Positions 1 to 44,752 of a stretch of 44,752 nt of DNA are shown piece after piece. Positions within the stretch are counted from its first letter, which is position 1. Every line of letters begins with the position of its first letter. Both the position numbers and the translations under genes were made by a program. The notes below the pieces were generated by a model. That model was given only the letters and a program-made list of their open reading frames with translations, did no database searches and was not told the DNA's origin. The stretch lies in the IMG/VR virus record IMGVR_UViG_3300034407_000682, positions 1 through 44,752 of that record; one strand, given 5' to 3'. The DNA comes from a virus.

Positions 1-2907
1 GATGAGTCAGCTGACAAACTATTAACAGCAGGTTCTACAACTATAGACATTGTTAAAGATAAACTATTAATAGGTAGTACAGCAGTTACAACTACAGCAG
101 CTGAGTTAAATATTCTAGATGGTGTTACAAGTACAACAGCAGAGCTAAACATACTTGATGGTGTTACTAGTACTGCTTCTGAACTTAATATTTTAGATGG
201 CGTAACAAGTACCGCATCAGAGTTAAACATACTTGATGGTGTAACAAGTACTACCGCAGAACTTAACATATTAGACGGTGTTACAAGTACAACAGCTGAA
301 CTTAACATACTTGATGGAGTTACAGCAACTGCGTCAGAAATAAATTTAATAGATGGCAATACTAGCCGTGGCACAACTGCTGTAGCTTCTGGTGATGGTA
401 TACTTATAAATGATGCTGGCACAATGAGAATGACTAATGTAGACACTGTATCTACTTATTTTTCTAGTCATAACGTAGGTGGTGGTAACATTGTAACTAC
501 TGGAGCATTGAACTCTGGAAGCATTACATCAGGTTTTGGAGCTATAGATAATGGCTCATCTAATATTAGCACAACAGGTACAGTTACTTTTGGTAGTTTA
601 TCAGATGGTACAATAACAGCTACAGCTTTTGTAGACGAGGATGATATGTCCTCTGACTCTGCAACTCTCATACCTACACAGCAATCAGTTAAAGCGTATG
701 TAGATGGTCAAGACTTTGCAGCTACTAGTTTTGTTATGGAAGATGGAGACGGTACAGAAGTTACTATTACTAAAAACAAAGAAATGAAATTTGTTGAAGG
801 TGGTGGTATAGACATTAACTGGACTGACACTGACAATGGTACAGATGGAGATCCTTACGATTTAACTTTTACAATAAATGCAGCTCAAACAGATATTACA
901 TCTATATATGCTACTGATTTAATTATAGGTGAAGATGCTCAAACGGCAATAGACTTTGGCACAGCAAATGAAATTGATTTTAAAGTAGATAATGCTGCAA
1001 GACTTACATTAACGTCAGGAGCTTTATATCCTGTAACAGACAATCAAATAGATTTAGGAACAAGTTCTTTAGAGTTTAAAGATGCTTACTTTGATGGTAC
1101 AGTAACAGCTGATGCGTTTGCTGGCCCACTTACAGGTAATGTTACAGGTAATGTTTCTGGTACTGCTGCTACTGTAACAGGTGCTGCTCAATCAAACATT
1201 ACGTCATTAGGTACATTAACTGCGTTAACTGTTGATAATGTTGTTATTAATGGTGCAACAATAGGACATGGTGATGATACTGATTTAATGACAGTAGCCA
1301 ATGGTGTTTTAACTGTAGCTGGTGAAGTCTCAATGACTACGTTAGATATTGGCGGTACTAATGTTACCAGTACCGCAGCAGAACTTAATATTCTTGATGG
1401 TGTTACCAGTACTGCAGCCGAATTAAACATTTTAGATGGTGTGACAACTACTGCCGCTGAAATAAACCTAATAGATGGTGGAACAGCTAGAGGAACTACC
1501 GCAGTAGCTAGTGGCGACGGAATACTAATTAACGACGCTGGCACAATGCGTATGACAAATGTTGATACGGTGTCTACATACTTTGCTTCTCATTCAGTAG
1601 GTGGAGGTAATATTGTTACGACAGGTGCATTAAACTCTGGAAGCATTACTAGTGGCTTTGGGGCAATAGATAACGGTTCTTCAGCTATCACAACCACTGG
1701 AGTTATTACAGGCGGTACAGTAGAAGCTACAACTGATACAGCGGCAGGTGATAATGCGGCAATAGGGTATACATCTGCGGAAGGGTTGATACTTACTGGG
1801 CAAGGTTCAACATCAGATGTAACTATAAAAAACGATGCCGATGCTACGGTTATAAGTATACCGACAGGCACAAGCAATGTTTCTATTGGAGAAACTGCCA
1901 CCACAGCTAGATTTAATGCTCATAAATCAAGTGTTGTATATGCAGAACTAGGGACTGCAACTAACGGACATTTCTTTAGCGCTCAAAGTGATGACAACAC
2001 CGATGCGTTTGAAATTTATCAACAACATGGCTCAAATACTACTAGAAATACTTTTGTTATAACTGATAATCATACTGGTTCAAAAGGAGAAACATTTTTA
2101 GTTAGAGGTGATGGCAGAGTAGGTATAGGTACAACTGCCCCAGACAGTCTTGTAGAAATTGCTAGTGGTGGAGCGACTACTGCTAAAGTCTCAACTAGCG
2201 CAACAAACAGTTACGCCGAAATGATTTTTGAAGATGGTAATGCTGGCTATGGCTTTCAGGTAAGGTCAGATGGAGCGCAGTCAATAGCAACAGGCTCTAT
2301 GGTAATTAATGATAGAGATACTGGAAGTTTTCCTGTTGTTATAAATGAAGGCAACGCTTCAAATACATTATTTATAGGTGGAAGCAATGTTTTAATTCAA
2401 TCAGCAACAAATTATTCCGACGGTTCTATCGGCAATGGGTGTTTTCAACTTGATGGTCTCAATGGCTCAAGAATAGGAATGACATGCCGAGCTAAAAATA
2501 GTGATGGTAGTGCGTTTGTCACATCAGCCACGGGTTTAATAGGGTTTGTTAATGGTAATGGAGCAGTTGGTAATATTTCTACAGATGGCTCGGCAACCGT
2601 TTATAACACAAGCTCTGACTACAGATTAAAAGAAAATGTTAGTTATACTTTTGATGCAACTACAAGACTAAAACAACTTAAACCAGCAAGATTTAATTTT
2701 AAAGCAGATGCAGACAAAACAGTAGATGGGTTTTTAGCTCATGAGGTGTCTAGCATTGTTCCAGAAGCTATCACAGGCACGAAAGATGCAGTAGCCGACA
2801 ATGGCGACCCAATCTATCAATGTATAGACCAAAGTAAGTTAGTGCCATTACTGGTTAAAACAATACAAGAACTCGAAGCTAGAATAACCGCATTGGAGGC
2901 AGGATAA
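1..2907 (+). CDS. Tail fibre with C-terminal self-cleaving chaperone domain (5' partial)
   Basis: The frame is open from base 1, so the N-terminus lies outside the window. The visible protein is a Thr/Ser/Gly-rich beta-repeat fibre. It begins with tandem 13-residue repeats around ELNILDG, and a second cluster lies at about 1366-1480. The C-terminus (about 2617-2890) matches the Peptidase_S74 / endosialidase intramolecular chaperone: SDYRLKENV, then LKPARFNFK, GFLAHEV and a final coiled coil. In this family the chaperone trimerises the fibre and cuts itself off at the Ser of the S-D-x-R-L-K motif. The likely role is host receptor binding at the virion tail. The next gene starts one base inside the stop (TAATG). 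Receptor and host are unknown. Confidence 0.88.
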   Translation, partial: DESADKLLTAGSTTIDIVKDKLLIGSTAVTTTAAELNILDGVTSTTAELNILDGVTSTASELNILDGVTSTASELNILDGVTSTTAELNILDGVTSTTAELNILDGVTATASEINLIDGNTSRGTTAVASGDGILINDAGTMRMTNVDTVSTYFSSHNVGGGNIVTTGALNSGSITSGFGAIDNGSSNISTTGTVTFGSLSDGTITATAFVDEDDMSSDSATLIPTQQSVKAYVDGQDFAATSFVMEDGDGTEVTITKNKEMKFVEGGGIDINWTDTDNGTDGDPYDLTFTINAAQTDITSIYATDLIIGEDAQTAIDFGTANEIDFKVDNAARLTLTSGALYPVTDNQIDLGTSSLEFKDAYFDGTVTADAFAGPLTGNVTGNVSGTAATVTGAAQSNITSLGTLTALTVDNVVINGATIGHGDDTDLMTVANGVLTVAGEVSMTTLDIGGTNVTSTAAELNILDGVTSTAAELNILDGVTTTAAEINLIDGGTARGTTAVASGDGILINDAGTMRMTNVDTVSTYFASHSVGGGNIVTTGALNSGSITSGFGAIDNGSSAITTTGVITGGTVEATTDTAAGDNAAIGYTSAEGLILTGQGSTSDVTIKNDADATVISIPTGTSNVSIGETATTARFNAHKSSVVYAELGTATNGHFFSAQSDDNTDAFEIYQQHGSNTTRNTFVITDNHTGSKGETFLVRGDGRVGIGTTAPDSLVEIASGGATTAKVSTSATNSYAEMIFEDGNAGYGFQVRSDGAQSIATGSMVINDRDTGSFPVVINEGNASNTLFIGGSNVLIQSATNYSDGSIGNGCFQLDGLNGSRIGMTCRAKNSDGSAFVTSATGLIGFVNGNGAVGNISTDGSATVYNTSSDYRLKENVSYTFDATTRLKQLKPARFNFKADADKTVDGFLAHEVSSIVPEAITGTKDAVADNGDPIYQCIDQSKLVPLLVKTIQELEARITALEAG
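85..357 (+). repeat. Tandem 39-bp (13-codon) fibre repeats
   Basis: Seven in-frame copies of a unit reading roughly VTSTTAELNILDG follow each other. The last is a variant ending in EINLIDG. The peptide is nearly constant, but the codons differ from copy to copy: Leu as cta, tta or ctt; Ile as att or ata; Gly as ggt, ggc or gga. The DNA copies are therefore clearly divergent. Confidence 0.9.
1366..1480 (+). repeat. Second cluster of the 13-codon fibre repeats
   Basis: Two more AELNILDG units and one AEINLIDG unit are followed by a block of roughly 70 residues that almost repeats the one after the first cluster (RGTTAVASGDGILINDAG, MRMTNVDTVSTYF, GGGNIVTTGALNSGSI and SGFGAIDNGSS). The fibre thus contains a long internal duplication. 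Confidence 0.85.
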
Positions 2908-3242
2908 TGGCTAACACATACACATGGAGTTTTAAGCAACTAGACACAGTAAAAACTGAGGGATCGTTAAGTGACGTAGTTAAATCTATTCACTGGCGGC
3001 TTACGGGCACGAGCGATGCAAAAACTCCAAATAACACAGCAGACGTTTATAGACAAACATATCTAGGTGCTGCAGATGCAGATAACTTTACAGCTTTTAA
3101 TAGTTTGACTAAGGATTGGTGTAAAGCACAGGTGCTGGCAAACATAGAAAAAACTGAAGCAGAGCTAAAAGCTGATATAGATGCACAACTTACAAAACTA
3201 GACACACCCACATCTGAAGGAAAACTACCATCATCTTGGTAA
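2907..3242 (+). CDS. Small fibre-linked protein, unknown function
   Basis: The 111-residue product starts one base inside the fibre stop codon, so it is translationally coupled to the fibre. It has a predicted beta-rich N-terminal half (YTWSFKQLDTVKTEGSLSDVV and HWRLTGTSD) and a helical C-terminal half ending in PSSW. The layout resembles the small DUF7936-type proteins encoded beside marine phage tail genes, but I offer that family only tentatively. A tail or fibre accessory role is inferred from position. Confidence 0.75.
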   Translation: MANTYTWSFKQLDTVKTEGSLSDVVKSIHWRLTGTSDAKTPNNTADVYRQTYLGAADADNFTAFNSLTKDWCKAQVLANIEKTEAELKADIDAQLTKLDTPTSEGKLPSSW

Positions 3243-3258
3243 AACAAAGGAGATAATA

Positions 3259-3504
3259 ATGCCAAACATGAAACAAAGTGGCGTACAGCCAACACCACAA
3301 GACTACTTAAACCCTTCACCAAAAATTTCTGGAGGAGCTAATAACATTTACAATCCTCCTGTATCTAAGGTAGCTAGTACTTCTATCTATCTAACTGACT
3401 CACAACCTGTTGGTGGTGGAGCAAATAGTATACAGCATCCAGAAGCTCCTAGAGTAGCTGGTGGAGCTAATGACATTTATTTGAGAGACAATGAGACAGT
3501 CTGA
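3259..3504 (+). CDS. Small Gly/Asn/Pro-rich repeat protein
   Basis: The 81-residue protein is preceded by a strong ribosome binding site (AAAGGAG, 7-8 nt before ATG). It contains three related short units (GGANNIYNPP, GGANSIQHP, GGANDIYLRD), so it is a low-complexity repeat protein without cysteine. It lies between fibre-linked genes, and its stop overlaps the next start (TGATG). Family unknown; probably a minor structural or fibre-associated protein. Confidence 0.7.
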   Translation: MPNMKQSGVQPTPQDYLNPSPKISGGANNIYNPPVSKVASTSIYLTDSQPVGGGANSIQHPEAPRVAGGANDIYLRDNETV

Positions 3505-3713
3505 TGGATCTAAACAATGCTGCTGTAGAAGCTCTAGAAAGAATAGCAATGCACGAAAAAGAGTGTGCTGCAAGGTGGGCGGAAGTTGCTGTGGAGCTTC
3601 GGGAGCTGAATCAGAAAGCTCAAACTCATGCTGCAAGGTGGGAGAAGTTAGCATGGTTTGTGGTTGTAACAGTAACGGGTAGTATGGGTACTCTTGTAAT
3701 GGGAATGATATAA
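3504..3713 (+). CDS. Small single-span membrane protein
   Basis: The 69-residue protein has a charged helical N-terminus with two cysteine/alanine-rich repeats (KECAARWAEVAVE and THAARWEKLA) and a C-terminal hydrophobic helix (about residues 48-68, WFVVVTVTGSMGTLVMGMI). It overlaps both neighbours by one base (TGATG and TAATG). Size and topology resemble holin-like or tail-linked membrane proteins, but no family is recognised. Confidence 0.7.
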   Translation: MDLNNAAVEALERIAMHEKECAARWAEVAVELRELNQKAQTHAARWEKLAWFVVVTVTGSMGTLVMGMI

Positions 3714-6286
3714 TGGGACTTTTTACAATTGTAGAGGGAAAACTACAGCCAGTAATACCCAATGCTACAACAACAGCAAACACAGAAAGCACAGAAAGCA
3801 CAGGAAGCACACCAATGGTAGAAAAATACGAAGAAAAAACACCAGAACAAATCGCAGAAGAAGCAGGAAAATTAAAAGCTAATGTAGTTTCTGGAGATGC
3901 TACTATTCAAACTACTGATGTTAAACAGATGGCTGATCCAACTAATGTTGCTCAACCTACAGCTGTTGTAGCCCCTACTGTAACTACTAATGAAAGTGCA
4001 ACAGTTCAGGCAGGCCAACAAGCTCCTATAACTGCTGCAACAATGGAAGCAGCTACCGCAGGAGACTTAGCAGCTACTCAAGCAGCTCAAGGTACTGTAA
4101 CTCAAACAGCTACGGCACAAGGGCCAGAGTTTACTGACGCTAACAAAGTAGCTACTGCTCAACGTGATGCTGCTCAAGAAACTGCAGCACAGGCTCAAGT
4201 ACAAGACTTTACTATGGATACAAAGTCTATGGTAGATCAAGTTACAGGACAACAAGTTACTGTAGCCGCTACTCCAGCCGCAGAGCAACAACAACGAGAA
4301 GCTATTACAGGTGTTTCTGCAACTGATGGTGAAGCTGCTCAAATTATAAATACAGCAGGTTACGAAGCAGCACAACGCAGAACTGTTACAGGAACAGAAG
4401 CTAAAGGTGCAGCAGCGTCTATGGTTGCAGAGGTTGGTAATATACCAGCAGACATTAGTGCAGCTATTGTAGAAGATCCTGCTACAGTTACAGCACAAGT
4501 AGATACACAACCTGTAGAAGTACAAGCAGCTATTGCAGCACTTCCTACGTCAGCGTTAGTATCATCACAAATGGAAACTCTTTTAGCAGGTATAGATGAT
4601 GGAGTAACTCCTACATGGGCTAGACCAGCCGTAGCAGCAGTGCAAAGTCAAATGGCTGCTAGAGGACTTAGTGTTTCTACTGTTGGTAGAGACGCTTTAT
4701 TTAATGCAATTATTCAATCAGCAATGCCTATAGCACAAAGCAATGCACAGGCACTACAACAAAGAGCAGCTCAAAACTTATCAAATGAACAACAAGCTAA
4801 CTTAGCACAAGCTACACAATCTATGCAACTACGCATGGCTAATCTTTCTAATAGGCAAACTAGCGCATCACAAACTGCACAAATGGCACAGCAAATGAAT
4901 GTTATGCAAAGTCAGTTTAGACAAGATGCTACAATGCTTTCTGCTCAACAGCAACAACAAACTGCAATGCAAAACTTGCAAAATCGTCAGCAAGCAGCAA
5001 CACTTAATTTACAAGCTCAACAAGCTACCAATGCTCAAAATTTAGGAAACGAGCAACAGGTAAATCTTGCTAACTTACAGATAGAAGCACAAGCTGCTGG
5101 AGCTGACCAAGCTGCTGTTAACCAAGAAAGACTTGCAGAGATGCAAACAGCTGCAGACTTTTTAGCAAAAAACTCTGCATTTAAACAGCAGATGGATTTA
5201 GCAAATCTTTCTAACGATCAACAAATGCGTCTTGCAAATTTAACTGCGTTGAATCAGGCATCTTCAGAAAACTTAACAGCAGCCCAACAAACAGAGTTAG
5301 CAAATCTTAATAGAACTTTAGAGACTAACAAGCTTCAAGCGCAAATAGCACAACAGATGGGATTAGCTCAGTTAAATGTAGACCAACAAACAGCAATACA
5401 AAATGCTAATACTGTTGCTCGAATAGATATGACTAAGTTTAATGCAGATCAACAAACTGCATTAGCTAATAGTAAGTTTATGCAATCCATGACTATGGCA
5501 GATTTTAATGCTGAGCAACAATCAGCAATGCAAAATGCTACTGCGATGGCTAGTATGGATATGGCAGCAGCAGATCAAAGAACTAAATTAGCAATTACAA
5601 ATGCTCAAAACTTTTTACAAATGGACATGGCTAATTTAAATAATTCACAACAAGCTATTATTTTAGATCAACAAGCAATGCAACAAAGAATGTTATCAGA
5701 TCAAGCAGCTCAAAATGCTGCAAGACAATTTAATGCTACGTCTGAAAATCAAACAAATCAATTTATGGCAAACTTAGCGCAGCAAATAGAACTTCAAAAT
5801 ACATCTATGATGAACTCTATGAATCAATTTAATGCTTCAGAAGCTAATAAAGCTAGTGCTATAAATGCTCAAAATTCTACAGATGCTCAAAAATTTAATG
5901 AACAGTTAATAAGTCAAGTTAATCAATTTAATTCAGAATTAGATTTTAGAGCAGATCAATGGAATCAACAAAATGCACAAGCTGTAGAGCAGTCTAATAT
6001 AACTTGGCGTAGACAGTCTAACACAGCAGCTACAGCAGCTCAAAATGCAGCTAATTCACAAGCAGCACAATTTGCTTTTGGAATGAGTCAATCTGAACAA
6101 AATTATATATGGCAAGCTCTTAGAGATCAGGCAGCTTTTGACCAACAATCAAAAGAGCAAAAATTAGAAAGAGGTATGTCTATTTTAACATCTATATACG
6201 GTAATGGTGAATTAATGAAAGCGAAAGGTTATAAGTATTCTAGAGATACACTAGCTAAAAATTTAGAAAGTTTGCTAGGTTTCTAG
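3713..6286 (+). CDS. Large Gln/Ala-rich coiled-coil virion protein
   Basis: The 857-residue protein is dominated by Ala, Gln, Asn and Thr. From about residue 330 to 760 it is an almost continuous helical repeat of the type QQ-x-x-LANL-N-x-QQ, predicted to form long coiled coils. The N-terminal third is Thr/Ala/Val-rich and the C-terminus is a more ordinary mixed region (WQALRDQAAFDQQSKEQKLERG). Its place between fibre and internal virion genes suggests a structural tail or core protein. A short out-of-frame near-copy of its last codons follows the stop (6284-6304). Confidence 0.75.
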   Translation: MGLFTIVEGKLQPVIPNATTTANTESTESTGSTPMVEKYEEKTPEQIAEEAGKLKANVVSGDATIQTTDVKQMADPTNVAQPTAVVAPTVTTNESATVQAGQQAPITAATMEAATAGDLAATQAAQGTVTQTATAQGPEFTDANKVATAQRDAAQETAAQAQVQDFTMDTKSMVDQVTGQQVTVAATPAAEQQQREAITGVSATDGEAAQIINTAGYEAAQRRTVTGTEAKGAAASMVAEVGNIPADISAAIVEDPATVTAQVDTQPVEVQAAIAALPTSALVSSQMETLLAGIDDGVTPTWARPAVAAVQSQMAARGLSVSTVGRDALFNAIIQSAMPIAQSNAQALQQRAAQNLSNEQQANLAQATQSMQLRMANLSNRQTSASQTAQMAQQMNVMQSQFRQDATMLSAQQQQQTAMQNLQNRQQAATLNLQAQQATNAQNLGNEQQVNLANLQIEAQAAGADQAAVNQERLAEMQTAADFLAKNSAFKQQMDLANLSNDQQMRLANLTALNQASSENLTAAQQTELANLNRTLETNKLQAQIAQQMGLAQLNVDQQTAIQNANTVARIDMTKFNADQQTALANSKFMQSMTMADFNAEQQSAMQNATAMASMDMAAADQRTKLAITNAQNFLQMDMANLNNSQQAIILDQQAMQQRMLSDQAAQNAARQFNATSENQTNQFMANLAQQIELQNTSMMNSMNQFNASEANKASAINAQNSTDAQKFNEQLISQVNQFNSELDFRADQWNQQNAQAVEQSNITWRRQSNTAATAAQNAANSQAAQFAFGMSQSEQNYIWQALRDQAAFDQQSKEQKLERGMSILTSIYGNGELMKAKGYKYSRDTLAKNLESLLGF

Positions 6287-6318
6287 AAAATTTATTAGGT
6301 TTATAAGGAGAATAAGTA

Positions 6319-7470
6319 ATGGGATTTTTGAGTGTTTTCAAAAAACCTTTTAAAGCTATTGGAAAAGTTTTTAAAAAGGTAGGTAAATTTATTAAAAGTA
6401 ATTGGAAAAAACTTGGTAAATTTATGAACAAACTAGGTATTGCTGGTCAAATAGGTATGATGTTAATTACTGGAGCAGCTGGAAGTGCTTTAATGAGTGG
6501 TCTAGGAAGTATGGCTGGTAATTTAGGATTTAAAGCAGGATTAAATTCTATGATTCAAGCAGGAGGAATTAAAGGAACATTAGCTAAAATTGTAAAAACA
6601 GGAGTAAACAAAGTCATACAAACTGGTCAAGTAGCTTCTAAAGCTTTTAAAGGAACTATAGGCACAGTCACTGACATGGTTGGAGGAGTTGTTAAACCTG
6701 TTATACAAAGTATGGGTGAAATAATTGGAGTACCAGTTAAATCACCTATATTAGGTCAAGGTGGTGCAGGATTTACTGATACTGTTCTTGGTAACTGGAG
6801 TGATGCTTTAAAAAAAGGTAAGCTTAATCTTGTAGGAGCTAAAGATGCTGCAACAAGTTTAGTAACTGATTTTGATCCTCTTAAAAATTATTCTCTTGGT
6901 GGAGTAGGGCCAGATGCTTCTAGTTATGAAGATGCTACAGGAATTGCAGGAAAAGCATTTGAAAAAGTTGACCCAAATTCTACATTTCAAACAGATAAAT
7001 CATTATTAAGTCCTCAATCTGTAGAAGGAAAAACAGCTACGGATAGCATGTTTGGAGATCCAAATAAAGCACTAACAACTAAAATTAAACCAAAGTTAGA
7101 AAGTTTTAAATTTGATGCAGGGCCAACAACTGTAAATCCTGCAACAGTAGCAGAAAGTATTCCTAAAGAAGCGCGTGAAGGACTATTATCTAATTTTGAT
7201 GTAGGAGGAGCTTTTAGTTCAGCTACTAGTCAAGCTTTGCTTAGTGCTGCTCAAAGTAGACAAATATATACACCAACAGAAAATACTATGACATTACCAA
7301 ATCCTGAAATAGGTTTTAAATCTTTAATGCAAGTTGGCGTTGGGCAACCTACATTAGATTTTAGTGGTGGCTATGGTGCAATTGAAAACAGATTATTTAA
7401 TAATGATACGTTTAATAAAGCAACAGAAAATTTATACAATACTAAAATGGGTGTATCATACAACTTCTAA
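6319..7470 (+). CDS. Putative membrane-active internal virion protein
   Basis: The 383-residue product follows a strong AAGGAG site. Its first about 40 residues are a cationic amphipathic stretch (repeated VFKKP, IGKVFKKVGKF, NWKKLGKFM) that runs into a Gly/Ala-rich hydrophobic region (about 42-75, GQIGMMLITGAAGSALMSGL). That pattern suits membrane insertion. The rest is soluble and unrecognised. It lies among internal virion genes, so I infer a capsid or tail protein that perturbs the host envelope during DNA entry. Homology is not established. Confidence 0.7.
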   Translation: MGFLSVFKKPFKAIGKVFKKVGKFIKSNWKKLGKFMNKLGIAGQIGMMLITGAAGSALMSGLGSMAGNLGFKAGLNSMIQAGGIKGTLAKIVKTGVNKVIQTGQVASKAFKGTIGTVTDMVGGVVKPVIQSMGEIIGVPVKSPILGQGGAGFTDTVLGNWSDALKKGKLNLVGAKDAATSLVTDFDPLKNYSLGGVGPDASSYEDATGIAGKAFEKVDPNSTFQTDKSLLSPQSVEGKTATDSMFGDPNKALTTKIKPKLESFKFDAGPTTVNPATVAESIPKEAREGLLSNFDVGGAFSSATSQALLSAAQSRQIYTPTENTMTLPNPEIGFKSLMQVGVGQPTLDFSGGYGAIENRLFNNDTFNKATENLYNTKMGVSYNF

Positions 7471-7491
7471 ACTAGTTAATAAGGAATTAAA

Positions 7492-8049
7492 ATGGAATTT
7501 ACTGAACAAGAATATACTGATATGGCAACATCTACAAGGAGACCTATAGCTGGTCAGTCGCTAGTAGAAAGTCCTGATTCGCCTTCAGCATACACACAAC
7601 CTCCTAAATTTACTGATAAAGAATCAGCAATAAATTATTTTTTAGAGCTTTTTACAGAGCCTGAAAGATATGAATCTATTATGGAGTTGCTTGAAGAAGG
7701 TATGCCTGTTATGGATCTTGTTGAGTTATTTTTAAAAGAAAGCTTTCAAAAAGGTGAAATAAATCCTGACCTAATGTTGTTGTTAGCTGAACCTTTAGCT
7801 TACTTGCTTTTAGGTCTTTCTGAAAGAGAAGGTATACGAGCTACTATTGTAGATGATCCAGAAGATCCTGAAAACTACGATGATGACGATTATGATCCAG
7901 AAGATGAAAATGATGAAGATATTGAGTTTTTACAAAATCCTTTTAGAAGTAAAATACAACAAATTAAAACACCTCAAGATGATGAAGAACTTTTAATAGA
8001 TGAAAAATTAGAAAATGTTCCATCGTTAATGGAAAGGAGAACAGGTTAA
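7492..8049 (+). CDS. Acidic virion-region protein
   Basis: The 185-residue protein has an ordered helical middle (about 40-115, with LFTEPERYESIMELLEEG and PLAYLLLGLSEREG) and a very acidic Asp/Glu tract (about 120-150). Its stop overlaps the start of the next gene by one base. It sits among internal virion genes and may be a chaperone or scaffold for its neighbours, but no family is recognised. Confidence 0.7.
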   Translation: MEFTEQEYTDMATSTRRPIAGQSLVESPDSPSAYTQPPKFTDKESAINYFLELFTEPERYESIMELLEEGMPVMDLVELFLKESFQKGEINPDLMLLLAEPLAYLLLGLSEREGIRATIVDDPEDPENYDDDDYDPEDENDEDIEFLQNPFRSKIQQIKTPQDDEELLIDEKLENVPSLMERRTG

Positions 8050-10229
8050 TGGCTACGCAACTTGGAGCTGATTTTGTTCAGGCACATAAAGATGCTGAAA
8101 AAGATGATTCAGCGTTTAAAGATTTTATAAGATACATGACTTATTCTGTAGCTACTCAGTTAGGAAAAGGTGCTACAGATGCAGTACTAACTAAATTTAA
8201 TGAAAGCGCAGTAAACAATAAAAAAGCTTTGTGGGATACATCTAAAGGTCAGGATTATGATGGAAAGTATGACACTCTTAGTAGAACAACTCAAACAGTA
8301 AAAGATAGATTAAAAAAAGCAGATGCTGCTGGAGATGCTTTAGCTTACTATAGAGACTTAGGTTACAATCAAGCAATTCCAAGATTTAGAGTAAATAATA
8401 AAACAGGTGTTACATATTCAGATGAATCTTTAAAATTGTTACTTCAAGAAGAAGTTGATAAAATAGCTAAAGCTAATTTAAAAAAAGACAGAGATTTACT
8501 TGCTTTTGCTGATAAAAAATTATTAACTCCAGATCAATTTGCTCAGCATAAAACAAATATAAATTTTAGATCTGGAAATGTTATTGGTAGACAATTTAAC
8601 AAAATAAGAAATATGTTTAGCGATAAAGACTTAGAAACACAAAGATGGACTAAAATATACGAAGGTGATACCTATAAAAATATGGATTTATTACAAGAAA
8701 AAATAAAGGAAATGGCTCAAAAAGGTGTAGACCCTTCTAGTTTTGCTGAAATTTTAGATAAAATAAAAGAAGAAGAAAATACCCTTGGCTACAATCGTTA
8801 TGATCCAAGAATTATAGCAGGTATGAAAATAGTACCTGAATATTCTGAAAAAGAAGTGCCAAACAACGATGGCAGTATAGATGATGTTACAATAGAAAGA
8901 AAATTTAATCCAGAAAATAACAGAATAGAAGTAAGAGAAGTAAACCGAAGAACTGCAAAAATAGATGATAGTTATTTACTTGGTAAATCAGAAACTATAG
9001 CAGATTACATAAAAGGTAGACAATTTTTACCAGCTGTTGCTCGACAAATTGAATCTGATTTAGCTTCTAATTTTGATGTAAGTGGCGCAGATTTAAATAG
9101 TAATATTAGTTTTAAAAAATTTGGAGAATACCAACAAGTTATAGATTTTATAGCTAAAAAATATAATTCTAATATGGCTAACTATAAAGAGACAGCAGTA
9201 GGTAAACTTGCACAACTAGATTTAATAGATAAAGGTGTACAAGCTATACCTGAACTTTATGAAGCAGTTATGTCAGGAGCAAAACTCGATAATATTGCTT
9301 TAATACAACTTAAACGAATTAAAAATGCAGCGGTGGCTAGAAGCGCGGTTAAAAATAATTGGGGTCAGATGGATGAAGGGTATAATTTACTTCCTTTAGG
9401 TCATATATCTGGAGGAGTAAATCCTGATACTGGAGAAGTATTAGCTATACCAGACCCTAACTTAGAGTTAAGGCCAGAACAAATAAATGAATATAATATA
9501 AGATTTCAAAGAGGCATGAATGGGTATCCATTTTCTACAGGGCAATCAATACAAACAGAACAAGCAGATGTTTCTGGTGAATTTGTTGCTCCTGAAGATG
9601 ATATTTCTCAAAAAGAACTAGAAATAAGAAAAGCTTCATTATTAGAGCCAGTAATTGGAAAATCTGAAACTCCTACTGATGCTCGTAGATTTTTAAAAAC
9701 TGGAGAAACCTTATCTAAAGTAGATGTTCCTAAACTGCCTAGAATGTTAAAACCTAATATAATGATGAATGAAAATACTTTAAAAGATTTTCCTGAGTTA
9801 AAAGGAACTAAATTTGAAAAAGCAGGATTACTTGGAGGAGTAAGTCAAGATACTGTAAACGCTGCTAAAGCTATTCAATATATAAGAGCATTAGAAAATA
9901 AAGGAGTAGTTGTCGATAAAGAAGATAATTCTTTTGTATTTGATAACTTAAATTTTATTGGAGTCGTAATAGATCAATTACAAGAAGTAGATGCAAAAGA
10001 AGGGTTAACTGCAGGAAGTGCATTGCTAAGTTTACAAGAAGCTCAAAAAGAAGGTCAAAAAGAAGCAGACAAAGTAAAAGTAACTGGTAATCGAAATGAA
10101 AGAGCTAGAAAGTTAAGAGCAAAACAAGGATTTTTAAAACCTGATGTAATATTATCTAATCTTTTTGAAAAACGTTTAAGGGGATCAGTACTTAGCGCAC
10201 TTCCTTTTCCTTTAACAAATATTGATTAA
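8049..10229 (+). CDS. Large predicted internal virion protein
   Basis: This 726-residue, Lys/Asp/Glu-rich, mostly helical protein has no signal peptide, membrane span or recognisable catalytic motif. Its DNA is strongly A/T-rich. It is coupled to the preceding gene (TAATG) and followed 15 bases later by the 1761-residue virion protein. The order of several large adjacent proteins, the last with a murein hydrolase domain, parallels the internal core proteins of podoviruses such as T7 gp14-16. That comparison rests on position, not sequence. Confidence 0.75.
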   Translation: MATQLGADFVQAHKDAEKDDSAFKDFIRYMTYSVATQLGKGATDAVLTKFNESAVNNKKALWDTSKGQDYDGKYDTLSRTTQTVKDRLKKADAAGDALAYYRDLGYNQAIPRFRVNNKTGVTYSDESLKLLLQEEVDKIAKANLKKDRDLLAFADKKLLTPDQFAQHKTNINFRSGNVIGRQFNKIRNMFSDKDLETQRWTKIYEGDTYKNMDLLQEKIKEMAQKGVDPSSFAEILDKIKEEENTLGYNRYDPRIIAGMKIVPEYSEKEVPNNDGSIDDVTIERKFNPENNRIEVREVNRRTAKIDDSYLLGKSETIADYIKGRQFLPAVARQIESDLASNFDVSGADLNSNISFKKFGEYQQVIDFIAKKYNSNMANYKETAVGKLAQLDLIDKGVQAIPELYEAVMSGAKLDNIALIQLKRIKNAAVARSAVKNNWGQMDEGYNLLPLGHISGGVNPDTGEVLAIPDPNLELRPEQINEYNIRFQRGMNGYPFSTGQSIQTEQADVSGEFVAPEDDISQKELEIRKASLLEPVIGKSETPTDARRFLKTGETLSKVDVPKLPRMLKPNIMMNENTLKDFPELKGTKFEKAGLLGGVSQDTVNAAKAIQYIRALENKGVVVDKEDNSFVFDNLNFIGVVIDQLQEVDAKEGLTAGSALLSLQEAQKEGQKEADKVKVTGNRNERARKLRAKQGFLKPDVILSNLFEKRLRGSVLSALPFPLTNID

Positions 10230-10244
10230 TAAAGAGATTTATAA

Positions 10245-13200
10245 ATGGCTATAGTAACTAATCCATTAACAGGAAAGTCTAGCAGAATTGTAGGTTTTAA
10301 TCCTCAAACTGGTCAACCTATATATGAAGATATTTCTCAGGAAGAATTATTAAAATTTACAGCACCTGCTGCTATAGAAACAGAACCATCTAAACTTTCT
10401 GATGTAAAACGTATTGCTTTGTCTACAGTAGAAGGCCCAGCTAGGCTTGTAAGCGATGTTGTGTTTAGAAATTTTGCTAAAGATAAAGAAGCTTATGACA
10501 AAAGCACACAAGAAAAATTTAAAAGATTTAGAGAAGGTTTTGTTAAAAATGTAATGTTTGATGACACTCCAGAAGATGTTATAGATATTGACACGGGAGA
10601 AATTAAACCTATAGAAACTAACTTTGGTAGAGCATTAGATGTAGGTACTTATTTGGTTGGTGGTATAGGAGCTTATAAAGCTTTAGGAAAAATTAGCAAT
10701 TTAAGCAGAACTAAAAGAGGTCTTGCTGCTTCCCAAATAACAGAACAAGTACTAGCAGACAAGCCTGATTTACAATATAACCTAGCTAATATTTTTGATG
10801 AAGCTCCAGTACTTGAGTACTTAGCAGCAGATAAAGAAGATAGCGTTCTTTTACAACGTGCTAAAATGTCTGTTATATCAGGAGCTGCTGAATTAGGTAT
10901 TGCAAAACTTTTAAAACTTGGGTTTTCAAAAGTTGATTTAGAATCTAGATCTCAACAAATGTTTAATAAATCAGTAGACGATTTAGCAGATGAGCAAACA
11001 GATAGGTTACTTATTGATAGTTTACAAGATGCAAGGCTTGCAGAAAAAGCTAGAAAATCTCCAACAGTTAGACAAGTTGAAAGAGCAGCTACAGATACTG
11101 CTGAAGGCACAGCTCAAATATTAGAGCAAAGCAGCAAAACATTTTTTGGAAAAAATAGCTGGTTTAAGCAAAGATATTTTACAACAAGAGGATTTCTTAG
11201 TCGTGAAGCTTACAAAGCACAAGAAGAAGCTATTACATTAAGAAGGCAATTAGTTTCTAGAGCAACTCATATAGCAAAAAGATTAGATGGGTTTATGCAC
11301 AAAGAAGTTTTAGCAACTCAAGATGAAGCTGTTATTTCTAAAGTTATTAATGCTTTAGAAGATGCAGATTTAAATAAACAAAAAGGATTACTTTTAAGTC
11401 CTGAAGAAGTTGTAGATGTTTTAAAAACTAGAGGTTTAAGTGCTGATATAGCAAAGGAAGTAGTTAGTGCTAGAGGTTTAATAGATGACTTATCACAAAC
11501 TATACTAGATCACAATATAGGTACAGAAGTACTTAGAACTTCTATTGCAAAAAACATGGGGCAGTATTTAAGAAGGTCTTATAGATTATTTGAAGATCCA
11601 AAATATGTGCCTACAGAAGATCTTAAACAAGATGCAATAAATAGTTTAGTTAATGCTAGATTAGCTAAATACAAACCTGAAAATATTACAAATCAAATTG
11701 TAGAAAATATAGAAGAAAAAGCAACTAAAGCAGTTGAAGATTTACTAACTCGCGGAGAAAAAGATGCGTTTAGCGATTACATTTCTAAAGTTAAAAAAAT
11801 AAATAAAAACTTTTTTAAAGAACGAAAAGAAATTGACCCAGCTTTAAGAGCTTTAATGGGAGAAATAGAAAGTCCTACAGAAAACATTATTTTAACTGTT
11901 TCTAAATTATCAGACATTGTAGTAACAAATAAATTTTATAATAGACTAGCTGAACTAGGAGCATCAACTCCTTCTAACCCATTAAAATTTAACCAATCTT
12001 TAGAAGCAGCTAGAAAAGAATTAAAAGATATTGACTTATCAGATTTAAGAGATACATTTAAAATTGAAATACCTGAAGGAGAGTACGTTACATTAAACTC
12101 TAGTGGAGAATTAGGTAAACTTACTAAAAATAAAAATGGTCGTTACACTGTAGCAGTTAAAAATTTTGATACTGGAAAATTAAAAAATATAAAAGATTTA
12201 ACTAGTGAAGATGTTTCTTTAGTACCTAGAGACAATATAGTTAATAAGTTAGCTAAAAAAATATACAAAGAGCGTGGCGGTGCGTACACTCAAGCTAAAT
12301 ATATTTTTAAAAATAAATCAAATACATTTAGTAGTAAAATTCAAGGTACTAATTCAGTTATTGATGGTCAATACACAACTCCAGAACTTGCTAGAGCAAT
12401 AAACAATATGGAAGATACCCACCAATTTTGGGGATTAATGAAAGATGGATTAAAAAATCAAGAAACCTTTAGATACTTTGCAGCAGCTAAAGGTACTCAA
12501 CAAAGTATGAGAACTATTTATGACCACACAACACATCTTAGAAATGCTATAGGTGGTTTTCAATTTGGTTTAGCTAACGGTATTAATCCTCTTTTTAACG
12601 GTAAACTTAACTTTCAAATATTAACTAATGAAATACAAGATGGTGGAGTTAAAGCATTTAATAGTTTGTATGAAAGAGCGCAGGGTTTAGGAGTAGTAAA
12701 TACTTCTGTAAGACTAGGCGAAACAAGAGCTTTGTTAGGTATGTCAGAAGCTACTGACCCTGCAGCGTTTGTTAGATTTTTAGAAGATCATGCAGGTAAA
12801 TATAAAGTAACTGAAGCTGCTACTAAATATGGATTAAAAAGACCTGAACAAATATACATGGCTACAGATGATTTTTTTAAACTAAATGCTTTTTCTAAAG
12901 AGTTAAGTATTTTAAAAAAAGCTAACCAAGTAAATGTAAGAAAAGGTTTACCAGAACAATCTTTAGAAGTTTTAGAAAAAAGAGCTGCTGAAATAGTAAA
13001 AAATACTTTTCCTAACTACGATAGAGTTGCTAAAGGTATCAGAGCTTTACGTGAAATGCCTGTTGGTAACTTTGTTGCGTTTCCCGCTGAAATTATAAGA
13101 ACTAGTGGGCATATTGTTAGACAAGGTGTTAGAGAAATTACATCAGGTAACAGCGAACTTATGAAAAGAGGTTCTGCTAGATTAGCAGGATTTGCAGGTA

Positions 13201-15530
13201 CAAACCTTGGATGGACTGCTGTAGGTGCAGCAGGGTACAATGTTTTAGGGTTTACTGCGGAAGAAAACGAAGCATTAAATACTCTTAACGAAGGGTTTAC
13301 TAAAAACCACAACAAACAGTTTGCTCGTTTTGGAGGCGATCTTTTTGTACACGACCCAACTTATTTAAACTCTTATAATGTTTGGCAAGATTTAGCTTTA
13401 AACATACACAGAGAATTTGCAGAGGGTAAGCTTGATGGAGAAGGTTTACCTAAAAGAATGTTAGACGCTACTATCAGTTCTTTTGGAGTAATGATACAAC
13501 CGTTTGCAGATGAAGCAATGTTTTCAGAACTTATGGGTGATTTATATACAGCTCTTAAAGATGATTCAGGAAGAACATCTTCTGGTAAGCAACTATTTGT
13601 AAACAAAGATATGGATTCTATTGTTATTGGTGCGGTTGGTCATTTAGCTAAAGGGTTAGCCCCCGGAGTTTTGTTAGATTTAAAAAAATATGCAGAAGCT
13701 ATTTTTGAAACTCCTAACCCAACAACAGGACAAAAAAGAAGTTTAGAAGCTAAAACTCTAGAAATGTTATCGGGTGTTAATTTTAATAAATTTACTATAG
13801 AAGATAAATTTAATTACCAAACTAAAAACTATATAAGCACCACAAGATATCAAATAACTAAGCCAAAGATAGCTTACGGTAAAGAAGGCAGAGATTTTTT
13901 TGCAGAGTACACAAGATCTCAAGCAGAAAAATATCAAGCACAACAGGAAATGTTTCGTCATGTTTTAGCAATGCGAGATTTAGGATTTGCAAAATATGAA
14001 ATATCTAAACTTTTAAAAGCTTCTGGTATTGTTGGTAAAAAAGAAAGATACTTTTTGTTAAGAGGTAAATTTTTACCTGATACAATAAGTAAAACTAGAA
14101 AAAAAGCTATCGTTGAAAAAATGGGTAGAACTCAAGCTAAAGAAGCTTTAAAAAACATTGAAGCATATTCTAGACAAATTTCTAGAGCTGATTTGTATCC
14201 TCAAGAAATAGAAGATTTTACACAAACTAAAGATATAATGAAAGAAGTATCTTTAGAAGAGTTTGAAAAAATGAAAAGAGGTAGGCGTGGTTTTGCAATG
14301 GGTGGTGAAGTAGATATACCAAATGCTTCTACTGAGCCTGACGAGCGTATAGATAAGTTTACAGGGTTGCCATACAACATACAAGCTGGTACTGCTTTTA
14401 TTGATCAAGAAGATCCTTTAAGACGTTTAGGGTTTATGGGTGGCGGTGTTGTTGACCCTCTTGCTAGGTTAGGTTTTGGGTATGGTGGTAGAGTAAAAGA
14501 ATTTAACGGCGGTAAAATTGTTGATGCAATAAAAAATATATTTATACGTGAGGCAAAAGCATCTGATTCAGTAATAAAGTCAGAGCCAGTACTAGACAAA
14601 AAATTTGCTACAAAAATTATAGAAAAAAATAAAGATGTTCCTTTTGTAAATAGAATGGTTGATAGTAACAACCCAAACTACACAAAGGCTATTGAAACAA
14701 AAGAAGGTAGAGAAACTCATCGCATGGCAAATAGCGGTAACTTTGCGTATCCTACAATTTTTGTAAATCCTAAAACTAATAAGCTTGAAAAGTTAACAGG
14801 TAAAGCTGCTTTTGAAAGAGCTATACAAACAGGAGAGTTTATAGAATTTGATAATGAAAAACAAGCAGCTTGGTTTGCTACAAACAATTATAAAAAAGCA
14901 CAACAAGTACAAGATTATTTTAAATCTAAAGAACCTAAAAAAGTTTCTGTAGAAACATTTGGTACAGGAGATATAAAACCTGAACTTAAACCTGAAGCTT
15001 TAAATTTACCAGTAGAAACTGTTAAAGATCGTAAATTACAAATTGTAAAAAGTTTAAAAAAATTAGCTCATAATAATAAAGCTATTGCTGCTTTAATAGG
15101 TAACGTATCAGTAGAAACAGGCGGTACTTTTAGTCCATTTCAAGTAGAAGATACAACAGGTAAAAAAAGTAATACTGTAGGTCATGGAATATTTCAGTTA
15201 ACTACTGGAAAATTTGGAAAAAAACAATATTATGATATGTGGTTAAAAAATAAAAATGTTCCTGATAGTTTAGAATCTCAAATTCAATTTATGGATGATA
15301 CAATATATGGAAATCCAGATGACACTACTATGTATGGAAAAAATCTTAAAGGGGTATTAAGCATAGTTGGAAGAAAAAATGCTGAAAAATTAAGAAAAGT
15401 TTTAGAAGGTAACGATCTTAATGAAATGACAAAAACTTTTTCAGAAATTTGGGAAAGACCTAAAGTTCCTCATTTAGATAGAAGATTAAAAGAAGCTCAG
15501 TCTTTTTATAACAAATATAGTCCACAATAA
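10245..15530 (+). CDS. Giant internal virion protein with C-terminal tail-lysozyme domain
   Basis: At 1761 residues this is the largest gene of the window. Most of it is helical and unrecognised. A Gly-rich linker at about residues 1351-1425 has the marine-phage motifs MGGEVD, GLPYNIQAGTAF, DPLRRLGFMGGG and FNGGKIVDAI. The C-terminal part (about 1590-1760) resembles the phage tail lysozyme family (Phage_lysozyme2): AALIGNVSVETGG, then SNTVGHGIFQLTTGKFG, with a candidate catalytic Glu in VETGG. The expected role is ejection with the DNA and local digestion of peptidoglycan. It is the only peptidoglycan-degrading domain I find in the window. Confidence 0.82.
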   Translation: MAIVTNPLTGKSSRIVGFNPQTGQPIYEDISQEELLKFTAPAAIETEPSKLSDVKRIALSTVEGPARLVSDVVFRNFAKDKEAYDKSTQEKFKRFREGFVKNVMFDDTPEDVIDIDTGEIKPIETNFGRALDVGTYLVGGIGAYKALGKISNLSRTKRGLAASQITEQVLADKPDLQYNLANIFDEAPVLEYLAADKEDSVLLQRAKMSVISGAAELGIAKLLKLGFSKVDLESRSQQMFNKSVDDLADEQTDRLLIDSLQDARLAEKARKSPTVRQVERAATDTAEGTAQILEQSSKTFFGKNSWFKQRYFTTRGFLSREAYKAQEEAITLRRQLVSRATHIAKRLDGFMHKEVLATQDEAVISKVINALEDADLNKQKGLLLSPEEVVDVLKTRGLSADIAKEVVSARGLIDDLSQTILDHNIGTEVLRTSIAKNMGQYLRRSYRLFEDPKYVPTEDLKQDAINSLVNARLAKYKPENITNQIVENIEEKATKAVEDLLTRGEKDAFSDYISKVKKINKNFFKERKEIDPALRALMGEIESPTENIILTVSKLSDIVVTNKFYNRLAELGASTPSNPLKFNQSLEAARKELKDIDLSDLRDTFKIEIPEGEYVTLNSSGELGKLTKNKNGRYTVAVKNFDTGKLKNIKDLTSEDVSLVPRDNIVNKLAKKIYKERGGAYTQAKYIFKNKSNTFSSKIQGTNSVIDGQYTTPELARAINNMEDTHQFWGLMKDGLKNQETFRYFAAAKGTQQSMRTIYDHTTHLRNAIGGFQFGLANGINPLFNGKLNFQILTNEIQDGGVKAFNSLYERAQGLGVVNTSVRLGETRALLGMSEATDPAAFVRFLEDHAGKYKVTEAATKYGLKRPEQIYMATDDFFKLNAFSKELSILKKANQVNVRKGLPEQSLEVLEKRAAEIVKNTFPNYDRVAKGIRALREMPVGNFVAFPAEIIRTSGHIVRQGVREITSGNSELMKRGSARLAGFAGTNLGWTAVGAAGYNVLGFTAEENEALNTLNEGFTKNHNKQFARFGGDLFVHDPTYLNSYNVWQDLALNIHREFAEGKLDGEGLPKRMLDATISSFGVMIQPFADEAMFSELMGDLYTALKDDSGRTSSGKQLFVNKDMDSIVIGAVGHLAKGLAPGVLLDLKKYAEAIFETPNPTTGQKRSLEAKTLEMLSGVNFNKFTIEDKFNYQTKNYISTTRYQITKPKIAYGKEGRDFFAEYTRSQAEKYQAQQEMFRHVLAMRDLGFAKYEISKLLKASGIVGKKERYFLLRGKFLPDTISKTRKKAIVEKMGRTQAKEALKNIEAYSRQISRADLYPQEIEDFTQTKDIMKEVSLEEFEKMKRGRRGFAMGGEVDIPNASTEPDERIDKFTGLPYNIQAGTAFIDQEDPLRRLGFMGGGVVDPLARLGFGYGGRVKEFNGGKIVDAIKNIFIREAKASDSVIKSEPVLDKKFATKIIEKNKDVPFVNRMVDSNNPNYTKAIETKEGRETHRMANSGNFAYPTIFVNPKTNKLEKLTGKAAFERAIQTGEFIEFDNEKQAAWFATNNYKKAQQVQDYFKSKEPKKVSVETFGTGDIKPELKPEALNLPVETVKDRKLQIVKSLKKLAHNNKAIAALIGNVSVETGGTFSPFQVEDTTGKKSNTVGHGIFQLTTGKFGKKQYYDMWLKNKNVPDSLESQIQFMDDTIYGNPDDTTMYGKNLKGVLSIVGRKNAEKLRKVLEGNDLNEMTKTFSEIWERPKVPHLDRRLKEAQSFYNKYSPQ

Positions 15531-15543
15531 AAAGGAAAGTAAA

Positions 15544-15990
15544 ATGTTTGGATTACCAGTAGAAGCAATATCAATGCTAGGCTCTACCGCTTTAGGTGGG
15601 GTTATGAAGATGTGGTCACAGTCTCAAGCAGACAAAGCAGAACAACACAAGATGATGCTACAAGCTAATCAGCAAGTTCAGGAAAGTGTAGACAGCGCAA
15701 GAGCGTACCAGAATCCTAACGCTGCTTGGATACGTAGGTTTATTGTGGTTACTGCGATGTTAGCTGGTATTGGTATTGTTTTTATGGCCCCTCTTTTAAA
15801 CCAAGTTACAAATATACCAGTAGAAGTTACACAAGGTAGTAAGTTTTTATTTGGTATCTTTGACAGTACCCACACTGTTACAGAGTATCTTACCCTAGAG
15901 GGTTGGGTAACTCCAGAGTGGCTACCAGTATCTATAATGAACATCATAGGTTTCTACTTCGGTAGTGCTGCAATGACAAGGAACAAGTAA
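15544..15990 (+). CDS. Holin-like membrane protein
   Basis: The 148-residue protein has an amphipathic N-terminal helix, a charged segment (KAEQHKMMLQANQQVQESVDSA), then NPNAAWIRRFIVVTAMLAGIG leading into hydrophobic spans at about 58-80 and 125-145. The arrangement resembles the three-span holins found next to lysis genes in alphaproteobacterial phages and gene transfer agents, but the match is from memory of the pattern only. It follows the lysozyme-bearing virion protein by 13 bases, with an AAAGGAAAG site before ATG. A lysis role is inferred. Confidence 0.6.
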   Translation: MFGLPVEAISMLGSTALGGVMKMWSQSQADKAEQHKMMLQANQQVQESVDSARAYQNPNAAWIRRFIVVTAMLAGIGIVFMAPLLNQVTNIPVEVTQGSKFLFGIFDSTHTVTEYLTLEGWVTPEWLPVSIMNIIGFYFGSAAMTRNK

Positions 15991-16178
15991 TGGCTAAAAA
16001 GAAAAAAACTAAATCTAAAGTAAACGAAGCAGGTAACTACACTAAACCTACTATGCGTAAGAGATTGTTTAATAAAATTAAAGCAGGTACTAAGGGTGGT
16101 AAGGCAGGTCAGTGGTCTGCAAGAAAAGCTCAGATGCTTGCTAAAGAATACAAAGCTGCTGGTGGAGGTTACAAATAA
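15990..16178 (+). CDS. Small basic phage protein
   Basis: The 62-residue, Lys-rich protein (KPTMRKRLFNKIKAGTKGG and GQWSARKAQMLAKEYKAAGGG) starts one base inside the previous stop. Proteins with this GQWSARKAQMLAKEYKAAGGGYK ending recur in marine phage genomes as I recall them; function unknown. Its charge suggests nucleic acid binding. It is the first of four adjoining small basic genes. Confidence 0.75.
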   Translation: MAKKKKTKSKVNEAGNYTKPTMRKRLFNKIKAGTKGGKAGQWSARKAQMLAKEYKAAGGGYK

Positions 16179-16348
16179 TGAAAGGTGTTAAACATTATAA
16201 AAAAGATGGTACAGAGTGGAAAGGTAATACACACAAGATGCCTAATGGTCAATTACATACTGGTAAGACCCACGGTAAAACTAGTCAACGATTATACCAT
16301 TTAAAAGAATTATCTAAGAAAGCTCAGAAGAAAGCCCGTGGCTCTTAA
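16178..16348 (+). CDS. Very small basic protein (56 aa)
   Basis: An ATG overlaps the preceding stop by one base (TAATG), and the frame runs 56 codons to TAA at 16346-16348. The product is basic and His-rich (KGVKHYKKDGTEWKGNTHKM, then QLHTGKTHGKTS and a helical Lys-rich tail). The coupled start, the fit in an otherwise unexplained gap and the similar composition of its neighbours support it as real. Function unknown. Confidence 0.7.
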   Translation: MKGVKHYKKDGTEWKGNTHKMPNGQLHTGKTHGKTSQRLYHLKELSKKAQKKARGS

Positions 16349-16583
16349 AAAATCTCAAAAGTCACTCAAGAAGTGGTCTAAACAAAAATGGCGTACTAAG
16401 TCTGGTAAAAAATCTTCGGAGACAGGAGAGCGTTACCTGCCTACAAAAGCTATCAAAGCTTTGTCGAGTAAAGAGTATGCTGCAACTACTAAAAAGAAAC
16501 GTGAAGATACTAAGAAAGGTAAGCAACACAGTAAGCAACCTAAAAAGATAGCTAAGAAAACTAGGAGGTATCGTAAGAAATGA
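16338..16583 (+). CDS. Small basic protein with GTG start
   Basis: The 81-residue, strongly basic product (KSLKKWSKQKWRTKSGKK, YLPTKAIKALSSKEYAATT) begins at GTG, 11 bases before the end of the 56-residue gene. It ends 4 bases inside the next gene. The YLPTKAIKALSSKEYAAT segment recurs in marine phage small proteins as I recall them; no function is known to me. Nucleic-acid binding is suggested by composition only. Confidence 0.7.
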   Translation: MALKKSQKSLKKWSKQKWRTKSGKKSSETGERYLPTKAIKALSSKEYAATTKKKREDTKKGKQHSKQPKKIAKKTRRYRKK

Positions 16584-16894
16584 TGCGAGAAGAATACAAA
16601 AAAGGTGGTAAAGCTAAGGACTCGCGCTTAAAAAGAGCAGGTGTTAGCGGATACAACAAGCCTAAACGAACTCCTAAGCACCCAACTAAATCACACGTAG
16701 TTGTAGCTAAACAAGGTGACAAGGTTAAGACTATACGTTTTGGTCAGCAGGGAGTTAAGACTGCTGGTAAACCTAAAGCTGGTGAGTCGCGTACACAGAA
16801 GATGAGGCGTAAATCATTTAAGGCTCGGCATGGTAAAAACATTGCTAAGGGCAAAATGAGTGCAGCTTATTGGGCAAACAAAGTGAAATGGTAA
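16580..16894 (+). CDS. Basic DUF6321-like phage protein
   Basis: The 104-residue protein has the recognisable core KPKRTPKHPTKSHVVVAKQG, then KTIRFGQQGVKTAGKPK and the C-terminal FKARHGKNIAKGKMSAAYW. That pattern is widespread in marine phages and, as I recall, is catalogued as DUF6321; the number is tentative. No function is established. It starts inside the previous gene and its stop overlaps the next tiny ORF (TAATG). Confidence 0.75.
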   Translation: MMREEYKKGGKAKDSRLKRAGVSGYNKPKRTPKHPTKSHVVVAKQGDKVKTIRFGQQGVKTAGKPKAGESRTQKMRRKSFKARHGKNIAKGKMSAAYWANKVKW

Positions 16895-16971
16895 TGAGTT
16901 TAATTCAAGTAACATTTGTAATTTTTCTTGTGGTAATACTTAGAGAGGTTATTAAAGACAGATCAAAATGA
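16894..16971 (+). CDS. Micro-membrane peptide (25 aa)
   Basis: The ORF begins one base inside the preceding stop and ends in ATGA with the next start. The peptide is one hydrophobic helix (MSLIQVTFVIFLVVILREV) with a charged tail. The double overlap suggests translation, although no separate Shine-Dalgarno is seen. It could be a small holin-like or accessory membrane peptide. Confidence 0.5.
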   Translation: MSLIQVTFVIFLVVILREVIKDRSK

Positions 16972-17249
16972 ACGATGTATTTACACTAATAGCTGAGGTA
17001 GGGTTTCCTATTGCAATGTCGCTTATAGGCGGCTTTTTTATTTTTCTTACCATAAAGTACATACTTCAATCTGTTATTGGAGAAGTAAATGCAATACATA
17101 ATATTGTGTTTAATCTTGACAACAGGGTTAAAACAATGAATCACGATATGGTAAGGATAGATTGTACTATGTGTACAGTTTTAGGTATCCGACCAGACTT
17201 GGATAGAATATCTAGAGCTAACGGTAAAGAAGATGCGAGGAGAGACTAG
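16968..17249 (+). CDS. Single-span membrane protein, holin-like
   Basis: The 93-residue protein has an N-terminal membrane helix (about residues 12-37, EVGFPIAMSLIGGFFIFLTI) and a cytosolic coiled segment with a Cys pair (DCTMC). It shares the opening pattern of E-x-GFPI followed by one span and a charged helix with the next gene, so the two look like paralogues. A BhlA/UviB-like holin is a possibility, unproven. Confidence 0.65.
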   Translation: MNDVFTLIAEVGFPIAMSLIGGFFIFLTIKYILQSVIGEVNAIHNIVFNLDNRVKTMNHDMVRIDCTMCTVLGIRPDLDRISRANGKEDARRD

Positions 17250-17509
17250 TGAACGTAGCACAGATTATTGGAGAGTATGGTTTTCCTATTGTGGCTACGG
17301 TAGGTTTGCTGTACATGATTTACTTCATATGGGAGTTTATAACCAAACAAATAAAAGCCAAGCTAGGAGAAACAATGGGAACTCTAGTAGGCTTGATAGA
17401 TCGCATAAGGATGTTGGACAATGACATTATACGACTACAGCAAAAACTAGATACGGTTATAGAGTTACGTGAAATTGAAAATAAAAACAATAATGAAACT
17501 ACTACTTAG
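17249..17509 (+). CDS. Paralogous single-span membrane protein, holin-like
   Basis: The 86-residue product starts at GTG overlapping the preceding stop (TAGTG). It has the span EYGFPIVATVGLLYMIYFIW (about residues 9-28) followed by an amphipathic helix (VGLIDRIRMLDNDIIRLQQKL). It resembles its neighbour in topology and the GFPI motif. Its 3' end overlaps the csgF start, linking the membrane/lysis string with the curli cassette. Confidence 0.65.
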   Translation: MNVAQIIGEYGFPIVATVGLLYMIYFIWEFITKQIKAKLGETMGTLVGLIDRIRMLDNDIIRLQQKLDTVIELREIENKNNNETTT

Positions 17510-17933
17510 TGTTGTATGTAGTTTATTTTTAAATACCATTTCTGCTGATGAGATGTTATTTAAATTTAAAAGTCCTAGTTTTTCTGGTAACGGTACGTCA
17601 GCACACTACCTTACTATAGAAAATCAAGAACACAGTCGTGAAAAAAAAATTAAAGAAGAAATCCAAGCGTATAAAGAAGAACTAGTACGTGACCAAAATA
17701 ACACAACGCTTGCTAGGTTTATTCGTAACTTAGAAAGTCGGATATATGCAGAGCTATCTAGGCAGCTAGTAGACAATATGTTTGGAGAAACTAAATCAGA
17801 AAGCGGAAGCTTTACATTAGAAGGTAATAAGGTGGATTATAGTACAGATGGAAGTTTTGTTTCACTTAAAATTACAGACACGGAAGGTGGTGAAACTACT
17901 ATTACTGTTCCTATTGGCAGCTTTACTTTCTAG
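17493..17933 (+). CDS. csgF: CsgF-like curli assembly protein
   Basis: The 146-residue secreted protein has a signal peptide (MKLLLSVVCSLFLNTISA) followed by mature DEMLFKFKSPSFSGNG. In E. coli CsgF the mature N-terminus, which plugs into the CsgG pore, has the same F-x-F-x-N/S-P-x-F-x-GN pattern. The C-terminal part (SRIYAEL, then FTLEGNKVDYSTDGS and LKITDTEGGETTITVP) follows the family order. In the curli system CsgF couples CsgG to fibre nucleation at the outer surface. I prefer ATG at 17493 to the upstream GTG at 17469, because it begins directly with the signal peptide. It overlaps the preceding gene and csgG. Confidence 0.85.
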   Translation: MKLLLSVVCSLFLNTISADEMLFKFKSPSFSGNGTSAHYLTIENQEHSREKKIKEEIQAYKEELVRDQNNTTLARFIRNLESRIYAELSRQLVDNMFGETKSESGSFTLEGNKVDYSTDGSFVSLKITDTEGGETTITVPIGSFTF

Positions 17934-18690
17934 TTGTGCAAATACAGGAGGAATGAGAGGACATATATCTCCCAAAATAGAACAACCAGTTATACGAAAG
18001 CTTCTTATAAAAGAACTTGCAATAGTAAATGCACCGATTAAAAAACCCGTAGTTGCGGTGTATGCAGGAGCTTTCTTAGATGACACAGGGCAGAGAAGAA
18101 GCAACGGGGAGTATGCAAGCTTCAGTACTGCCGTAACTCAAAAGCCTGTAGCGTATCTTATACGAGCGTTACACCACGCAGGTTCTGAGAAGCGTGGGTT
18201 CTTCGATGTAGTCGATAGAGTAGGGCTAGAGCATCTTGCAAAGGAAAGGCAGCTTATCAGGTCAGCTAGAGCAGACTTTGATGAGAAGCAAAAGTTAAAG
18301 CCTTTACTTTTTGCAGGGTTGCTTATGGAGGGAAGTGTCGTAGGTTACGAAAGTAATGTGCTTTCTGGAGGTTCTGGAGCAAGGTACTTAGGTATCGGAG
18401 CTTCCAGAAAATACAGACAAGATATTATTACTGTATCATTAAGAACAGTTTCTGTACTTACTGGTAGGGTACTAATAGAAACTTTAGTAACTAAGAGTGT
18501 CCTAAGTGTAGGATACAACCAAGATGTTTTTAAATTTGTAGCTCAAGGAACTGAACTAATAGAAATTGAAAATGGTTCGGTGCAGAATGAATCGATAAAC
18601 ATTGCCCTTCAAGCAGCAATAGAGACAGCAGTACTACAAACTATTAACGAAGGGATAAGCAAAAAATACTGGGAGATAAAAAATGATTAA
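17848..18690 (+). CDS. csgG: CsgG-like outer-membrane curli secretion lipoprotein
   Basis: The 280-residue protein has a lipoprotein signal ending in LLSSC (lipid-anchored Cys about residue 30). It has clear CsgG signatures: ASFSTAVTQKP (about 90), LAKERQLIRSA (130-140), LLMEGSVVGYESNVLSGG then GARYLGIGA (158-185), and AAIETAVLQTINEGI near the end. CsgG forms a nonameric outer-membrane pore. The constriction Phe56 of E. coli aligns with Phe92 here, but Asn55 aligns with Ser. ATG 17848 gives a long leader; GTG 17887 or 17890 would give a compact one. Either way the signal peptide is encoded inside the csgF 3' end. Confidence 0.9.
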   Translation: MEVLFHLKLQTRKVVKLLLLFLLAALLSSCANTGGMRGHISPKIEQPVIRKLLIKELAIVNAPIKKPVVAVYAGAFLDDTGQRRSNGEYASFSTAVTQKPVAYLIRALHHAGSEKRGFFDVVDRVGLEHLAKERQLIRSARADFDEKQKLKPLLFAGLLMEGSVVGYESNVLSGGSGARYLGIGASRKYRQDIITVSLRTVSVLTGRVLIETLVTKSVLSVGYNQDVFKFVAQGTELIEIENGSVQNESINIALQAAIETAVLQTINEGISKKYWEIKND

Positions 18691-19396
18691 AGCGTTTATA
18701 TTATTTTTTTCTGTTATGCATTTTGTTTTAGCTGATAACGAGATATATATGGATCAATCAGGAGCGACTGCAAATATTGACCTAGAACAACAGGGCGGTT
18801 CTAACCTGATAGGTGGTGTTGGTTCTGTAGCAGGTACGCTTACAGATTTTGACTTCATAGGTACAACAAATACTCTAGATATAAATCAAATAGGTTCAAG
18901 CAACCTTTGGAAAGGGGATATAACAGCAGACTCGTACACTGGATTTTTCCAGTTTACTGGTGATTCAAATGATATGACAGTTTCAACTGATACAAACAAT
19001 ACGTATGGAGCAGACAGTTCTAATGTAAATGTCAACGTAACAGGAAGCAGTAATACAATGACTCTTAATCAAGCGACAACTGCAGCAGCAGGTACTCTTG
19101 ATTTAGATTGGATAATACAGGGAAGTAACAACACAATTACATCTAGCATAAACATTGACCAAGCTACAAACTATATGGATATAGATGGTAGCGACAATAC
19201 AATAACCTATGCAGGTACAGGAGTTAACGCTAGTGCAGGAGGTTACTTTTGGTTAGATCATACAGGAGGTTCAAGGACATTCAGTGTTTCACAAACAAGT
19301 ACACAAAACAATGATTGGCTCAAGATTACTTCTAACGGTTCTAATGGTTCTGTTTGTGTCGAGCAAGATGATCAAGGAACCGCTGTGGGCTGCTGA
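18683..19396 (+). CDS. Curlin-like secreted fibre subunit
   Basis: The 237-residue protein has a signal peptide (residues 1-17, ending in VLA) and then curlin-type strand repeats: IYMDQSGATANIDLEQQGGS, LDINQIGSSNLWKG, VNVTGSSNTMTLNQ, WIIQGSNNTITS and IDGSDNTITY. CsgA/CsgB repeats have the same I-x-Q-x-G-x-x-N rhythm and stack into an amyloid beta-solenoid. The repeats are less regular than in E. coli CsgA, and two Cys (225 and the last residue, 237) could form a disulfide. Coupled to csgG by an 8-base overlap, it is the likely exported substrate. A phage adhesin is the main alternative. Confidence 0.78.
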   Translation: MIKAFILFFSVMHFVLADNEIYMDQSGATANIDLEQQGGSNLIGGVGSVAGTLTDFDFIGTTNTLDINQIGSSNLWKGDITADSYTGFFQFTGDSNDMTVSTDTNNTYGADSSNVNVNVTGSSNTMTLNQATTAAAGTLDLDWIIQGSNNTITSSINIDQATNYMDIDGSDNTITYAGTGVNASAGGYFWLDHTGGSRTFSVSQTSTQNNDWLKITSNGSNGSVCVEQDDQGTAVGC

Positions 19397-20426
19397 CATA
19401 GGAGCTATATCAGAGCTTAACGGTCGTGGTAGGGTACTCAGAGATAAAGAGTTAGGGGCAGAGCTTAACTTAGGCATTCAATCGCTAGACAATGTAGAAA
19501 CTTCTAGAGGTAGAATGGCTATAACTTTTGAAGATGACAGTAAAGTAAAACTTACTGAGCATAGTAAGTTACTAATCAATGAGTACATCTACGACCCAAA
19601 CCCTAGCAAGTCTAAAATGACTCTGAAATTTGCTAGAGGTACGGCTAGGTTTCTTACAGGCAAGCTGGGTAAGATAGATAAAAAGAATATTAACCTATCT
19701 ACACCTACAGCAAACATTGCAATACTCGGTACAGACTTTACATGCACAGTAGATGAGCTTGGTAAAAGTTTAATTATCTTACTGCCTGATGCTAACGGTT
19801 TGTCCTCTGGAGAGATTGTAGTTTCGACAGCAGCGGGTAGCGTGACTTTAAACAAACCTTATCAAGCTACTACAGCTTCACTGTTTGTAAATGCACCGAC
19901 TAAACCTGCTATATTAAATTTAACATTAGATTTAATTGATAACATGTTGATTGTAACTCCTCCTAAAAGAGTCGAACGTGTCGAGGAGGTGGAAACTGTA
20001 GCAGAAAAGAACCCGTACTTAGATTTTTCAGGGTTAGATGTGGACTTTTTAGCAGATGATTTTCTTGACGAGTCCTCAGAGTTTGAATTTACTGAATTAG
20101 ATATTAATTATCTTGACGTTAACTTCTTGGAAGATCTGCTAAATGTACTAGATGCTCTTGCAGTTGCCGAAGAAGAAGATAAATTAAAACAATCTAGTAC
20201 GATGCAGATTACAGGTACAACGCTAGGTCAAGATAAAGATACACAGATTACTACGCTAGTAAATGGGCAGATAGTTACGCTGCAAAGATTTGTAGGACAC
20301 AAAGTTAGGTTAGACGTAGATGGAAGTAATGCGTATACCGTAGTCCTTATGCAAGAAGGTGTCGAAAAGATTGTCAAGATTAATGGTGGTTCAGATTCAA
20401 CAATAAGAATATTACAAGGATCTTAA
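19311..20426 (+). CDS. Secreted FecR-domain protein
   Basis: From ATG 19311 the product has 371 residues with a signal peptide (GSRLLLTVLMVLF through LWA). A FecR domain follows (about residues 30-185: GRGRVLRDKELGAELN, FEDDSKVKLTEHSKL, LKFARGTARFLTGK and STPTANIAILGTDFTC). FecR domains normally sense or relay periplasmic signals. An acidic linker (about 220-300) separates it from a beta C-terminus. The frame opens at 19284, but 19311 gives the better signal peptide. It overlaps the curlin 3' end by 86 bases and is coupled to the cyclase (TAATG). No FecI sigma factor is nearby. Confidence 0.8.
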   Translation: MIGSRLLLTVLMVLFVSSKMIKEPLWAADIGAISELNGRGRVLRDKELGAELNLGIQSLDNVETSRGRMAITFEDDSKVKLTEHSKLLINEYIYDPNPSKSKMTLKFARGTARFLTGKLGKIDKKNINLSTPTANIAILGTDFTCTVDELGKSLIILLPDANGLSSGEIVVSTAAGSVTLNKPYQATTASLFVNAPTKPAILNLTLDLIDNMLIVTPPKRVERVEEVETVAEKNPYLDFSGLDVDFLADDFLDESSEFEFTELDINYLDVNFLEDLLNVLDALAVAEEEDKLKQSSTMQITGTTLGQDKDTQITTLVNGQIVTLQRFVGHKVRLDVDGSNAYTVVLMQEGVEKIVKINGGSDSTIRILQGS

Positions 20427-22222
20427 TGAAAAATTTATACGGCTTTATTTTAATAAGTTTACTTATACTTCCACTACTGCTACAGCCTACAGCTTATCAA
20501 GTTCTAAAGATGAGAACATTTGATAGGCTTGTAGAGACACCAGAGGAGTCTGGTTACTTTGCAATACTAAACATTACAGCAGAAGATATAAACAGAGAAG
20601 GTGGGTATCCACTACCTCGCGCTAGACTAGCAGAAATAAACAATAGCTTACTGCGTAGAGGTGCTACAGGAGTAGGATGGGTTATGTCCTTTCCGCATCC
20701 AGACAGGCTCGGAGGAGATGAAGCCTTTGCTAAGTCTTTGAGCCACACATCTACAGTGTTAGCCTTGTTTGGTAACAACAGTGGAGAGTACCCCGAAACC
20801 GTAGGAACTGTTATACGTGGTGAGGGAGAAGGCGGTTATTTATCAAACGGTGTAGCTCAAAACATAGATATACTGAAGGACTCGGATTGGACTGAGCAGG
20901 GTATAGCAACAGCTCCTGTAGAGGTAGATAACTTAGTACGCAGAGTACCGCTACTATACAAGACTCCTGACGGTTGGCTGGCTTCTTTTGGTACACAGGT
21001 ACTAAAGGTACTGGCAGATGCACAGACATATATAATAACAACTGGTGAGAATGGATTAGAAGAAGTGACAGTGCAGGGTATACCGCCTGTTAAAGTAGAC
21101 TCGTTAGGTAGGAAGTGGGTATCTTGGGTAAAGACTTACGAGGTTTCTTTGTTAGATGAGATGTATGATTCTTACGACATAGAAGGTAGGTTTGTTTTTG
21201 TAGGTGTTACAGCCGATGGAGTGATGCCACAGGTAGCAACGCCTATAGGACTTCTAGAACCTCAATACATTCAAGCAGCCCTAGCAGAGTCCATGTTGAT
21301 AGAGAACAGCCCACATGTACCCAACTATGCATTGTTGCTAGAACTCCTCATATACATCACTACAGTGACTCTGGTGTGGATGTTAGTTAGTGGCTTAGGT
21401 GTGGTCGGAGGAGTGCTTTCTTTACTGGTAATCTTTGGTGGTACAGCAGCTACAGAAATACTATTTGTTAAGAATGGGCTGCTAATCGACACAACTTGGG
21501 CATTAATCACTCAGATTTTGGCCTCTACGGTGGCCTACTTTTTAAATTACCGTACCCAACATAGGCTTAGGCAACAAATAAAGAAACAATTTGAGCATTA
21601 TCTAGACCCTAGACAGGTTAAACAGCTACAGAAAGACCCTAGCTTGCTCAGACTAGGTGGAGAAAAGAGGTACGCTACCTTTTTATTTACAGATGTTAGA
21701 GGGTTTACGAGTATGTCCGAGACTTTACCGCCTGAAAAAGTCACTTATATAATGAATAAAGCTTTGACAGCACAGCAAACTGCGGTGCAGAAGTATGGTG
21801 GGATGGTGGATAAGTATATTGGTGACGCTATGATGGCTATCTTTAATGCTCCGCTTGACCAAGATGACCACGAATACAGAGCTATTAACTGTGCTAATCA
21901 AATACTAATTAATATGGACTTGTTGAATGACAAGCTTGTAAAAGAAGGGCTGCCAAAGATTGCTATAGGCATAGGCATAAACTCAGGAGAAGCTGTAATA
22001 GGTAACATGGGTAGTGATTCAAGGTTCGACTACACGGCTATAGGTGACGCTGTAAATACAGCAGCTCGATTAGAGTCGGCTACTAAAGAACAGCAGGTAG
22101 ATATATTAATAGGTGAATCTACAGCAAGTAAAAGTAAATACAATTTAACAAGGATGAATGAGATTACAGTTAAGGGTAAGGAGCAACCACTTCAAGTTTT
22201 TACAACTGACTTAGGGGCGTAA
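20426..22222 (+). CDS. CHASE2-domain membrane adenylate cyclase (class IIIb)
   Basis: The 598-residue protein has an N-terminal span (about 5-22), a periplasmic CHASE2 sensor (about 30-295, with YPLPRARLAEI and FVFVGVTADG), three more spans (about 302-373) and a C-terminal cyclase domain (about 415-595). All key catalytic residues are visible: metal Asp423 (FTDVRGFTSMSE) and Asp467 (KYIGDAMMAIFN), adenine-selecting Lys463 and Thr537, and transition-state Asn544 and Arg548 (GDAVNTAARLE). The Lys/Thr pair is typical of class IIIb cyclases, some of which respond to bicarbonate. It should make cAMP at the inner membrane. CHASE2 cyclases are often found with FecR proteins in bacteria. The sensed signal is unknown. 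Confidence 0.92.
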   Translation: MKNLYGFILISLLILPLLLQPTAYQVLKMRTFDRLVETPEESGYFAILNITAEDINREGGYPLPRARLAEINNSLLRRGATGVGWVMSFPHPDRLGGDEAFAKSLSHTSTVLALFGNNSGEYPETVGTVIRGEGEGGYLSNGVAQNIDILKDSDWTEQGIATAPVEVDNLVRRVPLLYKTPDGWLASFGTQVLKVLADAQTYIITTGENGLEEVTVQGIPPVKVDSLGRKWVSWVKTYEVSLLDEMYDSYDIEGRFVFVGVTADGVMPQVATPIGLLEPQYIQAALAESMLIENSPHVPNYALLLELLIYITTVTLVWMLVSGLGVVGGVLSLLVIFGGTAATEILFVKNGLLIDTTWALITQILASTVAYFLNYRTQHRLRQQIKKQFEHYLDPRQVKQLQKDPSLLRLGGEKRYATFLFTDVRGFTSMSETLPPEKVTYIMNKALTAQQTAVQKYGGMVDKYIGDAMMAIFNAPLDQDDHEYRAINCANQILINMDLLNDKLVKEGLPKIAIGIGINSGEAVIGNMGSDSRFDYTAIGDAVNTAARLESATKEQQVDILIGESTASKSKYNLTRMNEITVKGKEQPLQVFTTDLGA

Positions 22223-22226
22223 TGCA

Positions 22227-22472
22227 ATGGATGAGATTTTTAATTTTCAAACAGAGTCTCCAGAAGCAGCCACAATCAGAGTAAACACCGATGCCTTGCA
22301 ACATTTAGGCACGATGTTCTCTGAGATATATGGATGTGCTGAGAGCAACAGGAAAGATGATGCTTTAAAAAAATTATTGATAGAGCAGATATGTAAACAT
22401 TCTAATTTTGTTTTAACCACATCAGAACAGATGGTGCTGAACAGACGATTAGGTATTAAAGCAGTAAGTTAA
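22227..22472 (+). CDS. Small hypothetical protein
   Basis: The 81-residue soluble protein starts 4 bases after the cyclase stop. It is predicted to be mostly helical (TDALQHLGTMFSEIYG, DDALKKLLIEQICKHS). No signal peptide or known motif is seen. It lies between the cyclase and the PqqA-like peptide on the same strand, so it is likely cotranscribed. Nothing shows that it processes PQQ. Confidence 0.65.
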   Translation: MDEIFNFQTESPEAATIRVNTDALQHLGTMFSEIYGCAESNRKDDALKKLLIEQICKHSNFVLTTSEQMVLNRRLGIKAVS

Positions 22473-22487
22473 AAGGAGATATTTACA

Positions 22488-22562
22488 ATGATATGGGAAA
22501 AACCAACATACATAGATATGAGATATGGCTTTGAAGTTACGATGTACATAAACATGCGTTAA
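22488..22562 (+). CDS. pqqA: PqqA-like PQQ precursor peptide (24 aa)
   Basis: The ATG is preceded by a strong AAAAGGAG site at 9-base spacing. The peptide core KPTYIDMRYGFEVTMY and the final Arg follow the PqqA consensus (M-W-x-K-P-x-x-x-D-x-R-x-G-x-E-V-T-x-Y-x-x-x-R), with one extra residue near the start. Glu16 and Tyr20 occupy the positions of the Glu and Tyr that PqqE cross-links to begin PQQ synthesis. Length matches the 23-24-residue family. No pqqB, C, D or E is in the window, so host enzymes would be needed. The stop overlaps the stop of the opposing gene at a GTTAAC palindrome. Confidence 0.88.
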   Translation: MIWEKPTYIDMRYGFEVTMYINMR

Positions 22563-22774
22563 CGTAAAACCCCCAACTCTTTTTCTAAATGCGAGTGAAG
22601 CCCCTCTAGTTTGGGGTTTAGCTCATTAATTATTTTTGCTACTAAAGGCGAGTCATGCTCGTCGAATATATTTTTGATTTCGTTTTCAGGAAGCTTCTTA
22701 AACTCCGTAACCAAGTTACCTTTTGAATCTATAAAAACTCTGAATGATATTATGTTTCCTTCTTTTTTATTCAT
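22559..22774 (-). CDS. Small hypothetical protein, last gene of the leftward arm
   Basis: The 71-residue protein has an N-terminal beta part (NIISFRVFIDSKGNLVTEF) and a helical charged C-terminus (HSHLEKELGVLR). It is coupled to nrdB by a 4-base ATGA overlap, and its stop overlaps the stop of the opposite-strand pqqA-like gene. Family unknown. Its position downstream of ribonucleotide reductase suggests an accessory role, unproven. Confidence 0.65.
   Translation of the reverse strand: MNKKEGNIISFRVFIDSKGNLVTEFKKLPENEIKNIFDEHDSPLVAKIINELNPKLEGLHSHLEKELGVLR
22598..22619. terminator. Weak hairpin near convergence point
   Basis: AAGCCCC and GGGGTTT can pair (one G-U) around an 8-base loop, shortly after the end of the rightward operon. 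There is no proper U tract, and the hairpin lies inside the opposing coding sequence. It is only a possible rightward terminator. Confidence 0.25.
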
Positions 22775-23733
22775 ACAAACTTCACCTTCTCTAAGTTACC
22801 TCTTAGCCCTGCCTTCATGTAAGAAGTAGAGCGACCCTCAAAAAAGTTCTGGTGTTCTACACCTAGTACATCATCAAGCCAAGTTAAAGGATTATCGTGT
22901 ACATCATAGTTAGGTTTTAAGCCTAGCTGTAGTAGTCTGCGGTCTGCAATGTATCTAATATACTGCTGCATTTCTTTTTTAGTTAATCCTTCTATCTCTC
23001 CTACCTCAAACACTAAGTCTAAAAACCTATCCTCTAGGTCTACCATATCTCTACAAGCCTGATAAATTTCTTTCTTAAAGTCATCAGTCCACAGGTTTAT
23101 GTTCTCTTGTATAAACTCACGGAATAACTTTGTCATAGCTTCTACATGTAAGGACTCATCCCGTATAGAGTATGTAATTATTTGACCCATGCCCTTCATC
23201 TTTCCGAATCTTGGAAAGTTTAAAAGTATTATAAAGCTGCTAAATAACTGTAGCCCCTCGGTGAACCCGCTGTACACAGCTAATGCTTTAGCAATACTTT
23301 CTTTATCTTTAACAGTAACCTTTATATTGTTTATGTATTCATGCTTGTCTGCCATAGCTTCGTACTCTGCAAACGCTTTGTACTCTGTCTCAGGCATACC
23401 TACCGTGTCTAACAGTAAACTGTATGCATGTTGGTGTATGCTTTCCATATTAGCAAAAGCCCCCATCATCATACGGGCTTCTGGTTTTTTAAATATACGC
23501 ATATACTTATCTACATAGCCTGACCCTACATCTACATCCGATTGAGTAAACAATCTAAATATTTGTGTAAGCAAGCTGCGTTCTGTGTCGTTAAGGTCTT
23601 GCCAATCTTTAACGTCATTGTGTAGTGGTACATCCTCTGGAAACCAGTGCATTTGATTCTGCTGTACGTAGTAATCAAACATCCAAGGATGGTCAAAAGG
23701 TTTGTAGTAATCTCTGGTATTAAGTAGGCTCAT
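22771..23733 (-). CDS. nrdB: Ribonucleoside-diphosphate reductase beta subunit, class Ia
   Basis: The 320-residue ferritin-fold protein makes the tyrosyl radical used by NrdA. Di-iron ligands appear in family order: Asp66, Glu97 and His100 (MESIHQHAY), Glu159 (SGFTEGLQLF), and Glu193 with His196 (RDESLHVEAM). The radical Tyr is present at 104, seven residues after the first Glu as in E. coli (115 to 122). It is somewhat shorter than E. coli NrdB. The gene follows nrdA by 2 bases. The phage presumably boosts dNTP supply for its replication. Confidence 0.94.
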   Translation of the reverse strand: MSLLNTRDYYKPFDHPWMFDYYVQQNQMHWFPEDVPLHNDVKDWQDLNDTERSLLTQIFRLFTQSDVDVGSGYVDKYMRIFKKPEARMMMGAFANMESIHQHAYSLLLDTVGMPETEYKAFAEYEAMADKHEYINNIKVTVKDKESIAKALAVYSGFTEGLQLFSSFIILLNFPRFGKMKGMGQIITYSIRDESLHVEAMTKLFREFIQENINLWTDDFKKEIYQACRDMVDLEDRFLDLVFEVGEIEGLTKKEMQQYIRYIADRRLLQLGLKPNYDVHDNPLTWLDDVLGVEHQNFFEGRSTSYMKAGLRGNLEKVKFV

Positions 23734-23735
23734 TG

Positions 23736-25613
23736 TTATCCCTCACACGCTAAACATTCAACATTTTCTAAGTCTATACGTGGTATTTTTATGTTTACAT
23801 TTTCTGCATTTCTTGCAGCGTCAGACCGCAAGTAGTACAGAGACTTTAAGTTTTTAGCTCCTGCCCAATGAACATCATTAACATACTGTAAGAAAGCATC
23901 GTGTACTTCCTGTGGCTCAGTAGCTTTAGGTGGAGCAAAGAATAAGTTTACGCTTTGGCTTTGACATATATAGTTTTGTCTGTGGTGTGCGTGTTCTATT
24001 ATCCATATCTGATTTATTTCTGGTGCAGTTTTAAAGACTTCTTTTTCTTCATCAGTTAAAAAGTCTAGGTGCTGCACTGACCCCTCATGTGCTGATATAT
24101 CCTTCCATACTTTATCTGTATTTTTATTTTTACTTTCTAAAAGTTTCTCAAGGTATTTATTTTGTACGCGGTAAGATCCTGTTAGCGTTTTGTGAGTATA
24201 CACATTAGCCCTTGAAGGCTCAATACTAGGGCTTGTACCATTACATATAATGGAACTAGAAGCGTTAGGAGCAACAGCCAAGAGATGAGCATTACGTAAT
24301 CCGCTACCAACCATATCAGGTGCTTCGCCCCTTTCTTCAGCAAGTCTTTTACTTGCGTCAACTGCTTTAGTTTTGATAAGGTTAAACGCTCTGTTGTTAA
24401 ACGAACTCGCGTACATACCCTCAAAAGGGATTCCTTTGCTTTGGAGGTAACTGTGGAAACCCATCGCTCCCAACCCGATACTCCTTTCTCGATAAGCCGA
24501 GTAAGTTGATTTTTTATATCCATTCATTCCCTCCTTAATATGATTTTTAAATCTGTCTGCGTTAGCTCTGTATGTTCCTAGTTCGTCTGTGTCTACTGCG
24601 TTCTCAATAAAATGTTCTATTACATTATCAAGCATAGTAACAAGGTCATCAATAAACAAACTATCAGTAGACCACTCATCAAACTTTTCTAGGTTAACAC
24701 TAGACAAACAGCAGACCGCTGTACGTTCTTCGTCGGTAGGTAAAGTAATTTCTGAGCATAGGTTGCTCTGGCGTATTTCTAAGCCTAAGTCTTTTTGTTC
24801 TTTGGGTAGTGCGTCATTGCAGTTATCTAGATTAACTATGTATGGCTCACCTGTCTCAGAGCGTGTATGTATTATCTGCCACCACAAGTCTCTAGCACTT
24901 ACATTTTTTACGGCTGTCTTGGTTTTTGGATCAATCAATCTCCAAGATAAATCATCTCGTACCGCATCTAAAAACTCATTGGTTATGTTTACTGCGTTGT
25001 GTAGGTTTAAGCACTTACGGTTTAAGTCTCCTCCTGTAGTCTTACGCATGGCTATAAACTCCTCAATCTCAGGATGGCTTACATCCATATAGGCTGCATA
25101 GCTTCCACGCCTTGTAACGCCCTGATTAAAGGCAAGCATCTGTGAATCTACGACATGCATAAAAGGGATAGAGCCAGTAGATTTGCTACCGTTAGTAGTG
25201 CTAGTACCGTTACTCCGAACAGCACCCCAATATCCACCGACACCTCCACCTGCTGATGCCAGCCATATGTTTTCATCATAGTGATCAGATAACCCATGAC
25301 GGGAATCAGGCACAAAATTAAGAAAACAGCTAATGGGGAGGCCGCGAGAGGTTCCCCCGTTACTAAGTATAGGGGTACTAAACATAAACCAGCAAGAACT
25401 TGCGTAGTTATAAAGTCTTTGTGCAAGACCGTAATCAGTGTGTCCTTTGTACGTTGACCCAAATATTGCAGCCCTAGCAAAAGCTTGTTGAGCATGATCT
25501 TCTTCCTCCCAATAATATCTATCTTTTAATGTGTCTAATGAAAATTGACTAAGTTCTTTTTCCTTATCATAATCTATCTGTATCCCAAGATACTCTTGAG
25601 TTTTCAAAGTCAT
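23736..25613 (-). CDS. nrdA: Ribonucleoside-diphosphate reductase alpha subunit, class Ia
   Basis: The 625-residue enzyme reduces ribonucleotides to deoxyribonucleotides. The active-site triad is Asn284, Cys286 and Glu288 (SNLCSEITLP). The redox pair is Cys96 (SCF) with Cys301/302 (AVCCLSSVNL). The paired radical-relay Tyr residues appear in LYYLRS, and the C-terminal shuttle Cys pair is CLACEG (620 and 623). There is no N-terminal ATP cone, so the usual dATP activity brake is absent, which is common in phage enzymes. A short basic gene overlaps its 5' end. Confidence 0.95.
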   Translation of the reverse strand: MTLKTQEYLGIQIDYDKEKELSQFSLDTLKDRYYWEEEDHAQQAFARAAIFGSTYKGHTDYGLAQRLYNYASSCWFMFSTPILSNGGTSRGLPISCFLNFVPDSRHGLSDHYDENIWLASAGGGVGGYWGAVRSNGTSTTNGSKSTGSIPFMHVVDSQMLAFNQGVTRRGSYAAYMDVSHPEIEEFIAMRKTTGGDLNRKCLNLHNAVNITNEFLDAVRDDLSWRLIDPKTKTAVKNVSARDLWWQIIHTRSETGEPYIVNLDNCNDALPKEQKDLGLEIRQSNLCSEITLPTDEERTAVCCLSSVNLEKFDEWSTDSLFIDDLVTMLDNVIEHFIENAVDTDELGTYRANADRFKNHIKEGMNGYKKSTYSAYRERSIGLGAMGFHSYLQSKGIPFEGMYASSFNNRAFNLIKTKAVDASKRLAEERGEAPDMVGSGLRNAHLLAVAPNASSSIICNGTSPSIEPSRANVYTHKTLTGSYRVQNKYLEKLLESKNKNTDKVWKDISAHEGSVQHLDFLTDEEKEVFKTAPEINQIWIIEHAHHRQNYICQSQSVNLFFAPPKATEPQEVHDAFLQYVNDVHWAGAKNLKSLYYLRSDAARNAENVNIKIPRIDLENVECLACEG

Positions 25614-25722
25614 TCGTGTATTCCTTTTTTTCTTTTTTGTATCGTTTAGATTTCTGTTTAGTTTTTGATTTTTTATTTTTATTAAACTTAGCGGTTCGCT
25701 CAGCTTTTCTTTCCATCGTCAT
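25567..25722 (-). CDS. Very small Lys-rich protein overlapping nrdA start
   Basis: A 51-codon ORF begins at ATG 25722 after a good site (GGAG, 7-base spacing) and ends at TGA 25569-25567, 47 bases inside nrdA in another frame. The product is extremely basic (ERKAERTAKFNKNKKSKTKQ then KSKRYKKEKKEY). It fills the otherwise empty gap between the DUF3310-like gene and nrdA. Function unknown; nucleic-acid binding is possible. Confidence 0.5.
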   Translation of the reverse strand: MTMERKAERTAKFNKNKKSKTKQKSKRYKKEKKEYTNDFENSRVSWDTDRL

Positions 25723-26005
25723 TTGATTTCTCCGTCAACTCAGGATTGTCTATAACAAATTGTTTAGCTTTAGTATCATACCATTCTGCTTTATTTAAAT
25801 CTTCTAAGGGCTTTCCCTTATATCTCATTCTCCATCTATACTTAAAACTATTTCCGCGTAAGTACCCAAGATATTCTTCTTTAGTTAGCATAGCTTCGAT
25901 AGCTTCAATACATTCAACTTTACCTTTGTTGTAATGGATAGGATTGTTTACTACATCTTCTATATCTTTTTCTAATATAGCATCTAGTTGTTTAAATCTC
26001 GACAT
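25700..26005 (-). CDS. DUF3310-like protein (T7 gp1.7-type)
   Basis: From ATG 26005, with GGAAG at 6 bases, the product is 101 residues. The segment NNPIHYNKGKVECIEAIEAM then YLGYLRGNSFKYRWRMRYKG and DLNKAEWY is the DUF3310 signature. As I recall, this family includes T7 gp1.7, reported as a nucleotide kinase. The longer frame to 26038 lacks a better site. It lies between endonuclease I and ribonucleotide reductase, consistent with nucleotide metabolism. Confidence 0.8.
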   Translation of the reverse strand: MSRFKQLDAILEKDIEDVVNNPIHYNKGKVECIEAIEAMLTKEEYLGYLRGNSFKYRWRMRYKGKPLEDLNKAEWYDTKAKQFVIDNPELTEKSNDDGKKS

Positions 26006-26498
26006 TGGTTTCTTCCTTACTTCCTTCTTCTGCTGCACGTTTTCTTAATAAAAATTCTTCTGTTTCTCTTGCCTTCATGTTAACCCACTTATCAGGTAAG
26101 GTATCTTCTGAGTACCAAGTAAATCCATTAACACTAGCCCACTCACCGTGGCTGCGTTTAGTTCCATCCTTTCTTACTTTAGCATTAGGCATTGGTGCGG
26201 AGGGGTTAGCAAATAAAAATACTAACTCGGTATTCTTGGGCAGGTTTTCACGTATCCATATGTACTTAGAGTACTCAGCGTGATCCCAAAATCTACCCTT
26301 AGATTCTAACAGAATTGTTTTGTTTTGTAAAGTCCTTCTGAAGTCTGGTTCGTAAGTATGTTTAACAGTGTACTCTACTTTTTCTGAGTGATGCTCCCAT
26401 TCTTTAAGTAAGGTATCGTGAAGTATGTATTCCCAAATACTATCATACCCATCTACTTTTATATGCTTAGGTCTTTTTTTACGTGGTTTTCTTTTCAA
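25992..26498 (-). CDS. T7 endonuclease I-like Holliday-junction resolvase
   Basis: The 168-residue nuclease resembles T7 gp3. Candidate catalytic residues are Glu23 (SIWEY), Asp52 (HTYEPDF), and Glu65 with Lys67 (ILLESKG), the E-PD-ExK layout of the family. The segment KYIWIRENLP then ELVFLFANPSAPM also fits, as does GEWASVNGFTWY near the end. It resolves branched DNA and may degrade host DNA. Translation starts at TTG with a strong AAGGAG 6 bases upstream; no in-frame ATG is closer. The TTG overlaps the stop of the tiny upstream ORF. Confidence 0.88.
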   Translation of the reverse strand: MKRKPRKKRPKHIKVDGYDSIWEYILHDTLLKEWEHHSEKVEYTVKHTYEPDFRRTLQNKTILLESKGRFWDHAEYSKYIWIRENLPKNTELVFLFANPSAPMPNAKVRKDGTKRSHGEWASVNGFTWYSEDTLPDKWVNMKARETEEFLLRKRAAEEGSKEETNVEI

Positions 26499-26605
26499 TG
26501 TATCTCCTTTCTGTGACTGTCTATTCCTTTATCTATTGCTTGTTTAAGAAATATTAATTCTTCAAGTTCTAAATCACCACCACGTAACTGTAACGTGCAA
26601 GCCAT
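26495..26605 (-). CDS. Possible micro-protein (36 aa) coupled to endonuclease I
   Basis: ATG 26605 opens 36 codons whose TGA overlaps the TTG start of endonuclease I (TTGA). The predicted peptide contains LRGGDLELEELIFLKQAIDK. The overlap supports translational coupling, but no clear Shine-Dalgarno precedes the ATG. Confidence 0.42.
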   Translation of the reverse strand: MACTLQLRGGDLELEELIFLKQAIDKGIDSHRKEIH

Positions 26606-26610
26606 AATAA

Positions 26611-26919
26611 TTAGAAGCTGTTCAACTGACGGTTCGTGCTTGTCTTTTTCAGCATCCATTCTAAATCTCCAATAGTTATACTGTCTAAGTCTACGCCTTT
26701 ACGAATTAATTTTTTTATATTTTGCCTAGCCCATCGGCAAGTATAAAATGATAAGTAGTTTGTACCTCTAGCTAATATGTATTCTTCTTTAGGTAATAAA
26801 GTTTTATAATTTTCAAGAGTAACTTGTTCTTGCTCCTCGTCACTCAACAGGCTTTTAACCCACTCAACCAGTAAGCTATCTACTTTATTGTTAATTTTTT
26901 TTAATGTTTTCTTTCTCAT
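26611..26919 (-). CDS. Small helical protein, unknown
   Basis: The 102-residue basic helical protein (SLLVEWVKSLLSDEEQEQV, YILARGTNYLSFYTCRWARQ) overlaps the exonuclease stop by 4 bases (ATGA), so it is in the replication operon. No family recognised. It could be a DNA-metabolism accessory. Confidence 0.65.
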   Translation of the reverse strand: MRKKTLKKINNKVDSLLVEWVKSLLSDEEQEQVTLENYKTLLPKEEYILARGTNYLSFYTCRWARQNIKKLIRKGVDLDSITIGDLEWMLKKTSTNRQLNSF

Positions 26920-27779
26920 ATTATTTCTTCTACTCTAGGTAAAGACCTAACGCTAGTAAGATACTCTATACCCTTAGCATATTTAAACATACGTAAGCCC
27001 TTACCATTGTTAGTATCACTGTGACATTCTATTTTATGTGGGCAGTACACGCAGCCCATAGGTAGTTTCATGTTGCCTTTAGTACCTGCTGGTATAGGTT
27101 GATAACACTTGTCAGGTATCTGCTGTATACTAAACATCTCTATTAAATCGTCTATTCTAGATTCAACATTAGGTTTGTCTAGTTCTTCTGGCTGGTACAA
27201 AGCAACCTCTCCAGACTCTTTGTTAATAGCTAAGAAGCCACCGTCATTCGTACCTTCTGCTTTCTCATACCCAGCAAGCTGATACATGTAACCAAAGGGA
27301 TCATTCTCTCTAAGAGTACCATTCTGAAACTTTTTAAAAGAAAAACCAGAGGCACTCTTAACATCTACAACCTCACCATCAATCTTACAGTCCATATGAC
27401 CTTTGATGTTTTTAACATTAACTTCTTTTTGTTGGTCAGTAACTTCGTGACCTGCTAATTTAACTAAAAATAAAAGCAGCTCCTCAAGTATGTGACCATA
27501 CAAAAACTTAATCAAAGTAGCTGCGTCAGGCGGGGAACTTTCTTTATACTTATCTGCGTAGTATAACTGCCTTGAAGGTTTACCAATGCTAGACATACGA
27601 AGGACAGAATTGCTTCTGTCCCTCGGAGTTGCCCATTCAATTATAGCATTACCTATACCTGCTGTAACATCAGCTAACAACTCATCAGGTATTTGTTTTT
27701 CTCCTATATTTAAATCAGATACAGTATCATATATATCATTAACTAATGTTGATAAGTTTTTCTGCGTAGAGTTTTTCAT
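26916..27779 (-). CDS. PD-(D/E)xK exonuclease, RecB/Cas4-like fold
   Basis: The 287-residue nuclease has the motif GHMDCKIDGEVVDVKSASG (about residues 128-146), giving the Asp...Asp-x-Lys metal centre. It probably fills the role of the T7 gp6 exonuclease, degrading host DNA and processing recombination ends. The C-terminus has CVYCPHKIEC (C-x2-C-x5-C), as in Cas4/AddB iron-sulfur nucleases, but the partner N-terminal Cys is not obvious because SSIGKPSRQLYY has Lys-Pro where Cys is common. I chose ATG 27779; a TTG at 27791 is possible. It overlaps the HNH-like gene by 41 bases. Confidence 0.82.
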   Translation of the reverse strand: MKNSTQKNLSTLVNDIYDTVSDLNIGEKQIPDELLADVTAGIGNAIIEWATPRDRSNSVLRMSSIGKPSRQLYYADKYKESSPPDAATLIKFLYGHILEELLLFLVKLAGHEVTDQQKEVNVKNIKGHMDCKIDGEVVDVKSASGFSFKKFQNGTLRENDPFGYMYQLAGYEKAEGTNDGGFLAINKESGEVALYQPEELDKPNVESRIDDLIEMFSIQQIPDKCYQPIPAGTKGNMKLPMGCVYCPHKIECHSDTNNGKGLRMFKYAKGIEYLTSVRSLPRVEEII

Positions 27780-28110
27780 AGAAGTCTGCAACCTTTCTTA
27801 TTTGTGTAGGTGTAGCTTGGTTTTTAATTGAGTTAGCCATCATAGATACTACCATAACATTGTCAGGTTCATACCCTCTAGTGTTATCAATCCTGTCTAG
27901 GCTTGGAGAGTTCTGCCAGTTGTCTGACCCGACCTCAAGCATAGTACCTAGTATGGGACAATGTGTACCTACATGTATATCATTAACAGTTAAGTCAAAA
28001 AATATGTTTCTTTTTCTTGCTCGCCTTTTAGCAGCCCTTAGTATAGATAGTTTATAATCTTTACTCTGCGGATTAGACTCAACAAGAGCATACCTTTCTT
28101 TTCTAGTCAT
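27739..28110 (-). CDS. HNH/endonuclease VII-like small nuclease
   Basis: The 123-residue protein has a basic N-terminus (LRAAKRRARKRNIFFDL), then HCPILGTMLEV and PSLDRIDNTRGYEPDNVMVV followed by MMANSIKNQATPTQIRKVADFY. This order (C-P-x-L, SLDRID, GY-x-x-x-N, AN-x-x-K) is that of small HNH/His-Me-finger phage endonucleases. Unlike free homing endonucleases it sits within the operon in the same orientation. ATG 28110 is chosen; GTG at 28134, overlapping the polymerase stop, is an alternative, and neither has a strong ribosome site. Confidence 0.68.
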   Translation of the reverse strand: MTRKERYALVESNPQSKDYKLSILRAAKRRARKRNIFFDLTVNDIHVGTHCPILGTMLEVGSDNWQNSPSLDRIDNTRGYEPDNVMVVSMMANSIKNQATPTQIRKVADFYEKLYAEKLINIS

Positions 28111-28120
28111 TGCTATTACG

Positions 28121-29872
28121 TTAGTGTGTGTCACTCCAGTTATCTCCTATTTTATATTCAGCATCCATCGGACACTTTAGTTTATAATATACACCAGCTT
28201 CCACGATGGAGTCAACCGCCATAGAACCTAGTCTATCTACATCATTCTCCCAAGTTTCTATCTGCCACTCGTCATGCACATTTGCTACAACGTGAGCATC
28301 TATGTCGCTCGAAAGTAATTTATTATTAAGTATAACCAAAGCTCGCTTCATAACGATAGCTCCAGCACTTTGCAGTAAAGAATTTAATGCAGCATGTGAG
28401 CTACGTATAAATACTTTACGTCCATCTAAAGCTTTGATGTAACCTCTTTGATCTGCTTCTCTCTTAACTCTATTTCTAAAAGACTTAAGTGATGGGAAAT
28501 TATTGAGAAAAGATTGCTTAACTCGTTTACCTTGAGCTTTGTTTCCTCCAACCACTTGTCCAATCTTTGCATCTCCTGCTCCGTACAAGAATGCATAGAT
28601 GAAAGTTTTAGCCTGAGATCTTGATTGCAATCCCGCCCTTGCTTGATTAGCTGTGTGTATGTCTCCGTTGAGTATGTCATTTATAAACTCCTTATCGTTG
28701 AGATAGTGTGCAAGCATCCGTAGCTCAAGACCACTAGCATCCACACCTACTAACTTATACCCTCTAGGAACTGTCCAGCAAGCTCTACACTCCTTACCGT
28801 AGGGAGATGATAGGCTAGGTATCTGAGCCATGTTAGGGTCACGGTGCGACATTCTACCAGTAATAGTACCATTAGATATAACTGAGCCATGCACTCTGTC
28901 ACCATCTAAAAAAGATAACCACGACTGTACTTGCGCTATCCGTTTCTGTAACATTAAATAGTTAGCTATCATTGCTGCTTCGGGTATGTCCGTAACAGTA
29001 GCTAGTATCTTCTCGTCAACCTTCGGCTGCCCTGTAGGTGTAAATACTTTAGGCTTCCAGCCAAACTCCTGTAAGTATGTACCTATCTGCTGTCGAGAAC
29101 TTAAATTAAATTCTTCCTTTGCAGTTCGTACAATCTCTGAAGCAGTACAATCTTTAAATATATTATACTCCTCATCAGACAGTCTAGCTTGCTTACCATT
29201 TTTATCTATACCTAACTTACGTAACACTCCATCATGTGTGTGCTGTGGGTAGATTACCCTTTCATTTATCTTAGGAGTAAATGTTTTATGCACAACCTCT
29301 TGAGTGTTGTTAAGCTCGCTGGTCAGTTCCTCCAACAACTTATTAGCTTTATCTTTATCTAACATAAAGCCATAGTCTCTTTGGGCTGTAGTAATTTTAT
29401 AAGTATCCATTTCAACATTAACACTTTCGCTAGTAAAGCCCTTGCTCTCACGTTTAAGTTCTTCATAAACTTTATAGTTTAAAAACACATCCTGAGCGCA
29501 GTACTTCATCATCTCGTCTGAGTATCTAGTGTAGTCATCGAACTCTATCTTAGGAAACTGTAACTTGTATCCCCAAGCCTGTAAGCTATGCGATGCTCGT
29601 ACTGGATTAAACAATCTAGAAAGTACTAGTGTATCAACTAACTTCTTGTCTGATAAATCAGTGTTTAATAATCTTTTAACCACTGGTATATCAAAGCCAA
29701 TAATATTATGCCCAATTAATTTATCTGCTTGTTGTAATAACTTAACTCCTTCACTTAGTTTCTTTGGATTAAAATTAAATTGCTCTTGAGTTTCAACATC
29801 GAGGACAGACATACAGTAAACTTTTGTAGGCTGTAACCCGTCAGTTTCAATATCGAATACTAAAGATTTCAT
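28121..29872 (-). CDS. Family A DNA polymerase with 3'-5' exonuclease (T7-like)
   Basis: The 583-residue replicative polymerase has proofreading motifs Exo I DIETD (7-11), Exo II HNIIGFDIP (55-63) and Exo III YCAQD (124-128). Polymerase motif A is VGVDASGLELR (Asp378), motif B SQAKTFIYAFLYGAG (Lys422, Tyr426, Tyr430) and motif C VHDEW (His533-Asp534-Glu535). Tyr426 occupies the position of E. coli Pol I Phe762, as in T7. In virome studies Tyr there is associated with virulent phages. The length is below T7 gp5 (704). It is coupled to primase-helicase by ATGA. No dedicated thioredoxin-binding insert was identified. Confidence 0.95.
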   Translation of the reverse strand: MKSLVFDIETDGLQPTKVYCMSVLDVETQEQFNFNPKKLSEGVKLLQQADKLIGHNIIGFDIPVVKRLLNTDLSDKKLVDTLVLSRLFNPVRASHSLQAWGYKLQFPKIEFDDYTRYSDEMMKYCAQDVFLNYKVYEELKRESKGFTSESVNVEMDTYKITTAQRDYGFMLDKDKANKLLEELTSELNNTQEVVHKTFTPKINERVIYPQHTHDGVLRKLGIDKNGKQARLSDEEYNIFKDCTASEIVRTAKEEFNLSSRQQIGTYLQEFGWKPKVFTPTGQPKVDEKILATVTDIPEAAMIANYLMLQKRIAQVQSWLSFLDGDRVHGSVISNGTITGRMSHRDPNMAQIPSLSSPYGKECRACWTVPRGYKLVGVDASGLELRMLAHYLNDKEFINDILNGDIHTANQARAGLQSRSQAKTFIYAFLYGAGDAKIGQVVGGNKAQGKRVKQSFLNNFPSLKSFRNRVKREADQRGYIKALDGRKVFIRSSHAALNSLLQSAGAIVMKRALVILNNKLLSSDIDAHVVANVHDEWQIETWENDVDRLGSMAVDSIVEAGVYYKLKCPMDAEYKIGDNWSDTH

Positions 29873-31521
29873 AACTCGTCTACCTCGTTGTCAGCATCAA
29901 TGAATGTTTCCCGAAGTCTACCAGTTTCTCTGTCATAAAGCAAATGAGTACCCATACCTACATCACCAGTGTACCTAGATTTAAGTACCCTCATGTGCGT
30001 GGTGTTAGCTTCTTCGGGGTCATCAGATTGTTGGTCACGCTCTAAAGCTATAACGCAATCAGATAACTGAGCAATACTTTGCGAACCACGTAGATGTGAT
30101 AGGCTTACCGAGATACCATTCTCATGTCCTCGATTACCATCTACTCTACGTAAGTGACTAACAAGTACTAACCCCACACCTGTCTCCTCAACAATACTTC
30201 TGAGCCTAGTCATAATATTATCTATAGCCCTGCGCTCATCGCCTTCCGACATAGAGCTAACAAGCATGTGTAGGTGGTCTACAAATACCCACTTACAACC
30301 ACAACCAACAATTAAAAATCTTAACTTACTAAAGATTTCATCAATGTTAGTAATACCAAAGTGACTGTGTATCCACACCCTATCTTTATTTTCACCGCCA
30401 TAAATATTATCGAAGTATTTATTAAGGTCATCTTCTGAGAACTGCTCACGCTCTTGGTCAATGTAAAGCCTAGCGTTAGCCTCGATTGAAAGTATACCGT
30501 CAACAGTACGTCTCCAATCTTCTTCTAATGCTATGATACCTACGTTGTCCTTGGTGTGAGTGATTAGCCAGTGCTCTAACTCACGGGTAATACTAGACTT
30601 ACCAAGCCCTGTACCACCTGTCAGTGTCACAAGCTCACCTCTCCTCATGCCGTATAGTTTTTTATTAAGACCAGCCCAAGGGTATGGTATGCTCTCACGC
30701 TGCTCACGATTATTAAAGTCTAACTTCTGTTCAGATATATTAAGAACTCCTGATGGTGTATATAACTTCGCACCCCACCAAGCATCTATATAGGCTTGCG
30801 CCCGTTTAGCTCTGAGCATTTCGTTAGCATCTTTAAAGTCATCTGGCATTGTAAGTATCTTAGCCTTGCTAGGTGTTAGTAATCTAGCTACAGCCTTAGC
30901 ACCCTCACGCCCTGCTTTATCATTGTCAAAGTTAATTACTACACAGTCAAACTTTTCTAGGAACTCCAGTGAATTTTTAACATCCCTAGCTGCTCCTGCT
31001 GCTCCTGACTTAACGCTAACTACAGGCCACTTAGAACCTAGTAATTCATACGCTGCCATCGCATCACATTCGCCCTCGACTAATGTAATAAACTTACCGC
31101 TATCTTTGAAAGCGGATTCACCAAACAGACCAGTGCCTTGAGAGCTACCGCGCCATGTAAAGTGTTTACCTTCACTCCGAACCTTATAGCTTGTAACTTC
31201 TGAAGCTATGCAGTATGGGTAGAAGTGTTGGACTACATCACCGTTTTGGTTTGTAGTTGATTTAACATTATATTTCTTAGCAGTTGCTAGAGAAATACCT
31301 CTATCATTAAGAGCTAAGAACTCTCCTTCAATTTCATTTACTGAGTTTGTTCTATGCACTTTTATTTCCTGTACAATATTTTTATCTGCTCCTTCTTTTA
31401 CTTCGTAGTTTGGTATTCGTTTATCGCAACTAAAACAATATGCACTACCATCATCGTTGACAGATACTGCATCGCTGGAGTCACATAAATAACATGGTTG
31501 ATGGTACTTAACAAAAGCCAT
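29869..31521 (-). CDS. Bifunctional primase-helicase (T7 gp4-like)
   Basis: The 550-residue protein carries a zinc finger (Cys10, Cys13, Cys29, Cys32), a TOPRIM primase domain (LVEGECD at 147-153 and DNDKAG at 199-204) and a DnaB-type helicase domain. The helicase has Walker A GGTGLGKS (302-309), Walker B WVFVDHLHM (411-419) and a C-terminal HLRGSQSIAQLSDCVIALERD-type segment. It unwinds the fork and makes primers for the polymerase encoded next. A short stem-loop lies just before its ribosome binding site (AGGAGA). Confidence 0.94.
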   Translation of the reverse strand: MAFVKYHQPCYLCDSSDAVSVNDDGSAYCFSCDKRIPNYEVKEGADKNIVQEIKVHRTNSVNEIEGEFLALNDRGISLATAKKYNVKSTTNQNGDVVQHFYPYCIASEVTSYKVRSEGKHFTWRGSSQGTGLFGESAFKDSGKFITLVEGECDAMAAYELLGSKWPVVSVKSGAAGAARDVKNSLEFLEKFDCVVINFDNDKAGREGAKAVARLLTPSKAKILTMPDDFKDANEMLRAKRAQAYIDAWWGAKLYTPSGVLNISEQKLDFNNREQRESIPYPWAGLNKKLYGMRRGELVTLTGGTGLGKSSITRELEHWLITHTKDNVGIIALEEDWRRTVDGILSIEANARLYIDQEREQFSEDDLNKYFDNIYGGENKDRVWIHSHFGITNIDEIFSKLRFLIVGCGCKWVFVDHLHMLVSSMSEGDERRAIDNIMTRLRSIVEETGVGLVLVSHLRRVDGNRGHENGISVSLSHLRGSQSIAQLSDCVIALERDQQSDDPEEANTTHMRVLKSRYTGDVGMGTHLLYDRETGRLRETFIDADNEVDEL

Positions 31522-31539
31522 CGTGTAATCTCCTATAAA

Positions 31540-31554
31540 GTAAAGGCAGTTTAC
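31540..31554 (-). promoter_or_regulatory. Leader stem-loop before primase-helicase
   Basis: On the leftward strand, GTAAA-CTGCC-TTTAC can form a 5-bp stem with a 5-base loop. It ends about 5 bases before the AGGAG of the primase-helicase gene. The same motif precedes another gene at 33563-33578, which suggests a shared translational or RNA-stability control site. Confidence 0.5.
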
Positions 31555-31575
31555 CGACTTGCCAAGGTCATTCAG

Positions 31576-31815
31576 TTAAGATGCTACTTGTTCTGCATCC
31601 TCTACAGTAGTCCTCATGTCCTCCGTTAGTTGGTCTTTTATTTTTACGTTTAATGTTATAGCAGCAGCTTGTAATATCTCTATCTTTCTATTAAGATTTT
31701 GTATATCTTTCTGCACTTCAACAAGTCTAGCAAACACTATCTTACCTTCATCAGTAAACTTACTAACTTCGTAAGATACATCATCAAGTACATAGGCTAC
31801 GTTACCTTCACTCAT
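31576..31815 (-). CDS. Small coiled-coil protein
   Basis: The 79-residue protein has a beta-like start (NVAYVLDDVSYEVSKFTDEG) and a heptad-rich helix (KDIQNLNRKIEILQAAAITL). The plan resembles small DUF6447-type phage proteins, a tentative comparison. It is coupled to the SSB gene by a 4-base ATGA overlap. Confidence 0.7.
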   Translation of the reverse strand: MSEGNVAYVLDDVSYEVSKFTDEGKIVFARLVEVQKDIQNLNRKIEILQAAAITLNVKIKDQLTEDMRTTVEDAEQVAS

Positions 31816-32246
31816 AATTCATCCACCTCAGTTTCTAAGTCTGTAATAGCGTCAAACTCATCGCCATCTCCTGAGCTGTACTGTACTAAGTCTATTACCT
31901 GTACTGCCTGTAGCTCAAGACCTTTGAACGCTTGACCATTACGGTTTATTTCCCACGGCTTGCACTGAACCTTAACCTTAGAACCATTACCAACAAGGCA
32001 ATCAAGTTCGTTCTTGTTTTTGTCCAGTAACTTAGGAGCTTTACGCACCATACCATTAGGGCCATTTACATTACGCTTTATACTTATAGTCGGGCCTTCT
32101 TCTTTATCGAACTTAACACTGAAGCCTTTCTCTTTTAAGTCTTGAGCAGTATCTTTATCAACAACTAAATCGACAGAATACTTTGGCTCAAACCTAGTGT
32201 TAGGTGTAGTAATAGATGCCCAATAAGCAATGCCTTCATAAACCAT
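31812..32246 (-). CDS. Single-stranded DNA-binding protein (phage type)
   Basis: The 144-residue protein has an OB-like beta core (YWASITTPNTRFEPKYSVDL, VGNGSKVKVQCKPWEIN, FKGLELQAVQVIDLV) and an acidic tail (GDGDEFDAITDLETEVDEL). Acidic tails in T7 gp2.5 and other SSBs dock polymerase and helicase. The first gene after a leftward promoter in the replication operon, it fits an abundant SSB. Assignment is by architecture and context rather than a specific motif. Confidence 0.75.
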   Translation of the reverse strand: MVYEGIAYWASITTPNTRFEPKYSVDLVVDKDTAQDLKEKGFSVKFDKEEGPTISIKRNVNGPNGMVRKAPKLLDKNKNELDCLVGNGSKVKVQCKPWEINRNGQAFKGLELQAVQVIDLVQYSSGDGDEFDAITDLETEVDEL

Positions 32247-32285
32247 ATATAATTTCTCCTTTGGTTTTCTTCAGTTTGAGAGGGG

Positions 32286-32314
32286 AGTCTAGCACGAATC
32301 CACCTCGGTGTCAA
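32286..32314 (-). promoter_or_regulatory. Leftward sigma-70-like promoter before SSB
   Basis: TTGACA (leftward strand of 32314-32309), a 17-base spacer ending TGC, and TAGACT (32291-32286) precede the SSB start at 32246. The -35 is consensus, with an extended -10 TG. The same unusual pattern occurs at three other leftward sites. Confidence 0.65.
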
Positions 32315-32555
32315 GCACCTTGTTACCAAGACACTTATAATTTATAAACATAGGAAAGCAATCAAATACAAACTGCTCTGTAATTTTATCAACATTTTTA
32401 TAATTACATCTTCCGATTACAAAGTTTATAAATAATCTTTTTACTTGGGGGTCAGGACAAGGACACATAATATGCATCGCAAATATCTTAGCCCAGCAAT
32501 CTTCTATAAATATTTCTCTAGATATATTTACTAAACTATCTATGTCATCAACCAT
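32289..32555 (-). CDS. Cys-rich small protein, unknown
   Basis: The 88-residue protein has eight Cys, including CPCPDPQVKRLFINFVIGRC, suggesting metal binding or disulfides. Its 3' end overlaps the -35/-10 region of the SSB promoter, so that promoter is internal to this gene. It overlaps the upstream 46-residue gene by 8 bases. No family recognised. Confidence 0.6.
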   Translation of the reverse strand: MVDDIDSLVNISREIFIEDCWAKIFAMHIMCPCPDPQVKRLFINFVIGRCNYKNVDKITEQFVFDCFPMFINYKCLGNKVLDTEVDSC

Positions 32556-32688
32556 AGCTATTCTCCATAAGTTTTTCTAGTTCTTCATCAGCTAATTTAT
32601 CTACGTACTCATCATCGTCTGACCTACCCTCAGCTACAGCTCTTACTATAGCATTGTCTAATGCTCTGTCATATATATCAGTCGTCAT
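32548..32688 (-). CDS. Small acidic protein (46 aa)
   Basis: The frame starts at ATG 32688, with GGAAG 8 bases upstream, and ends at TGA 32550-32548. The product is acidic and helical (TDIYDRALDNAIVRAVAEG, then SDDDEYVDKLADEELEKLM). The good ribosome site and close packing with both neighbours support it. Acidic early phage proteins sometimes inhibit host factors, but nothing specific is seen here. Confidence 0.6.
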   Translation of the reverse strand: MTTDIYDRALDNAIVRAVAEGRSDDDEYVDKLADEELEKLMENSYG

Positions 32689-32693
32689 TTTAA

Positions 32694-32909
32694 TTACTTC
32701 CATTTAGTTTTTGAATGTGTATTAACAACCTTAACAACATAGTACTCGCGATTGTTACCAATAGTTCTAAGCCCTAGCTCCTCAGCAGTAAAGTCACTGT
32801 TACCAGATACAGCTATTACTTCCTCAGTTTTTTTATCTATAGCAAGGTAATCATCTAAATGATAATTCCAGTTAGCCCCTACATTTTCCATTGTATAATT
32901 TATACTCAT
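32694..32909 (-). CDS. Small early protein, unknown
   Basis: The 71-residue protein has the segments VGANWNYHLDDYLAIDKKTE and REYYVVKVVNTHSKTKWK. No cysteine, signal peptide or known motif is seen. It lies between two other small early genes with 5-12-base spacings. Confidence 0.6.
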   Translation of the reverse strand: MSINYTMENVGANWNYHLDDYLAIDKKTEEVIAVSGNSDFTAEELGLRTIGNNREYYVVKVVNTHSKTKWK

Positions 32910-32921
32910 TTAACTATGCTC

Positions 32922-33275
32922 CTAACATACTAAAAGTTTATCGTTGTCTCTACCAAAGTGCTGCTTAACTATATTTAGTTTACGTTTACCATGCTCTCGC
33001 ATAGCTTCCTTATATTTATCTACAGCTTTAGGTTCTTTACCACCTATCATCCACAGCATGTTGTGTTCAGGTAAATCTTTAACATACCAATCATAAATAG
33101 TTACTATTACATCATCAATTTCTAAAGACCACTGAACTTTACTAGCATCTCGATAGCTATCAAAAGTATAGGTAGGCTCACCAAAGCAGTCAACAATATT
33201 CCAATAGGTATTAGTAATCTCTCCTTGATTGCTAGTCCCATCAGTATTTATGTATTCTTCGTTTACTATTATCAT
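32922..33275 (-). CDS. Small early protein, unknown
   Basis: The 117-residue, Trp/Tyr-rich mixed protein contains TYWNIVDCFGEPTYTFDSYR and IDDVIVTIYDWYVK. Its fold looks globular, but I do not recognise it. It is one of a run of small early genes transcribed leftward. Confidence 0.65.
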   Translation of the reverse strand: MIIVNEEYINTDGTSNQGEITNTYWNIVDCFGEPTYTFDSYRDASKVQWSLEIDDVIVTIYDWYVKDLPEHNMLWMIGGKEPKAVDKYKEAMREHGKRKLNIVKQHFGRDNDKLLVC

Positions 33276-33289
33276 TTTATTTTCCTAAG

Positions 33290-33547
33290 TTAAGAACAGT
33301 TATCCAATGCCCAACGGTCTGAGTTACGTTGAGTTATTTCTTGCTCAGCTTCTAAAGCTCCAGCTTCTATTTCTCTATCTAAATATTTAAGTTTATCTGC
33401 CATGTTTTTAAGCATCACAAGTATATCCTCATCCGTGTACTTTGTCAAGGCATCATCACCACCAACAAGTTTATATACCTTTTGTCTAAAGACAGCAGTA
33501 GGTTTATATGATTCAACAAAACAATCTAATACATTTTTTCTACCCAT
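33290..33547 (-). CDS. Small helical early protein, unknown
   Basis: The 85-residue protein has a charged helical body (YTDEDILVMLKNMADKLKYL, IEAGALEAEQEITQ). It is preceded by AAGGAG, with a 6-bp stem-loop immediately upstream at 33563-33578 that matches the one before primase-helicase. Function unknown; the shared leader suggests coordinated control. Confidence 0.65.
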   Translation of the reverse strand: MGRKNVLDCFVESYKPTAVFRQKVYKLVGGDDALTKYTDEDILVMLKNMADKLKYLDREIEAGALEAEQEITQRNSDRWALDNCS

Positions 33548-33562
33548 TATTAACTCCTTAAA

Positions 33563-33578
33563 AGTAAAGCAGTTTACT
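33563..33578 (-). promoter_or_regulatory. Leader stem-loop, second copy
   Basis: Leftward strand AGTAAA-CTGC-TTTACT forms a 6-bp perfect stem with a 4-base loop. It lies 3-4 bases before an AAGGAG ribosome site. The loop and stem bases match those of the 31540-31554 site. Confidence 0.55.
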
Positions 33579-33604
33579 GTCTCATGCTTAGGAGCTGTTA
33601 TATG

Positions 33605-34489
33605 TTAAGCTGCTTGTGCAACCATGAAGTTAGTTTCTAAAGTCTCCTGAACTTTATCGCTACGTCTTTGCAGTAAAGTAATTTTATTTTTACTACGTGA
33701 TGGAGCGTGAGTAGACCAATCAGTTAAAGCATTATACAACGCCCATTTATTTTTACCCATAGTCGGTGAGTAGTGGTGTACAAACTTATCAAGTATATAG
33801 ATAAAGTCTTTGTTCTTACCATCATTAACTATACCTACAGTATCCTCAATAGTTTTAATTACCTCAGCGTTACTAACTTCTTGAGCGTGCCACTTGTGCC
33901 ATAACTCTATTTCATCTTCGATAACATCAGCAGTTTTACCAAGTAGGTTAGTAGCTTTATCTACATCAAGCGAACCATTATGCCTAGACTTATAAATGCT
34001 TGCAGGATTTTTAATAAATATCTGAGAGTTTAAGCAAGCACTCTGCCTAAAACCTAAAGATAATATAAAACTCCACACCCCATTAAAACTAGATAGTGCC
34101 ATAACAGTAACGCAACCAGTGTCTCCATCGGGAGTCTCGTACTCTTTAGCAGGTAGTGTATAATTAACTAAGCACATACCGCTATTCGGGGATACCTGTA
34201 TCTGCTCGGTAACACCAGTAGCATCTAAGTTACAACGCTCTATCATATCTCTACTTTTATCTATCATAGTAGTATACTGTAGTGGCTTGTAACGCTTGCC
34301 GTGTATGGCGATAGGCTCACCAGTATCATTACGATAGTAAACTTCTTTACCTTCAAACTGCTGAGTCATTCCAGTTTCTCTATTATAAAATCTTACATCA
34401 GATTTTTTAACTTCAAACCCTGCGTCTCCATAACCATTTAATCTTAAAGCATTAACTGCTTCTCTATTATTGTTTAACTGTAGTAACAT
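33605..34489 (-). CDS. DUF932 / plasmid-phage protein
   Basis: The 294-residue product starts at ATG 34489 after GGAGAG at 6 bases; the longer frame to 34534 would begin inside the promoter. Segments YNRETGMTQQFEGKEVYYRN, GKRYKPLQYTTMIDKSRDMI and HNGSLDVDKATNLL follow the DUF932 (phage/plasmid-like TIGR03299) pattern. The family's biochemical role is not clear to me. It has its own promoter and palindrome, unlike most neighbours, hinting at separate or early expression. Confidence 0.75.
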   Translation of the reverse strand: MLLQLNNNREAVNALRLNGYGDAGFEVKKSDVRFYNRETGMTQQFEGKEVYYRNDTGEPIAIHGKRYKPLQYTTMIDKSRDMIERCNLDATGVTEQIQVSPNSGMCLVNYTLPAKEYETPDGDTGCVTVMALSSFNGVWSFILSLGFRQSACLNSQIFIKNPASIYKSRHNGSLDVDKATNLLGKTADVIEDEIELWHKWHAQEVSNAEVIKTIEDTVGIVNDGKNKDFIYILDKFVHHYSPTMGKNKWALYNALTDWSTHAPSRSKNKITLLQRRSDKVQETLETNFMVAQAA

Positions 34490-34517
34490 ATCAACTCTCC
34501 AAAGTTGTTTTGATTTC

Positions 34518-34540
34518 GGGAACAAGCCTACCACGTTCCC
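34518..34540. promoter_or_regulatory. Inverted repeat overlapping leftward -10
   Basis: GGGAAC, 11 bases, then GTTCCC forms a perfect 6-bp dyad (34518-34523 and 34535-34540). It spans the -10 (34530-34525) of the leftward promoter, the usual place for a repressor operator. The regulator is not identified. Confidence 0.5.
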
Positions 34541-34553
34541 ATGTGGCTGTCAA
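34525..34553 (-). promoter_or_regulatory. Leftward promoter before DUF932 gene
   Basis: Leftward TTGACA (34553-34548), 17-base spacer ending TGG, and TAGGCT (34530-34525). ATG of the DUF932 gene is 36 bases beyond the -10. The pattern matches the other leftward promoters. Confidence 0.65.
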
Positions 34554-34556
34554 CAC

Positions 34557-34585
34557 TTGACAAATACTTTTTAAACCTGTATAAT
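34557..34585 (+). promoter_or_regulatory. Orphan consensus sigma-70 promoter, rightward
   Basis: TTGACA (34557-34562), exactly 17 bases, TATAAT (34580-34585): a perfect match to the sigma-70 consensus. It is back-to-back with the leftward promoter, only 3 bases between the two -35 boxes. No rightward gene follows; the transcript would be antisense to the small early genes. Confidence 0.65.
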
Positions 34586-34687
34586 ATTTTAGAATCTTTT
34601 AACAATTCATAAACAAAAACATTCTAATCTTTTTAAAAAGATTTTAAAATTTTAAAAGTTTCAGAAATCTTTTTGATAATTTATTTA

Positions 34688-34819
34688 TTATTTTTTTAAC
34701 CTCTTGTTTTGTATGAGTCTTTTATTAAATGCTAAATATCCATCAGCACATAACTTTATTTTTAATAACCTACGCGCTCTCTCAGCTTTCTTTTTTTCGG
34801 TGACCGATTGCTTTGCCAT
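34688..34819 (-). CDS. Small basic protein (43 aa)
   Basis: ATG 34819 is preceded by a strong AAGGAG at 8 bases, and the frame ends at TAA 34690-34688. The product is basic and helical (KQSVTEKKKAERARRLLKIK, then FNKRLIQNKRLKK). It overlaps the end of the upstream 154-residue gene by 58 bases in another frame. Nucleic-acid binding is possible from charge only. Confidence 0.6.
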   Translation of the reverse strand: MAKQSVTEKKKAERARRLLKIKLCADGYLAFNKRLIQNKRLKK

Positions 34820-35226
34820 TCTGTTAACTCCTTATAATAACGACCTTCAAATAAAGTATAGTAATTTTCAATATCAATTCTCCAAACATCATTATCTTTA
34901 TGACACTCGTACAAAACTGCAGTAGCACATTTAACAGTGTCACTAACTATAGTTATTTCAGAAATATTAATATCAAATTCCCTGCCATTTAAACTACTAT
35001 CATTAACAGAATACCATTCATCCTCAGCATCTTTAGTACACATATAAGTGTACCAATGCAGCTCTAAGTTATCATAAATTTTAATTAATTCTTCCTTAGT
35101 TAATGGTATAGAATCATCTGCATCAGGCTCAGGCTTAACATAAACACCACCATTCTCAAACCTATACTCATCACCATCTACATAAACATCATCCAAGTAT
35201 GGATTACTGTGGGATAATTTACTCAT
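34762..35226 (-). CDS. Acidic early protein, unknown
   Basis: The 154-residue protein has an Asp/Tyr-rich N-terminus (NPYLDDVYVDGDEYRFENGG, VKPEPDADDSIPLTKEE), a beta-like middle (FDINISEITIVSDTVKCATA) and a basic end (SPKKRKLRERVGY). No family recognised. GGAGG precedes the ATG. Two closely spaced early genes lie upstream. Confidence 0.65.
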   Translation of the reverse strand: MSKLSHSNPYLDDVYVDGDEYRFENGGVYVKPEPDADDSIPLTKEELIKIYDNLELHWYTYMCTKDAEDEWYSVNDSSLNGREFDINISEITIVSDTVKCATAVLYECHKDNDVWRIDIENYYTLFEGRYYKELTEWQSNRSPKKRKLRERVGY

Positions 35227-35228
35227 TG

Positions 35229-35417
35229 CTATTCCTCCACCAAGTCACTAACTTGTACCATATCGTACTCCAAACCATAACCTACAAAATCTAATTTAGG
35301 TGCAATAAATGTTTTAACTGAACCATCATCATTTAATAACTCGTAACCATCATCATCTCTTCTACAAAATCTAACTGTGTGTTCATAAAGATAAACATTA
35401 TTATATTCTTTACTCAT
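35229..35417 (-). CDS. Small early protein, unknown
   Basis: The product has 62 residues from ATG 35417, which lies at the best distance from the AAGGAG site. Two more ATGs stand directly upstream in tandem (35423 and 35420). The protein is acidic with several Tyr (YLYEHTVRFCRRDDDGYELL, LDFVGYGLEYDMVQVSDLVE). No family recognised. Confidence 0.6.
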   Translation of the reverse strand: MSKEYNNVYLYEHTVRFCRRDDDGYELLNDDGSVKTFIAPKLDFVGYGLEYDMVQVSDLVEE

Positions 35418-35434
35418 CATCATTCTCCTTTAAA

Positions 35435-35608
35435 TTAATCGGGGTTATCTATACAATCATAACTAGTAATTTCTGAATCTGTCTTTACAACAACTCCTTC
35501 GCCATAAATAAAAAGGTCTACAGCATCATCATAATTTTTAGCTTCAACTAAAATTTCTTCCGTTACAGCAGTATGTTCTCTAAACATATATGTTTTTAAA
35601 TTACTCAT
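35435..35608 (-). CDS. Small early protein, unknown
   Basis: The product has 57 residues from ATG 35608, again the third of three tandem ATGs after GGAG. It contains NLKTYMFREHTAVTEEILV and YDDAVDLFIYGEGVVVKTD. A longer in-frame ORF reaches 35653 but would include the ribosome site as coding sequence. Function unknown. Confidence 0.6.
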   Translation of the reverse strand: MSNLKTYMFREHTAVTEEILVEAKNYDDAVDLFIYGEGVVVKTDSEITSYDCIDNPD

Positions 35609-35687
35609 CATCATTCTCCATATATAAATAAAATATAAAACAAATCCATACAAAAACTGTCATGCCTATAAGTATATCTAATTCCAT
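35601..35687 (-). CDS. Micro-membrane peptide (28 aa)
   Basis: ATG 35687 overlaps the stop of the GP88-like gene by one base, and the frame ends at 35601 within the next gene's start. The peptide is essentially one hydrophobic helix (LDILIGMTVFVWICFIFYLY) with an acidic tail. Overlaps on both sides explain the otherwise empty bases and suggest coupling. Confidence 0.48.
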   Translation of the reverse strand: MELDILIGMTVFVWICFIFYLYMENDDE

Positions 35688-36490
35688 TATGCTGTAACCT
35701 CCTGAAAGAATGGACTGTTCATATCCATGTTGCCTTTAACTGTTAAGCCTACGATAGTACTAGGTTTATCTAGTGGTCTAAAGTCATGCTCATCACCATT
35801 AATTACTTCAATACCATTCCAAACTTTAGGTAAATTTTCTTGCCGTTGTGTCTTAAATGGTATTGCTATATTTAAACCACGCTTGTGTTCTGCCATAGCC
35901 GTGTCAAAGTTATTCTCTTTTAAACTAAATGTTAAGTGGTAGTTACTTGGTGTTGTCCGATTAGGTACAGCAGTATAATCATAAAACTCTACATCAGGAA
36001 ACCAATCCATTAAATTAATACCATGTGCAAATCCTTCTCGTTTAATATAAAACTTTTCATAACTTAAATCGCTTGTCGCATTTAATCTAATACCACATTG
36101 CATACCTGCCTTGTCTGCTTTAGCTTTAGCTCTTTTAATTTCTTTAATCAACCGAGTAAAGTATAATTCTTTGTGCTTGAAAAACATTTTGGTACGCTGT
36201 CCTCTAGCTTCAATTTTACCATCAAGATATACAGGATTACCTGCTTCATTTAAACATAACTCTATACATTCTGGCGATGCGAAAGGACACACATTACCAT
36301 AACCTGCTTTATCATAAGGCGATAAATGTAAAGGAAAAGACATGACTCCTTTCTTTAGATTTTTTATTAACTTAGGATTAGCTTCTGGAGAACTTAAAAG
36401 ACTACCAAAAGTGTAACCTAAATCTTTAGACTCATCCAACAAATCTTTGAATGACCTATCAATATTATTAAAAGGTATTGTAACTTGCAT
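35687..36490 (-). CDS. GP88-like protein
   Basis: The 267-residue protein has a Cys-rich motif after a charged N-terminus: GYGNVCPFASPECIELCLNE (about residues 63-82). It continues with RGQRTKMFFKHKELYFTRLI, GIRLNATSDLSYEKF and NYHLTFSLKENN. This resembles the phage gene-88 family (mycobacteriophage and cyanophage homologues), whose function is unknown to me. The Cys triad could hold a metal. It has no nuclease motif that I can see. Confidence 0.65.
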   Translation of the reverse strand: MQVTIPFNNIDRSFKDLLDESKDLGYTFGSLLSSPEANPKLIKNLKKGVMSFPLHLSPYDKAGYGNVCPFASPECIELCLNEAGNPVYLDGKIEARGQRTKMFFKHKELYFTRLIKEIKRAKAKADKAGMQCGIRLNATSDLSYEKFYIKREGFAHGINLMDWFPDVEFYDYTAVPNRTTPSNYHLTFSLKENNFDTAMAEHKRGLNIAIPFKTQRQENLPKVWNGIEVINGDEHDFRPLDKPSTIVGLTVKGNMDMNSPFFQEVTA

Positions 36491-36491
36491 A

Positions 36492-36725
36492 TCAAACTAC
36501 TCCTAAAGCTTTTATCTTACTTAACTTATCAACAAGACTGCTCTCGTCTAGCCACGAAATCAAATCATGGCATATCTTTTTCTCGCTGTCAAACACCGAC
36601 ATTGTATAATAATCTTTTTTACTTTCAGTAACTTCTACCTTATAGTTATTGTTAAACCTAAAGGTATATATTGTACCAGTAGGATATTTATTAACAGCGA
36701 ATAAATCCTGACCAAACATTTCCAT
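36492..36725 (-). CDS. Small early protein, unknown
   Basis: The 77-residue protein has a predicted beta-rich core (GTIYTFRFNNNYKVEVTESK, YYTMSVFDSEKKICHDLISW) and a helical C-terminus. One base separates its stop from the GP88-like start. No family recognised. Confidence 0.6.
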   Translation of the reverse strand: MEMFGQDLFAVNKYPTGTIYTFRFNNNYKVEVTESKKDYYTMSVFDSEKKICHDLISWLDESSLVDKLSKIKALGVV

Positions 36726-36727
36726 AT

Positions 36728-36925
36728 TTAATCTCCATAACTCATATAAAAGTTATTATTAGTAAAATGGTGGCAATCATGGTGAGAATAACGTGCTTTT
36801 ATATAATATTTTCCTGCACCCTCATTCCAATCTTCATAATCACAAACGTGCTCGTCGTGTTTAGGAACTATAATTTTACGATATTTTCCAAAGCAATTAC
36901 GATAATATTTTTGTTCTAATTTCAT
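36728..36925 (-). CDS. Small His/Tyr/Cys-rich protein
   Basis: The 65-residue protein contains PKHDEHVCDYEDWNEGAGKY, then RYSHHDCHHFTNNNF. The clustered His and Cys suggest a small metal-binding domain. No family recognised. It lies between a micro-membrane peptide and the 77-residue gene. Confidence 0.6.
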   Translation of the reverse strand: MKLEQKYYRNCFGKYRKIIVPKHDEHVCDYEDWNEGAGKYYIKARYSHHDCHHFTNNNFYMSYGD

Positions 36926-36927
36926 AA

Positions 36928-37011
36928 CTATTTACCTGTTAATTTAATTAATACATGAGCCGCCACAAAGAAAGCAACCATTGAACCTACGATTATAATA
37001 AAAGTTATCAT
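36928..37011 (-). CDS. Micro-membrane peptide (27 aa)
   Basis: ATG 37011 overlaps the preceding stop by one base (TAATG), and the frame ends at TAG 36930-36928, two bases before the next ATG. The product is one hydrophobic helix (ITFIIIVGSMVAFFVAAHVL). The arrangement repeats that of the 28-residue membrane peptide at 35601. Confidence 0.48.
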   Translation of the reverse strand: MITFIIIVGSMVAFFVAAHVLIKLTGK

Positions 37012-37196
37012 TACGAATCCTCATTCCAAATTCTAAAAATTATTTCTTTACCTTCAGCATATTTATCTATAGTTAAATCATGCTCAATGCCATGAGTATC
37101 CATGATATTTTCCAAGCCATCATCATCATAAACTATATCAGATATAGCTTTATATATTCTATCAGCGTGTTGGTTTAATATATCTCTTGAACCCAT
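37011..37196 (-). CDS. First gene of the leftward early operon, unknown
   Basis: The 61-residue acidic protein (ILNQHADRIYKAISDIVYDD, EHDLTIDKYAEGKEIIFRIW) has a strong AAGGAG at 7 bases. It is the promoter-proximal gene after the leftward promoter at 37258-37286, so it may be among the earliest products. No family recognised. Confidence 0.65.
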   Translation of the reverse strand: MGSRDILNQHADRIYKAISDIVYDDDGLENIMDTHGIEHDLTIDKYAEGKEIIFRIWNEDS

Positions 37197-37257
37197 TTGA
37201 GTTCTCCTTTATTATTTAATTTAAGTTTAAAAACAATTCCAAAATCATCATCATTCC

Positions 37258-37286
37258 AAGCTACCACGACCTCAATCGCTTGTCAA
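37258..37286 (-). promoter_or_regulatory. Leftward early promoter
   Basis: Leftward TTGACA (37286-37281), 17-base spacer ending TGG, and TAGCTT (37263-37258). It directs transcription into the 37196 gene, about 60 bases on. Same architecture as the 34525 and 32286 promoters. Confidence 0.65.
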
Positions 37287-37388
37287 ATCGCCATTGTTAC
37301 TCTATTAATTTAGCCACCGCTACTCCATTAAACAAGCGCGAGGGTAAATTTTAAAAAACGTGTAAGTTATAAGCTTACAGTTTGCAAG

Positions 37389-37452
37389 TTATCCACAGCT
37401 TATCAACATCTTATTAACATAATTATATATAATAAGTATATATTAACAAAAA
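37389..37452. other. Candidate replication origin: DnaA boxes plus A/T tract
   Basis: TTATCCACA (37389-37397) is a perfect DnaA box. TTATCAACA (37400-37408) differs by one base and TTATTAACA (37411-37419) by two. All three are on the same strand and exactly 11 bp apart, one helical turn. Almost pure A/T sequence follows to about 37452, as in a DNA unwinding element. Function is inferred from pattern only. Confidence 0.55.
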
Positions 37453-37686
37453 CGATTCTAAGCTGTTCTACGCCATTTTAGTCGGCAAGCTTGGCAATGG
37501 TTCGAATCATGGCATACGAAGCGATACAAGTCAAACCAGAGCCATATAACGCTAGTTATGGTAGCTATACATAGCTCTAAAACTGATTGTAAGGCTCGTG
37601 ACTCAACGCTAGCAGTTAAACCTAGGTGATACTATGGGTTGAAGTACTAGAGAAGCTTAGAGAAGCTTAGAGAAAATATCGAAGGC

Positions 37687-37714
37687 AAAAAAAAGGCTCG
37701 AATTAACGAGCCTT
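37687..37714 (-). terminator. Strong intrinsic terminator, leftward
   Basis: On the leftward strand the 8-bp stem AAGGCTCG/CGAGCCTT with a 6-base loop is followed by eight T. It begins about 25 bases after the stop of the 256-residue gene, isolating that gene from the origin-like region. Confidence 0.85.
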
Positions 37715-37739
37715 GAAAACTTAGAAGTTTTTTAGAGTT

Positions 37740-38510
37740 TTAAGAAGTTTCACCTAATAGCTTTTTAAGCCAGTAATTGACTAGAGCTGGTTTCTTTTCA
37801 CTGGTAGCAATACCATGCTTTAACTCAAAAGCCCTTTTCAAATCGGCAAGTTTACACGCGGCCAATTCCTTAGCGGTAGTAACTTCTATACCGTTAATAT
37901 CTAGCGTAATAACTGGCGAATTAGGCGTTTTATCTTTAATTGAAACAGTCGGTGTCTTGGATGAAGTATCACTAGGAATTGGTTTTCCTAATTCCTCAAA
38001 GTATTTAGCCGCATAATCGCGAGTTATATGAGATTCTTCCCCATAATAAGTATTATTATCAAAGTCACCACGATAGTTTTTATCGTTAGCGAATTTATAA
38101 TTATCAAAATCTACACCGTAACGATACCAGTTAAGCAGTTCGAAACAATACGTGACGGCATTTTGAACATAGCCATTGCTGTCCAAAAATTCTTCGGCGT
38201 TAAGGTAATACCATTCGCTATTTTTAAGCACTAATTTTTCGGTATGCTTAGCGGTACATTCTCTACTAGACGTATCATAAATATCTGATATATCACCGCT
38301 AGTAACTGGCGTGTTCCATATCGTACCTTTAAAGCTAGGCGTTAAAGTATTCTCGCCAGCGTCCTCCAAAAAAGCTCGTAAGATTTTGGTGACAATACCT
38401 TTCTCACTTGGCAAGTAAAGTCCTAATACTAAACCTTGGTTAAACAGCGTATTAGCCGCGCTGTATTTTTGTCGGTTAGTGGCTAGTGCTTGTCTGTCAA
38501 AATTTCTCAT
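37740..38510 (-). CDS. Stand-alone protein with SAP-like C-terminus, unknown
   Basis: The 256-residue protein is the only gene between two control regions, with its own upstream promoters and a strong terminator. The N-terminal two thirds (LVLGLYLPSEKGIVTKILRA, VTYCFELLNWYRYGVDFDNY) is unrecognised. The C-terminal 45 residues (AACKLADLKRAFELKHGIAT, then SEKKPALVNYWLKKL) have the L-x-x-L-K...GI-x-x-S-x-KK-x-x-L pattern of SAP/HeH DNA- or RNA-binding motifs. A regulatory or DNA-binding role is plausible. AGGAGG lies upstream of the ATG. Confidence 0.7.
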   Translation of the reverse strand: MRNFDRQALATNRQKYSAANTLFNQGLVLGLYLPSEKGIVTKILRAFLEDAGENTLTPSFKGTIWNTPVTSGDISDIYDTSSRECTAKHTEKLVLKNSEWYYLNAEEFLDSNGYVQNAVTYCFELLNWYRYGVDFDNYKFANDKNYRGDFDNNTYYGEESHITRDYAAKYFEELGKPIPSDTSSKTPTVSIKDKTPNSPVITLDINGIEVTTAKELAACKLADLKRAFELKHGIATSEKKPALVNYWLKKLLGETS

Positions 38511-38564
38511 GTTTGTTACCTCCTAAGTAACTTTGTTAAGGCCGCCGACTGACGGCATGAGCAA

Positions 38565-38593
38565 AGAATCGCATATACAATTTTCAAAGTCAA
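38565..38593 (-). promoter_or_regulatory. Possible leftward promoter before the 256-residue gene
   Basis: Leftward TTGACT (38593-38588), 17-base spacer ending TGC, GATTCT (38570-38565). Weaker than its relatives but with the same spacing and extended -10 TG. A small GCCG/CGGC hairpin lies in the leader. Confidence 0.4.
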
Positions 38594-38826
38594 ATACTTA
38601 GCAATAAAAAACTTTAGGTAATGGTGCTGTTAATATTAATTAAGCTTGTAAGTTTATGAATTTTTTAGAGTTTTCTTTTTAAAGTTAAACTATAGAAACT
38701 TTTTAAACTCTAGAAAATTCTGTAAACCTCCAAAACATTGTCGCCATTACTCTAAAATATTCTATAGTTTTCAATAGGTTACGTTAGGTAGCTCCAGCGA
38801 TACTTCAGAGTCTGACTATAATATAA

Positions 38827-38860
38827 GAGAGGTGCGCCAGAGCCACCCCCACCCCTCCCC
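38827..38860 (-). repeat. Hairpin and G-tract in leftward leader
   Basis: Leftward strand: four G-runs (GGGG, GGGG, GGGGG, GG) separated by single bases at 38860-38843. GAGGGGTG can also pair with CACCTCTC (8 bp, one G-U). This is the most G-rich stretch I notice in an A/T-rich genome. Confidence 0.5.
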
Positions 38861-38914
38861 TATATATACTAATGCATATACATTTTGCAAAGGTTTGAGT
38901 TGTAAAGTAGTTAA

Positions 38915-38962
38915 GGCGGGACTCCAGAAAATTCCAGAGTAAGGCGGTGAGTTTTGGGCGGG
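38915..38962 (+). repeat. Three spaced GGCGG elements
   Basis: GGCGGG at 38915-38920, GGCGGT at 38943-38948, GGCGGG at 38957-38962: separations of 28 and 14 bases. They could be protein-binding repeats, for example for the terminase small subunit. Confidence 0.35.
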
Positions 38963-39011
38963 TTTCTAGAGTTACTTTATAGAGGTGTTGCAACCCCAGA
39001 GTGGTTCCTCT

Positions 39012-39040
39012 ATTATATAGTTGTATTTTTAACTTGTCAA
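39012..39040 (-). promoter_or_regulatory. Consensus sigma-70 promoter, leftward
   Basis: Leftward TTGACA (39040-39035), 17 bases, TATAAT (39017-39012): perfect consensus. The transcript would cross about 490 non-coding bases before the 256-residue gene. Confidence 0.7.
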
Positions 39041-39060
39041 GTCTTTTATGCACAAACTAC

Positions 39061-39089
39061 TTGACAAAACCTCATATCAACCCTATAAT
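39061..39089 (+). promoter_or_regulatory. Consensus sigma-70 promoter for terminase operon
   Basis: TTGACA (39061-39066), 17 bases, TATAAT (39084-39089): perfect consensus. The terS ATG begins only 8 bases after the -10, so the mRNA should be leaderless or nearly so. Confidence 0.75.
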
Positions 39090-39097
39090 GGTACACT

Positions 39098-39478
39098 ATG
39101 AAGAATAATAACAAACAATTAACCACCAAACAAGAGAATTTCCTTGAACATTTACTTGTAACAGGAGGTGATCCTAAAAAAGCAGCAGAGCTTGCTGGCT
39201 ATACAACGCACTGGCATGTAGTAAAAGCCCTCAAAAATGAAATTATAGAAATGGCTTCGACCATCCTTGCTCAGTCAGCCCCTCAAGCTGCACAGAAACT
39301 GGTACAAGTAATGGAATCAAATGAACCTATACCTCAAGCAAGTATGAGAGTACAGGCTGCACAGACTATATTAGACCGTGTGGGGTTAGGTAAACGTGAA
39401 ACGATGGATGTTAAACACGAAGTAAGTGGTGGTGTGTTTATCTTACCAGCAAAAGAGGAAGTTATAATTGAGGCTTAA
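39098..39478 (+). CDS. Terminase small subunit
   Basis: The 126-residue protein begins with the family pattern LTTKQENFLEHLL then GDPKKAAELAGY (helix-turn-helix DNA binding). A helical oligomerisation region follows (LAQSAPQAAQKLVQVMESNE, MRVQAAQTILDRVGLGKRE). It should recognise the packaging site and recruit the large subunit encoded 200 bases downstream. There is no Shine-Dalgarno before its ATG, consistent with leaderless initiation. Confidence 0.85.
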   Translation: MKNNNKQLTTKQENFLEHLLVTGGDPKKAAELAGYTTHWHVVKALKNEIIEMASTILAQSAPQAAQKLVQVMESNEPIPQASMRVQAAQTILDRVGLGKRETMDVKHEVSGGVFILPAKEEVIIEA

Positions 39479-39692
39479 GAAGGGAAAGACTCCCTTTGGC
39501 TACAAGTTATCTCCAGAAAGCTCGAAAGAGTTAGTAGAGATACCAGAAGAACTAGAGGCTTTGGACAAGATCAAAGACCTAGTAAATGATGGATCTATCT
39601 CGCTAAGAGATGGAGCCGCGTGGGTAGCGCATAAGACAGGTCGTAGCATAAGTCATCAAGGATTAAAGAATGTCATCAGAGAACGGAACTAA
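39468..39692 (+). CDS. Small protein between terminase genes, TTG start
   Basis: The 74-residue protein starts at TTG with GAGGA about 8 bases upstream, and overlaps both terminase genes. It reads KKGKTPFGYKLSPESSKELV, then ALDKIKDLVNDGSISLRDGA and AWVAHKTGRSISHQGLKNVI. The last part looks like a helix-turn-helix of the kind used to recognise DNA. I recall similar sequence fused to terminase subunits in other phages, so a packaging-specificity role is likely but unproven. Confidence 0.7.
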   Translation: MRLKKGKTPFGYKLSPESSKELVEIPEELEALDKIKDLVNDGSISLRDGAAWVAHKTGRSISHQGLKNVIRERN

Positions 39693-41370
39693 CGATTGGG
39701 ATTTACATCCAGAGTTATACCAACAAGATGACACTGGAAGCTTCGTACTAAAGAAAGACGGTACTCCCCGTAAGAAAGCAGGGAGAGCTAAAGGCTCAAA
39801 GGGTAGAGGTTACAACTATCACAGCGAGACAAAGGCTAAGCTGGCTGCTAAGAAAGCAGTACGAGACAAGCAAAAAAGAGTAAATGCTGTAGAAGCTAAG
39901 TTGCAAAGACAACGAAAGACTTTAAACAGCTCCAAAGAATTATTAAATAAACTTGACAACAAAACAGTAACGACAGGTCAAGTAGTAACAGATGATGTTA
40001 TTGATGAAGCTCCTTTAAAAGTAAAGGAAGAAGTCAACAATAATATTATCTTTCAGCCGAATGATGGCCCACAAACAGATTTCTTAGCTGCACCAGAAAT
40101 AGATGTATTATATGGTGGAGCAGCGGGAGGAGGAAAGTCCTACGCTATGTTAGTAGACCCTTTGAGGTACGCACACCGCGCAGCTCACAGGGCTTTAATA
40201 CTAAGAAGATCAATGCCAGAGCTACGTGAACTTATAGATAAGTCACGAGAACTATACCCTCAAGCCTTTCATGGCTGTAAGTTTAGAGAGGTAGAGAAGC
40301 TTTGGAATTTTCCGAGTGGTGCTAAAGTAGAGTTCGGCTTCCTAGAAAGGGATGCTGATGTGTATCGTTACCAAGGACAAGCCTACTCTTGGATAGGGTT
40401 CGATGAAATTACCCACCTACCCACAGAGTTTGCTTGGAACTACTTAGCATCGAGGTTGCGTACAACAGATTCAGAGATAACACCGTATCTCCGTTGCACG
40501 GCAAACCCCGGAGGTGTAGGTGCTCATTGGGTAAAGAAGCGATATATAAGCCCTGCCCCACCCAATGAAAGTTTTGATGGAGATGATGGACTATCCAGAA
40601 AGTTTATTCCAGCAAGACTAGATGACAATCCGTATCTGTCCGAAGATGGAAGGTACGAACAAATGCTAAAGGCATTACCAGATGTACAGCGTAGACAGCT
40701 ACTTGAAGGTAATTGGGAAATTACAGAAGGTGCTGCATTTACAGAGTTTGATCCAAACGTGCATGTGGTAATTCCTTTTGAGATTCCTATAGGATGGGAA
40801 CGTATAAAAGGTATTGATTACGGGTACGCTTCAGAAAGTGCTTGTGTTTGGGGTGCAGTAGACCCTACAGACGGTACTCTTATTATATATAGAGAACTGT
40901 ATCAAAAGAACTTAACGGGTGTAGACTTAGCTCAGGTTATAACTAACATGGAAGTCTATGACCCGTATAGTGTGCAAGGTGTGTTGGATACCGCAGCTTG
41001 GGCAAGAACTGGTACTACGGGGCCAACCGTGGGGGAAACCCTACAACGTGCAGGTCATAAGCTCCGTAGAGCAGATAAAAACCGTATCCAAGGGAAAATT
41101 CAAGTTCACGAATACCTAAAAGTTCAGCAAAGCGGAAGGCCACGATTGCAAATATTTAATACATGCCCTAATCTGATACGCGAACTTACAGGTATTCCTT
41201 TGGACAAGAGTAATCCTGAAGATGTGGATACTCATGCGCCAGATCATGCTTATGATGCCTTACGGTATTTGATCATGTCAAGGCCACGTTTAAGTGACCC
41301 ATATAGTCAAATAAGAAATTTACATTTACAACAGGCTTACACGCCTTCAGACTCAACATTCGGATACTAA
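39670..41370 (+). CDS. Terminase large subunit
   Basis: The 566-residue packaging motor has an N-terminal basic coiled segment (about 1-125), then an ATPase domain with Walker A GGAAGGGKS (149-157) and Walker B WIGFDE (241-246). The nuclease domain has candidate metal residues Asp383 (GIDYG), Asp440 (VLDTAAW) and Asp525/Asp529 (DHAYDALRY). It translocates DNA into the capsid and makes the packaging cut. The gene overlaps the small upstream gene by 23 bases. Confidence 0.95.
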   Translation: MSSENGTNDWDLHPELYQQDDTGSFVLKKDGTPRKKAGRAKGSKGRGYNYHSETKAKLAAKKAVRDKQKRVNAVEAKLQRQRKTLNSSKELLNKLDNKTVTTGQVVTDDVIDEAPLKVKEEVNNNIIFQPNDGPQTDFLAAPEIDVLYGGAAGGGKSYAMLVDPLRYAHRAAHRALILRRSMPELRELIDKSRELYPQAFHGCKFREVEKLWNFPSGAKVEFGFLERDADVYRYQGQAYSWIGFDEITHLPTEFAWNYLASRLRTTDSEITPYLRCTANPGGVGAHWVKKRYISPAPPNESFDGDDGLSRKFIPARLDDNPYLSEDGRYEQMLKALPDVQRRQLLEGNWEITEGAAFTEFDPNVHVVIPFEIPIGWERIKGIDYGYASESACVWGAVDPTDGTLIIYRELYQKNLTGVDLAQVITNMEVYDPYSVQGVLDTAAWARTGTTGPTVGETLQRAGHKLRRADKNRIQGKIQVHEYLKVQQSGRPRLQIFNTCPNLIRELTGIPLDKSNPEDVDTHAPDHAYDALRYLIMSRPRLSDPYSQIRNLHLQQAYTPSDSTFGY

Positions 41371-41383
41371 CTAGGAGAAAATT

Positions 41384-41860
41384 ATGGCAATTGTAAATAT
41401 TAGGGATACTGGTCGTAACTCAGCTAAAACAACTGATGTTCGCGAACTAGCTGAAAAAGTTCAAAAACCCTCAGACACAGAAGCAATTACAGCTGCAAAC
41501 ACAATCACAGCTGCAGAATCAGGAACTCGTTATGTTCTTAATGTAGCAGCAGCTAAAATACAAACTTTACCTGCACCAGCTGCAGGACTTGAGTATTGGT
41601 TTTATGTAGGAGCTACAGAGCCTACTGGAACTCATACCGTTGTAACAGCTTCAAGTGCAAATATTATTGTAGGTAATATTAGTTCACCTGAAGATGCAGC
41701 AGGAAGTGTTGCTACAGTTACAGATGCTGACACTATTTCATTTGTAGCTAATAAGGCTGTTCACGGAGATTTTGTTCATGTATGGTCTGATGGTACTAAC
41801 TGGTATCTTAATGGTATGTGCAAAGTACAGGATGGTATTACAACAACTCAAGCTGGTTAA
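41384..41860 (+). CDS. Probable small structural protein
   Basis: The 158-residue Ala/Thr-rich, predicted beta protein includes ITAAESGTRYVLNVAAAKIQ and GDFVHVWSDGTNWYLNGMC. Its place between terL and portal, with a good ribosome site (GGAG), suggests a head decoration or connector-linked protein. No enzyme motif is present. Confidence 0.7.
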   Translation: MAIVNIRDTGRNSAKTTDVRELAEKVQKPSDTEAITAANTITAAESGTRYVLNVAAAKIQTLPAPAAGLEYWFYVGATEPTGTHTVVTASSANIIVGNISSPEDAAGSVATVTDADTISFVANKAVHGDFVHVWSDGTNWYLNGMCKVQDGITTTQAG

Positions 41861-41873
41861 TAGGGAATAATTA

Positions 41874-44054
41874 ATGGCTGAAAACAACGAAAATACATTG
41901 ACGGCTAATGGGCTGTACTTTGAAGATGTTGAAGATGAACACGGAAAGGCTCTTACATTAGAGGAGTCTTTAGAAAACAACCTTGTTGCTCTTTTGTTAG
42001 ATCGCTACTCTGTAGCACAATCATCAAGAGATATTGACGAGGAAAGATGGCTTACTGCCTACCACAATTACCGTGGTTTGTATGGTAAGCATGTTCGCTT
42101 CAGAGAATCTGAAAAGTCTAGAGTCTTTGTTAAAGTAACTAAGACTAAAGTACTAGCAGCTTTTGGACAACTTGTAGACGTTGTTTTTGGTGGTAATAAG
42201 TTTCCTATAGGTGTATCCGAAACGAAGATGCCAGAGGGGGTTGAAGAACACGCAAACTTTAATCCTTCTCTGGAATCCTCAGCTCCTCGACAAGAGGAGG
42301 AAGATACAGCTACTGAGGAAACTGATAATCCATTTGACGTAGGTTACGAAGGTGATGGTCGAGTTCTTAAAGCAGGTGCAACCTACGGCTCAGGAAACTT
42401 TGAAGTAGTTAGACCTGAAAAAGAACTTGATATGCAGGAAGGGCTAAGTGCTATTCCTCAAATGCTAGAAGTAGACCCTGCTCAAAAAGCAGCAAGACGG
42501 ATGGAGAAATTAATACATGACCAAATTGAAGAATCTAGCGGTTCTGCAGAATTACGTTCAGCACTTTTTGAATGTTCGTTATTTGGTACAGGAATCGTTA
42601 AAGGGCCATTTAACTTTAATAAAACGCTTAATAGATGGGATGAAAATGAAGAAGGCGAAAGGGTATATAAACCCGTGGATGTTCGCGTTCCTAGAATTGA
42701 GTTTGTTTCTATTTGGGATTTTTTTCCTGATCCAAGTGCTACAAGCATGGATGAGGCAGAGTTTATATTTCACAGGCATAAGCTAAACAGAACACAACTT
42801 AGGGCATTAGGAAAGATGCCTTACTTTAATAAGGATGCTATTAGAGAGTGCCTTACTATGGGGCCAAACTATGTAGAACTAGACTACGAAAGTGAGCTAA
42901 GAGATGAAGATGCGTCAGAAGAATATTCTGCAAATCAATACGAAGTCTTAGAATACTGGGGAGTTATGGATGCAGAGTACGCTCGTCAGGTAGGCATGGA
43001 TATACCAGAAGATGTTGATGATTTAGATGAAGTACAAATCAACGCTTGGATAGGTAACGGTAAACTTTTACGAGCTGTCGTTAATCCATTTACTCCTTTT
43101 AGAGTTCCTTATCAAGCTTTCCCGTATGAAAGAAATCCATACAGTTTTTTCGGCATAGGCGTAGCAGAAAACATGGATGACTCTCAACAGATAATGAATG
43201 GACACGCTAGAATGGCTATAGACAACTTAGCTCTTTCTGGCTCACTAGTATTCGATGTAGACGAAACTGCGCTTGTTGGTGGACAAAGTATGGAGATATA
43301 CCCCGGAAAAGTCTTTAAAAGACAAGCAGGAGTAGCTGGACAAGCAATAAATGGCTTAAAGTTTCCTAACACATCTACAGAAAATATGATGATGTTTGAC
43401 AAGTTTAGACAGCTTGCAGACGAGCAAACAGGTATACCAAGCTACTCACACGGACAAACAGGTGTGCAAAGCATGACAAGAACAGCGTCAGGTATGTCAA
43501 TGTTACTTGGAGCAGCGTCACTTAACATCAAAACAGTTATTAAAAACCTAGATGACTTTTTATTAAAGCCATTAGGAGAAGCATTTTTTCAATGGAACAT
43601 GCAGTTTTTAGAAAAGAAGCTAGGTGTTGATGGAGACTTAGAAGTTAAAGCAACAGGCACTAACAGTTTAATGCAAAAAGAAGTAAGGTCACAAAGATTA
43701 ACTATGTTCTTACAGACAGTACAGAATCCTGCCGTAGCTCCTTTTGTTAAGATGAACAAATTAATTTCTGAGTTAGCTTACAGCTTAGACTTAGACCCCG
43801 ATGAACTGCTAAACGATCCTGAAGAAGCAGCGATCATGGCACAAATAATAGGTATGCAGAATGGACAAACAACAGGCGAAGAAGCTCCTTCCACTGATCA
43901 ACAACAAACAGGCATGGGAAGCCCTGCTGGAGTACCTCAAGGAGCGCAAGACCTTGGAGCAACAGGTACTGGCGGTGGCAACATCGGAATTGGAGCTGTT
44001 CCGCAGTCAGGGGAAGCTGAGTTCTCTGGCACACCTAGAGCAGTTGAAGGCTAA
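41874..44054 (+). CDS. Portal protein
   Basis: The 726-residue length is that of podovirus-type portals. Segments include YHNYRGLYGKHVRF then SRVFVKVTKTKVLAAFGQLV, RVPRIEFVSIWDFFPDPSAT, YERNPYSFFGIGVAENMDDS and MTRTASGMSMLLGAASLNIK. This order is typical of portal proteins in uncultured marine phages. It forms the ring through which DNA is packaged and ejected. The last 60 residues are low-complexity Gly/Gln/Pro, and a different frame of the same DNA probably encodes another protein. Confidence 0.9.
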   Translation: MAENNENTLTANGLYFEDVEDEHGKALTLEESLENNLVALLLDRYSVAQSSRDIDEERWLTAYHNYRGLYGKHVRFRESEKSRVFVKVTKTKVLAAFGQLVDVVFGGNKFPIGVSETKMPEGVEEHANFNPSLESSAPRQEEEDTATEETDNPFDVGYEGDGRVLKAGATYGSGNFEVVRPEKELDMQEGLSAIPQMLEVDPAQKAARRMEKLIHDQIEESSGSAELRSALFECSLFGTGIVKGPFNFNKTLNRWDENEEGERVYKPVDVRVPRIEFVSIWDFFPDPSATSMDEAEFIFHRHKLNRTQLRALGKMPYFNKDAIRECLTMGPNYVELDYESELRDEDASEEYSANQYEVLEYWGVMDAEYARQVGMDIPEDVDDLDEVQINAWIGNGKLLRAVVNPFTPFRVPYQAFPYERNPYSFFGIGVAENMDDSQQIMNGHARMAIDNLALSGSLVFDVDETALVGGQSMEIYPGKVFKRQAGVAGQAINGLKFPNTSTENMMMFDKFRQLADEQTGIPSYSHGQTGVQSMTRTASGMSMLLGAASLNIKTVIKNLDDFLLKPLGEAFFQWNMQFLEKKLGVDGDLEVKATGTNSLMQKEVRSQRLTMFLQTVQNPAVAPFVKMNKLISELAYSLDLDPDELLNDPEEAAIMAQIIGMQNGQTTGEEAPSTDQQQTGMGSPAGVPQGAQDLGATGTGGGNIGIGAVPQSGEAEFSGTPRAVEG

Positions 44055-44106
44055 CGTAAAAGTAATATTAGACGAACGAGAACAAAAAGGAATACCTTAT
44101 GCCTAA
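43861..44106 (+). CDS. Possible gene overlapping the portal 3' end
   Basis: The 81-residue ORF in another frame overlaps the portal by 194 bases and continues 52 bases past its stop. It overlaps the next ATG. The product reads like a real helical protein: AWEALLEYLKERKTLEQQVL, ELELFRSQGKLSSLAHLEQL, KANVKVILDERE. Small helical proteins of this kind are encoded between portal and scaffold in many phages. The portal frame here is low complexity, so it constrains the overlap little. No strong ribosome site is seen, so the start could be further in. Confidence 0.55.
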   Translation: MDKQQAKKLLPLINNKQAWEALLEYLKERKTLEQQVLAVATSELELFRSQGKLSSLAHLEQLKANVKVILDEREQKGIPYA

Positions 44107-44752
44107 GTCAAAGTATAAAAAAGATAAAAAAATGTATATGTCAGGTGGATCTATTATGGTTCCTCCAGAAAGAGAAGATTATCTTGCAGGAGGATTAGCA
44201 GTTAAATTAGGAAAATTTCTTAAAAAAAGACTTGCAAAAGGAGATCCAGATATAGACGCACCAGATGAAACAGTAGGAAGCGCGGCTACAGCTGCTGCAT
44301 TACTTGCTGGTGGAGCAGCATTAAATGAATATGGTAATTCTAAAGAATACAGAGAAAAAATAGATAAGTTGCTAAAAGAAAAAAGAGAAAACAAAGCAGA
44401 AGGAGGTTCTATAATGATGCCACCTGAAATGGCTATGGACATGCCAGTAGAGGAGGAATCTATTGAAGAACCAATGATGGATGTTCCTGTAGATACATAT
44501 CCTAATGCAGATCCAGAAGAAGTAGAAGCTTCGCAAGAATCAGATGAAGTAATTGAACAAGACCAAATGGAAATGGTTATTGAAAAAGCTTTAGATTCAA
44601 AGGAACAAGAATATTTAATGAACGCTCTAGAAGGTGATGAACAACTAAGTCAAATTTTTGACAAAGTTCTTTTATCAGCTTCTGAGTTCTCAGGGTCAGG
44701 AGAAGTAGACGGCCTTGGGGATGGTACATCAGATTCAATACCAGCTAGATTA
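44099..44752 (+). CDS. Acidic head-region protein, scaffold-like (3' partial)
   Basis: The frame is open to the window end (218 codons). It has two GGSIM(V/M)PPE segments, a hydrophobic-alanine helix (GSAATAAALLAGGAALNEYG), an acidic middle (EEEPMM, DPEEVEASQESDEVIEQDQ) and ends with GEVDGLGDGTSDSIPARL. The last motif is a common marine-phage signature in proteins near the head genes. AAAAGGA precedes the ATG. A scaffold or maturation role is inferred from position. Confidence 0.72.
   Translation, partial: MPKSKYKKDKKMYMSGGSIMVPPEREDYLAGGLAVKLGKFLKKRLAKGDPDIDAPDETVGSAATAAALLAGGAALNEYGNSKEYREKIDKLLKEKRENKAEGGSIMMPPEMAMDMPVEEESIEEPMMDVPVDTYPNADPEEVEASQESDEVIEQDQMEMVIEKALDSKEQEYLMNALEGDEQLSQIFDKVLLSASEFSGSGEVDGLGDGTSDSIPARL

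Follow-up and report, generated by a model that had tools for sequence, protein, structure and literature searches.

Does a phage that carries T7-like replication genes start the copying of its DNA with the DnaA protein of its host? The question is raised by a short array of DnaA-box-like 9-mers in the contig of a marine phage, the whole 44,752-nucleotide stretch of which we call the window. The initial annotation had described three such 9-mers at 11-bp intervals on one strand before an A/T segment, in a gene-free region near the start of the early operon, and had read them as a host DnaA-dependent origin or a DnaA-titrating site.

The box array and the adjoining A/T tract

The 9-mers lie exactly where they had been placed, and their surroundings are as described: no open reading frame of 50 or more residues is found between 37196 and 37740, and the first leftward early gene begins directly beyond.

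37389–37397, + strand: DnaA box 1, TTATCCACA, perfect consensus
37400–37408, + strand: DnaA box 2, TTATCAACA, one mismatch to TTATCCACA, 2-bp gap to box 1
37411–37419, + strand: DnaA box 3, TTATTAACA, two mismatches to TTATCCACA, 2-bp gap to box 2
37411–37445, no strand: A/T tract 3' of the boxes, proposed DNA unwinding element, weakest 35-bp duplex of the contig
37440–37448, + strand: putative degenerate extra box ATATTAACA, out of phase, picked out by eye
37197–37739, no strand: gene-free region holding the array, no ORF of ≥50 aa
37011–37196, − strand: opening gene of the early operon, which runs leftward; 61 aa

The box starts (37389, 37400 and 37411) follow a period of 11 bp, all on the + strand. 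The site thus presents a phased cluster of three consensus-matching boxes (0, 1 and 2 mismatches), and its two-base gaps fall within the 2–3 bp that allow cooperative filling of same-strand boxes. Single boxes are not enriched in the contig as a whole, with 5 matches to TTWTNCACA against 6.6 expected; the phased triple, allowing up to 3 mismatches in 27 positions, occurs once in the contig and in none of 400 windows simulated with an order-2 Markov model. The tract consists of A or T at 33 of 35 positions, the joint A+T maximum of the 44.7-kb contig, and ranks 0 of 44,717 for weakness by 35-bp nearest-neighbour energy, with an identical result at 50 bp. The boxes point toward this low-stability element with the polarity of oriC; applied to E. 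coli oriC as a control, the same energy calculation locates the unwinding element, and the polarity of box R1 matches that seen here. Origins of the oriC type are expected to have DnaA-trio repeats between boxes and unwinding element. By eye, none is clear in the window, and a short CTACTA follows one box in three close relatives (L003–L005).

Conservation, replacement and recurrence

The initial annotation had held that its reading would fall if boxes or spacing were not conserved in close relatives. All five relatives from a first search that reach the homologous gap (L002, L003, L004, L005 and L006) keep an array there. Four perfect copies of TTATCCACA stand at offsets 0, 11, 30 and 56 in L003–L005, and L002 carries TTATCCACA, TTTTCCACA, two degenerate copies and TTATGCACA at 0, 11, 22, 33 and 45. 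Between L006 and the window, boxes and tract match and the DNA farther out differs; an array persists in these close relatives while the surrounding sequence diverges. The weakest duplex again lies beside the array, at rank 0 in L003, L004 and L006 and within the top 0.2% in L002. A sixth close relative, L278, whose TerL is 99% identical, has lost the DnaA boxes. In their place it has a different A/T tract, which ranks 0 for duplex weakness in that locus, beside a 19-bp tandem repeat. Such in-place replacement is what an exchangeable origin module would predict. The array is therefore kept in five of six close relatives, and the claim survives on this point. The replaced region of L278, with tract and repeat (TGGTYAAAATTTAAYCAG), is at 2839–3376 of that contig. 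Separately, L003 (about 1070–1110) and L004 (about 3250–3275) have a second DnaA-box cluster some 300 bp 5' of terS.

In vivo, E. coli DnaA binds mainly pairs of boxes 2 or 3 bp apart, the "double DnaA box", and mutating either box or inserting one base disrupts or sharply reduces binding (PMC11317965). Exact consensus, the 2-bp spacing preferred in vivo and upkeep in five of six close relatives despite sequence turnover together support DnaA binding well. Judged from these sequence features, host DnaA very probably binds the array.

Two further observations concern the DNA in and next to the gap. A leftward gene of 256 aa at 37740–38510 has other sequence in its place in close relatives, and neither a family match nor a relative in viral contigs was found for it. 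At 37570–37583, on the − strand, the window contains GTTTTAGAGCTATG, which is absent from L006 and is identical to the first letters of the S. pyogenes Cas9 repeat; Rfam reported no CRISPR RNA, and the likeness is probably due to chance.

The portal protein is 61% identical to that of Pelagibacter phage HTVC115P, which places the window's phage among the HMO-2011-type podophages. Arrays also occur in this wider group, in portal relatives at 60–78% identity (L185, L186, L193, L223 and L245), located between genes at 0.3 to 2.1 kb 5' of terS. They are patchily distributed: of 19 portal relatives whose sequence extends 2.2 kb or more 5' of terS, 4 have one, and L223 has one besides. Among 38 TerL relatives the canonical array appears only in members already known to have it, none of the further ones with enough upstream sequence adding a new case; the IMG/VR relatives are mostly fragments. 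At least six gains or losses of the trait are needed on the TerL tree. The array was not found in HTVC115P, HTVC103P, HMO-2011 and HTVC033P, the first two of which were read only in part. As it is missing from most members, we rejected the idea that it characterizes the HMO-2011 group as a whole.

In 39 loci without canonical boxes, the DNA next to the weakest duplex shows an excess of repeats at a lag of 10–12 bp: 13 of the 39 reach p ≤ 0.05 compared with 4 to 8 at other lags, by shuffle p-values that ignore relatedness. This excess is no more than suggestive, and phased A-tracts may contribute to it. The clearest case is L234 (about 1040–1190), where TTATGTACC is repeated with an 11-bp period next to the least stable duplex of that locus; these repeats are possibly boxes of a different DnaA or of another initiator.

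Beyond this group, perfect box pairs at 11 bp occur in at least 120 viral contigs (L008–L127), many with further boxes in phase, and the same pair at 16 bp in 27 stretches. Across 117 distinct phage array contexts, further boxes on the same strand peak at +22 and +23. The order strong–strong–WTATTAACA, as in the window, was found in 21 viral contigs and in 7 cases in a much larger bacterial collection, where a bacterial oriC with this triple had been considered as a possible donor. Contamination by host oriC was rejected as the source of the viral arrays, since dnaA scored above cut-off in 0 of 100 records. DnaA-box arrays are common in phage contigs, and the present one adds to a known class. 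Their recurrence suggests that phages often address host DnaA, with replication start, the timing of gene expression and the stopping of the host as possible uses. A general A/T asymmetry beside such arrays was sought and is nearly absent: in the 117 contexts the 3' flank is hardly richer in A/T than the 5' flank. An array alone therefore does not generally mean an origin, and phage arrays may have more than one use.

A candidate origin and its alternatives

What, then, could DnaA do at this site? Genes for the T7-like replication named in the initial annotation are present in the leftward early block.

29869–31521, − strand: T7 gp4-like primase-helicase (PHROG 239), which would load at the opened site
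28121–29872, − strand: family-A DNA polymerase, from the PHROGs scan
31812–32246, − strand: gp2.5-like single-strand DNA-binding protein, from the PHROGs scan

The block, from 37.2 to 22.8 kb, also encodes endonuclease I, a Cas4-type exonuclease and ribonucleotide reductase. TerS, TerL and portal are encoded rightward, and the array sits where the two operons diverge. The late operon includes unusual phage cargo at 17848–22222, namely CsgG-like, FecR-domain and CHASE2 plus adenylate/guanylate cyclase proteins. A search for T7-type RNA polymerase (PF00940), which detected phage CHOED at 2.9e-37 as a control, had no match in the contig, possibly incomplete, or in nine relatives. A T7-type origin relies on the phage's own single-subunit RNA polymerase to make the transcript that primes replication, and this hallmark was not found in a contig that may lack part of the genome. 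No DnaA homologue was detected in this possibly incomplete record, and no initiator gene appeared among 20 proteins scanned with PHROGs, a set that covers the small ORFs only in part. Origins that combine Rep with DnaA, as in phage P1 and iteron plasmids, have their own Rep gene and iterons beside the DnaA boxes. Searches for tRNAs and Rfam RNAs, and for DNA-level matches in annotated phages, gave none. Nor did the open-licence papers searched yield a description of how HMO-2011-type marine phages start replication.

An origin is supported by the adjoining weakest duplex, the oriC-like polarity, the position at the operon divergence and the failure to detect an RNA polymerase or DnaA of the phage. 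From sequence, array and tract are most likely a candidate origin of small oriC-like type, where host DnaA would melt the DNA for a T7-like replisome, an assignment whose chances we put at about even. We infer DnaA occupancy, melting, helicase entry and initiation at the site in the following order. Host ATP-DnaA would bind the strong box at 37389 and spread over the weaker boxes in phase with it (37400 and 37411), forming a filament aimed at the A/T tract; the filament would melt 37411–37445; the gp4-like primase-helicase would enter the bubble; and the family-A polymerase with the gp2.5-like protein would copy outward, along the direction of transcription of both operons. A T7-type helicase should load without a host loader.

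Several observations count against an origin. The boxes number only three, two of them degenerate; most of the wider group lacks the array; and a promoter-like match lies within the tract in the window and in L006. Cumulative GC skew has a local minimum at 39,335 and a maximum at 22,544, and we rejected it as proof of an origin because both extremes coincide with operon boundaries, which confounds skew with gene orientation. The reading of the initial annotation is partly supported: local structure and gene content favour its DnaA-dependent origin, the array is patchy in the wider lineage, and the skew is confounded.

A broader proposal is possible, if rather doubtful: that an exchangeable cassette is where replication starts in this podophage lineage, which has a T7-type replisome but lacks an RNA polymerase of T7 type. 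Such a cassette might consist of an A/T melting tract and an 11-bp phased initiator array; some members might recruit host DnaA with it, close relatives having perhaps swapped the array for other repeats. Swapping among close relatives would imply that initiator specificity evolves apart from the replisome. If this were true, the phased DnaA arrays of many other phages would be further cases.

The main rival to an origin takes DnaA as a transcription factor, a known role (PMC8203912), and involves the following features.

37422–37449, − strand: sigma-70-like promoter match, TTGTTA-16-TATAAT, 10 of 12 positions, inside the A/T tract and directed leftward across the boxes
37693–37714, − strand: leftward intrinsic terminator between the upstream unit and the array, conserved in L002, L004 and L006
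39012–39040, − strand: perfect sigma-70 promoter, leftward, from the promoter scan
39046–39054, + strand: lone DnaA box TTATGCACA, between the −35 boxes of two divergent perfect promoters
39061–39089, + strand: perfect sigma-70 promoter, rightward, before terS, from the promoter scan

The array would then act as the operator of an early promoter that lies in the tract and reads leftward, and the second box, between the divergent promoters at 39.0 kb, would couple phage expression to host DnaA-ATP. The terminator leaves the early operon in need of a promoter downstream of it, which the match over the boxes could supply, and the lone box keeps its place in relatives on either strand (the same place in L002 and L006, the opposite strand in L003 and L004). 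However, the promoter match recurs at the array of L006 and is missing at those of L002 and L004; shuffled sequence gives nearly as many matches of equal quality (8.1 expected, against 9 in the contig); and an operator leaves unexplained why the boxes adjoin the weakest duplex of the contig. We consider this explanation unlikely in place of an origin, and the two roles may coexist.

Titration, the second function proposed in the initial annotation, would have multiplying phage copies absorb host DnaA and so halt initiation on the host chromosome. A high-copy molecule bearing double boxes of high affinity would be a competitor for DnaA, phages with at least five boxes exist, and titration is reported in E. 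coli (PMC12371093). Yet the window has only three boxes, two of them weak, and titration requires neither a fixed place nor an adjoining melting tract, which makes it improbable here. A T5-like injection-stop or DNA-handling signal, in which repeats and DnaA boxes mark a pause point of DNA entry, is distinctly improbable: the annotated T5 signal (iss, 9140–10149) does contain, among others, a double box at 12 bp, TTATCCACA-gac-TTATCAACA, and DnaA boxes are named among its features (PMC13250531), but T5 has a long terminal repeat and a two-step transfer, and nothing comparable is known for the window's phage. Such a signal would be expected close to the edge of a terminal repeat that enters in the first step. 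Very improbable, too, is a phage-encoded protein as the ligand of the repeats, their likeness to DnaA boxes then being convergent. Relatives without DnaA boxes do carry other phased repeats there (TTATGTACC at 11 bp in L234, the 19-bp repeats of L278); against this, the exact consensus at 11-bp spacing recurs in the 120 or more viral contigs, none of the 100 records searched has dnaA above cut-off, and some close relatives have perfect boxes only. Chance in an A/T-rich gap, to which two degenerate boxes might point, is hardly credible given the 400 simulations without a comparable triple and the maintenance of the array despite flank turnover.

Comparison with known systems

The candidate origin shares features with several described systems. 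HMO-2011-type podophages (HTVC115P, HTVC103P, HMO-2011 and the CRP phages) have portal proteins about 48–61% identical and the same early/late layout; unlike the window, those checked showed no canonical DnaA array, and HMO-2011 has primase and helicase as separate genes. The predicted origin of Pseudomonas phage PseuGes_254 likewise joins an A/T-rich region to DnaA boxes, by an Ori-Finder call; it is a prediction only, for which no phasing or conservation analysis was found (PMC11512268). The T5 injection stop signal also places double DnaA boxes in non-coding DNA at a boundary of gene classes, whereas its spacing is 12 bp, it lies within a terminal repeat and its proposed role is in two-step DNA entry. 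Closer in spacing are the double boxes found by ChIP-seq in E. coli at purH, polA and DARS2, pairs 2–3 bp apart with one near-perfect box (PMC11317965); these are chromosomal, tied to transcription or to control of DnaA, and pairs rather than the triple of the window.

Compared with bacterial oriC, the array is much smaller, belongs to a phage with a T7-like replisome, and has neither a neighbouring dnaA nor an evident DnaA-trio, its origin role being predicted. It nevertheless resembles the R1–unwinding element unit of E. coli in that intergenic boxes, closely spaced on one strand with a strong anchor and weaker partners, are aimed at the least stable DNA. If it is an origin, a T7-type replisome would here be coupled directly to an initiator of the host, and replication start could be tested with a 100-bp fragment and E. 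coli DnaA.
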